In this document: in pieces, positions 1 through 48,972 of the stretch
Numbering within the stretch: the stretch's first letter is position 1
How the letters are laid out: each line of letters opens with the position of its first letter
Assembly (NCBI GenBank): GCA_013349825.1
Contig: DUYW01000003.1
Span: forward strand, 1 to 48,972
From: Gammaproteobacteria bacterium
GTDB taxonomy: Bacteria > Pseudomonadota > Gammaproteobacteria > GCF-002020875
Direction of reading: 5' to 3'
Length of the DNA stretch: 48,972 bases
Translations under genes and position numbers: made by a program
Notes under the pieces: generated by a model
What the model was told of the DNA's origin: nothing
Databases searched by the model: none
The model's input: the letters and a program-made list of their open reading frames with translations, nothing else

Positions 1-141
1 GAGATGGCAATGCCAGGAGATAATCTGAAGATTCTTGGCACCCTGATCAACCCGATTGCAATGGACGAGGGGCTGCGTTTTGCGATCCGAGAGGGTGGCC
101 GGACTGTAGGTTCTGGTGTTGTTTCCAAGATTATCGAATAA
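1..141 (+). CDS. tuf: Elongation factor Tu, C-terminal end (partial)
   Basis: The window opens inside this gene; 46 codons and a TAA stop are visible. The fragment begins [10 protein letters not shown] and contains [18 protein letters not shown], the signature of the last beta-barrel domain (domain III) of EF-Tu. EF-Tu is the cytosolic GTPase that delivers aminoacyl-tRNA to the ribosome. Its place directly before rpsJ is the usual end of the str operon (rpsL-rpsG-fusA-tuf). The segment reads TLINPIAM where E. coli has TLIHPIAM, a His-to-Asn change of unknown consequence. The identification is secure; which tuf copy this is cannot be told. Confidence 0.97.
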
Positions 142-190
142 ATTATTTTTTCGAATAATTACTGAATAACGACTGACTGAGTAAAAGTAA

Positions 191-502
191 ATGGCTGGAC
201 AGAGAATTCGTATCCGTCTCAAAGCGTTTGATTATCGTCTAATCGATCAATCTGCACGTGAAATTGCACAGACGGCAAAGCGTACCGGAGCACAAGTTCG
301 TGGTCCAATTCCGCTTCCAACAAAGAAAGAGCGCTTTACTGTTCTGACCTCGCCACACGTCAATAAAGACGCGCGTGACCAGTATGAACTGCGTACCCAT
401 AAGCGAATGATGGACATCGTGGACCCAACGGATAAAACCGTGGATGCACTGATGAAACTCGACCTCGCGGCTGGCGTTGATGTACAGATCAAGCTTTCTT
501 GA
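191..502 (+). CDS. rpsJ: 30S ribosomal protein S10 (also NusE)
   Basis: 103 residues, the standard S10 length, beginning [19 protein letters not shown] and containing [14 protein letters not shown]10 is part of the 30S head and, as NusE, joins the NusB antitermination complex. It is the first gene of the S10 cluster, 49 bp after tuf. That gap is too short to hold a leader like the E. coli S10 leader (roughly 170 nt) where L4 acts, so L4 feedback of the E. coli kind is unlikely just upstream of this gene. No good promoter is visible in the gap, so read-through from the str operon is likely. Confidence 0.98.
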
Positions 503-532
503 TAGTAAAGAGATAGAAGAGAGGATTTAGAA

Positions 533-1177
533 ATGTCAATCGGACTGGTAGGTCGAAAGGTCGGAATGAGTCGAGTGTTTACCGAAGCGGGTGCATCGAT
601 TCCTGTGACTGTGATTGAGGTAGAACCCAATCGTGTCACTCAGGTCAAGACTGATGAGACAGATGGATATAACGCGATTCAGGTGACAACTGGAACACGT
701 AGAGCATCTCGGGTAACCAAGCCAATGGCTGGGCACTATGCGAAAGCGGGTGTTGAAGCTGGGCGCGGTCTCTGGGAGTTTCGCCTGAATAGTGATGAAA
801 TTGTAAACTACGAAGCGGGTAAAGAGGTTGAGTTGGATACGTTCGAGGCTGGACAGAAAATCGACGTGACCGGTATCAATCGTGGATTTGGTTTTCAGGG
901 CGGTATTAAGCGTCACCACTTTAGTGGTCTCGATAATACTCACGGAAACTCGGTTTCACACCGCTCTAATGGTTCGATCGGACAGTGTCAGACCCCCGGA
1001 CGTGTAGTCAAGGGCAAGAAAATGTCGGGTCACATGGGTAATGTACAGCGTACGATGCAGAATCTGGAAGTGGTTCGTGTGGATGCTGAACGTAACCTGA
1101 TTCTGGTTAAGGGCGCAGTTCCTGGTGCTAAAGGTGGTGATCTGATGATCAAACCTGCAGTCAAGGCTGGGGAATAA
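533..1177 (+). CDS. rplC: 50S ribosomal protein L3
   Basis: 214 residues; starts [20 protein letters not shown]. The long loop reaching towards the peptidyl-transferase centre is recognisable from [20 protein letters not shown]. The second Gln of GQCQTPG corresponds to the residue methylated by PrmB in E. coli. L3 binds 23S rRNA early in 50S assembly. It lies 30 bp after rpsJ, with a GAGAGGA-type Shine-Dalgarno in the gap. Identification is certain from length, motif and position. Confidence 0.98.
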
Positions 1178-1188
1178 GGAGTTAAGTC

Positions 1189-1809
1189 ATGGAATTGAAT
1201 GTACGTGATTTTCCGGCAGGCAATGAGCAGTCAAAGGTCTCTGTTTCAGATACCGCGTTTGCTGCAGATTATAATGAGGCATTAATCCATCAAGTGGTTG
1301 TAGCCTATCAGGCGGGTGCGCGTGCGGGTACTGCGGCACAGAAAACACGTTCTGATGTGCGTGGTGGTGGTGCCAAGCCTTGGCGTCAGAAAGGGACAGG
1401 TCGTGCCCGTGCGGGTACAAGTCGTAGCCCAATCTGGAGAAGTGGTGGTGTAACTTTTGCCGCACGCCCAAGAAATTATGAGCAGAAGGTGAATCGTAAG
1501 ATGTATCGCGCTGCGATGCGCTCTATTCTTTCTGAACTGGTGCGTCAGGATCGTTTGACTGTTGTTTCAAGTTTGAGTGTTGAGAGCGCAAAGACCAAGG
1601 CACTGAATAGTGCGTTGAGTGGTATGGACCTTAACAACGTATTGATTGTTTCAGGTGAAGTAGATGAGAATCTCTACCTCTCTGCACGTAACCTACCGCA
1701 CGTTGGTGTGACAGATGTGACCGCAATGGATCCAGTTAGTCTGGTCTCTTACGAGAATGTATTGATGAGCGAGTCTGCACTGAAGCAGGTCGAGGAGTCA
1801 CTGGCATGA
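1189..1809 (+). CDS. rplD: 50S ribosomal protein L4
   Basis: 206 residues with the rRNA-binding loop [19 protein letters not shown], which lines the nascent-peptide tunnel. In E. coli L4 also represses its own S10 operon through a leader RNA. The short tuf-rpsJ gap here gives no room for that leader, so the regulatory role may be absent or located elsewhere. The gene starts 11 bp after rplC behind an AAGGAG Shine-Dalgarno, and its last codons overlap the rplW start by 4 bp (ATGA). Confidence 0.98.
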
Positions 1810-2108
1810 GTAATAATCAAGAACGTTTGATGAAAGTCGTATTGGCACCGCACATTACTGAAAAGAGTGCGATGGCCGCAGAGATGCGCAACCAGTATGT
1901 ATTTAAAGTGGCTAAGGATGCCAAGAAGCCAGAGATCAAAGAGGCGATTGAGCTGATGTTTGATGTCAAGGTGGATGGTGTCACGATTAGCAATGTCAAA
2001 GGTAAGAGCAAACGTAGTGGTATGAAATTTGGCAGACGTCCAAGCTGGAAGAAGGCCTTTGTTAAGTTGAGTGAAGGTCAAGAAATTCAATTCATGGATG
2101 CCGAATAA
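1806..2108 (+). CDS. rplW: 50S ribosomal protein L23
   Basis: 100 residues, beginning [20 protein letters not shown]; the HITEKS segment and the central region ending [17 protein letters not shown] are typical of bacterial L23. L23 sits at the exit of the nascent-chain tunnel and is the docking site for trigger factor and SRP. The start overlaps the rplD stop by 4 bp, indicating translational coupling. Confidence 0.97.
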
Positions 2109-2147
2109 GGGCTGGGATCAGAGAGTTTTCGAAGGGATAGTATAAAG

Positions 2148-2975
2148 ATGGCAATCGTAAAATCTAAACCAACCTCGCCAGGACGTCGTTTTGTCGTTTC
2201 AGTGGTGAACCAGAATCTGCATAAAGGTAAGCCTCATGCAGCGTTGGTGGCAAAGAAATCCAAAAATGGTGGTCGTAATAATGCGGGCCGTATCACAACA
2301 CGTCATCGTGGTGGTGGTCATAAGCAACGTTATCGTGTTATTGACTTCAAGCGTAACAAGGATGGGATTCCAGCCAAGGTAGAGCGTCTGGAGTATGATC
2401 CTAACCGTACTGCAAATATTGCATTAGTGCTTTATGCAGATGGAGAACGTCGCTATATCATTGCGCCTAAGGGAGTCTCTGCTGAAGACACGTTGATGTC
2501 AGGTAGTGGTGCTGAGATCAAAACTGGTAACACTATGGCTCTGCGTGATATGCCATTGGGTACTACAGTTCACTGTATTGAGCTGAAGCCAGGTAAAGGT
2601 GCCCAGGTTGCACGCTCAGCGGGAACTTCCGCTCAGTTTGTAGCGAAAGAGGGTGCATTTGCAACCTTACGTCTGCGCTCTGGAGAGATGCGCAAGATTT
2701 TGCTCGATTGCCGTGCAACCATCGGTGAAGTGAGTAATGGTGAGCATTCACTAAGAAAATTAGGTAAAGCGGGTGCTACTCGCTGGCGTGGTGTTCGTCC
2801 GACCGTCCGCGGTGTTGCGATGAATCCAGTTGACCATCCACATGGCGGTGGTGAGGGGCGTACTTCGGGTGGTCGTCATCCGGTCTCTCCATGGGGTATG
2901 CCTACCAAGGGTTATAAGACGCGTTCCAATAAACGTACGGATCAGTATATTGTCCGTCGTCGGAACAAGAAATAA
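2148..2975 (+). CDS. rplB: 50S ribosomal protein L2
   Basis: 275 residues, normal length. N-terminal RNA-binding region contains [14 protein letters not shown]; the C-terminal part holds [20 protein letters not shown], whose histidine is the conserved one near the peptidyl-transferase centre. L2 is needed for subunit joining and peptide bond formation. It lies 39 bp after rplW within the S10 cluster. Confidence 0.99.
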
Positions 2976-3012
2976 TAGAGTATAAACGAGTAACTGAGCC
3001 GAGGATTATAAC

Positions 3013-3288
3013 GTGCCACGTTCAATTAAAAAGGGTCCATTCATCGATGAGCATCTTCGCGTAAAAGTGAAAAAGGCAGTCGAAAGTAGTGACCGTCGTC
3101 CTATTAAAACCTGGTCCAGAAGATCCATGATTATGCCTGAGATGATTGGCCTCACAATTGCCATTCATAATGGTCGTCAACATGTACCTGTGTTGATTAA
3201 TGAGAACATGGTCGGTCACAAGCTGGGTGAGTTTGCGCTGACGCGTACCTATCGTGGTCATGCTGCAGACAAAAAGTCGAAAAGGTAG
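3013..3288 (+). CDS. rpsS: 30S ribosomal protein S19
   Basis: 91 residues, [18 protein letters not shown] at the N-terminus and [18 protein letters not shown] at the C-terminus, both classical for S19. Located in the 30S head, it forms an inter-subunit bridge with S13 and contacts A-site tRNA. The start codon is GTG at 3013, supported by alignment to the universal S19 N-terminus and a GAGG sequence just upstream. rplV begins 5 bp after the stop. Confidence 0.98.
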
Positions 3289-3293
3289 AGATT

Positions 3294-3626
3294 ATGGAAA
3301 CGGTTGCAAAGCTTAAAAATGCAAAAATTTCTGCACAGAAGGTGCGTCTGGTTGTTGATCAGATTCGTGGTCTTCCGGTAGAAAATGCAGTAGATCTGCT
3401 TCGATTTAGTAACAAAAAAGCCGCACATATTGTAGGTAAGATACTGAATTCTGCGATTGCTAATGCAGAACATAATGAAGGTGCAGATATTGATGAATTG
3501 AAGGTCTCGACGGCATTTGTCGACGAAGGCCCGACATATAAGCGAATTCAACCTCGTGCGAAAGGTCGTGCGAACCGAATTCTTAAACGAACCAGCCATA
3601 TTAGTGTGGCTGTTTCAGATCGCTGA
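3294..3626 (+). CDS. rplV: 50S ribosomal protein L22
   Basis: 110 residues, [20 protein letters not shown] at the start. The long beta-hairpin of the exit tunnel corresponds to [20 protein letters not shown], followed by THISVAVSD. Changes in this hairpin give macrolide resistance in other bacteria; nothing unusual is seen here. It is packed between rpsS (5 bp) and rpsC (11 bp). Confidence 0.98.
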
Positions 3627-3637
3627 GGAATAGCGGA

Positions 3638-4315
3638 ATGGGTCAAAAAGTACATCCAATTGGTTACCGTCTGGGATACATCAAGGACTGGAACTCTACC
3701 TGGTATGCAGATAGTAAAAACTATGCAGATCAACTGTTTGCGGATATCTCTATTCGAGAGTTCCTGAAAAAGCGCTTGGCGCAAGCTTCAGTAAGCCGTA
3801 TCCTGATTGAGCGTCCGTCAGGTAATGCTCGAATTACTATACATACAGCTCGTCCTGGTATCGTAATTGGTAAGAAGGGTGAGGATATTGAGAAGCTGCG
3901 TCGTGAAGTCACGGCGAGAATGGGAATTCCTGTCCAGATTAATATCGAAGAGATTCGTAAGCCTGAGCTGGATGCCCAGTTAGTTGCAGAAGGGATTGCA
4001 CAACAGCTGGAAAAGCGTATTATGTTTCGCCGCGCGATGAAACGTTCTGTTGGTAATACCATGCGCTTGGGTGGTAAAGGGATTCGTATCAATGTATCCG
4101 GTCGTTTGAATGGTGCAGAGATTGCACGAACTGAGTGGTATCGTGAAGGACGTGTTCCTCTACATACCTTGAGAGCAGATATTGATTACGGCTTTGCTGA
4201 AGCTGAGACCACTTATGGAATCATCGGCATCAAAGTATGGATCTTCAAGGGAGAGGTCTATAACACCTCTGTCAATAGTGAAGAGCCAGAGACTGTTGAT
4301 AGTACCGCGAAGTAA
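3638..4315 (+). CDS. rpsC: 30S ribosomal protein S3
   Basis: 225 residues, [20 protein letters not shown] at the N-terminus. A type-II KH RNA-binding domain is shown by [17 protein letters not shown] (about residues 72-90), followed by the conserved C-terminal half [21 protein letters not shown]3 forms part of the mRNA entry channel with S4 and S5 and has helicase-type activity in E. coli. The C-terminal tail is acidic and variable, as usual. Confidence 0.98.
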
Positions 4316-4353
4316 AGCAATAGAATTAGTCTAAGAGATAGGGAAGAAGAGCA

Positions 4354-4767
4354 ATGCTTCAACCGAAAAGAACAAAATTCCGTAAGCAGCATAAAGGAAG
4401 AAACCGTGGCTTGTCACAAAACGGAAACTCAGTCAGTTTTGGTGAGTTTGGCCTGAAAGCAACGGGACGAGGACGAATCACGGCGCGTCAGATTGAGGCG
4501 GCACGTCGTACCATTTCACGTCAGGTAAAACGTGGTGGTAAATTAACGATTCGTATTTTTCCTGACAAGCCAATTACCAAGAAGCCTCTAGAGGTTCGTC
4601 AAGGTAAAGGTAAGGGTAATGTAGAGTATTGGGTTGCTCTGATTCAACCTGGAAAGATGTTGTATGAGATCGAAGGTGTACCTGAAGAGTTGGCGCGTGA
4701 GGCCTTTAAGCTTGCTGCAGCAAAACTTCCTGTATCAACAATTTTTGTGGCAAGAACCCCTCTGTAA
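4354..4767 (+). CDS. rplP: 50S ribosomal protein L16
   Basis: 137 residues, starting [20 protein letters not shown] and containing [20 protein letters not shown], both typical of L16. It binds the A-site tRNA elbow region of the 50S subunit, and its arginine in [10 protein letters not shown]-type context is a hydroxylation site in E. coli. A GGGAAGAAGAG Shine-Dalgarno region precedes the ATG. Confidence 0.98.
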
Positions 4768-4779
4768 CAGGTTATCGTG

Positions 4780-4977
4780 ATGAAGACAAGTGAACTGAGA
4801 GAAAAGAGCGAAGCAGATCTGCAGACAGAGTTGCAGGCGATGTTACGTGAACAATTTAATTTACGTATGCAGCGTGCTACAAACCAGCTGTCTGATAACA
4901 GTCAGATGAAAAAGGTTCGTCGCAATATCGCGCGTGTAAAGACTATTATGAATGAAAAACAGAGTACTGCATCATGA
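4780..4977 (+). CDS. rpmC: 50S ribosomal protein L29
   Basis: 65 residues, [18 protein letters not shown], with the REQFNLRMQ and [15 protein letters not shown] helices of L29. Start chosen at ATG 4780 rather than the adjacent in-frame GTG at 4777, because known L29 proteins begin MK(A/T)xELR. L29 lies beside L23 at the tunnel exit. The stop overlaps the rpsQ start by 4 bp. Confidence 0.96.
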
Positions 4978-5240
4978 CAGATCAGAGTGGAATAGTAAGA
5001 ACGATCACGGGTCGTGTTGTCTCTAATAAAGGAGACAAAAGCATTACAGTGATGGTAGAGCGTCAGGTAAAGCACCCTATTTACAAAAAATTCATCAAGC
5101 GTTCAACTAAATTGAGAGCGCATGATGAGAGCAATCAGTGTAATGAGGGTGATCTTGTTACTATTCAGCCTTGTCGACCAATATCAAAGAGTAAATCTTT
5201 TATGTTAGTCGAGGTTCTTGAGTCTGCAGCAGCAGGTTAG
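4974..5240 (+). CDS. rpsQ: 30S ribosomal protein S17
   Basis: 88 residues with an OB-fold signature: [20 protein letters not shown] followed by [19 protein letters not shown] and [14 protein letters not shown]17 binds 16S rRNA early in 30S assembly. It overlaps rpmC by 4 bp (ATGA) and is the last gene of the S10-type group before the spc-type group starts with rplN. Confidence 0.98.
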
Positions 5241-5294
5241 TTGACAACTCAAGATTATAAGATGATAAATAGAAATAGAGATTGGAGATAACCA

Positions 5295-5663
5295 ATGATT
5301 CAGATGCAATCCACATTGAGTGTTGCTGATAACAGTGGCGCAAAAAAGGTCATGTGCATCAAGGTGCTTGGTGGTTCCAAGCGTCGTTACGCAGGAATTG
5401 GTGATGTGATTAAGGTCAGTGTTAAAGAAGCACTGCCACGTGGCAAGGTCAAGAAAGGTGACGTATACAATGCAGTTGTTGTACGCACACGTAAAGGTGT
5501 TCGCCGCCCGGATGGTTCATTGATCCGCTTCGATGGTAATGCAGCAGTAATGCTGAATGCCAAGCATGAACCTATTGGCACACGTATCTTTGGACCTGTG
5601 ACACGTGAACTTCGTGGTAAGAAATTCATGAAGATCGTCTCATTGGCACCAGAAGTTATTTAA
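5295..5663 (+). CDS. rplN: 50S ribosomal protein L14
   Basis: 122 residues, [20 protein letters not shown], and [18 protein letters not shown] plus [13 protein letters not shown], all classical L14. It lies at the subunit interface contacting 16S rRNA and IF6/RsfS-type factors. A 54-bp gap follows rpsQ with a GGAGATAACC ribosome-binding site; no clear promoter is visible, so S10 and spc groups may be one transcript. Confidence 0.98.
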
Positions 5664-5695
5664 GTAAACAATAGTAATTATTTAGAGATAACGAT

Positions 5696-6016
5696 ATGCG
5701 CAGGATTAAAAAAGGTGATGAGGTAATAGTCCTCACTGGCAAAGATAGTGGTCAGAGAGGTACCGTTGCACGAGTGATTTTCGAGAAGGATCGCTTGGTT
5801 GTAGATGGTATCAATATGGTTAAAAAACATACCAAGCCTAACCCCAATCTTGGCATTGCCGGCGGGATCGTGGAGAAAGAGATGTCTATCCATATCTCTA
5901 ATGTTGCTCTCTATAATAATGCAACTGGAAAGGCAGATCGTGTCGGTTTCAAAACCCTGGATGATGGACGCAAAGTACGTTATTTCAAGTCCAGCGGCGA
6001 AGTCGTTGACGCGTAA
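5696..6016 (+). CDS. rplX: 50S ribosomal protein L24
   Basis: 106 residues with a KOW motif at the N-terminus ([20 protein letters not shown], residues about 4-24), then [13 protein letters not shown] and [18 protein letters not shown]24 is an assembly initiator for the 50S subunit and sits near the tunnel exit. In the spc order rplN-rplX-rplE as expected. Confidence 0.98.
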
Positions 6017-6038
6017 ACTTGATACATAGGAAAAGGTC

Positions 6039-6578
6039 ATGAGTATCAGTAAAGAGCACTATAACAGCACGGTTGTAAACCAGTTGATGGAACAGTTCGG
6101 TTACAAAAGTGTAATGGAAGTTCCAAAAATCACTAAGATTACCCTCAATATGGGTGTTGGTGAGGCGGTCGGAGATAAGAAAATTCTCGATCATGCATTC
6201 TCCGACATGCAGAAAATTGCAGGTCAAAAGCCAGTAAAAACATTGGCGCGTCTCTCTATCGCAGGTTTTAAAATTCGTGATGGATGGCCGATTGGTTGTA
6301 AAGTAACATTACGTAGTGCGCGTATGTATGAGTTCCTAGATCGACTGATAGCGATATCGATTCCACGAATTCGAGATTTCCGTGGTCTTAATGGAAAGTC
6401 TTTTGATGGGCAGGGCAACTACAGTATGGGTGTGACTGAGCAGATTATTTTTCCAGAGATTGACTACGACAAAGTGGATGCACTCCGTGGACTGGATATC
6501 AGTGTAGTAACAACGGCTAAGAATGATGAGGAAGGTAAGGCGCTGCTGGCAGCAATGAACTTCCCCTTCAAGAATTAG
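6039..6578 (+). CDS. rplE: 50S ribosomal protein L5
   Basis: 179 residues, usual length. Contains [19 protein letters not shown], the P-site contact loop [20 protein letters not shown], and [21 protein letters not shown]5 binds 5S rRNA together with L18 and L25 and forms a bridge to S13. The ATG at 6039 has an AGGAAAAGG ribosome-binding site. Confidence 0.98.
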
Positions 6579-6621
6579 TAAGCAGTATTTAGAAGTAATT
6601 TAGGAATAGGAATTAGATAGT

Positions 6622-6927
6622 ATGGCAAAGACCTCTATGATTCAGCGCGAATTACGCCGCGAGAAACTGGTTAAGAAGTACGCGGCAAAACGTGCAGAGC
6701 TGAAGAGCACGATGATCAACGCGGATGTTACTGCAGAAGAGAGAGCAGCAGCACGTCGTAAGTTCAATATGTTACCGAGAGACTCTAGCTCGTCACGTCT
6801 GCATAATCGCTGTAATCTGACGGGACGTCCACACGGATACTATAGAAAGTTCGGGCTCAGCCGTAATAAGTTGCGTGAAGCAACCATGCGCGGTGATGTG
6901 CCAGGATTGAGAAAGGCTAGCTGGTAA
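6622..6927 (+). CDS. rpsN: 30S ribosomal protein S14, zinc-independent form
   Basis: 101 residues, [20 protein letters not shown], ending [12 protein letters not shown]. It is the long S14 type without the CxxC...CxxC zinc ribbon: only one cysteine is present (in [20 protein letters not shown]). S14 is a late-assembling 30S head protein. The 66-bp gap to rpsH shows no clear signal. Confidence 0.98.
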
Positions 6928-6993
6928 GCCAGAGCCTCAAGATTGATTACAAGTTAATTCATTACAAACAGATATGTTTTTGGAAAAGTAAAG

Positions 6994-7389
6994 ATGAGTA
7001 TGCAAGACCCAATCGCGGATATGCTAACCCGCATCCGCAATGCGCTGGCAGTTGAGAAACAAGTGGTAGCAATGCCCTCTTCTCGCATTAAAACTGCAAT
7101 TGCAAATGTAATGAAAGAGGAAGGCTATATCTCTGATTTCTCTGTTGCTGAGGCAGGAGGCAAGGCTGAGTTGAAGATTGAACTCAAATACTTCCAGGGA
7201 CGCCCTGTCATTGAGATGATGAAACGCGTAAGCCGCCCCGGTTTGCGTACCTATAAAGGTAAAGGTGAGCTACCGTCGGTCAATAACGGACTGGGTATCG
7301 CTATCATCTCTACACCGAATGGTCTGATGACAGATCGAGCAGCGAAATCTGCTGGTGTAGGCGGTGAAGTCATCTGTTACGTCTATTAA
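6994..7389 (+). CDS. rpsH: 30S ribosomal protein S8
   Basis: 131 residues, [18 protein letters not shown], with the RNA-binding C-terminal part [20 protein letters not shown] and [10 protein letters not shown]8 binds the central domain of 16S rRNA. In E. coli it also represses the spc operon by binding mRNA around the rplX-rplE boundary. I did not find an obvious copy of that structure at 6017-6038 by eye. Confidence 0.98.
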
Positions 7390-7420
7390 TCTAACTAGTT
7401 GCTGAGTTCAGGAAAGTAAA

Positions 7421-7951
7421 ATGTCTAGAGTTGCAAAAGCTCCTGTTGAGATCCCTGCTGGTGTAGATATCTCTGTAAACGGGCAAAAAATTCAGATCAA
7501 GGGTGCGAATGGTAACTTTGATTATCAGGTACATGAAACAGTTGCTGTAGAAGTTGAAGGCAATCAGGTTCGTGTCGCACCTAAAGGTGGAAAAGAGACC
7601 ATTGCAATGGCAGGTACCATGCGTGCGCTGATCAACAATATGGTGGTTGGAGTAACCCAGGGGTTTGAGAAGAAATTGACACTGATTGGTGTTGGTTATC
7701 GTGCAAAATCGGCAGGTAAAAGCTTGGAGTTAACACTCGGCTTCTCACATCCTGTAAACTACGCGATCCCTGACGGGATCACCATTGAAACCCCATCTAC
7801 GACAGAGGTGGTTGTTAAAGGTGCAGACAAACAGAAAGTGGGTCAGGTTGCGGCCGAAATTCGTGCCTATCGCCCACCAGAGCCTTATAAAGGCAAGGGT
7901 GTTCGCTATACGGACGAGTATGTGATCCGTAAAGAAGCGAAGAAGAAATAG
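7421..7951 (+). CDS. rplF: 50S ribosomal protein L6
   Basis: 176 residues, two tandem alpha/beta repeats. [20 protein letters not shown] at the N-terminus and [20 protein letters not shown] with [16 protein letters not shown] at the C-terminus are the L6 signature. It sits near the sarcin-ricin loop and the GTPase-associated centre. Confidence 0.98.
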
Positions 7952-8005
7952 TCGAAAAAAGTGTAATTGTATTTGTGATACCTGGATTGGTTATAGGATT
8001 GTTCA

Positions 8006-8353
8006 ATGGATAAGAAGCAGAGTCGTCAACGTCGCGCTAGACGTACACGAGCAAAGATCAGAGAGTTGGGTGTGCCACGTTTAACTGTGCACCGTACTCC
8101 AAGTCACATCTATGCACAGGTGATTGATAGTGATGCAAAGGTTGTTGCAAGTGCATCCAGTGTACTTGCTGAAGTGCGTGCAGCAGGGGCAACAGGTAAT
8201 GTTACTACAGCCATGACTGTCGGTAAGATGATCGCAGAGCGTACAAAAGAGGCCGGGATTACCCGTGTTGCTTTTGACCGTTCAGGCTTTAAATATCATG
8301 GTCGTGTTCAGGCGCTGGCAGATGCAGCCCGTGAGAACGGCCTCGAGTTTTAA
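8006..8353 (+). CDS. rplR: 50S ribosomal protein L18
   Basis: 115 residues, [20 protein letters not shown], then [20 protein letters not shown] and [21 protein letters not shown]18 binds 5S rRNA with L5 and helps fix it in the central protuberance. It lies in the normal spc position between rplF and rpsE. Confidence 0.98.
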
Positions 8354-8404
8354 TCGCGTCTACCCTCAAAATAGATCGCTGAGAGAAGAATTAGGAAATC
8401 GAAG

Positions 8405-8914
8405 ATGGCTGAGAAACAGTTCAAAAAAGATAATGACGATGACATGCTGGAGAAGCTGGTTGCTGTCAACCGTGTAGCAAAAACCGTTAAAGGTGGTCGT
8501 ATTTTCTCATTCACTGCACTGACTGTCGTGGGTGACGGAAACGGTAAAATTGGCTTTGGTTATGGCAAGGCACGTGAAGTCCCTTTGGCCATTCAAAAGG
8601 CTATGGAGCGTGCGCGACGTAATATCAAAAGCGTCAGCCTGAACGGTGGAACTCTGCAATACCCAATCCGTGCTCGTCATGGTGCCGCAGATATTTATAT
8701 GCAACCCGCATCTGAAGGTACGGGTATTATTGCAGGTGGTGCGATGCGTGCTGTTTTTGAGGTTGTTGGTGTGCACAATGTACTGGCAAAACGTAATGGC
8801 TCATCCAATCCAATCAATGTAGTTCGCGCAACAATCAAGGGGCTGACAGATATGAATAGCCCGGAGCAAATTGCTGCGAAGCGTGGAAAAACGGTCGAAG
8901 AGATTCTAGGGTAA
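8405..8914 (+). CDS. rpsE: 30S ribosomal protein S5
   Basis: 169 residues. The N-terminal double-stranded-RNA-binding-like domain contains [20 protein letters not shown] and [20 protein letters not shown]; the C-terminal part contains [20 protein letters not shown]5 acts in decoding fidelity and the mRNA entry pore; the spectinomycin loop (TVKGGR) looks wild-type. Confidence 0.98.
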
Positions 8915-8920
8915 ATCGTT

Positions 8921-9103
8921 ATGGCAGATAATAAAATTACTTTGACACTGGTCAAAAGTCTGATCGGTCGTCTACCAGCACATAAAGCGTGTGCTGCAGG
9001 TCTAGGAATTCGTCGTATGCACCAGACTGTTTCAGTCATTGATACGCCTGAAAACCGTGGAATGATTAACAAAATCAGCTATATGCTGAAGGTGGAGGAC
9101 TAA
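8921..9103 (+). CDS. rpmD: 50S ribosomal protein L30
   Basis: 60 residues, [20 protein letters not shown] followed by [20 protein letters not shown] and a final [13 protein letters not shown], the complete short L30 of Gammaproteobacteria. It lies 6 bp after rpsE and 2 bp before rplO, so translation is probably coupled. Confidence 0.97.
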
Positions 9104-9105
9104 TC

Positions 9106-9537
9106 ATGCGTATCAATACAATCAAACCTGCAGAAGGTTCGAAAAAGACAGCCAAACGCGTGGGACGTGGTATTGGTTCAGGCCTGGGTAAAACCTGTGG
9201 TCGCGGTCATAAAGGTCAAAAATCACGTTCAGGTGGCTACAACAAGGTCGGGTTCGAGGGTGGTCAGCAACCACTGCAACGTCGCTTGCCTAAGGTTGGC
9301 TTCTCTTCTCGAAAGGCTCGTTTTGTTGCTGAAGTACGTCTGCATGAGCTGGAAAAATGTGGTGAGACTGTAGACCTGTTATCACTAAAAGCGGCGAATA
9401 TCATCAACCAAGACATCAAACGCGCTAAGGTGATTGCCTCAGGCGAGATCACAAAAGCAGTTTCCGTTATTGGTTTGGGTGTTACGCCAGGTGCCCGTGC
9501 TGCAATTGAAGCTGCCGGCGGTAAGATTGAAGAGTAG
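9106..9537 (+). CDS. rplO: 50S ribosomal protein L15
   Basis: 143 residues, [20 protein letters not shown] with the Gly/Arg/Lys-rich extended N-terminal tail [20 protein letters not shown] that threads into 23S rRNA, and C-terminal [18 protein letters not shown]. Start at ATG 9106 behind GGAGG. Confidence 0.98.
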
Positions 9538-9578
9538 TGCTCTGCACACTTTTTGATTAGAGAGAGTAATTCAAGATT

Positions 9579-10919
9579 ATGGCAAGATCAGCACCCGCGA
9601 TGGGACCTGGAGCAGATAAGCTCGCAGAGTTAAAATCTCGTTTGTGGTTTGTGTTTGGCGCAATCGTCGTCTATCGAATGGGGGCGCACGTACCGGTGCC
9701 GGGCATTAATCCTGTGGCACTACAGGCGATGTTTGACGCACAGTCTGGAACTATTCTGGATATGTTCAACATGTTCTCGGGTGGTGCATTGATGCGACTG
9801 AGCCTCTTTGCTTTGGGGGTGATGCCTTACATTTCAGCTTCTATCATCATGAATTTGCTGACGGTAACCTCTCCTAAACTGGAACAGTTGAAGAAAGAGG
9901 GGCAGGCAGGACGTCGTAAAATTACCCAATATACCCGGTATGGTACGTTGGTACTGGCAACATTCCAGGCTTTGGGGATTTCTATTGCATTGGAATCGCA
10001 GTCAGCAGGTGGGATGAATGTAGTGATCGATCCTGGGCTGGGTTTTCGTTTTGTTGCAGTGACTACGTTGGTGACAGGAACGATGTTTCTGATGTGGTTA
10101 GGAGAACAGATTTCAGAGCGCGGTATTGGTAACGGTATTTCATTGATCATCTTTGCTGGTATTGTTGCGGGTCTGCCTTCTGCGGTTGGCGGCACCATGG
10201 AGTTGGCCAGAACCGGTGAGATGCACTCTATTACCGTGTTGGCACTGTTTGTTGGTGCGATTTTAGTGACATCATTCGTGGTTTTTGTTGAGCGTGGACA
10301 GCGTCGAATTACGGTGACCTATGCTAAACAGCAGCGTGGAAACCGAATGTATGCAGGGCAGAACAGCCATTTACCTCTGAAGGTGAACATGGCTGGTGTA
10401 ATTCCACCTATTTTTGCATCCAGTATTATTCTTTTTCCTGCAACAATGGGAAGCTGGTTTGGTAGTGGTGAAGGAATGGAGTGGATGAAGGATCTGGCGA
10501 CAACGCTGTCTCCGGGGCAGCCACTCTATGTTGCCTTCTATGCCGTAGCAATTATTTTCTTCTGTTTCTTCTATACCGCACTGGTATTCAACCCTAAAGA
10601 GACAGCAGATAATTTGAGAAAATCTGGTGCATTTATCCCAGGGATACGCCCAGGTCAGCAGACCGCGAAGTACATCGATAAAGTGATGACTCGCTTGACA
10701 CTTATTGGTGCTGGTTACATTACCGCTGTGAGCCTGCTGCCAGAATTTTTGATTATTAAGTGGAATGTCCCCTTCTATTTTGGCGGCACCTCACTGTTGA
10801 TTATTGTTGTTGTTATTATGGATTTTATCTCTCAGGTTCAATCTCATCTCCTCTCTCATCAATATGATGGGTTGATGAAAAAGGCGAATCTGAAGGGGTA
10901 TGGTCGTAGTGGTATTTAA
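9579..10919 (+). CDS. secY: Preprotein translocase subunit SecY
   Basis: 446 residues with the ten transmembrane segments expected of the SecYEG channel in the inner membrane. Visible marks: [10 protein letters not shown] near the start, [20 protein letters not shown], the plug/TM2 region, [13 protein letters not shown], the cytosolic loops [20 protein letters not shown] and [25 protein letters not shown] (needed for SecA/ribosome docking), ending [14 protein letters not shown]. SecY passes unfolded exported proteins and inserts membrane proteins. It follows rplO by 41 bp and precedes rpmJ, the E. coli arrangement. Confidence 0.98.
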
Positions 10920-10963
10920 CCCTCTGCGGTTTGGAAGTTATAGAGTAGTTTTGGAGTATTAAG

Positions 10964-11080
10964 ATGAAAGTTCGTGCGTCAGTTAAAAAAATGTGTCAGC
11001 ACTGCAAGGTGATTCGCCGTAATGGTGTTGTTCGTGTAATTTGTAGCAAAGACCCTAAGCATAAACAGCGCCAAGGGTAA
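10964..11080 (+). CDS. rpmJ: 50S ribosomal protein L36, zinc-binding form
   Basis: A 38-codon gene: [20 protein letters not shown] then [18 protein letters not shown]. The Cys/Cys/Cys/His set (CQHC, C at about 27, H at about 33) is a complete zinc ribbon, so this is the zinc-dependent paralogue. It follows secY by 44 bp as in E. coli, and GGAG lies about 11 bp before the ATG. Confidence 0.97.
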
Positions 11081-11096
11081 TCGCGAATTTTTATTA

Positions 11097-11125
11097 TTGA
11101 TTTTTGTATAGAGTGTAGGTATCCT
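11097..11125 (+). promoter_or_regulatory. Candidate alpha-operon promoter ahead of rpsM
   Basis: TTGATT at 11097-11102 and TATCCT at 11120-11125 are separated by exactly 17 bp, each matching 4 of 6 sigma-70 positions. They lie in a 112-bp gap between rpmJ and rpsM, the place of the alpha-operon promoter in E. coli. The remaining leader of about 60 nt (GC-rich around 11127-11150) would be where an S4-binding repressor structure could form. I could not draw a convincing pseudoknot by eye. Confidence 0.35.
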
Positions 11126-11192
11126 TGCCGGCTTTCCGTGCCATGTGCGGTGTAGCTTTAAAGCAATAGGGACCAGTTAGGAGAAGAGCCAG

Positions 11193-11549
11193 ATGGCACG
11201 AATTGCGGGTGTAAATGTACCTGATAACAAACATGCTTGGGTAGCACTGACTTCGATTTACGGAATCGGAAGAACGAGTGCATATAGTATCTGTGCGGCA
11301 GCCGGAGTGGATGCAGCAACTAAGATACGTGACCTTGAAGACAATCAGATTGAGATCATCCGTGGTGAGGTGGCTAAGTTCACTGTAGAGGGTGATTTGA
11401 GGCGTGAAGTCTCAATGAATATCAAACGTCTGATGGATCTGGGCACAAATCGAGGTATTCGTCACCGTCGTGGGCTTCCAGTCCGGGGACAGAATACTAA
11501 AAATAATGCACGTACGCGTAAAGGCCCTAAAAAGGCTATCAAACGCTAA
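11193..11549 (+). CDS. rpsM: 30S ribosomal protein S13
   Basis: 118 residues, [20 protein letters not shown], helix-two-turn-helix region [20 protein letters not shown], and basic C-terminal tail [20 protein letters not shown] that reaches the P-site tRNA. First gene of the alpha-type group. A strong TTAGGAGAAGAG Shine-Dalgarno precedes the ATG. Confidence 0.98.
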
Positions 11550-11594
11550 GTGTAAATTAGTTAAAGTTTAATTTTATATAGGTTTCATAGTTCT

Positions 11595-11984
11595 ATGGCA
11601 AAGGCATCTGCTTCAAAGCGTAAGAAGGTGAAAAAGAACATCCCTGAGGGGATCGTTCACGTTCACGCGACTTTTAATAATACGATTATTACCATTACTG
11701 ACCGCAAGGGCGATACCCTCTGCTGGGCAACTTCTGGTGGTAGTGGTTTCCGTGGTTCTCGCAAGAGCACACCATTCGCTGCGCAGGTTGCTGCAGAGCG
11801 AGCGGGTGTTCAGGCTCAGGAGTACGGCTTGAAATCTGTTGATGTTCGCATTAAAGGGCCTGGGCCTGGTCGTGAGTCATCTGTTCGTGCATTGAATAAC
11901 ATTGGTATTCGCATCAACAGCATCACTGATGTAACTCCATTGCCTCACAATGGCTGTCGTCCACCAAAGAAACGCCGCGTTTAA
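11595..11984 (+). CDS. rpsK: 30S ribosomal protein S11
   Basis: 129 residues: [55 protein letters not shown] and [18 protein letters not shown] are all S11 hallmarks. S11 lines the E-site/platform of the 30S subunit. It lies 45 bp after rpsM. Confidence 0.98.
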
Positions 11985-12014
11985 CGGTAATAAGTAATCT
12001 AGGAGAATATTACT

Positions 12015-12644
12015 GTGGCTAAATATACAGGACCTAAATGTAAACTTTCCCGTCGTGAGGGAACAGATCTTGGACTTAAGAGCGGACTGCGTGCTCTGGA
12101 GACCAAATGTAAACCAGATCAGTTGCCTGGTCAGCATGGTGCTGGAGCGCGTGCTCCACGTATGTCTGATTATGCACTTCAGTTACGTGAGAAACAGAAA
12201 GTACGTCGTATCTACGGCTTGTTAGAAAAACAGTTCCGTAGCTACTACAAAGAGGCGGCACGCCGCAAAGGGTCAACGGGTGAAAACCTGTTACAGATTC
12301 TGGAGTGCCGACTAGATAATGTTGTCTACCGTATGGGATTTGGTGCAACACGTGCCGAGGCCCGTCAACTAGTCAATCATAAGTCTATTCTGGTTAACGG
12401 AAACGTGCTCAGTATCCCCTCTTACCAGCTGAAACCGAGTGATACAGTTTCAGTACGTGAGAAGGCGAAAAAGCAGGAGCGTATTAAAATGGCGCTGCAA
12501 TTAGCACCACAAACACGCGAAGATGCAGAGTGGATTGATGTCAATTCAGAGAAGATGGAAGGTGTCTATAAGAGCATTCCTGAGCGTTCTGACCTCTCAT
12601 CAGAGATTAATGAGCATCTGATTGTAGAGCTCTACTCTAAATAA
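12015..12644 (+). CDS. rpsD: 30S ribosomal protein S4
   Basis: 209 residues, GTG start at 12015 (AGGAGA just upstream). N-terminal [20 protein letters not shown], then [20 protein letters not shown] and an S4 RNA-binding domain ([20 protein letters not shown]). S4 starts 30S assembly and, in E. coli, represses the alpha operon by binding the rpsM leader. Only two cysteines (about residues 9 and 32) are visible in the N-terminal region, so the four-Cys zinc site of C+ S4 proteins is incomplete. Confidence 0.98.
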
Positions 12645-12707
12645 ACACTAGAGTGGTCCTTCCACTCCTTTATAGACTGCTATTGAAAGCCTGAGGTTCG
12701 ATACGAG

Positions 12708-13706
12708 ATGCAAGGTTCAGTAAAAGAATTTTTAATGCCAAAGTTGGCCAATATCAAGAATATTGACACCAACCATATTCAGGTTGCCATTGAGCCACTT
12801 GAGCGTGGTTTTGGACACACGATTGGAAACGCGTTACGCCGTATTCTGCTCTCTTCTATGCATGGTAGTGCAATTACAGAGGTGACTATTGATGGCGTAA
12901 GTCATGAGTACTCTGCAATTGAAGGTGTGCAGGAAGATGTGATTGATATTTTGCTCAACCTGAAAGGGGTTGCGATCAGAATGAACGCTCATGCTGAAGC
13001 AGAGCTTAACCTGAAGAGCAACGGTAGTGGTGTAGTTGTCGCTGGTGATATTACAGGTGATGATGTTGAAATTATCAATCCTGAGCATGTGATTGCGAAT
13101 GTTACAGATGCAAGTGTAACACTGAACATGAAACTTAAAGTCTCTACCGGTCGCGGCTATCAGCCATCATCTGAACGCGATGCTGATGAGGATGGAGGTA
13201 CCATTGGTACACTGCGCCTTGATGCTTCATTCAGTCCAATTAGCCGTGTCAGTTACAGTGTTGAGGCCGCACGTCTCAAACAGCGTACTGACCTTGATCG
13301 CCTAATCATTGATCTACAGACCAATGGTACGATTGATCCAGAAGAGGCGATTCGTCGTGCAGCGAGTATTCTTCAAACCCAATTAGGGGCATTTGTTGAG
13401 TTGCATACAGAAGAGCTCCAGGTGGTTGCAGCTGAGTCTGAGCCGGAAGTAGATCCGGTACTGTTGCGTCCAGTGGACGATCTGGAACTTACAGTTCGTT
13501 CTGCAAACTGTCTGAAAGCAGAGGCTATTATGTATATTGGTGACCTGATTCAGCGCACTGAAACAGAGTTACTGCGTACACCGAATTTGGGTAAAAAATC
13601 CCTCAATGAGATCAAAGATGTATTAGCATCACGCGGTCTCTCTCTGGGGATTCGCCTGGAGAACTGGCCACCAGCCAGTATCCGTGAAGGCAAGCAGTCT
13701 GCGTAA
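12708..13706 (+). CDS. rpoA: DNA-directed RNA polymerase subunit alpha
   Basis: 332 residues, [20 protein letters not shown]. The N-terminal dimerisation domain carries [20 protein letters not shown]; a linker near residue 235 leads to the C-terminal domain with [20 protein letters not shown], which binds UP elements and activators. The alpha dimer is the scaffold of RNA polymerase. Its place between rpsD and rplQ is standard. Confidence 0.99.
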
Positions 13707-13751
13707 CCTTACGTATATTGAAGATCACAGAAATAGATAACGGAAAAGATC

Positions 13752-14156
13752 ATGCGTCATCGTCATAGTGGAAGACAATTAAACCGTAACAGCAGCCATC
13801 GTAAGGCTATGTTCCGTAATATGAGCAACTCGCTGTTTCAACACGAGTTAATTCGTACCACCTTGCCAAAGGCCAAGGAGCTGCGTCGCTTTGCTGAACC
13901 ACTGATTACCCTCTCCAAGACAGACAGTGTTGCCAACCGTCGTCTTGCATTTAACCGTATGCGAGACCGTGATATGGTCACCAAACTCTTTAACGAGCTG
14001 GGACCACGTTATACTGAACGTCCTGGAGGCTATGTACGTATCCTTAAAGCGGGCTTTCGTGCAGGAGACAAAGCGCCGATGGCACTGGTTGAACTTGTAG
14101 ATCGCCCTATTCCGGATATTGACGAGGATGATTTCGAGAGTGATGCAGAGGAGTAG
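13752..14156 (+). CDS. rplQ: 50S ribosomal protein L17
   Basis: 134 residues, [20 protein letters not shown], then [20 protein letters not shown] and [20 protein letters not shown]. The C-terminal extension is acidic ([13 protein letters not shown]), a common variable tail. Last gene of the ribosomal block, followed 21 bp later by a strong intrinsic terminator. Confidence 0.98.
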
Positions 14157-14177
14157 ACCGCAAAACTAATTCGAATT

Positions 14178-14208
14178 AAAAAGGCCGGGCTCTGCTCCGG
14201 CTTTTTTT
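14178..14208 (+). terminator. Intrinsic terminator after rplQ
   Basis: GCCGG (14184-14188) pairs with CCGGC (14197-14201), loop of 8 nt, preceded by AAAAA and followed by seven Ts (14202-14208). It ends the ribosomal-protein/rpoA transcript, and no other gene of that block lies beyond it. Confidence 0.9.
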
Positions 14209-14319
14209 ATTGTCCCTAGCAATAGAGGGTCTGTACTCATCGTAAGCTCTGGCAGAAAAATTCCTCCAATCAAGATACAGGTTGAAACTATCAATACTAT
14301 TGTGACTCCTGATTGTTAT

Positions 14320-14352
14320 GGAACCTCTGAACAAGTCTGGGTTCAGGGGTTA
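14320..14352. repeat. IS5-like terminal repeat remnant that can fold into a hairpin
   Basis: Positions 14320-14341 are identical over 22 bp to 48872-48893; both begin GGAACCTCTGAACAAGTC. The sequence resembles the terminal inverted repeats of the IS5 subgroup (IS5 itself begins GGAAGGTGCGAA). Here the repeat is followed at once by an inverted partial copy: AACCTCTGAAC (14322-14332) pairs with GTTCAGGGGTT (14342-14352), 11 bp with one G-U. This looks like two element ends collapsed onto each other, with nothing between. The preceding TTAT matches three of the four YTAR target positions. The rest of the 14209-14399 gap shows nothing recognisable. No transposase is present; the family assignment is from memory. 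Confidence 0.6.
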
Positions 14353-14399
14353 CTGGTGTAGTTAAAGGTGTTTTCGACAGTGCTGAAGGAGTTTGGCTC

Positions 14400-15128
14400 G
14401 TGATCTTAACAGTGACAGATTTTGGGGTCGGGAGCCCTTATCTTGGGCACATGCGCTCTGCACTGAACCAATCAGGGGCTGATTGTGAAGTCATTGATCT
14501 GGTAGCAGACTTGCCCCCCTATTCGGTTCCTGCAGCAGCCCACTTTCTCGCAAGTCAGGTTCGATATTTTCCCAAAGGGGCTCTTTTTCTTGTAGTGATT
14601 GATCCGGGGGTAGGGAGTGAACGACTCCCTCTTGTGCTTCACGCAGATGGTCAATGGTTTGTAGGGCCTGATAATGGAGTGTTGGATGTCGTTGCTGCGC
14701 GTGCTCAACAGTTTCAATGCTATCGAATTAACTGGAACCCCTCCACACTCTCTGCAACCTTTCATGGACGAGATCTGTTTGCACCTGTTGCAGCCAGAGT
14801 GGTCTCTCAGCGGCTTCAGAAAGGTGAACTCTCAAGGCTGGAGTGGCATCCTGAAGAGGGTGCTGCAGCAGACCTCAGTCAACTGATCTATATTGATCAC
14901 TATGGCAATGGGTTCAGCGGGATCCGGGCATCTTCAGTCGCAGATGATAGTACGCTGTTGTGTTGCGGAGAGCGGCTGAATAATGCGAGGACATACTCGG
15001 ATCTCCCTCGAGGTGATAACTTCTGGTATGAAAATTCGGTGGGCCTTATTGAGATTGCAGCCAACCAACAAAATGCAGAGAGAATGCTTAACTTTTCGAT
15101 AGGTACTACGGTTGAGATTTTAGAGTAA
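14400..15128 (+). CDS. S-adenosyl-L-methionine hydrolase (hydroxide adenosyltransferase, DUF62 family)
   Basis: 242 residues with all family marks: N-terminal [46 protein letters not shown] and [15 protein letters not shown], plus [11 protein letters not shown] in the C-terminal barrel. Members split SAM to adenosine and methionine, using water or hydroxide; they are homologous to fluorinases and chlorinases but lack the halide chemistry. The GTG start at 14400 is supported by AAGGAG at 14386-14391 (8-bp spacing). It is a single gene after the ribosomal terminator, and its 3' end overlaps the convergent uvrA by 9 bp. The physiological role of housekeeping members is unsettled. Confidence 0.9.
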
Positions 15129-17939
15129 CGGTTTTAAGAAAGCCCCGGTGTGCGATTGAGGATTGAGTGCAATCTGCTCTGGTGTTCCGCTCGCAATGAT
15201 CTCTCCCCCTCCTGCACCGCCCTCTGGGCCAAGGTCAATAATCCAGTCAGCTGTCTTAATGACGTCCAGATTGTGTTCAATAACGACAATGGTATTGCCG
15301 TGGTCACGTAGTCGGTGAAGAACCCCCAGCAACTGCTCTATATCGTGGAAATGGAGTCCGGTGGTGGGTTCGTCGAGGATATAGAGGGTCTTGCCAGTAT
15401 CCCGTTTGGATAGCTCACGGGATAACTTGACCCGTTGCGCCTCTCCCCCCGAGAGGGTGGTTGCATTCTGCCCCAGACGGATATAGCTGAGTCCTACATC
15501 CATCAGAGTTTGCAACTTCTTGGCGATAGCCGGTACAGGATCAAAAAAGGTTCGGGCCTCTTCGACGGTCATTTCCAGCACGTCGTTGATATTTTTTCCT
15601 TTATAGAGCACATCCAGTGTCTCTCGGTTATAGCGTTTCCCTTTGCAGACATCGCAGGAGACGAAAATGTCTGCCAGGAAATGCATCTCGACACGGATAA
15701 CCCCATCTCCCTGACACGACTCACAGCGTCCCCCTTTTACGTTAAAGGAGAAACGGCCCGGTGTATATCCACGGGCGCGAGACTCTTCTGTGCCTGAAAA
15801 AAGTTCACGAATTGGGCTGAAGAGACCGGTGTAGGTTGCAGGGTTGGATCTTGGAGTGCGACCAATCGGACTCTGATCAATGTTGACCACTTTATCAAAC
15901 AGAGCGAGCCCTTCAATGGAGGTGTAGGGGGCGGGACTCTCTTTAGCTCGATTGAGATATTGTGCGGTAGCGCGGTAGAGGGTGTCATTGATCAGCGTTG
16001 ACTTTCCTGAGCCGGAGACCCCAGTAATACAGGTCATCAAACCGGCGGGGAAGCTGGCATCAACATTTTTCAGGTTATTGCCGGATGCACCAGCAATGGT
16101 AAGCTGTTTTTGTACAGAGATTGCGGTTCTCTGTTCCGGCACCTTGATGGAGCGTGCACCGGAGAGGTACTGTCCTGTCAGTGACTGCTTACTCTTCATG
16201 ATCTGTTTTGGGGTTCCCTGAGCAACGATTTGTCCACCATGGGTACCCGCTCCGGGCCCTACATCGATCACATGGTCAGCATTGTGGATGGCGTCTTCAT
16301 CATGTTCGACCACGATGACCGTATTGCCCATATCACGTAATCGAATCAATGTGTTGAGCAATCTCTGGTTGTCGCGTTGATGGAGGCCGATAGAGGGTTC
16401 ATCCAGTACATACATCACCCCGACAAGTCCTGCACCAATCTGACTGGCAAGACGAATGCGTTGTGCCTCACCTCCGGACAAGGTGTCGGCACTACGTTCC
16501 AGTGATAGGTAGTTGAGTCCTACATTGACCAGAAAGCTGAGACGTTCTGAAATCTCGCGGATAATTTTGGTGGCCACTTCACCTCGCCAACCGGGAAGTG
16601 AGAGTGTCTCAAAAAATTGTGCAGCATCACCAATAGAGAGGTGGCTGATCTCATGGAGAGGCTTGCCGGTGATATAGACATGGCGAGCCTCTTCTCGCAG
16701 TCGGCTGCCACCGCAATCCGCACAGGGGCGACTGTTGAGTAGTTTGGATAGCTCATCACGCATACGGTTGGAATCGGTTTCACGGTAACGACGTTCAAAG
16801 TTGGGAATGATGCCTTCAAAGGGGTGCTCCTTGGTATAGGTGCTTCCCCGGCTGCCTTGAAAAGTGAATTGGATCGTCTCCTGACCTGAACCATAGAGCA
16901 ACATCTCCCGGATTGAGTCAGGAAGTTGTTCAAACGGCATCTCCAGATCAAACTGATAATGTGCTGCCAATGACTGCAGGGTTTGAAAATACCAGCTGTT
17001 TCTTCGATCCCAACTGCGGATTGCACCCTCTACCAGTGGCTTCTCTGGATCAACAATGACACGTGCTGGATCGATATACTGTTGAATGCCCAACCCCTCA
17101 CAACTGGAGCAGGCACCCGCTGGATTGTTGAAAGAGAAGAGTCGTGGTTCCAGCTCGTCCAGGCTGTATCCGCAATCAGGACAACTGAAGCGTGCAGAGA
17201 AGTGGAGCAGGGTCTGTTCCGGAGCCTCAAGGGGCGCAATCAAGGCCAGTCCGTCCGAGAGTGTAATAGCGGTTTCGAGTGATTCAGCAAGGCGTTGACG
17301 GATATCGGTGCGGACTTTGAGGCGATCCACTACAATCTCAATGGTGTGTTTTCTGCGCCCGTCAATTTTTGGTAGATCATCCAGTTCGTACAATGATCCA
17401 TCAATGCGTACACGCAGATAGCCATTGGCTCTCTGCTCATCCAGTAGTTGGCTATGTTCCCCCTTGCGTCCACGAACCAGCGGTGCGAGTAGAAGAATTT
17501 TACTCTCATCCGGTAGTGCAAGAATCTGGTCCACCATCTGGCTGATCGGCTGTGCCTCTAAAACGGTGTGGTGCTGAGGGCACTGCGGGGTCCCTACACG
17601 GGCATAGAGCAGGCGCAGATAATCATGGATTTCGGTTACTGTACCTACGGTGGAACGGGGATTATGTGAGGTTGATTTCTGCTCAATTGAAATCGATGGA
17701 GAGAGTCCTTCGATATGGTCTACATCCGGCTTTTCCATCATCGATAAAAACTGCCGGGCATAGGCAGAGAGTGACTCTACATAACGTCGTTGTCCCTCGG
17801 CATAGATCGTGTCAAATGCGAGAGAGGACTTTCCTGATCCGGAAAGTCCTGTAATTACAATTAGTTTTTCTCGTGGTAACTCAAGATTAATGTTCTTGAG
17901 GTTGTGGGTCCGAGCTCCACGAATCAGAATTTTATCCAT
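15120..17939 (-). CDS. uvrA: Excinuclease ABC subunit A (UvrA)
   Basis: 939 residues, full length. Two ABC ATPase halves: Walker [15 protein letters not shown] near residue 31 and [14 protein letters not shown] near residue 640, with paired signature motifs ([34 protein letters not shown]). Zinc modules are visible as CPDC...CSSC (about 255-285) and CESC...CDVC (about 735-765). UvrA scans DNA for bulky lesions and loads UvrB in nucleotide excision repair. It is divergent from the MFS gene and close to ssb, like the uvrA/ssb neighbourhood of E. coli but with an extra gene between. It converges on, and overlaps by 9 bp, the SAM hydrolase gene. Confidence 0.98.
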
Positions 17940-17950
17940 TAGAAGGGTAT

Positions 17951-17979
17951 AACATACAGGTTTCTATAAAACCTGATAA
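17951..17979 (-). promoter_or_regulatory. Candidate uvrA promoter with a palindrome filling its spacer
   Basis: Read on the minus strand, TTATCA (17979-17974) and TATGTT (17956-17951) are 17 bp apart, each 4/6 to sigma-70 consensus, 11 bp before the uvrA ATG. The spacer region contains a perfect inverted repeat, CAGGTTT-N5-AAACCTG (17957-17975), which overlaps the -35 box by two bases. That placement is typical of a repressor site. It does not match the E. coli LexA box (CTGT-N8-ACAG), so an SOS link is not shown. Confidence 0.4.
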
Positions 17980-18057
17980 TATAGCTCAAGTTTTATTCTG
18001 GCGGTGATTTTTTGTCTCGTCAGACCTGAATTTGAGAATAATAATTAGAGGTAGCTG

Positions 18058-19440
18058 ATGGATAAGGGTGAAGCGGCAGGGATGCTGCCGGTAGAGCGTA
18101 GAGCTGCAGGCTCACTTGCTGCAATTTTTGCGTTGAGAATGTTGGGGCTGTTTATGTTGTTGCCCGTCTTGTCGCTGTATGCAGAGGGGTTTGAAGGGGG
18201 TACTCCGATGTTGATGGGGGTCGCTTTGGGAATCTACGGATTAACTCAAGCACTGTTTCAGATCCCTTTTGGGATACTCTCAGATCGTTTGGGGCGCAAG
18301 CGGGTGATTGCGACAGGGTTACTGATCTTTGCAGCGGGCAGTGTGGTGGCAGCGATGGCTACAACCATCGAAGGGGTTATCCTGGGGCGAGCCCTGCAAG
18401 GAGCGGGCGCGATTGCAGCAGCCACCATGGCGCTGTTGGCTGACCTGACAAGGGAGGAGCAGCGTACCAAGGCGATGGCCACCTTTGGGATGACCATTGG
18501 TCTCTCTTTTACGGTAGCTATCGTGTTGGGACCTGTGCTTGATAGATGGATCGGCATCTCCGGCATTTTCTGGATGACATCATTGCTCGCACTCCTGGGG
18601 TTGGTGGTACTGTTTAAAGTAGTACCAAATCCGGCCCACAGCCATATGCACCATGATGCCGAAACGGATCCCCTCCAGTTTAGTAAGGTACTGGGTAACG
18701 GGCAGCTACAGCGACTTAATTTCGGGATCTTTACACTGCATATGATCTTAACCGCGATCTTTGTGGTGATCCCGTTAGGATTACGTGACACAGGGTTGGT
18801 GGCCGGTGACCACTGGATGGTCTATCTGGGGGTTGTGCTGGTTGCGATGGTGATTATGGTTCCGCTGATGATTATCGGTGAGAAGAAAGGGAAGTTGAAA
18901 GAGGTCTTTTCACTCGCCATTGTGCTGGTGGCACTCTCTCAGTTTGGGTTATGGCAGTTCTCAAATTCACTTTGGGGCATCATAGCGGGTCTGGTAATCT
19001 TCTTTGGCGGATTTAATCTGCTTGAAGCAACGCTCCCTTCACTGATTTCAAAAATGGCACCCGCAGATCAGAAAGGGACCGCGATGGGAGTCTACGCCAG
19101 TTCTCAGTTTTTGGGTGCCTTTGTTGGAGGTGTATTGGGGGGGTGGATTCTAAGCTGGTCGGATGGAGTGGAGATTGCGCCGGTCTTTCTCTTTTCAGCA
19201 CTGTTAGCACTGGTCTGGTTACTGTTTGCAATCAGTATGGAACGACCTCTAACGGTGAAGAGTCGGCTGATCCGAATCGAAAAAATGGATGGTGCGCAAG
19301 CGTCGTTGCTGGCAAAACAGATACAGGATGTGGCTGGAGTAGCAGAGGTAGTGGTGATTGCTGAAGACCAGGTCGCCTACCTGAAGGTTGATGAGAAAGA
19401 ACTTGATCAAAAGGGGCTGGATGCAATTCTAGCTGCATGA
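18058..19440 (+). CDS. yajR: MFS transporter of the YajR type with C-terminal YAM-like domain
   Basis: 460 residues. The first roughly 395 form a 12-helix major facilitator protein; motif A is GILSDRLGRKRVIATG between TM2 and TM3, and LGRALQGAGAIAAATMALLA is the typical TM4 region. The last roughly 65 residues leave the membrane as a small alpha/beta domain (QIQDVAGVAEVVVIAEDQVA, then YLKVDEKELDQKGLDAIL), matching the ferredoxin-like YAM domain of E. coli YajR. Substrate unknown; proton-coupled export is inferred from the family. The ATG has AGAGGTAG upstream. It lies between divergent uvrA and ssb, 129 bp before ssb. It could be another DHA-type efflux pump if the tail is not a true YAM domain. 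Confidence 0.8.
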   Translation: MDKGEAAGMLPVERRAAGSLAAIFALRMLGLFMLLPVLSLYAEGFEGGTPMLMGVALGIYGLTQALFQIPFGILSDRLGRKRVIATGLLIFAAGSVVAAMATTIEGVILGRALQGAGAIAAATMALLADLTREEQRTKAMATFGMTIGLSFTVAIVLGPVLDRWIGISGIFWMTSLLALLGLVVLFKVVPNPAHSHMHHDAETDPLQFSKVLGNGQLQRLNFGIFTLHMILTAIFVVIPLGLRDTGLVAGDHWMVYLGVVLVAMVIMVPLMIIGEKKGKLKEVFSLAIVLVALSQFGLWQFSNSLWGIIAGLVIFFGGFNLLEATLPSLISKMAPADQKGTAMGVYASSQFLGAFVGGVLGGWILSWSDGVEIAPVFLFSALLALVWLLFAISMERPLTVKSRLIRIEKMDGAQASLLAKQIQDVAGVAEVVVIAEDQVAYLKVDEKELDQKGLDAILAA

Positions 19441-19569
19441 GAAGATACACTGCTGACAAGTACACAGGTGGTTCCCAATGCGGTGCTTTTTTGAACTCAT
19501 TAGAAAATGACTACTTGTTTGGAAGCACCCTAAATTGTTTTAACTGATACTAAGAAGGAAGATGAGAAG

Positions 19570-20052
19570 ATGGCAAGAGGAGTCAATAAGGTAATTCTGG
19601 TGGGTAATCTGGGTAATGATCCTGATGTGAAATACACAGCAGATGGTCGGGCGATTGCCAATATCTCTCTGGCAACAACAGATAGTTGGAAAGACAAAAA
19701 CACCGGAGAGCAGCAAGATCGTACAGAGTGGCATCGCGTGGTTTTCTTTAACCGATTGGCAGAGATCGTTTCGGAGTATCTGAAGAAAGGGGCTCAAGTC
19801 TATGTAGAAGGCCGTCTACAGACAAGCAAGTGGCAGGATCAAAGTGGTGCCGACCGTTATACTACCGAGATTGTAGCGAGTGAGATGCAAATGTTGGGTG
19901 GTCGCAGTGGCGGAACTGCTGATTTTGGTGGTGCGCCAGTGGGGGGTGGGCAACAGCCACAACAGCAGCGACCACAACAGCAGCCTTCAGCGGCAGCCCC
20001 TGCAGCAGCCGCTCCGATGATGGGGGATCTGGATGATGATATTCCATTTTAA
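19570..20052 (+). CDS. ssb: Single-stranded DNA-binding protein
   Basis: 160 residues: OB-fold of about 110 residues ([57 protein letters not shown]), a flexible Gln/Ala/Gly-rich linker encoded by CAG/CAA runs, and the acidic tip GDLDDDIPF that recruits repair and replication proteins. SSB coats single-stranded DNA as a tetramer. No LexA box was recognised in the 129-bp upstream gap. That gap holds a GGTGCTT/AAGCACC inverted repeat about 40 bp apart and no good promoter. A strong terminator follows. Confidence 0.98.
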
Positions 20053-20076
20053 GAAGGTATAGCTGTTTATAGTTAG

Positions 20077-20110
20077 AAACCCCTGCAAGTAGGTTCTTTC
20101 AGGGGTTTTT
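20077..20110 (+). terminator. Intrinsic terminator after ssb
   Basis: AAACCCCTG (20077-20085) pairs with CAGGGGTTT (20100-20108) across a 14-nt loop, followed by more Ts to 20110. It separates ssb from the asmA-like gene, whose true start lies after it at 20142. Confidence 0.85.
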
Positions 20111-20141
20111 CGTGGGGGTTCTTGTTCAATGGAGAGTTGAA

Positions 20142-22010
20142 ATGAGTGTTGTAGCAAAGCTGGTAAAAGGTGTCATCACAGTTGTTGTCGTGGCGTTATT
20201 GGGGCTGACAGTTTGGGTGCAATTTTTCTTTGATGCCGAGGCGGTGCGTGATCAGCTGACAATGGTTGTCGAGGAGAAGAGTGGTCATCGATTGGAAATT
20301 CGAGAGGAGTTGATGCTCTCAATTTTTCCTCAGATAGGGATTGAGACTGGTGGTATAACACTTCATAGCCAGAGCGCAGGAGAGGCACCTCTGGTTGAGA
20401 TCAAGCATGTGGAAATGAAAGTTTCACTGCTGCCGCTGCTTTTGAGTAATCTGGAGGCAGATCAATTGGTGGTTGACGGGCTGCAGCTCAATTTGTTACG
20501 TAATGCAGAGGGGCGAGGCAACTGGGAGTCGCTGCTCTCCCCTCAGCCATCGGAGGCAGCCAAGCAGTCAGATTCCAGTAAACTGGCATTGGGCACTATT
20601 GCACTGGGGGGGATTGATATTCGCAATGGTTCTCTGCGCTGGGAGGACAGGATGGCAGCCACCCAAACAGTTATTGAAAAAATACAGTTGAAAAGTGGTC
20701 CGGTTTCATTGGATGCTCCGGTCTCTATGCAGGGTGGATTGAGCTACCGACAGAATGGTGAAGCACTGCAGGGGACACTTCATTTTGAGGGGCAGCTAGA
20801 GCTGACTCAATCACTTGATAAGATCACCTTGCGTGACCTGAAATTGGTGAGTGAGAATCGTGGAAGTGCACTATTGGATGGCCAGCCACTGAATGCAGAG
20901 TTTGCAGGGAAGGTTACGGTTGAATCGCAGGGTGAAAAGGTGATACTGGATTCAATGAAGCTCACGCTGGATCAAACTACACTGCAAGGCAATGCTTCTC
21001 TACAGCAGGGTGAAAAGATGGTGGTACGTTTTGATCTGCAGGGAGACCAGCTGAACCTGGATCGTTATCTGCCGAAAGAGGTGAGTGGGGGGGTGGTTGA
21101 TCCTGTGGCTGGCTCTGCAGCGGGTGTGGTACAGCTGCCGGTTCAATTTTTACGCCAACTGGATCTGCTGGGAGATATTCGTCTGGATCAGTTTAAAGTG
21201 AGTGGGGCGCAGGCAACTGCAGTCGCCTTCCAGTTAAAGGCGCAAAACGGACGTGTCGATGTGGGTCCATTAACAGCGTCACTCTATGACGGCAGTTATC
21301 GGGGAACCGTTACTGTAGATGTAAGTGGTAGTGAACAGCCCGGGTTGGCGATGGAAGAAGTTCTTTCGAATGTTGACTTGGGGCAGCTGGTTGCTGAAAT
21401 GGCCTCTGTTGATGCCGTTCGCGGACACTTCTCTGCAGATGGGAAAATGACAGCCGTTGGCTTGAGTAAAGATGAGATTATGAAGAGCTTAAGTGGCGCA
21501 GCGATTATCAATGTCACTGAAGGTGCTTTCAAAGGAGTTAATATTCCTCGGTTGATACGTCAGGCAAGGGCATTAATTGGAGGCAAGCCTCTTCCCTCAG
21601 ACAGTGAACCCAATGAGACGCCATTTTCTGATTTGAAGGCATCTGTTCGTGCAAAGGATGGAAAGCTGGTGAGTGATTCTCTGGCAATAGATACTCCGGT
21701 GATGCGTTTGACAGGTAAAGGGTGGTATGCACTGCTTACCGAAGAGATCGAATATCGCTTAACTGCAACAGTTGCAAAAGATCTTCCAAAAGAACTTATG
21801 GTTGGGCTGGAAGGGTTGGAGGGTAAACCATTTCCCATAATCATCCATGGTTCGATTCGTGATCCGAAAGTGAAAGTTGACCTTGAAGGCGAGTTACAAG
21901 AGCGAATAAAACAGAAGATTGGCGACTTTCTGGATGGAGGGGGAGAGCAGAATGAGGGTGTAGAAAATTTGAAAAAGGGATTTGGAGGGATGTTAAAAAA
22001 ACTGTTTTAA
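20142..22010 (+). CDS. AsmA family envelope protein
   Basis: About 622 residues. Start set at ATG 20142 (GGAGAG at 20131-20136); the open frame reaches back to GTG 20112, but that start would sit on the ssb terminator. One N-terminal membrane helix (GVITVVVVALLGLTVWVQFF, residues about 9-30) anchors a long periplasmic beta-rich body. AsmA marks: FPQIGIETGGITLHS near the start, repeated beta-strand blocks, and near the end SGAAIINVTEGAFKGVNIPR and ILRDPKVKVD-like IIHGSIRDPKVKVDLEGELQ. AsmA-like proteins are thought to form grooves or bridges affecting outer-membrane lipid and protein assembly; exact function here is inferred. Single-gene unit between ssb and the convergent two-component genes. 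Confidence 0.85.
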   Translation: MSVVAKLVKGVITVVVVALLGLTVWVQFFFDAEAVRDQLTMVVEEKSGHRLEIREELMLSIFPQIGIETGGITLHSQSAGEAPLVEIKHVEMKVSLLPLLLSNLEADQLVVDGLQLNLLRNAEGRGNWESLLSPQPSEAAKQSDSSKLALGTIALGGIDIRNGSLRWEDRMAATQTVIEKIQLKSGPVSLDAPVSMQGGLSYRQNGEALQGTLHFEGQLELTQSLDKITLRDLKLVSENRGSALLDGQPLNAEFAGKVTVESQGEKVILDSMKLTLDQTTLQGNASLQQGEKMVVRFDLQGDQLNLDRYLPKEVSGGVVDPVAGSAAGVVQLPVQFLRQLDLLGDIRLDQFKVSGAQATAVAFQLKAQNGRVDVGPLTASLYDGSYRGTVTVDVSGSEQPGLAMEEVLSNVDLGQLVAEMASVDAVRGHFSADGKMTAVGLSKDEIMKSLSGAAIINVTEGAFKGVNIPRLIRQARALIGGKPLPSDSEPNETPFSDLKASVRAKDGKLVSDSLAIDTPVMRLTGKGWYALLTEEIEYRLTATVAKDLPKELMVGLEGLEGKPFPIIIHGSIRDPKVKVDLEGELQERIKQKIGDFLDGGGEQNEGVENLKKGFGGMLKKLF

Positions 22011-22100
22011 GGCAACTGTTCAGGGGGTAGGAAAAAGGTTAAAGAATTTGACAGGGGCTGAATAATTACGTTTTAAGTACGTTTTGAGGGTATAAAAGCA

Positions 22101-22124
22101 CTGCTCCCCTGTTAGGGGGAGCAG
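22101..22124. terminator. Hairpin between convergent asmA-like and response-regulator genes
   Basis: CTGCTCCCC (22101-22109) pairs perfectly with GGGGAGCAG (22116-22124), 6-nt loop. It ends 13 bp short of the response-regulator stop codon. The T-tract is absent on the plus side and short (TTTT) on the minus side, so it is a likely but not typical terminator, mainly for the minus-strand genes. Confidence 0.55.
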
Positions 22125-22137
22125 GTTGATGATTGGG

Positions 22138-22788
22138 TTAGTCGTCAATAATTCCCACGCGATAGGCGTAGGCAACCAGTTCTACACCATTTTGCAGATC
22201 AAGTTTCTGCATGATATTTTGCCGGTGTTTTTCGACGGTTCGTGGACTGACAAAGAGCTTTTCGGCAACGCCACTATTGGTGAGACCTCTTGCGAGGGCA
22301 CGCACTATATCTTTCTCACGATGGGTGAGCAATTTGGAGGAGAGCGCCTCCATAGCCTGTTCAATGGTTTGACCCAATGCGAGTTCCTCGGCAAAGATCG
22401 AGGTGCTGACGTAGGTCTCACCCTTGGCTACACGCAGGATTGCAGTTACGATCTCGGTGGTGGGTGTCTCTTTGGTCAAAAACCCCTTTGCTCCAGCCTG
22501 TAACATTTCAGTCGCACGATGCTTGTCCGAGATACTGCTAAGCCCCAGAATGGCAAGTTCTGGAAAAAGTTTATGAATTTTGATGGTGGTCTCGACCCCA
22601 TCCATGTCAGGCATACGAATGTCAAGGATCACCACATCGGGCAGACAATTTTCAATTTTATCCAGTGCCTGTTGGCCGCTCGCTGCTGCACCCACAACCT
22701 CGATCTCTTCAGATTGTGAGAGGAAGGTTCTCAGGGCCTCACGAATCAGAGGCTGATCATCAACCAGAAGTACGCGGATTGGTTTCAT
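22138..22788 (-). CDS. Response regulator, NarL/FixJ (LuxR-type HTH) family
   Basis: 216 residues. Receiver domain 1-125: acidic pocket D10-D11, phosphoacceptor D56 in [13 protein letters not shown], conserved K in GFLTKETP. C-terminal LuxR HTH about 148-212: [20 protein letters not shown] and [20 protein letters not shown]. It binds DNA when phosphorylated. The start codon overlaps the end of the upstream hybrid kinase by 4 bp, so the two are co-translated partners. The kinase's own HPt domain would pass phosphate to D56. Target genes are not evident nearby. Confidence 0.93.
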
Positions 22789-25478
22789 AGCATTGCTCTG
22801 AGTTGCTCTTCAAACTGGTTTAACAAATGTGAAATCTCTTCATGCTGTTGTTGTTTGGTCATCTGTTCAAGCTGCTCCATCTGTGTGCTGAGTAGGGTGT
22901 ACCCCATCATCATCGAATTTCCCTTGAGCATGTGTGCACTATCATACAGGCTACTCCAGTTATGTTCAGCAAGTTGCTTTCGCATGACTTCCAGTTTGTT
23001 GAGGCTATCCTCTAGGAATAGAGCTGTCAATGTGTCATCCTGAGCGGGGTCATCTGGTTGTTCCAGTGGCAGTTGAAACTGCTGTAGCACTTGCTGCATC
23101 AGTTCGAGTAGTTGTACTTTTGTGACGGGTTTGGGTAGCCAGTGTGTGCAGCCGGCATCAAAGGCCTTTTTACGTGTTTCATCAAGTACATCGGCTGTCA
23201 TGGCAATGATGGGAGTCGTGGGTAGACCATGTTGTCGTTCGATTTCACGTATCTTTCGGGTTGCCATAATCCCATCCATTTGAGGCATGCGGATATCCAT
23301 TAATACCAGATTGAAAGTCTGTTGCTGGAAGCGCTCAACCGCCTTGTTGCCGTCCTTGACAGAGATGACCTGGTAGTTGTCTCTATCGAGAAAGCGTTCA
23401 ATCAACATACGATTAATTTCTGAATCGTCGGCTACGAGAATCGTCTGTTGTACTTGTAAATTAACTATATGTGATTGTTTTTGCAGCTTTGGTTTTAACT
23501 CATCTTCCGTAGCAACCTTGAAGGGGAGTAGAATGAAGAAATCACTCCCATCCCTTTCGTTACTCTGTGCCCAGATCTCTCCACCCATCTGTTCCACCAG
23601 TGACTGGGTGATGGTAAGCCCTAGCCCGGTTCCTGAAGGCGCATTCTCTCCATCTTCATGAAAACGGTCAAAGGCCTCAAAGAGTTTGGGTAACTTATCG
23701 CTAGGAATGCCGCACCCACTATCACTGACTCGAATACGCAGCGTGACATCCTGGTTACTTTGAATTTCCAGAGAGAGAATAAGAGAAATTTTCCCCTTTT
23801 CGGTGAATTTGATGGCATTACTTAACAGGTTGAGTAGTACCTGACGGAACACCTTGGCATCTCCAACCAGTTGTTGTGGAATAGAGGGGTGGAGCATACT
23901 GTTAAATTCCAACCCCTTATGGGTCGCTTCGGGTATTACAATGGAGTTGATTTGCTGGATGATTTTGGGTAGAGAGAATGGAGCGGTATGGAGGGTATAT
24001 TTATTGGCTTCAATCTTGGAGAAGTCCAGAATGTTATTCAGAAGTTCTGAGAGATGGTTACTGGCGCTGTTGAGAGAATCAACATAGTGATCTTGTTCAG
24101 GGTCTAAAGAAGTCTCTTTAAGAAGTTCGGAGAGACCTACAATCGCGTTGAGGGGGGTACGGATCTCATGACTCATCCGTGCAAGAAATTCACTCTTGCT
24201 CTGGTTGGCTCTTTCAGCCTCATTTTGACTCTTTTTGAGAGCAGCGGTTCGGTAATAGACGTGATGCTCCAGATTTTCCTGATACTCTTCCAACTCCTGG
24301 TTATGGTTGTCAATCGTAATCAGCATCTTGCCAATGGCCTCTGAGAGGCCCCGGATCTCATTAATTCTCACCTGTTTGGGGAGTTGTTCAACAACATCAC
24401 GAACCTGAGCCCCCAGGGTAATATTATGGGTAGCCCGAGTGAGCTGAAGTAGCGGGCGAATCAGTGGCAGAGAGACAAAGAAGGCGAGGAGCAGTGCAAA
24501 AACAACAGCCACACTACCCGTCTGTAAAAGGATGGTTCGCAACTGGTCTACTGTTGCCAGTGCCTCATCCTCTGTTTTGAGTAGAGCCATGCCAAGATTA
24601 AGAGTCTCAATGGGTTGCCAGGCAACCAGAATCGGCTGGCAGGCGGTGTCGATGCTCCATCCGGCACCATGTTCCCCCCGCAATGCCTGGATCAGGGGCA
24701 GGTCGTCATACATTTCAATACGCCGTTCCAGGCAGTGATTGCTGGATTCGGGGACATCCCAGTCGAGATGAAGCAGAGAGACTCCGGTCTCATTTTCAGT
24801 AGCAAGCAGCAGTGCGCTATGGTTATTGGAGAGCTGATGCTCATCTGTTGAGAGCAGTGTACTGAGACGGGTGACCTCTATCTCAACAGCAACCATCCCG
24901 ATGATCACGCCCCGGTTCCAGACCGGTGCAGTCATGAAGGTTGCGAAGCGGTCATAGGGTTCATAAAAATCATGATATGGGCGTGAGATATTTTGTGTTC
25001 GCATCACCTCATTAAAACTGTTGGCAAGTGCAGAGTCGCGGAAGAAGTCATCATTAATATCCACATCGGTGTGTTGGGGTTGGAGCAGGTCGGCAATTAC
25101 CTTTCCCTCACTGGAGAGTAGAATGAGATTTTTCATGCCCCACTGCTGAATCAGTGTGGGTAGCCTGGGGTTGCTGTGAATCAGCGCATGATCATGGGTA
25201 TGGCTGCTGTGGTCTACTATTTCAGAGCCGAGCTGGGAGGATTGAGAGAGGTTGAGCAGGTGCTGGCGTCGTTCCGAGAAAAAGTCAAGAATCTGGAGTT
25301 TACGGATGTCACTGATATAAGAGAGTTCACTGAGGATTTCATCAGTGATTGCTGATTTAGCCAGATAGAGCGCAACACTTCCCATAATCAGCAGAGGAAC
25401 CAGGGAGACAATCAGAAACCATCCGATCTGTTGGGTTGTCAGGTTTTGTAAACGGTGTGTTTTCATGAGAAGGGGCAT
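22785..25478 (-). CDS. Hybrid sensor histidine kinase (sensor-HAMP-HisKA-HATPase-REC-HPt)
   Basis: 897 residues. TM1 about 17-40, a periplasmic sensor of about 270 residues (Cache-like by layout: [40 protein letters not shown]), TM2 about 315-337, HAMP, coiled coil, HisKA with [20 protein letters not shown], HATPase with [16 protein letters not shown] and [12 protein letters not shown]. Then a receiver ([36 protein letters not shown]) and a C-terminal HPt whose His lies in [14 protein letters not shown]. All phosphorelay residues are present (His-Asp-His, then Asp in the partner regulator). Start uncertain: ATG 25478 or the in-frame ATG four codons later; neither has a good Shine-Dalgarno. 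Signal sensed unknown. Confidence 0.93.
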
Positions 25479-25538
25479 TTTTGCATAGCTGTCGCCTATT
25501 GACGACTACTCATTTATCACAGATTGATCGATTGAGGT

Positions 25539-25567
25539 TTGACCCGTTGGCTCCATACGTGTAAAAT
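25539..25567 (+). promoter_or_regulatory. Near-consensus sigma-70 promoter for rplU
   Basis: TTGACC (25539-25544) and TAAAAT (25562-25567) with a 17-bp spacer; each hexamer matches 5 of 6 consensus positions. It lies 83 bp before the rplU start, giving a leader of about 75 nt, and faces away from the histidine kinase. This is the clearest promoter in the window. Confidence 0.85.
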
Positions 25568-25650
25568 CTCGCCTCTTTCATGGATAGGCATGGTCTGATA
25601 TTGAGGACTATAGGTAGCCTGTCTGCACTAAAAGTATGGAGTTTTCAAAG

Positions 25651-25962
25651 ATGTACGCAGTAATCAAAACGGGTGGAAAGCAGTACCGTGTCGCCGAGGG
25701 TACAAAACTTCGGGTCGAGAAGTTGGCCGTTGAAGAGGGTGGTAGTGTTGAATTTGACCAGGTGTTGATGGTTGCTGATGGAGATGACATCAAAGTGGGC
25801 GCACCTTTGCTGGAAGGTGGCAAGGTAACTGCAACAGTTTTGGCGAATGGACGTAGTAAAAAGGTGAAGATCATCAAGTTCCGTCGTCGTAAACATCACC
25901 GTAAGCAGATGGGACATCGTCAGTCCTATACTGAGGTGCAGATTACCGGCATTAGCGCATAA
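25651..25962 (+). CDS. rplU: 50S ribosomal protein L21
   Basis: 103 residues, [20 protein letters not shown], ending [20 protein letters not shown] and VQITGISA, collinear with E. coli L21. Start placed at ATG 25651, with GGAG at 25638-25641; an in-frame ATG at 25636 would add five residues that L21 does not have. First gene of the rplU-rpmA-obgE-proB series. Confidence 0.97.
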
Positions 25963-26000
25963 TTCAGAGATAATTCAGAGATAGGTTTTAAGGAAAGAAG

Positions 26001-26258
26001 ATGGCACATAAAAAGGCAGGCGGTAGTACCAGAAATGGTCGCGATTCAGAATCGAAACGGTTGGGTGTGAAGCGTTTTGGTGGTGAGAATGTGATTGCAG
26101 GAAATATCTTGGTTCGTCAGCGTGGAACCCATTTCCATCCTGGAGTAAATGTGGGTCGAGGCAAAGATGATACACTCTTCTCAAAATCAGACGGTGTGGT
26201 CACTTTCGAAGTGAAGGGTCCGAGGTCCCGTAAATTTGTGAGTGTTTATCCGGCATAA
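26001..26258 (+). CDS. rpmA: 50S ribosomal protein L27
   Basis: 85 residues, [20 protein letters not shown], with [20 protein letters not shown] and the [10 protein letters not shown] end. The flexible N-terminus (AHKKAGGS) reaches the peptidyl-transferase centre. It starts with the conserved AHKK directly after Met, so there is no cleaved N-terminal extension of the Firmicutes kind. A terminator follows 29 bp downstream. Confidence 0.98.
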
Positions 26259-26287
26259 CAGCTTAGCCGCTGAATGAAAATTTAGAG

Positions 26288-26312
26288 GGCTCCGCCATGC
26301 GGGGCCTTTTTT
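26288..26312 (+). terminator. Intrinsic terminator after rpmA
   Basis: GGCTCCGC (26288-26295) pairs with GCGGGGCC (26299-26306) with one G-U, 3-nt loop, then six Ts (26307-26312). It lies between rpmA and obgE and probably lowers, rather than abolishes, transcription into obgE; no strong promoter is visible in the following 60 bp. Confidence 0.85.
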
Positions 26313-26363
26313 ATGTCTAGGATTATTGAGTAGTTGGCGTGCGACCAGATAGAAGGAAGTTAG

Positions 26364-28530
<2,167 letters not shown>

Positions 28531-28564
28531 ATATCGCTGTAAGTGGAAGTCTGAGGAGAGCTAC

Positions 28565-28665
28565 CTATATGAGAAAGAGGGTAGCCAGCCCCAGAAAAGA
28601 GAGAAAACCGGTGTGTCTGTTACTGTTGTCAGTACCACGTAGCCTGCCAGTGCCGCGAGTCGATC
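28565..28665 (-). pseudogene. mgtE: Remnant of magnesium transporter gene mgtE (C-terminal tail only, frameshifted)
   Basis: Reading the minus strand from 28665, one frame gives DRLAALAGYVVLTTVTDT; the next frame, reached by restoring a single missing base near 28609, continues TGFLSFLGLATLFLI and a TAG stop at 28565-28567. Together these match the last transmembrane helices of MgtE Mg2+ channels (typical end: VVLTTVTDVVGF then FLGLATLFL), with the residue spacing restored if one base was deleted. Everything upstream of this tail (more than 400 codons in a normal MgtE) is missing, because the EI gene ends at 28690. mgtE commonly follows the EI gene in this neighbourhood in other Gammaproteobacteria. 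The plus-strand 50-codon frame here is an antisense shadow. Confidence 0.75.
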
Positions 28666-28689
28666 CTGTTCCGGAGTGGATGATGTGGT

Positions 28690-30447
28690 TTAGCTATGGT
28701 CAGGACTGGAGCGGTTGAGTTGCTCAAACAGGTGGAGGATCTCATCATGGAAGGGGGTTGCAAGGAGCTGTTCTGTCAGGGGCTTTGCCATGTCCAGCCG
28801 GGTGTTGAGTACTGCCTGTTTAACCTCGGGCAGGGCTGAGGGGCTCATACTGAATTCACGTAACCCCATGCCAAGCAGCAGGCGAGTATAACGCTCATCA
28901 CCAGCCAGCTCTCCACAAAGAGAGACGGGGATGTTATTGTGGCTGCCAGCCTTGATGACCATATGTATCAAGCGCAGTACAGCAGGGTGTAGAGGGTCAA
29001 ATAGATAGTTTACCTGGTCGTCCGTTCGGTCAATGGCCAGTGTGTACTGTGCCAGGTCATTGGTGCCGATGGAGAGGAAATCCAGGCATTGTGCAAAGCC
29101 ATCTGCTGAAAGTGCGGCAGCCGGAGTCTCAATCATAGCACCTACTTTGAGTTCTGGATCATAGGAAACATTGTTAGAATCAAGATGTCTTTTCTGTTCT
29201 TGTATATGGTTTTGGATCTGCACAATCTCCTGCAAACTGGTGACCATTGGCACCATCATCCGGATCTTTCCATGGGCTGAGGCGCGAAGAATGGCACGAA
29301 TTTGGGGGATTAACAGGTCAAGATTTTTCAGTGAGAGACGGATGGCCCGTACGCCGAGTGCAGGGTTATCAGCACCCTCCATTTCAGCAATGGCTGGAAT
29401 TGGTTTGTCGGTGCCGATGTCGAGTGTACGGATGGTGAGTGTGGCACCGTTGATCATCTCTACAGTTGCTCGGTAATTTTCATACTGTTCTTCTTCAGTC
29501 GGGAGTGTTTTACGATTGAGGAAGAGGAACTCTGTGCGGTAGAGTCCGATGTCTCTACAGCCTGCCTGCTGCATAATCTCTATTTCACCGGGTAGCTCTA
29601 CATTGGCTTGCAGTGAGATCGTGATATTGTCACGGGTTACGGCCGCTTGAGAACGCAGTTTGTTGAGTGACTCCTGGTGGTCACGTTGCTGCTGTTGTAA
29701 TGATTGGTAGTGTGTAATGGTTAAGGGGTCTGAATTGATTAGAATCATCCCGTTGTTACCATCCAGAATGAGTGATTCACCATCCTGCAGGTAGCGGTGG
29801 CTGTTGCCGGCCCCCATGACTGTCGGGATATGGAGGCTGCGGGCAAGAATGGCGCTGTGAGAATTGGGTGCACCATGTTCGGTGATGATTCCGGCTACAC
29901 TCTGCTGGTGAAATAGAAGAATATCAGAGGCACTAAGGTTATCAGCCACAATGATTCTGTTGTTCTCATCCTCTTCCGGCTCAAGCAGTTCCTGGGTGTC
30001 ATTCTCCTGTTGTAGCAAGAGTTGCATGATGCGGTTGATGACATGGTCAATATCATCTTTACGGGTACGTAGATAAGGGTCCTCCATCTCTTCGAAAACC
30101 TGTACCAGAGTATCTCGCTGCTGTTTGAGTGCCCATTCTGCATTGCAGTATTGGCGGCGGATCAATTTTACGGGTGCCCGACTGATGGCGTTATCTTCCA
30201 GCATCAATAGATGGGCATCAATAAAGTCTGTGACCTCACCGGGAACTCCGGCTGGCACCTTTGCACGTAGTTCAATGAGCTGATCACGGGCACCATCCAG
30301 TGCGCTGTTGTAACGTTCAATCTCAGTATCAACCAAGTATTCCGGTACAGTATATTCCGCAATATCGGGTTGTCCGTGCTCCATCAGGTAGGCTTTTCCG
30401 AGAGCAATTCCACGAGCAACGCCGATGCCATGTAACATGATGCTCAT
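28690..30447 (-). CDS. ptsI: Phosphoenolpyruvate-protein phosphotransferase (PTS enzyme I)
   Basis: 585 residues, complete. N-terminal HPr-binding domain (about 1-145), phosphohistidine domain with HGAPNSHSAILARSLHIPTV (active His at about 197), and PEP-binding barrel with RTEFLFLNR, GTNDLAQYTLAIDRTDDQVN and the catalytic Cys in SLCGELAGDERYTRLLLGMG. No GAF domain, so it is EI rather than PtsP. EI moves phosphate from PEP to HPr. The start overlaps the rapZ stop by 4 bp (ATGA). In related genomes a mannose-type EIIA and HPr lie between rapZ and EI; both are absent, so its partner must be elsewhere or lost. Residues look intact, suggesting the gene is still selected. Confidence 0.93.
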   Translation of the reverse strand: MSIMLHGIGVARGIALGKAYLMEHGQPDIAEYTVPEYLVDTEIERYNSALDGARDQLIELRAKVPAGVPGEVTDFIDAHLLMLEDNAISRAPVKLIRRQYCNAEWALKQQRDTLVQVFEEMEDPYLRTRKDDIDHVINRIMQLLLQQENDTQELLEPEEDENNRIIVADNLSASDILLFHQQSVAGIITEHGAPNSHSAILARSLHIPTVMGAGNSHRYLQDGESLILDGNNGMILINSDPLTITHYQSLQQQQRDHQESLNKLRSQAAVTRDNITISLQANVELPGEIEIMQQAGCRDIGLYRTEFLFLNRKTLPTEEEQYENYRATVEMINGATLTIRTLDIGTDKPIPAIAEMEGADNPALGVRAIRLSLKNLDLLIPQIRAILRASAHGKIRMMVPMVTSLQEIVQIQNHIQEQKRHLDSNNVSYDPELKVGAMIETPAAALSADGFAQCLDFLSIGTNDLAQYTLAIDRTDDQVNYLFDPLHPAVLRLIHMVIKAGSHNNIPVSLCGELAGDERYTRLLLGMGLREFSMSPSALPEVKQAVLNTRLDMAKPLTEQLLATPFHDEILHLFEQLNRSSPDHS

Positions 30448-31361
30448 TGAGGTGTAACCTCCTTCAGTTGGCGGTGGTGGATGTTTAGAGCACAGTGCAG
30501 AATCCAGCTATTTTCGCTGTCTTCATCTGCGTTGTCTTGCAATTTTTGCAGCTCTTCCATAACTTTTTCAATCATATAGACGGAGCGATGACGCCCTCCT
30601 GTGCAACCGATTGCAATTGTTAAGTAGGCTCGGTCTGTTGAGAGAAAGTGAGGAATCCAGCGTTGCAGGTAGAGGCTGATATCTTCAATCATCTGTCCTG
30701 TCTCTTCAGTCTGCTCAAGAAAGTGGGCCACCTTAGTGTCCTGCCCTGTCATGTGTCGTAGTTCAGGTTCCCAGTGGGGATTGGGGAGACAGCGTGCATC
30801 AAAGATAAAATCAGCATCTTTAGGTGCGCCATGTTTAAAACCGAAAGATTGTAGTTTCAAAAACAGGAGGTTGTGTTTCTGCTCAGTGATCCACTGGATC
30901 TGTTTCCGGAGTTGATAGATATTGGTTTGAGAGCTGTCGAGGCGGAAATCAGCACTGGATGCAATGGGGGCTAGCTGTTCAATTTCCTGATGGATTGAAC
31001 TCTCTAATGTAGGGTTTTCGCGACTTAACGGGTGGGGGCGACGTGACTCCCCAAAGCGGCGGATAATGGTCTCTATATCGGCTTCGATAAAGATGAGTTG
31101 ACACTCTACATCAGGGGTGTGGTGGAACTCTTTATGCAGAAGCTCGGGGAGTTGATGTAGCTTCTCTGAGTGATTACGCACATCAATTGAGAGGCCGATC
31201 AATTGGAATTTCCCTTGCAGGATTGGTAAGGCCTCGCTGCTGAAGGCAGGGAGCAGTTCAATGGGAAGGTTATCTATACAATACCCTCCCTGGTCTTCAA
31301 TGGCGTGTAGCGCAACACTTTTTCCAGCACCGGAAAGACCGCTGATGACAAAGAGGAGCAT
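30444..31361 (-). CDS. rapZ: RNase adapter protein RapZ (YvcJ family P-loop protein)
   Basis: 305 residues from ATG 31361: MLLFVISGLSGAGKSVALHA with Walker A GLSGAGKS, YCIDNLPIELLPAF, SRRPHPLS, and the C-terminal IGCTGGRHRSVYMIEKVMEE. The frame stays open to 31430, but RapZ homologues begin at the later Met and the extra part runs through a hairpin. In E. coli RapZ senses glucosamine-6-phosphate and guides RNase E to the small RNA GlmZ. The C-terminus has an extra stretch (about 20 residues, LQDNADEDSENS region) compared with E. coli. It sits between hpf and ptsI. Confidence 0.93.
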   Translation of the reverse strand: MLLFVISGLSGAGKSVALHAIEDQGGYCIDNLPIELLPAFSSEALPILQGKFQLIGLSIDVRNHSEKLHQLPELLHKEFHHTPDVECQLIFIEADIETIIRRFGESRRPHPLSRENPTLESSIHQEIEQLAPIASSADFRLDSSQTNIYQLRKQIQWITEQKHNLLFLKLQSFGFKHGAPKDADFIFDARCLPNPHWEPELRHMTGQDTKVAHFLEQTEETGQMIEDISLYLQRWIPHFLSTDRAYLTIAIGCTGGRHRSVYMIEKVMEELQKLQDNADEDSENSWILHCALNIHHRQLKEVTPQ

Positions 31362-31404
31362 AGATTTGATCTCTCTTGGAGTATCTTTGGGGGGTTCAGT
31401 CAGA

Positions 31405-31434
31405 CAGGTTGGCGACGAAAGGGTCGCCAACCTG
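31405..31434 (-). other. Perfect 12-bp hairpin in the hpf-rapZ spacer
   Basis: CAGGTTGGCGAC (31405-31416) and GTCGCCAACCTG (31423-31434) are exact inverted repeats around a 6-nt loop. On the transcribed (minus) strand the structure lies 43 nt before the rapZ start. No T-tract follows, so it is not an ordinary terminator. Possible roles are an mRNA processing or stability element or a site controlling rapZ expression. It occupies the place of ptsN in related clusters. Confidence 0.8.
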
Positions 31435-31463
31435 GATTACTTGTTCGACCAAAAGAGCCGGCA

Positions 31464-31484
31464 GGTTATAGTCTGCAGATAACC
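31464..31484 (-). other. Second hairpin directly after hpf
   Basis: GGTTAT (31464-31469) pairs with ATAACC (31479-31484) over a 9-nt loop that contains CTGCAG. It begins 2 nt after the hpf stop codon on the minus strand and is followed by GGCTCTTTTGG, a weak T-run. It may be a weak terminator or part of a folded hpf-rapZ leader with the hairpin at 31405-31434. Confidence 0.45.
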
Positions 31485-31486
31485 CC

Positions 31487-31777
31487 TTAACGGCGGCTAT
31501 TCTGCTTCTCTTTATGTTTAATTACCTGACGATCCAGTTTGTCGATCAGGCCGTCAATTGCAGCGTACATATCTTCATTTGTACACTCTGCAAAAAGGTC
31601 GGCTCCACTGACGTGTAGTGTTGCTTCAGCCTTCTGGCGCAGTTTTTCAACACCAAGAACAACATGAACATTGGTTACATTGTCGAAATGGCGCTCCAGC
31701 TTAGACACTTTTCCAGTGACATACTCATTGAGTGATGGGGTGACTTCGACATGATGGCCGGTAATATTCAGCTGCAT
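31487..31777 (-). CDS. hpf: Ribosome hibernation-promoting factor, short form (HPF)
   Basis: 96 residues, MQLNITGHHVEVTPSLNEYV, with VEKLRQKAEATLHVSGADLF and DMYAAIDGLIDKLDRQVIKH. Short HPF binds the 30S decoding site and, together with RMF in enterics, helps form 100S dimers in resting cells. It lies 17 bp after rpoN, the standard rpoN-hpf pairing. The next gene should be ptsN but is not. Confidence 0.97.
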   Translation of the reverse strand: MQLNITGHHVEVTPSLNEYVTGKVSKLERHFDNVTNVHVVLGVEKLRQKAEATLHVSGADLFAECTNEDMYAAIDGLIDKLDRQVIKHKEKQNSRR

Positions 31778-31794
31778 TGTGCGCTCCTTATTAT

Positions 31795-33282
31795 TTATAG
31801 TGATCGTTTACGTTCATTCGATGGAGGTATCGAAAGAATGTCCCTGTATTTGGCCACAGTTCTGCGGGCCACCTTTACACCTTTCTCTGCCAGCATGGTC
31901 GCGATACGGTTGTCGCTGATGGGCTTAGCCGGATCCTCACTATTTACAATTTGGCGGATCATTGCCCGCACGGCTGTAGCTGAGGTTCCATCGCCATCTG
32001 CTGTATTGAGTTGGCTTGAGAAGAAGTATTTGAGTTCAAAGATTCCCTGGGGAGTCTGAGCATATTTGCTGGTTGTGACGCGTGATATGGTTGATTCATG
32101 CATCTCAATTGCATCTGCAATGGTACGCAGGGTGAGAGCCTTCATCTTCTCAGGCCCCTCTTCCAAAAAATCGGACTGCATCTGAAAAATATGAGAGGCA
32201 ACCTTGAACAGCGTTTCATTGCGGTTTTGGAGGCTCTTTAGAAACCAGCGAGCCTCCTGAATATTGTGGGTGATGTACTCTTTCTCATCACCACTGTGTT
32301 TCTGGCTTTTCAGTGTCTGGTAGAAGGGGCTGATGCGCAGCTTTGGGCTGGTTTCCGGAGTTAGCTCGATCTCCCAGTGATCTCCCCGTTTCTGTACGAT
32401 CAGATCGGGAATTACATATTCAACCGGGGGCTCTTCAATTTGCTCACCGGGACGAGGGTCTAATGTACGGATCAGGGCGAGTGCCTGGGTAACTGTTTCA
32501 GCGTCACTTTTAAGTTTTTTACTGATCTGCTCCAGCGATTGGTTGCTGTTCAGGTTGGAAATCAGTTTGAAGTGGTTCTCGATCCAGTTAAGTGCGACAT
32601 TTTTTGCCCGGGACTCTTCATTCAGTTGTTGTAGCTGAAGTTTTAGGCACTCTTGCAGGTTTCGTGCACCGACGCCGGGTGGGTCAAACTGTTGAATAAG
32701 ATGAAGCTGAGTGATGACCTCTTCCATTTCGACTTCTGGATCTTCCAGGTCAATAGAGTGAATCAACTCATCCAGAGAGACTTCGAGGTAACCTTTGTTA
32801 TCGATTGAGTCGATGAGTGTCAGTGCGATACTGTAGTCACGATCAGAAAGGGTGCGGGCGTGGAGTTGCCAGATCAAGTGGTCCTGTAGAGAGGCACTTA
32901 CAGAGTGGACCTCCTGAGGTTCAATCTGCTCGCCTGGTGAGCTGTTACCCAGCATTGAGGGGATATCGTAAGTATCTTCCCAGCTGCTGTCACTCTCCAG
33001 CTCTTCAGGGATACTCTCAGATTCATTACTTGATGCCGTTTCGGTTGTAGCATCGCTCTCGGTGCTGTTGTTCGAACTGTTCTCCGCAGTTTCGCTACTA
33101 TTTTCAGGTGTCCCCTCTTCGTCACTCTCCCCCTCTTCCAGCAGAGGGTTGCTTTCAAGGATCTCCTGCACTTCTTGTTGAAGCTCGATAGCAGAGAGTT
33201 GCAGCATGCGGATCGCATGTTGCAATTGCGGGGTCATCTTGAGTTGCTGACCAATGCGGAGGTTAAGAGATTGATTCAGCAT
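31795..33282 (-). CDS. rpoN: RNA polymerase sigma-54 factor
   Basis: 495 residues. Region I (LRIGQQLKMTPQLQHAIRML, Gln-rich), an acidic Ser/Glu/Asn-rich low-complexity region II (about 50-105), core-binding region III, HTH (TLRTIADAIEMHESTISRVT) and the C-terminal RpoN box ARRTVAKYRDIL. Sigma-54 reads -24/-12 promoters and needs AAA+ activators. It heads the rpoN-hpf-rapZ-ptsI part of the minus-strand series, 181 bp after lptB. Confidence 0.98.
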   Translation of the reverse strand: MLNQSLNLRIGQQLKMTPQLQHAIRMLQLSAIELQQEVQEILESNPLLEEGESDEEGTPENSSETAENSSNNSTESDATTETASSNESESIPEELESDSSWEDTYDIPSMLGNSSPGEQIEPQEVHSVSASLQDHLIWQLHARTLSDRDYSIALTLIDSIDNKGYLEVSLDELIHSIDLEDPEVEMEEVITQLHLIQQFDPPGVGARNLQECLKLQLQQLNEESRAKNVALNWIENHFKLISNLNSNQSLEQISKKLKSDAETVTQALALIRTLDPRPGEQIEEPPVEYVIPDLIVQKRGDHWEIELTPETSPKLRISPFYQTLKSQKHSGDEKEYITHNIQEARWFLKSLQNRNETLFKVASHIFQMQSDFLEEGPEKMKALTLRTIADAIEMHESTISRVTTSKYAQTPQGIFELKYFFSSQLNTADGDGTSATAVRAMIRQIVNSEDPAKPISDNRIATMLAEKGVKVARRTVAKYRDILSIPPSNERKRSL

Positions 33283-33309
33283 TGGTGTCTAATAGATCTA
33301 TATCCCATA

Positions 33310-33342
33310 GTTATATAGTAGTCACTTTATGTGGAGTTGTAA
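33310..33342 (-). promoter_or_regulatory. Weak promoter candidate ahead of rpoN
   Basis: In the 181-bp lptB-rpoN gap, TTACAA (minus strand, 33342-33337) and TACTAT (33320-33315) are 16 bp apart, both 4/6. An overlapping TATAAC (33315-33310) lacks a -35. The gap suggests rpoN has its own promoter in addition to read-through from lptB; the assignment is weak. Confidence 0.25.
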
Positions 33343-33463
33343 CCGTTTTGAAGAGATCTTTTTCATCAATTCCGCTCTTTTTAGGAAAAATATCGTTTGA
33401 TTCTTGGGTAGGAGGGGGTTTATGGAAAAATTGATCAACATCAAGGCTGTCGGAGTACTGGTG

Positions 33464-34219
33464 CTACATCTGGAATTGGTGACCGAGGTAGACCTGACGT
33501 ACTTCACTATTTTCAAGAATGTGTTCAGGCGTGCCTTCTGCAATGACCGTTCCTTCATTGATAATATAGGCGCGGTTGCAGACGTTTAAGGTCTCTCTTA
33601 CGTTGTGGTCGGTAATGACTACACCGATGCCTCGCTGAGCAAGATGTTGTACCACTTTCTGGATATCGATCACTGAGATTGGGTCAACTCCTGCAAAAGG
33701 TTCATCCAGCAGAATAAAACGGGGATTTGCTGCTAATGCACGGGCAATTTCAACACGCCTACGCTCTCCCCCTGAGAGGCTGGCACCCAGAGTATCCCGT
33801 ATATGGGTAAGGTGAAACTCTTCAAGCAACCCCTCCATCTCAATGGCCTGGTCTGTTTCACTGAGTCCTTGACGGTACTGGAGTATGGCTAGCAGGTTGT
33901 CCTCAACAGACAGTTTTTTGAAAACGGAGGGCTCTTGAGGAAGGTAACCGATCCCCATCTGGGCCCGCTTATGCATTGGGCGACGCGTCAGGTTATGACC
34001 ATTGAGCTCAATGGTGCCTTTGTTGGCCCGAATGAGTCCGACAATCATGTAGAAAGAGGTGGTTTTTCCTGCTCCGTTGGGGCCGAGCAGTCCAATGATT
34101 TCTCCACCCTGCACTTCTATGGAGATATCCTGCACAACCCGCTTCTTGCCGAACCGTTTTTCTAGGTTTTTAGCGGAAAGTATTGAGGTTGTTCTCTCTT
34201 TAGTGGTTACCGTAGACAT
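33464..34219 (-). CDS. lptB: LPS export ABC transporter ATPase LptB
   Basis: 251 residues. Walker [22 protein letters not shown]-loop [20 protein letters not shown], signature [16 protein letters not shown], Walker [17 protein letters not shown] and H-loop DHNVRETL. LptB powers LptFG, which pulls LPS from the inner membrane and pushes it along the LptC-LptA bridge. N-terminal extension of about 12 residues ([12 protein letters not shown]) relative to E. coli. It follows lptA with a 2-bp gap. Confidence 0.97.
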
Positions 34220-34221
34220 TG

Positions 34222-34734
34222 TTAACGATAGTCAGACTGGATGTGGTCGCAATTACCCGGTGCACTGTCTGGGCGGAATACTGTACGCGTACGTGCTTTG
34301 GCTTTCATAATGTCACTTTTCATATCATAGATAATCCGTTTTCCCTTCTGTTCGCTCCCCTTTTGGCAGAAAGCAGCATCCCCGAGTAGTCGAATTTCAT
34401 CATCATCACCGGCATAGACGATGCGGTCAGCCTTGCCTCGGACAGGGGCTTCTCCTTTGGTTGGAGTCTGCTGAAAGTAGGCCTGCTTCGGCTTCTTGCC
34501 AGAGATAATGGCCTCATGGAATTTTTTATCCTTAAAGTAAAGCTCTATTTTGTCAGAGTAGATCTGCAGAGAGCCTTGGGTCAGGCGTACTGATCCGGTA
34601 TAGACCGCATACCCTGACTGTTCTCTCAATTCAGCCGATTCAGAGGTGATTTCAAGAGGCTGATTCTGGTCTGAGGTGAGTGCGTGACTGGTTCCAGAGA
34701 GGGAGGTGAGTAGTGCGATTAGCAGATATTTCAT
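34222..34734 (-). CDS. lptA: Periplasmic LPS transport protein LptA
   Basis: 170 residues. Signal peptide of about 18 residues ([18 protein letters not shown]) and an OstA-like beta-jellyroll ([60 protein letters not shown]). LptA monomers form the bridge carrying LPS across the periplasm. Located between lptC and lptB, normal order. Confidence 0.95.
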
Positions 34735-34782
34735 AGGCTGGTGTAGTGGTGATGAATTTGTTGTGTTGAGGATGAAATCATA

Positions 34783-35346
34783 TCAAGGGTCAAAGCGGCT
34801 TGTGGTGTTTTTCAGGAAATGGATCTCTCCACTCTTGAGCCATACTCTCGCCCCTGTTGAGGCAGAGGAGGAACGTTCGGTTGTGATGGTGATGAGATGG
34901 TCCGTTGCCACCAGTTCCTCTCTATTGTGTAATGTAAGAGACTCAGTTTCAATCAGTGTGAAGCGTTCACTCTCTTTTTCCCGCTGGTTAGCGACCACAT
35001 CTCCTGTTAGCTCCATCTGATTGTTACCTTCCCAGCGAGTTGCTTTATCAGCACGTAGTAGCCAGGGAGGGGCGCTGGTTGAGTAGGTAACGACTCGAGG
35101 CTGGTGAAACAGAGCCTTATCATCCGCCGGAAAATGGTCAACACGTTCGGCACGAAAGATGGATTCTACTTTTCCTTCGGGACTCATCTGTTTGCGGTCA
35201 AAGCCCACGATATAGTAGTCGGTCTCTTGCAGAGCCTGTTTTTTTTCAAGAATAGGTTGAGGTGCCAGGTACCAGGTTACAGCAACAGCAATCATCAGCA
35301 GCAGGGTGATGAGGTGGTGAATTTTGAAGGTGCTGATTGATAACAT
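34783..35346 (-). CDS. lptC: LPS export protein LptC
   Basis: 187 residues. One N-terminal membrane helix (about 9-28) and a periplasmic jellyroll; DYYIVGFDRKQMSPEGKVES and ADKATRWEGNNQMELTGDVV follow the LptC pattern. It passes LPS from LptBFG to LptA. A 48-bp gap to lptA replaces the overlap seen in E. coli. Sequence similarity in LptC is low in general, so context weighs heavily. Confidence 0.92.
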   Translation of the reverse strand: MLSISTFKIHHLITLLLMIAVAVTWYLAPQPILEKKQALQETDYYIVGFDRKQMSPEGKVESIFRAERVDHFPADDKALFHQPRVVTYSTSAPPWLLRADKATRWEGNNQMELTGDVVANQREKESERFTLIETESLTLHNREELVATDHLITITTERSSSASTGARVWLKSGEIHFLKNTTSRFDP

Positions 35347-35389
35347 GGTGTGTAGTTTAGAGGTGCTCCCTGGTTAGGCTTATAGAGGT

Positions 35390-35938
35390 TTAGTTAGTGA
35401 GTGTGGACAGGTGTGCGTCAATGGTTGGTTGTAGTGTCCCCTGGATATGCATGATCAAATCACAAACATCACGAGCGCCTCCGAGCCCTCCTTTGCCGGG
35501 TGTGGTCCAGTGGGCACGTTTGATGACCTCCGGGTGTGCATCTGCTACAGCGATGGAGAGTCCTACCTGTGTCATTACAGGGAGATCAATCAGATCATCT
35601 CCCACATAGGCAACCTGCTCATGGCTCAATTGTAGTTTTTCAGCAATTTGTTTGAAAGCGGGTATTTTGTCCGCTTGCCCCTGGTAAAAGTGGCGAATCC
35701 CCAAATTTTCCATACGATGAGCAACGACCGGAGAGCTACGAGCAGTGATGATGGCAACCTCGATACCACTTTGCATCAACAGCTTCATACCCAAGCCATC
35801 TTTTGAGTAGAAGGCCTTGTATTCTTGTCCATTATCACCAAAATAGAGGCGACCATCGGTAAGAACACCATCGACATCAAAGATAACCAAGCGGGTCTTT
35901 TTAATGCGTTGTTTAAGCTCTTCTGAGATCGACATCAT
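35390..35938 (-). CDS. kdsC: 3-deoxy-D-manno-octulosonate 8-phosphate phosphatase
   Basis: 182 residues, HAD-family C0 type: nucleophile motif VIFDVDGVLTDGRLYF, IITARSS, and YVGDDLIDLPVM for Mg2+ binding, plus GGLGGARDVCDLIM near the end, typical for KdsC. It removes phosphate from Kdo-8-P to give Kdo for the LPS inner core. It begins 2 bp after kdsD; either of two adjacent ATGs may serve. Confidence 0.97.
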   Translation of the reverse strand: MMSISEELKQRIKKTRLVIFDVDGVLTDGRLYFGDNGQEYKAFYSKDGLGMKLLMQSGIEVAIITARSSPVVAHRMENLGIRHFYQGQADKIPAFKQIAEKLQLSHEQVAYVGDDLIDLPVMTQVGLSIAVADAHPEVIKRAHWTTPGKGGLGGARDVCDLIMHIQGTLQPTIDAHLSTLTN

Positions 35939-35940
35939 GG

Positions 35941-36912
35941 TTAAACGGCCTTGGCATGGAGTAGGTCGAGCATATTCAGTGCTCCAACGACCAACCCTTG
36001 TGGATCTACCACAAAAAGTCCGTTGATGTTCTTTTGGTCCATGATATTGAGAGCCTCTTCGACCAACATATCAGCCTGAATGGTGGTACAGGTGGTGGTC
36101 ATCACCTGGTCAATCGGGGTGTCTAGGACATCTATTTTATGATCAATCGTTCGACGTAGATCCCCGTCGGTATAAATTCCCAAAATTTTACCAGAGCCAT
36201 CGACAACAGCAGTCATCCCCAGGCCTTTGGAGGTCATCTCCAGAAGTGCATCACGAATCATTGAGCCGCTGGTGATTAATGGAATACGCTCAGCCTTGTG
36301 CATGATATCTTCAATGCGCAGCAGTAGTCGCCGTCCTAAAGCTCCTGCAGGATGTGAACGTGCGAAATCTTCAGCAGTAAATCCACGGCTTTCGAGTAAG
36401 GCAATCGCCAGGGCATCTCCCATTACCAGGGTAGCAGTAGTGCTTGAGGTGGGGGCGAGCCCCAGTGGGCAGGCCTCCTTCTCAACCGCAATATTGAGAT
36501 GGACTTCTGAGGCTTTGGCCAGCGTCGACTCCGGGTTCCCCGTCAGAGAGATCATCGGTATACCAAGACGTTTGATGACCGGTAGTATCATCAATACCTC
36601 GCTGGTCTCGCCTGAATTGGAGAGAGCAACCACGACATCACTCTGTGTCACCATCCCCAGATCACCGTGACTCGCTTCACCTGGGTGGACAAAAAATGCG
36701 GGTGACCCAGTACTTGCCAGAGTGGCAGCAATTTTGCTGCCAATATGACCTGATTTTCCCATGCCGATCACAACGATGCGCCCCTGACACTGAAGCATAA
36801 TATTGCAGGCTTTTTCAAAGGTGTGGTCAATGCGCTCCAATAGCGCTTCGATCGCTTTGGCTTCCTCTTGAATTACAGCCTTTCCGAGAGTGGTGAGGGT
36901 GGTATGGTTCAT
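35941..36912 (-). CDS. kdsD: Arabinose-5-phosphate isomerase
   Basis: 323 residues. SIS domain (about 35-180: GRIVVIGMGKSGHIGSKIAA, FVHPGEASHGDLGMVTQSDV, SNSGETSEVL) and two CBS domains (about 205-323). It converts ribulose-5-P to arabinose-5-P, the first step to Kdo. It lies between yrbG and kdsC in the usual order. Confidence 0.97.
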   Translation of the reverse strand: MNHTTLTTLGKAVIQEEAKAIEALLERIDHTFEKACNIMLQCQGRIVVIGMGKSGHIGSKIAATLASTGSPAFFVHPGEASHGDLGMVTQSDVVVALSNSGETSEVLMILPVIKRLGIPMISLTGNPESTLAKASEVHLNIAVEKEACPLGLAPTSSTTATLVMGDALAIALLESRGFTAEDFARSHPAGALGRRLLLRIEDIMHKAERIPLITSGSMIRDALLEMTSKGLGMTAVVDGSGKILGIYTDGDLRRTIDHKIDVLDTPIDQVMTTTCTTIQADMLVEEALNIMDQKNINGLFVVDPQGLVVGALNMLDLLHAKAV

Positions 36913-36943
36913 TGTCTGCTCTGGTTAATTTGTGAATAAAACC

Positions 36944-37912
36944 CTAAAGCGTCTGTTGGTAGAGTAGTGCCATATAGCCAGTGAAGCAGCTCAACAGGAT
37001 TACCCCTTCCACCCTGCCAATGGATCGCTTGTCACTTTTGAAGAGTGTTGCCATTAAAAACAGTAGAACCGTGAGACCCGCCATGGTCGTGTAATCTCGA
37101 GTGAGAACAAGGTTGTCGATAGGGGAGGGGTCGATCAGTCCGGGCAGTGCCAGGACTCCAAGAATATTGAAAAGATTGGAGCCAATGATGTTTCCAATGG
37201 CCATGTCGTGTTCCTGCTTCCTGGCAGCCGTAATTGAGGCGGCGAGCTCCGGCAGACTGGTGCCGATGGCGATAATGGTCAAGCCAATGATGAGTTCACT
37301 GATTTCAAAGGCGTAGGCAATCTCGACAGCGGCCCAGACAATCAATCGTGAGCTCAGCAACAGCAACACCAAGCCGGTAAAAGTCCAGAGTAGAGCACTT
37401 TTCAGTGTCACTCCTTGGGGAATCTCTTCGGAGACCTCTGGTGCCAGAGTATCATCGGGCGTGCTCTCTGAGCCGTTCATAATCAGCCAGCCCATCAATA
37501 GAAGCAGGGAACAGAAGAGAATTGCACCATCAAGCCGGTCCAGTGAGTAATCCAGTAGCATCAATCCACAAACGGCTGTTACGACCAGTAGAATTGGAAA
37601 CTCTCTTCGCAGAAGTGCAGAGCGGACGGTGATTGGTAGAATCAGTGCTGTTGTCCCGAGTACCAAGGCGATGTTGGCAATATTGGAGCCAATGGCATTA
37701 CCGATACCGATGCCGGGACTCCCTTCCAGTGCTGCAAGAGAGGAGACCATCAACTCAGGTGCGCTGGTTCCAAACCCCATAATTACCAGACCAATAACCA
37801 GTGGCGAGACATTGAGATGCTGAGCAGTTGCTGCTGCACCGTGGACAAAGCGGTCAGCACTCCAGACCAGGAGTGCGATGCCAGCGATAATGGCGATAAA
37901 ATTTTCAATCAT
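36944..37912 (-). CDS. yrbG: Calcium/sodium:proton antiporter family protein YrbG
   Basis: About 322 residues from ATG 37912 (MIENFIAIIAGIALLVWSAD), chosen by comparison with YrbG; the frame opens at 37948 and neither start has a clear Shine-Dalgarno. About ten membrane helices and the two cation-exchanger repeats: GFGTSAPELMVSSLAA with GNAIGSNIANIALVLG, and AIGTSLPELAASITAA with GNIIGSNLFNILGVLA. Predicted cation exchanger of the inner membrane; substrate not known. First gene of the minus-strand kds-lpt series. Confidence 0.93.
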   Translation of the reverse strand: MIENFIAIIAGIALLVWSADRFVHGAAATAQHLNVSPLVIGLVIMGFGTSAPELMVSSLAALEGSPGIGIGNAIGSNIANIALVLGTTALILPITVRSALLRREFPILLVVTAVCGLMLLDYSLDRLDGAILFCSLLLLMGWLIMNGSESTPDDTLAPEVSEEIPQGVTLKSALLWTFTGLVLLLLSSRLIVWAAVEIAYAFEISELIIGLTIIAIGTSLPELAASITAARKQEHDMAIGNIIGSNLFNILGVLALPGLIDPSPIDNLVLTRDYTTMAGLTVLLFLMATLFKSDKRSIGRVEGVILLSCFTGYMALLYQQTL

Positions 37913-37966
37913 AGGGAGGGTAGTATACCGTTGTTTACTATTCTGCATATCGACAACATTGGCTCT

Positions 37967-38031
37967 ACCTGCCTAAAGAGCAGGTTGTTGAGGTTGTAGT
38001 TCGGAGTATGGTAATAACCTGCCGAGAGCAG
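37967..38031. promoter_or_regulatory. Pair of similar inverted motifs in a divergent gap
   Basis: ACCTGCC-N3-AGAGCAG (from 37967) and ACCTGCC-N1-AGAGCAG (from 38017) start exactly 50 bp apart between divergent yrbG and the DUF72-like gene. Each contains a small palindrome: ACCTGC/GCAGGT at 37967-37985 and CTGC/GCAG at 38019-38031. Two related sites in a divergent promoter region suggest an operator pair, but no regulator is known. Confidence 0.35.
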
Positions 38032-38056
38032 TTCTATATTTATGGAGTGACCACTA

Positions 38057-38638
38057 TTGAAAACGCAGCGCACGCATCTACAGTTTGGTACCTTGGGGTG
38101 GGGAGAAGGTTTTGAGCAGGCCAACTTCTTTCCGGAAGATTTACCAGATGAGTGGCGTTTGACTTACCTGTCAAATGAGTTCAACTGCGTCGCCATTTCT
38201 GTCGTTGAATTGCAGTCTCTGGATGTTGATGTCGTTGAAGAGTGGGTTGATGATACCCATGATCAGTTCGGCTTCTATCTGAGGATCGATGCAGTATTGT
38301 CACAGGAGTCCCTGTTTGAAAAACTCAGTCCACTCAAAGAGAGGTTGAGAGGTATATTGCTTGAAGACGGGGTTGAGGCTGCTGCAGCTAATGGGGTGAG
38401 GTTTATTGACTTGAAACCGGTCTTAATCAAAGGTGAGTCGATGGAGAGTGTGGTTCGACTGGTGGCTGGTGAAGGAGTTGCGTTAATTGAGCTGCAGCAG
38501 CCGCTTGCCCCAATGGAGGTACGTCGTGTAGTGGAGCGGTTACGTGAACTGTCTGTTGATACCCTGCTGTTTGTCCCCTCGGCTGGGTTAATGGAAAGTG
38601 TGGCTACCTTTGAGACTATTTCCTCATTATTAGGGTAG
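38057..38638 (+). CDS. DUF72-like protein of unknown function
   Basis: 193 residues. The N-terminus (FGTLGWGEGFEQANFFPEDL, then WRLTYLSNEFNCVAI) has the layout of DUF72/YecE proteins (GTSGWxxxx...FYPxxLPxxxxLxYYxxxFxxVE). The rest is divergent and shorter than the usual DUF72 protein (about 240). The start is TTG 38057, supported by GGAG at 38044-38047 and by an in-frame stop just upstream. No signal peptide or membrane segment. It is divergent from yrbG and 72 bp before mlaF, apparently on a separate promoter. Function unknown. Confidence 0.7.
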   Translation: MKTQRTHLQFGTLGWGEGFEQANFFPEDLPDEWRLTYLSNEFNCVAISVVELQSLDVDVVEEWVDDTHDQFGFYLRIDAVLSQESLFEKLSPLKERLRGILLEDGVEAAAANGVRFIDLKPVLIKGESMESVVRLVAGEGVALIELQQPLAPMEVRRVVERLRELSVDTLLFVPSAGLMESVATFETISSLLG

Positions 38639-38672
38639 TCAGGATAGAGACCACTTGAGCTGAGACAACAGG

Positions 38673-38678
38673 TATAAT
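38673..38678 (+). promoter_or_regulatory. TATAAT -10 box before mlaF
   Basis: A perfect TATAAT at 38673-38678 lies 32 bp before the mlaF GTG. The sequence 17 bp upstream is a poor -35 (ACCACT). Transcription from here would start near 38685 and give a short leader, in keeping with the mlaF start at 38711. Confidence 0.4.
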
Positions 38679-38710
38679 TGCGTGATTAACCGCTCATTTG
38701 AAACTTACTT

Positions 38711-39592
38711 GTGTCTAGTACAGCCCGCAAAAAAAGACAGTCCTATGCTGCCCGTAACCGCCCCGGCCGGAAACGGGCAAATCGCCTGGTGCGTATTCGT
38801 GATCTTGAGTTTTCTCATGAAGGACGTTTTGGAGATGCTGCTACACTGTTTAAAGGGGTTAACCTCGATGTCTATCGTGGGCAGGTGGTAGCTATTTTAG
38901 GCCCCAGCGGGACTGGCAAGACAACGCTGTTGAAGCTGATTGGTGGTCAACTCTCCCCTGCCCAAGGGAGTATCGAAGTGGATGGTGAGGCACTGTCTAT
39001 GCTCAAGAGAAAAGGGCTCTACCAGCTGCGTAAGCGAATCGGAATGCTGTTTCAAAGTGGTGCACTGCTGACGGATATGACGGTGTTTGAAAATGTAGCA
39101 TTTCCAGTACGGGAACACACCGACCTGCCTGAGGTAATGATTCAGGATCTGGTCAGAATGAAGCTGGAAGCTGTTGGGTTGCGTGGGGCAGAGTCGCTTC
39201 TGCCGGCAGAACTCTCAGGGGGAATGGCTCGTCGTGTGGCCTTGGCGAGAGCTATTGCGCTTGATCCGATGATGGTGCTATACGATGAGCCATTTACCGG
39301 TCAGGATCCCATCTCCATGGGGGTTCTGATCAAGTTGATACGAGAGCTCAATCGAACTTTGAGGTTAACCAGTGTAGTGGTCTCTCATGATGTGCAGGAG
39401 ACACTCTCCATTGCGGACTATGTCTATCTGCTTGCGGAAGGAGAGGTGATTGGTAAGGGAACTCCAGATCAGATACGTCATGCAAAATCACCCAGGGTTC
39501 AGCAATTTCTGCGCGGAGAACCGGATGGACCGGTCCCCTTTCACTATCCTGCCGAGGATTTTGCAACGCAACTACTTGGAGGGATCGAGTGA
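38711..39592 (+). CDS. mlaF: Phospholipid ABC transporter ATPase MlaF
   Basis: 293 residues. ABC domain from about residue 28: Walker [41 protein letters not shown], signature [20 protein letters not shown], Walker [22 protein letters not shown]-loop [10 protein letters not shown], and the MlaF C-terminal end [18 protein letters not shown] that binds MlaB. A Lys/Arg-rich N-terminal extension ([20 protein letters not shown]) is absent from E. coli MlaF. Start GTG 38711 is the first possible; GTG 38789 would remove the extension. Energises phospholipid movement in the MlaFEDB complex. Confidence 0.95.
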
Positions 39593-40368
39593 TCTCTCTG
39601 CTTCATCATTGGCTACTGCAGCTGTTCTCGATCTTTAGACGATTGGGGCGTGGACAGCTGTTTTTGATCCATCTTTTGGGTGGTGTGGGAGTTATATTGC
39701 TCCGTTTTCGTCTGGTGATCCAGCAGCTTTATGCAATTGGAGTCCACTCATTGTTGATTGTGATTGTTGCCGGACTGTTTGTGGGTATGGTGTTAGGGTT
39801 GCAGGGGTATAACACGCTGGTTGATTTTGGGGCTGAAGAGTCTCTGGGGGTATTGGTTGCGCTCTCTCTGGTTCGTGAGCTGGGGCCTGTGGTTGCAGCA
39901 CTGCTCTATGCTGGGCGAGCCGGTTCAGCACTTACTGCAGAGATTGGATTAATGAAGGCAACAGAGCAACTCTCAGGCATGGAGATGATGGCAGTCGACC
40001 CGGTGCATCGGATTATCACCCCCCGTTTTCTGGCTGGTTTTCTCTCTCTACCTCTACTGACGGCTATTTTTACTGTATTGGGAGTGTTTGGTGGTTACTT
40101 TGTCGCAGTGCCACTGCTGGGGGTGGATGATGGTGCTTTTTGGTCTCAAATGCAGGCTAGAGTCGACTTTTATGATGATATACAGAGTGGAGTGATCAAA
40201 AGTGTGGTGTTTGGTTTTGTGGTGACCTGGATCGCACTGTTTGAAGGGTATGATGCAACACCGACATCAGAGGGAGTCTCCCGTTCGACCACACGTACAG
40301 TCGTGCATGCCTCATTGGCTGTGCTGGGGCTGGATTTTATACTGACTGCATTAATGTTTGGAGCATAA
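39589..40368 (+). CDS. mlaE: Phospholipid ABC transporter permease MlaE
   Basis: 259 residues, about five membrane helices. Family marks: [60 protein letters not shown] and [20 protein letters not shown] start at 39589 with GGAGGG just upstream; overlaps mlaF by 4 bp. Forms the inner-membrane channel of the Mla system. Confidence 0.97.
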
Positions 40369-40371
40369 AGA

Positions 40372-40944
40372 ATGATGAAGCAGAACCGTGCATTAGAGGT
40401 TTGGGTAGGTCTGTTTGTAGGGCTGGGTATTGCGGCACTGGTTGTGCTGGCATTCTATGTGGGGAATCTGAGTAGCTACAATAGTAACTCTGGATATTTG
40501 TTAGAGGCACGTTTTGATGAAATTGGTGGTTTAAAGCCGAGAGCTCCTGTGACCATCTCAGGAGTGCAGGTGGGGCGAGTTACCGCGATTCATCTGGACA
40601 ATCAAGAGTATCGCGCAGTTGTGCGGATGGAGATTGATCCGGAAAAGATGCCACTACAGCGTCTCAATGAACAGGGAGAACAGTTATTTGATGAACAGGG
40701 GAACGTACAGCTTTGTGATAAAAATGGTGTGCCGCCTGCTTGTTCCACGATTCTTTTTGAAGATGCTGCCGCCTCGATCCTGACTGCCGGAATGTTGGGA
40801 GAGCAGTATGTGGGGTTAGAACCTGGTGGGGGTGCTCTTGCTTTTCTCTACCCCGGAGATGAGGTGCGAATGACTCAATCTTCGATTGCACTGGAGCAGG
40901 TGATCGGTCAATTCCTTTTTAATCAGACGGATAAAGATCAGTAA
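40372..40944 (+). CDS. mlaD: Phospholipid transport protein MlaD with an inserted segment
   Basis: 190 residues. N-terminal membrane helix (about 10-31) and one MCE domain (ARFDEIGGLKPRAPVTISGV; TAGMLGEQYVGLEPGGG), ending ALEQVIGQFLFNQTDKDQ. The MlaD hexamer forms the periplasmic pore linking MlaFEB to MlaC. Between the MCE strand VVRMEID and the pore-loop strand ASILTAGMLGEQY there is a stretch of about 33 residues (93-128) that E. coli MlaD lacks, with two cysteines (115 and 124) that could form a disulphide. The long C-terminal tail of E. coli MlaD is missing. 3 bp after mlaE. Confidence 0.95.
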   Translation: MMKQNRALEVWVGLFVGLGIAALVVLAFYVGNLSSYNSNSGYLLEARFDEIGGLKPRAPVTISGVQVGRVTAIHLDNQEYRAVVRMEIDPEKMPLQRLNEQGEQLFDEQGNVQLCDKNGVPPACSTILFEDAAASILTAGMLGEQYVGLEPGGGALAFLYPGDEVRMTQSSIALEQVIGQFLFNQTDKDQ

Positions 40945-41048
40945 TAGTATTACTTGTCCATTGGCAGCTAAACAGCGAAAATAGTGCAGAGCGCCATCTG
41001 AATTTAATAGATGTTATCGGGAACACACACAATAATATGTGAAATGGG

Positions 41049-41711
41049 GTGATTAGTTTGAAAAAATATAACAGAATTTCTATTTTCGGCCTGCTGGTTT
41101 GGCTGGTATTGGTCCCGGTTCGTGCAGACGTAGTGACCCCGGATATCACCATGGAAAGATTGACCCATGCAGTGATGCAACGTCTGGCAAAAAGAGAGGA
41201 TTTCCTGAGGGAAAACCCAGACCAGGTGCAACCCTTCGCGAATGAGCTGGTTGATGAGTTTGTACTGCCTCTGTTGGATATGAAGTTGATGTCTCGCTGG
41301 ATTATTGGAAAAAGTTGGCGTACAGCAACAGCCAGTCAACGACAACGTTTTATGGATGAGTTTGCAGGGATGTTGATTCGTACCTATGCTGCTGCACTAC
41401 TGGAGTTTAGAGGGAAAAGTGTTACCTTTAAGCCCTTTCATCATGACCCAAAACGTAAAGATGCTGTTGTTAGGTCAGAGTTTTCCAGCGGGGAGGGGGC
41501 TCCTTCAGTACCCGTGTTGTTTCGTGTGCGTAAAGACAAACAGGGAACGTGGAAGGTTTTCGATATTATTGTAGATGGAATCAGTTTAATCAAAAATTAC
41601 CGTTCTACCTTTGCGGCTGAGATACGAAAGGTGGGGTTGGAGGGGCTGATTCAGCGCCTCTCTTCTCATAATCAGGAGAGCAGTGCTCCCGAGAAGCAAG
41701 GTAAAGGGTGA
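41049..41711 (+). CDS. mlaC: Periplasmic phospholipid-binding protein MlaC
   Basis: 220 residues. Signal peptide in the first 26 (basic KKYNR, hydrophobic ISIFGLLVWLVLVPV, cleavage after RA). Body has FANELVDEFVLPLLDMKLMS, RWIIGKSWRTATASQRQRFM, FRVRKDKQGTWKVFDIIVDG and SLIKNYRSTFAAEIRK, typical of MlaC (Ttg2D). It shuttles phospholipid between MlaD and the outer membrane. Start: GTG 41049; TTG 41058 is an alternative with GGGG upstream. A 104-bp gap after mlaD with no recognisable signal interrupts the otherwise overlapping operon. Confidence 0.95.
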   Translation: MISLKKYNRISIFGLLVWLVLVPVRADVVTPDITMERLTHAVMQRLAKREDFLRENPDQVQPFANELVDEFVLPLLDMKLMSRWIIGKSWRTATASQRQRFMDEFAGMLIRTYAAALLEFRGKSVTFKPFHHDPKRKDAVVRSEFSSGEGAPSVPVLFRVRKDKQGTWKVFDIIVDGISLIKNYRSTFAAEIRKVGLEGLIQRLSSHNQESSAPEKQGKG

Positions 41712-42016
41712 GTCAATTCTCACTATCCTTGAGCGAGGGTGTAGTGGTTGTTAAAGGTGAACTCACTTTTGATACGGTGGTTGATGCACTCAGGCAAGCA
41801 TCCCCTCTGTTTGGTACACAGGGCGATGTAAAGTTGGATCTACGAAGTGTAAAACGCATTGATAGTGCGGGGTTGAGCTTGTTGATTGAGTGGGTTCGGC
41901 AATTACGGCGGCAGCAGCGGCGATTGACAGTGCTTAATCCACCTCACCAGCTGGGACGGTTAGCTAAAATTAGTGGTGTGAATGATATTTTCTCTGTCGA
42001 TACCATTGTGCAATGA
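41708..42016 (+). CDS. mlaB: STAS-domain protein MlaB
   Basis: 102 residues, a single STAS domain: GVVVVKGELTFDTVVDALRQ and VKRIDSAGLSLLIEWVRQLR. MlaB binds MlaF and is needed for complex stability. GTG start overlaps mlaC by 4 bp; its stop overlaps the following ABC gene by 4 bp. Confidence 0.94.
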   Translation: MSQFSLSLSEGVVVVKGELTFDTVVDALRQASPLFGTQGDVKLDLRSVKRIDSAGLSLLIEWVRQLRRQQRRLTVLNPPHQLGRLAKISGVNDIFSVDTIVQ

Positions 42017-42930
42017 GCGCTGAACCTGCCCTTGAACTTGTAGAGGTAGAGAAACGCTATCCAACTACAGATGCCTTGAAGGGGATCAGTTTCTCAGTAG
42101 AGAGTGGAGAGTTTTTTGGTCTTCTTGGACCGAATGGTGCAGGGAAATCAACGCTGATCAATATTATGGGGGGGTTGGTCCGCCCAAGCTCCGGTCACAT
42201 ACGGGTGATGGGGCATGATGTAGTTACGCAGTATCGACACTCCAGAAACCATATCGGAATTGTCCCGCAAGAGCTGGTCTATGACCCCTTTTTTACCGTA
42301 TGGGAGATGCTAACCATTCAGTCAGGTTATTTTGGTCGGGGTCGAGAGAACGATGCCTGGCTGGAGGAGTTGCTGGTTACCCTCAACCTGATGGATAAAC
42401 GGAATGAGAACCTGCAGCGCCTCTCTGGCGGGATGAAACGGCGTGTACTCATTGCTCAGGCTCTGGTCCATCGTCCACCGGTTGTTGTACTGGATGAACC
42501 TACAGCGGGGGTTGATGTGGAGTTGCGTCGGGCGCTCTGGTCTTTTGCACACCGCCTCCATCAGGAGGGGCATACTATTGTTTTAACAACCCACTACCTG
42601 GAAGAGGCTGAATCGATGTGTGATCGGATCGCGATTCTGGACCAGGGGGAGCTGGTGGCGCTCAATGAGCAGCAGCAGTTGATTGCCGACTATCCACATC
42701 AGATCGCAGTGATTGAGCGTCACCTTGGTGAGAAAATGCCGGAGTGGTTGGTTTCAGCGAGGGTCTCCAGTAGTCGAAACCGGACTCAACTGCAGCTTCC
42801 TCGTGATGTAGAGGGGCAGAACCGGTTCCTGCAGCAGTTGGAGATGCTGGGTATTGTTCGACAGGATGTGCGTTTGCGTGAACCGACACTGGAAGAGGTT
42901 TTTCTCGGATTGACAGGAGAGGGGGCGTGA
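42013..42930 (+). CDS. yadG: ABC-2 type exporter ATPase, YadG-like
   Basis: 305 residues. Walker [21 protein letters not shown], signature RLSGGMKRRVLIAQALVHRP, Walker B VVVLDEPTAGVDVELRRALW, H-loop TTHYLEEAESMCDRIAIL, then a C-terminal regulatory part of about 85 residues. Length and layout match E. coli YadG (308). Substrate unknown. It is coupled by ATGA overlaps to mlaB on one side and the permease on the other, so it is expressed with the Mla operon. This ABC pair between mlaB and murA occurs in various beta- and gammaproteobacteria. Confidence 0.85.
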   Translation: MSAEPALELVEVEKRYPTTDALKGISFSVESGEFFGLLGPNGAGKSTLINIMGGLVRPSSGHIRVMGHDVVTQYRHSRNHIGIVPQELVYDPFFTVWEMLTIQSGYFGRGRENDAWLEELLVTLNLMDKRNENLQRLSGGMKRRVLIAQALVHRPPVVVLDEPTAGVDVELRRALWSFAHRLHQEGHTIVLTTHYLEEAESMCDRIAILDQGELVALNEQQQLIADYPHQIAVIERHLGEKMPEWLVSARVSSSRNRTQLQLPRDVEGQNRFLQQLEMLGIVRQDVRLREPTLEEVFLGLTGEGA

Positions 42931-43694
42931 CACTCAACCTGTTTGGCTGCTGGACACTGTTTCGCAAGGAGGTGTGGCGTTTTCTCAAAGTTTCCGTACA
43001 GACGGTTTTGGCGCCGGCAGTCTCTACACTGCTCTATCTATTGGTGTTTGGTGTTGTGTTTGAGGAGGCGGTTGTGGTCTATGAGGGGCACAGCTACAGC
43101 AGTTTTCTGGTTCCGGGTTTGGTGATGATGACGCTGGCACAGAATGCCTTTGCCAATAGCTCTTCAAGCATTCTACAGTCTAAAATGAATGGCAATATTG
43201 TTTTCATGTTACTGGCTCCGCTCTCCTCGGTGGAACTCTATCTGGCCTTTTTAGGGGCAGCAGTGGTACGTGGGCTGGTTACGGGAGGGGCTGTTTTGAT
43301 CATTGCATCCCTATTGATACCTGTTTCTCTCTACTCAGCGGGATTGGTGCTGCTTTTTGCGGTGCTCTCCAGTGGAGTGATGGGTGCTTTGGGGGTTATT
43401 GCGGGGATCTGGTCTGAAAAATATGACCACCTTTCCGCGTTTCAGAACTTCATCATTCTGCCCCTCACTTTTCTGAGTGGTGTATTTTATTCCATTCAGG
43501 ACCTCTCACCGTTCTGGCAACAGCTCTCAGCCTGGAATCCGGTTTTTTATCTGATTGACGGCTTTCGGTTTGGTTTTCTGGGGGTGTCCGATGTGGCTTA
43601 TCTACAGAGTCTGACCGTTGCACTACTGTTTTTGCTGATGTTGACGCTGCTCTCAGTGCTCCTGTTACGCTCTGGATATAAGTTGCGAGGATGA
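42927..43694 (+). CDS. yadH: ABC-2 type exporter permease, YadH-like
   Basis: 255 residues, six membrane helices, ABC2_membrane family. Visible: LFRKEVWRFLKVSVQTVLAP near the N-terminus, SSSILQSKMNGNIVFMLLAP in the cytosolic loop, and SAFQNFIILPLTFLSGVFYS near TM5, followed by FYLIDGFRFGFLGVSD. GTG start overlapping the ATPase gene by 4 bp; murA begins 3 bp after its stop. Partner of the preceding ATPase. Confidence 0.87.
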   Translation: MTLNLFGCWTLFRKEVWRFLKVSVQTVLAPAVSTLLYLLVFGVVFEEAVVVYEGHSYSSFLVPGLVMMTLAQNAFANSSSSILQSKMNGNIVFMLLAPLSSVELYLAFLGAAVVRGLVTGGAVLIIASLLIPVSLYSAGLVLLFAVLSSGVMGALGVIAGIWSEKYDHLSAFQNFIILPLTFLSGVFYSIQDLSPFWQQLSAWNPVFYLIDGFRFGFLGVSDVAYLQSLTVALLFLLMLTLLSVLLLRSGYKLRG

Positions 43695-43697
43695 TGA

Positions 43698-44954
<1,257 letters not shown>

Positions 44955-45051
44955 GACAATGATATGATTTGTTTAAATGTTCGAGAAGTGTTTGTTACTG
45001 TAGGTTATGTTGTTTGAAAACAGTTTTTTGTGATCTGGAGAGGAGAGAAAA

Positions 45052-45330
45052 ATGGTACCACTACTACCCCTTGCAATTGTGACGGTTGCTTCAGCCGCTG
45101 CAACACTCTTTTTGAATGAGAAGGCTAGAAGGGTTGATGATGCAATCCATGAGATGGGTGATACTGCAGATGAAGAGAGCAGTGATGACTCAATCTCGGC
45201 AAAGCTCAAGAAGCGGCTCGCAGCGAAAAATAGTGAGATCGAGAAGATAAAAATGCAACTTCAAGAGCATAACAAGATGCTCAATGAGCATGCCAAACAG
45301 CTGCGCAATAACTCTCGGTCACGTCACTGA
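45052..45330 (+). CDS. Small membrane-anchored coiled-coil protein, unknown
   Basis: 92 residues. One hydrophobic segment at the N-terminus (residues about 3-20, LLPLAIVTVASAAATLFL), an acidic stretch (DTADEESSDD) and a basic heptad-like helix (about 48-85, KLKKRLAAKNSEIEKIKMQL). Strong Shine-Dalgarno (GGAGAGGAGAG) supports ATG 45052. It stands between murA and hisG, separated by 97 bp and about 70 bp. I do not recognise the family; function unknown. It may be a membrane-tethered scaffold or small regulatory protein. Confidence 0.65.
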   Translation: MVPLLPLAIVTVASAAATLFLNEKARRVDDAIHEMGDTADEESSDDSISAKLKKRLAAKNSEIEKIKMQLQEHNKMLNEHAKQLRNNSRSRH

Positions 45331-45339
45331 TGGGTTAAA

Positions 45340-45355
45340 TCACCCCCTGGGGTGA
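45340..45355. terminator. Short GC hairpin between the small protein gene and hisG
   Basis: TCACCCC (45340-45346) is complementary to GGGGTGA (45349-45355). The 2-nt loop is tight, so the stem probably closes as CACCC/GGGTG with a 4-nt loop. No long T-tract follows (GTTGTTGTCT), so termination would be weak. Confidence 0.4.
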
Positions 45356-45387
45356 GTTGTTGTCTGTGGTAAAAGCGCTGAATCAGT

Positions 45388-45393
45388 TACAAT
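45388..45393 (+). promoter_or_regulatory. TACAAT -10-like box very close to hisG
   Basis: TACAAT matches 5 of 6 -10 positions but lies only 7 bp before the hisG ATG at 45400; a start site at the usual distance would fall at the ATG itself. No good -35 lies 16-18 bp upstream. Either a leaderless transcript or a chance match. Confidence 0.25.
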
Positions 45394-45399
45394 AGAGTG

Positions 45400-46041
45400 A
45401 TGGAAAAGCCACTGACTATTGCCCTTTCAAAAGGGCGTATCTATAAGGATACCTTGCCTCTTCTGGAGGCGGCGGGCATTCGTCCAGTCGACGACCCGGT
45501 TACCAGCAGAAAACTGATTCTGGATACTAATCTGGCTCATGTGAAAGTGGTTGTGATCCGTGCAACCGATGTCCCCACTTTTGTAGAGCGCGGTGTTGCG
45601 GATCTCGGTGTTGCAGGTAAGGATGTATTGATGGAGCATGGTGGAGAAAACCTCTATGAACCACTGGATCTGCAGATTGCCAAGTGTCGAATGATGACAG
45701 CTGGTGTGGTTGGTGCGTCTGAACCCAAGGGGCGGATGCGCATTGCTACCAAGTATGTGAAGTCGGCTCAGGACTACTTTACTTCGCTTGGACAGCAGGT
45801 GGAGATCATTAAACTCTATGGCGCAATGGAGTTGGCACCACTGGTGGGGCTGGCCGACCGTATTGTTGACCTGGTCGAGACCGGGAATACGCTGAAAGCC
45901 AATGGACTTGAGCCTCTGGAGGAGATTGCCCATATCAGCTCCCGTCTGGTGGTTAACAAGGCTGCAATGAAGATGAAGAGCCAGCAGGTGAAGTCACTGA
46001 TTGAGTTGATGGCCGCTGCAGTAGAAAAACGTCAAGGATAG
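45400..46041 (+). CDS. hisG: ATP phosphoribosyltransferase, short form
   Basis: 213 residues from ATG 45400 (GTG 45397 is adjacent and in frame). [40 protein letters not shown] and [20 protein letters not shown] are the catalytic-domain motifs; the C-terminal regulatory domain of long HisG is absent, so this is the HisGS type that works as a hetero-octamer with HisZ. HisZ is not in the window. First step of histidine synthesis. hisD follows 5 bp later. Confidence 0.97.
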
Positions 46042-46046
46042 TCACC

Positions 46047-47339
46047 ATGAGAAGATTGAATCGTGCCGATGTTGGCTTTGATGCCGAGCTGGAGAAGTTG
46101 TTGGCTTGGGAAGGTGTCTCCAATGACCAAGTGAACCAGACTGTTAGAGAGATTCTGGATAAAATTCGCAGCCACGGAGATGCTGCCCTGGTTGAATACA
46201 CCAACCGTTTTGATCGTCTGGATGCCTCCAGCATGGAAGAGCTGGAGTTACCGCTGGAGCGTCTGCAGCAGGCACTTGATAACCTACCAACAGATCAACG
46301 CAAGGCATTGGAATTATCAGCAGAGCGGGTGCGCCTCTACCATCAACACCAGAAGACAGAGTCATGGAGCTACACCGAGGCAGATGGCACCTTGCTTGGA
46401 CAGCAGGTGACACCACTGGACCGTGTGGGTCTCTATGTTCCCGGCGGTAAAGCAGCATACCCTTCATCGGTATTGATGAATGCAGTTCCAGCCAAAGTGG
46501 CGGGAGTTAAAGAGTTGATTATGGTGGTACCCACTCCAGATGGGGTGGTTAATGAATTGGTGCTGGCGGCAGCAGCAATCTCTGATGTGGATAAGGTTTT
46601 TCTGGTGGGAGGCGCACAGGCTGTAGCGGCACTGGCCTATGGAACTGAGGCGGTTCCACAGGTAGACAAGATTGTGGGGCCGGGTAACATCTATGTGGCG
46701 ACTGCCAAGGGGATGGTGTTTGGCTCTGTAGGGATCGATATGATTGCCGGTCCTTCCGAGATTCTGGTGGTCTGCGATGGTGAGACAAATCCAGACTGGA
46801 TTGCGATGGACCTCTTCTCTCAGGCAGAGCATGATGAGGATGCGCAGTCGATTTTGATCTCTCCCGATGCAGCGTTCCTCGATGCAGTAGAGCAGAGTAT
46901 CAATAAATTGCTGGATGGAATGGAGCGTGCAAATATTATCCGTACCGCATTGAAAGATCGCGGCGCACTGATTCAGGTGGAGACGATGGAGCAGGCATTG
47001 GAGGTGACCAACTACATTGCACCTGAACATCTGGAGCTCTCCGTAGAAGACCCGCAGGCATTATTGCCCAGCATTAAGCATGCGGGAGCCATCTTTATGG
47101 GGCGCTACACAGCAGAGGCGTTGGGGGACTACTGTGCCGGACCAAACCATGTATTGCCGACCTCACGTACTGCACGCTTCTCTTCTCCTCTAGGTGTTTA
47201 CGATTTTCAGAAACGCTCCAGCCTGATTATGTGCTCTGCTGAGGGCGCTTCAGAACTGGGTAAGACTGCATCGGTGATGGCGCGTGGAGAGGGGCTGACT
47301 GCACATGCGCAGTCAGCAGAGTTCCGTATCAAAGATTAA
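46047..47339 (+). CDS. hisD: Histidinol dehydrogenase
   Basis: 430 residues. [60 protein letters not shown], the zinc/catalytic segment [17 protein letters not shown], and [20 protein letters not shown]. It oxidises histidinol to histidine in two NAD+ steps, the last of the pathway. Start at ATG 46047. It is coupled closely to hisG and hisC. Confidence 0.98.
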
Positions 47340-47342
47340 GTT

Positions 47343-48407
47343 GTGAAAAACTGGATTCGCCCTGAAATCGCAGCGTTGTCTGCTTACCATGTCCCCGCCC
47401 CTGGAGACTGGATCAAGCTGGATGCAATGGAAAATCCATACCAGTGGCCTGAAGAGTTACAGCAGGAGTGGCTAAAATCGCTGCCTGATGCAGAGATCAA
47501 TCGCTATCCGGACCCGGCAGCACGTGAGCTGGTGGCAGAGTTACATAAGGTGATGGAGGTGCCTGAGGGGTTTGAGATCGTGCTCGGTAACGGCTCTGAT
47601 GAACTGATCCAGTTGTTGATGATGACGGTGGCCAAGCCAGGACGCACTATTCTGGCACCTGAGCCCACCTTTGTGATGTACAAGATGATCGCCCAGTTTG
47701 TAGGGATGGAGTTTGTCGGTGTACCACTAGATGTAGATTTTGAACTGGACCTCGATGCAATGGTGGCGGCTATTGAACAGCATCAGCCCGCTGTGGTCTT
47801 TCTTGCTTACCCCAACAACCCGACGGGCAACCTGTTTGATCGTGCTGCGATAGAGAAGATCCTCTCCATGGCTCCCGGCTTTGTAGTGGTGGATGAGGCT
47901 TACCATGTGTTTGCAGAAGAGAGCTTTATGGGAGCATTGCCCCACTATGAAAATCTACTGGTGATGCGTACCGTCTCCAAGATGGGGCTGGCTGGATTGC
48001 GCCTGGGGTTGATGGCAGGGGCAGCGCACTGGATCAATGAGGTCAACAAGGTGCGTCTACCCTACAATATCAATGTGCTGACCCAACATGCGGCTACCTT
48101 TATCCTGCGTCATGCAGAGGTTTTGGAGGTGCAGGCTGCCATATTACGCTCTGAGCGAGAACAGTTATTGCAACAGCTTTCACTATTGAAAGGGGTGGTG
48201 AAGGTCTACCCCAGTAAAGCTAACTTTGTTTTGATTCGAGTGGCAGATGGCTCAGCGGATCGCCTATTTGAAGCGCTGAAGGAGGGGGGTGTGTTGATCA
48301 AGAATCTCTCGCCAGCAGGTGGTGTATTGGCAGACTGTCTGCGGGTCACAGTGAGTACTCCGCAAGAGAATCACCAGCTTATGGATGCATTACGTACCCG
48401 ACTCTGA
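47343..48407 (+). CDS. hisC: Histidinol-phosphate aminotransferase
   Basis: 354 residues, class-I/II PLP aminotransferase: LDAMENPYQWP near the start, VLGNGSDELIQLLMMTVAKP, FLAYPNNPTGNLFDRAAIEK, VVVDEAYHVFA and the PLP lysine in MRTVSKMGLAGLRLGLMAGA. Start is GTG 47343. It transfers an amino group from glutamate to imidazole-acetol phosphate. Last gene of the hisGDC run; the following 107 bp holds no recognisable gene. Confidence 0.97.
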   Translation: MKNWIRPEIAALSAYHVPAPGDWIKLDAMENPYQWPEELQQEWLKSLPDAEINRYPDPAARELVAELHKVMEVPEGFEIVLGNGSDELIQLLMMTVAKPGRTILAPEPTFVMYKMIAQFVGMEFVGVPLDVDFELDLDAMVAAIEQHQPAVVFLAYPNNPTGNLFDRAAIEKILSMAPGFVVVDEAYHVFAEESFMGALPHYENLLVMRTVSKMGLAGLRLGLMAGAAHWINEVNKVRLPYNINVLTQHAATFILRHAEVLEVQAAILRSEREQLLQQLSLLKGVVKVYPSKANFVLIRVADGSADRLFEALKEGGVLIKNLSPAGGVLADCLRVTVSTPQENHQLMDALRTRL

Positions 48408-48514
48408 TTGTGTGAAGAGGCCCTAATCAGCGGTGATGATAGAGCCTATGAGTTACGGGTATCCAGAAGATCGGGTTGTTCGGAGAAAATTGTCCGATTT
48501 TCTTGGTTGAGCCT

Positions 48515-48745
48515 TCAAGATTGCTCTCGGACGTTTAAAGCATCCAGTTCATCAAGCATTTGAAGGCATCTCGTCCGATTACCACGAAGTTGAGCCGCCT
48601 CAAATAATTTTTTAGAATCCTCCTCAACAAGAATGCGTGTAGATAGCTCAAACATTAATTTATTAAGGCTAATCTTTCTCGATTGAGCCAATGCTTTTAA
48701 ACGATCTGTAACATCATCAGGTAGCCGAATAGATAGCGTGCTCAT
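48515..48745 (-). CDS. Ribbon-helix-helix antitoxin
   Basis: 76 residues. The N-terminal RHH fold (LSIRLPDDVTDRLKALAQSR then ISLNKLMFELSTRILVEED) binds DNA as a dimer; the C-terminal half (FEAAQLRGNRTRCLQMLDEL) would wrap the toxin. A good Shine-Dalgarno (AAGGAG at 48760-48755, 9 nt before ATG) lies inside the end of the toxin gene. The gene is downstream of the toxin fragment with 3 bp between, an order seen in some PIN/RHH pairs. Intact, but its normal promoter upstream of the toxin has been separated by an inserted element. Confidence 0.8.
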   Translation of the reverse strand: MSTLSIRLPDDVTDRLKALAQSRKISLNKLMFELSTRILVEEDSKKLFEAAQLRGNRTRCLQMLDELDALNVREQS

Positions 48746-48748
48746 GAT

Positions 48749-48870
48749 CTAAATCTCCTTAATTAAGTGTTCTGGTGAAATCACCTCAAAATTTGCATGC
48801 TTAAGTTCAGGATACGAGAAGTCTCGTAAATTATTAGTAACAATGTATTCCACATTTGCTGCTACAGCTA
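48749..48870 (-). pseudogene. PIN-domain toxin, C-terminal fragment cut by an IS5-like element
   Basis: The last 40 codons of a PIN (VapC-like, probably PIN_3/COG1569 type) ribonuclease: LAVAANVEYIVTNNLRDFSY and PELKHANFEVISPEHLIKEI. IVTNNLRDF is the final PIN strand and acidic residue. The similarity stops exactly where the IS5-like terminal sequence begins (48872). The open frame running to 48958 is a chimera whose first 26-28 codons come from the element. The catalytic N-terminal acidic residues are missing, so the toxin should be inactive. Confidence 0.75.
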
Positions 48871-48871
48871 A

Positions 48872-48972
48872 GGAACCTCTGAACAAGTCTGGGTAATTTG
48901 AATTACGTCCATAGCGCCCAAGATCAAGGCGAAGATCGCAGCCAATACCCCAGGGCACCTTCTCTTGCGCAA
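48872..48972. mobile_element. End of an IS5-like element or related MITE (continues beyond the window)
   Basis: Begins GGAACCTCTGAACAAGTC, an IS5-subgroup-like terminal repeat, and shares its first 22 bp exactly with 14320-14341. It abuts CTAA (48868-48871), which fits the YTAR target of IS5, at the point where the PIN gene loses its reading frame homology. The next about 80 bp carry no transposase frame I recognise, so it may be a MITE or the non-coding end of an IS. The other end and any target duplication lie outside the window. Confidence 0.6.

Follow-up and report, generated by a model that had tools for sequence, protein, structure and literature searches.

The window, by which the whole analysed stretch of 48,972 nucleotides from a marine bacterium is meant, carries on its minus strand the gene run kdsD-kdsC-lptC-lptA-lptB-rpoN-hpf-rapZ-ptsI. 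The names hpf, rapZ and ptsI were confirmed with Pfam, and the other genes of the run were named from ORF translations and the gene order of E. coli. The features around the gap between hpf and rapZ are, in the direction of transcription:

31795-33282, minus strand: rpoN, upstream in the same run, aligning with E. coli rpoN-like loci
31487-31777, minus strand: hpf, ribosome hibernation factor (Ribosomal_S30AE, PF02482), upstream of the hairpin
31362-31486, minus (sense) strand: structured hpf-rapZ spacer, 125 nt from the hpf stop to the rapZ ATG, z -4.75
31391-31486, minus strand: 96-nt domain, predicted only, in which GGGGUU (31481-31486) closes with AACCCC (31391-31396)
31464-31484, minus strand: second inverted repeat, 7 bp with a 9-nt loop, weak, formation not predicted
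31405-31434, minus strand: hairpin with 12 perfectly paired bp and a loop of 6 nt that reads CCTTTC in the sense RNA, without a U-tract
30444-31361, minus strand: rapZ (PF03668 and PF22740), downstream of the hairpin
28690-30447, minus strand: ptsI (EI), whose start overlaps the end of rapZ

This overlap leaves no HPr gene between rapZ and ptsI. A rapZ start at 31430, on a TTG within the hairpin, would add an N-terminal extension. It was rejected in favour of the ATG at 31361, where the alignment of E. coli RapZ to the window protein begins; at locus L003, an in-frame stop begins 27 nt upstream of the rapZ ATG, which also speaks against the TTG. The earlier note had remarked that ptsN is missing at this place; no PF00359 match was found anywhere in the window genome (98% complete) or in five other genomes of the genus.

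A strong hairpin is present in the hpf-rapZ gap. Its arms are CAGGTTGGCGAC and GTCGCCAACCTG, and the 12-bp stem by itself folds at -22.1 kcal/mol with a mean pair probability of 0.994. A distance of 43 nt separates the hairpin from the rapZ ATG, and the sense tail 3' of the stem, TCTGACTG, contains no U-tract. The full 125-nt spacer folds at -45.6 kcal/mol, and none of 200 shuffles folded equally well. The earlier note had described a 125-bp spacer and in it a hairpin perfect over 12 bp, with a loop of 6 nt, no T-tract and a distance of 43 nt to rapZ, and all of these particulars were recovered. It had also counted two hairpins. Both inverted repeats do exist, but the second is weak (-4.8 kcal/mol alone) and has an ensemble probability of about zero, because the predicted partner of its 5' arm is AACCCC at 31391-31396 (p 0.74-0.89).

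Perfect stems of at least 12 bp with loops of 3-10 nt occur nine times in a sample of 437,736 nt of the window genome, against 0, 1, 0, 0 and 0 times in five dinucleotide shuffles. The longest perfect hairpin in the sample has 17 bp (L045, 10931-10972) and contains TTGGCGAC, a word that also occurs in the window stem, with the order inside-out. Among 83 same-strand spacers of 60-300 nt, drawn with crude ORF calls from the window and 20 other stretches of its genome, 14 have z < -2 and the hpf-rapZ spacer ranks third by z. The palindrome itself is unique: a pattern search allowing three mismatches returned one site, matched on both strands. A REP-type element or other repeat family was rejected on this ground, and the earlier note's concern that the palindrome might recur at many unrelated loci can be set aside. 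Searches of Rfam, with the GlmY and GlmZ families included, gave no match at gathering score in the window region 30800-32000, and the same result was obtained for the E. coli hpf-ptsN region and for ten other loci.

The same spacer was compared within the genus (six genomes, G000-G005). The order hpf-rapZ-ptsI is found in three of them, namely the window genome (G000), G002 and G003. In G001, G004 and G005, rapZ was not found, and ptsI directly follows hpf (loci L080, L081 and L082). The G003 spacer measures 129 nt and folds into two other strong hairpins (z -5.5 sense, -1.0 antisense), and in the G002 spacer no significant structure is seen on the sense strand (z 0.2; antisense z -2.5). Post-hpf spacers in G004 and G005 are 61 and 72 nt long and unstructured, and that of G001 has 22 nt. 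A structured post-hpf spacer is therefore present in two of the six genomes (G000 and G003), or in one of the two other rapZ-bearing ones. An attempt at covariation analysis saw no alignable sequence among the spacers of the three rapZ-bearing genomes. Lack of conservation in relatives, which the earlier note would have taken as evidence against its proposal, is thus seen for the stem sequence, absent from G002 and G003, but not for structure as such, given the other strong hairpins of G003.

A side finding concerns the phosphotransferase genes of the genus. EI with an intact active-site His motif is encoded in all six genomes, in which no HPr was detected (no PF00381 match and nothing over the cut-off of TIGR01003) and neither EIIA-Ntr (PF00359) nor EIIA-man (PF03610) was found. 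Of 50 other genomes of the class, 35 have PF05524, which also covers PtsP, and these 35 and no others have PF00381. The presumed HPr-binding subdomain of EI is 80% conserved within the genus, compared with 76-77% for the rest, so that EI still seems, from this pattern of conservation, to have a partner. A literature search on EI without HPr returned mostly unrelated papers. Legionella species with EI but without PtsN, PtsO or both are described in a review (PMC13104625), which suggests that the situation in this genus may have a precedent.

Post-hpf spacers were then considered across the class, in which 183 of 204 genomes gave an hpf match. The 133 loci read consist of L003, L004, E. coli K-12 and 130 others (30 plus 100), taken best-scoring first, meaning that their hpf genes are those most like the window's. 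Passed over were G090, G157, G208, G102, G076, G190, G180 and G075, together with all loci that scored lower. The family of G057 had only four genomes. Separately, the post-hpf hairpins of L145 and L150 were seen by eye to have TAATCGCC in both loops.

At 51 of the 133 loci, the next recognised gene begins 45-300 nt past hpf. The remaining 82 have no such spacer, so the element is not obligatory. The 51 spacers have a median z of -2.64, with 33 below -2 and 23 below -3. For comparison, z < -2 was found in 21 of 77 same-strand spacers drawn, with crude ORF calls, from the 20 genomes of the class whose post-hpf spacers are the most structured (p = 2e-5), although this control may be somewhat low, as the crude caller gave 22 of 38 such spacers in E. 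coli versus 30 of 43 with annotated genes. For this reason, two junctions of the same loci were added as controls. Only 13 of 50 rpoN-hpf spacers and 2 of 25 post-ptsN spacers have z < -2 (p = 4e-5 each against the 33 of 51 after hpf). Leaving out E. coli, the genus of the window and one genome from each of three same-genus pairs, 29 of 42 post-hpf spacers are structured.

These structures are found whether ptsN or rapZ is the next gene, and, except among close relatives, no common sequence was seen by eye. A U-tract is missing from 19 of the 25 post-hpf hairpins with stems of at least 8 bp. Stem length by itself shows a mild enrichment for stems of at least 10 bp (19 of 51 versus 12 of 77 controls, p = 0.005) and no significant one for stems of at least 12 bp (8 of 51 versus 7 of 77, p = 0.20). 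The sense fold is stronger than the antisense in 32 of the 51 spacers, a weak preference (p = 0.026), compared with 35 of 77 in the control.

A denser sample is available around E. coli. A search with E. coli hpf-ptsN DNA against the order of G131 matched 220 of 394 genomes, and 30 loci among the matches listed were read. Together with E. coli K-12, these make 31 loci. Three of them, none from the family f171 (presumed to be Enterobacteriaceae), have a spacer of 0 nt and were set aside; the other 28 belong to E. coli and to 27 f171 genomes. In all 28 spacers z was -2 or lower, and in a repeat run it was -3 or lower in 24. The sense fold is stronger than the antisense in 26 of 28 (p = 1e-5).

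Eleven of the 28 spacers are alignable and have in common a 30-pair hairpin, with 94.5% of cells paired. Both sides have changed at eight of its pairs, compared with one to four in slid controls and an average of 2.0 after shuffling, six of the eight resting solely on one divergent sequence, L245. RNAalifold gave 27 pairs, with both sides changed in seven. Further pair types number 15, no more than in shuffles (mean 16.0). In the 95% identical pair L260 and L261, the differences within the hairpin keep the pairs, by eye. Beyond the common hairpin, an extra palindrome of about 35 nt lies on its 3' side in E. coli and two relatives (L075, L236 and L237) and is missing in seven others (L238-L244). 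The spacers of L248 and L250 contain insertions relative to L245, that of L250 ending in TATACCC / GGGTATA; they look like a small mobile palindromic element.

Structured spacers are ordinary in E. coli K-12, where the 43 same-strand spacers of 45-300 nt in 150 kb of annotated sequence include 30 with z < -2. Among these, the hpf-ptsN spacer ranks ninth by z and has the lowest energy per base. Three other spacers of its operon, lptB-rpoN (z 0.4), ptsN-rapZ (-0.1) and npr-yrbL (0.9), are unstructured. What stands out is the contrast, in the class sample, between the post-hpf spacer and its neighbouring junctions.

In summary, the window holds a strong, unique stem without a U-tract; hairpins of unrelated sequence recur after hpf, where they are commoner than at nearby junctions of those loci; and one well-sampled family combines a sense-strand preference with compensatory changes. 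As the corresponding gaps of many related bacteria tend to hold unrelated hairpins, the window element most likely protects or splits the hpf mRNA and is not a RapZ switch. We give about an even chance to the reading that an rpoN-hpf-rapZ-ptsI transcript contains, between cistrons, an RNA hairpin with a protective or processing role that uncouples hpf from the genes downstream. Counting against it are the genus, in which G002 has no clear hairpin and only G000 and G003 have a structured spacer, the 82 loci without a spacer of 45-300 nt, and E. coli, in which structured spacers are common. The weak sense preference across the class, the dependence of most two-sided changes on L245 and the non-significant enrichment of stems of at least 12 bp count against it as well. 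Hairpins of this kind are known, and two of their features, a stable hairpin between two same-strand cistrons and no uridine tract after the stem, are found here.

In such a scheme, the genes would be transcribed together. In Salmonella, yrbG to ptsO is described as one mRNA, with ptsN alongside rpoN and yhbH, in the available part of PMC4480994. Endonuclease cleavage or decay of the downstream rapZ-ptsI part would start the process, 3'-5' exonucleases would then halt at the stem, and a stable (rpoN-)hpf mRNA would remain. HPF could consequently be produced at higher levels than RapZ and EI, and the effect would fall on hpf rather than on rapZ.

A broader generalisation can be offered more tentatively. 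The hairpin may represent a junction element of gammaproteobacterial rpoN operons, in which selection would keep a strong sense hairpin in any post-hpf gap long enough to hold one. These hairpins would mostly lack a U-tract and would arise again and again from unrelated sequences. By cutting the hpf mRNA out, such an element could allow HPF to accumulate at starvation. In the literature searched, no explanation was met for how HPF could exceed the sigma factor and the phosphotransferase genes of its own operon. A recurrent post-hpf hairpin with changing sequence would be a simple answer that can be tested, with the hpf-ptsN spacer of E. coli as a ready laboratory model.

Other explanations need to be weighed. 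One is that the hairpin serves the downstream side, insulating or stabilising the 5' end of a processed rapZ-ptsI mRNA (elsewhere ptsN) or shaping its translation start. Its position is compatible with this, as the 43 nt that separate it from rapZ are close to the median distance to the next gene of 48 nt at 25 loci. An element acting on a downstream gene fits less well with hairpins that follow hpf regardless of whether ptsN or rapZ comes next, or with the rarity of structure after ptsN, and we regard this explanation as unlikely.

A role at the DNA level, with the palindrome as binding site for a transcription factor regulating the downstream gene's promoter, is harder still to sustain. The perfect symmetry of the window stem would suit a dimeric DNA-binding protein, and at L145 and L150, from one genus, the hairpin overlaps, by eye, a promoter-like TTGACG-17-T[CG]TAAT. 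Against this, sigma70-like sites, the only promoter type covered by the test, are not enriched in the 51 post-hpf spacers (three sense and four antisense, with one to four in shuffles). The strong sense bias of the E. coli-like spacers and the single copy of the palindrome in its genome also point away from an operator, making this reading quite doubtful.

An attenuator or terminator, stopping part of the transcripts after hpf, is improbable to a slightly greater degree. At least five T within 8 nt follow 6 of the 25 post-hpf hairpins with stems of at least 8 bp, but the tail of the window stem lacks a U-tract. A terminator scan lists the window stem on the other strand only, with a weak T-run, and the nearest long ORF on that strand outside the antisense of the operon ends at 28530.

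Least probable by far is RapZ autoregulation through binding of the stem, which the earlier note had considered conceivable and for which the one argument is that the stem adjoins rapZ. According to the available text of PMC7430671, joint substitution of K270, K281, R282 and K283 abolishes RNA binding by E. coli RapZ, and RNA binding is restricted to Enterobacteriaceae. The aligned residues of the window protein are D, E, V and T (the K270 column is less sure because it adjoins a 14-residue insertion), so the RNA-binding residues are replaced. GlmZ was not found in any of the three genomes searched (G000, G002 and G003), which fits the expectation from the same text, and many loci with post-hpf hairpins have ptsN, not rapZ, as the next gene. 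The idea is accordingly not supported. RNase processing or protection, which the earlier note had also considered, is the class of explanation best supported by the comparisons made here.

The protective or processing hairpin preferred here can be set beside several known systems. Like an intrinsic terminator, it is a GC-rich stem-loop after a stop codon, but it has no sense U-tract and is followed by a gene of the same run. REP and BIME elements are palindromic repeats between genes; the window palindrome shares this location but is single-copy within three mismatches. With the RapZ ligands GlmY and GlmZ, the point of likeness is that the window has a stem-loop near a RapZ gene. The locus differs in having no Rfam match at gathering score, no GlmZ in the three genomes searched and a RapZ lacking the basic RNA-binding tail.

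In Staphylococcus aureus, a 3'-5' exonuclease targets the 3' end of the hpf mRNA (PMC11347170, available text), but that end is a terminator, whereas the window element is an internal hairpin. In Pseudomonas aeruginosa, hpf is described as having its own promoter, with transcripts abundant in dormant biofilm cells (PMC13159725, available text). Literature searches returned no hairpin described between hpf and ptsN or rapZ, and neither hpf nor rpoN appears in the main text of PMC5927463.

The closest counterparts are the protective hairpins of differentially decaying operons, such as malEFG (Dar and Sorek 2018, PMC5927463, as far as the available text describes them). Those hairpins generally lie inside coding regions, unlike the window hairpin, which is predicted from sequence and sits in a spacer. 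In E. coli, 26 of 34 upstream-stabilised gene pairs have a stable hairpin immediately before the point where the stable part stops, and no U-tract comes after these hairpins. The window element resembles them in being an internal, stable stem without a U-tract, and in being expected to favour the upstream gene.
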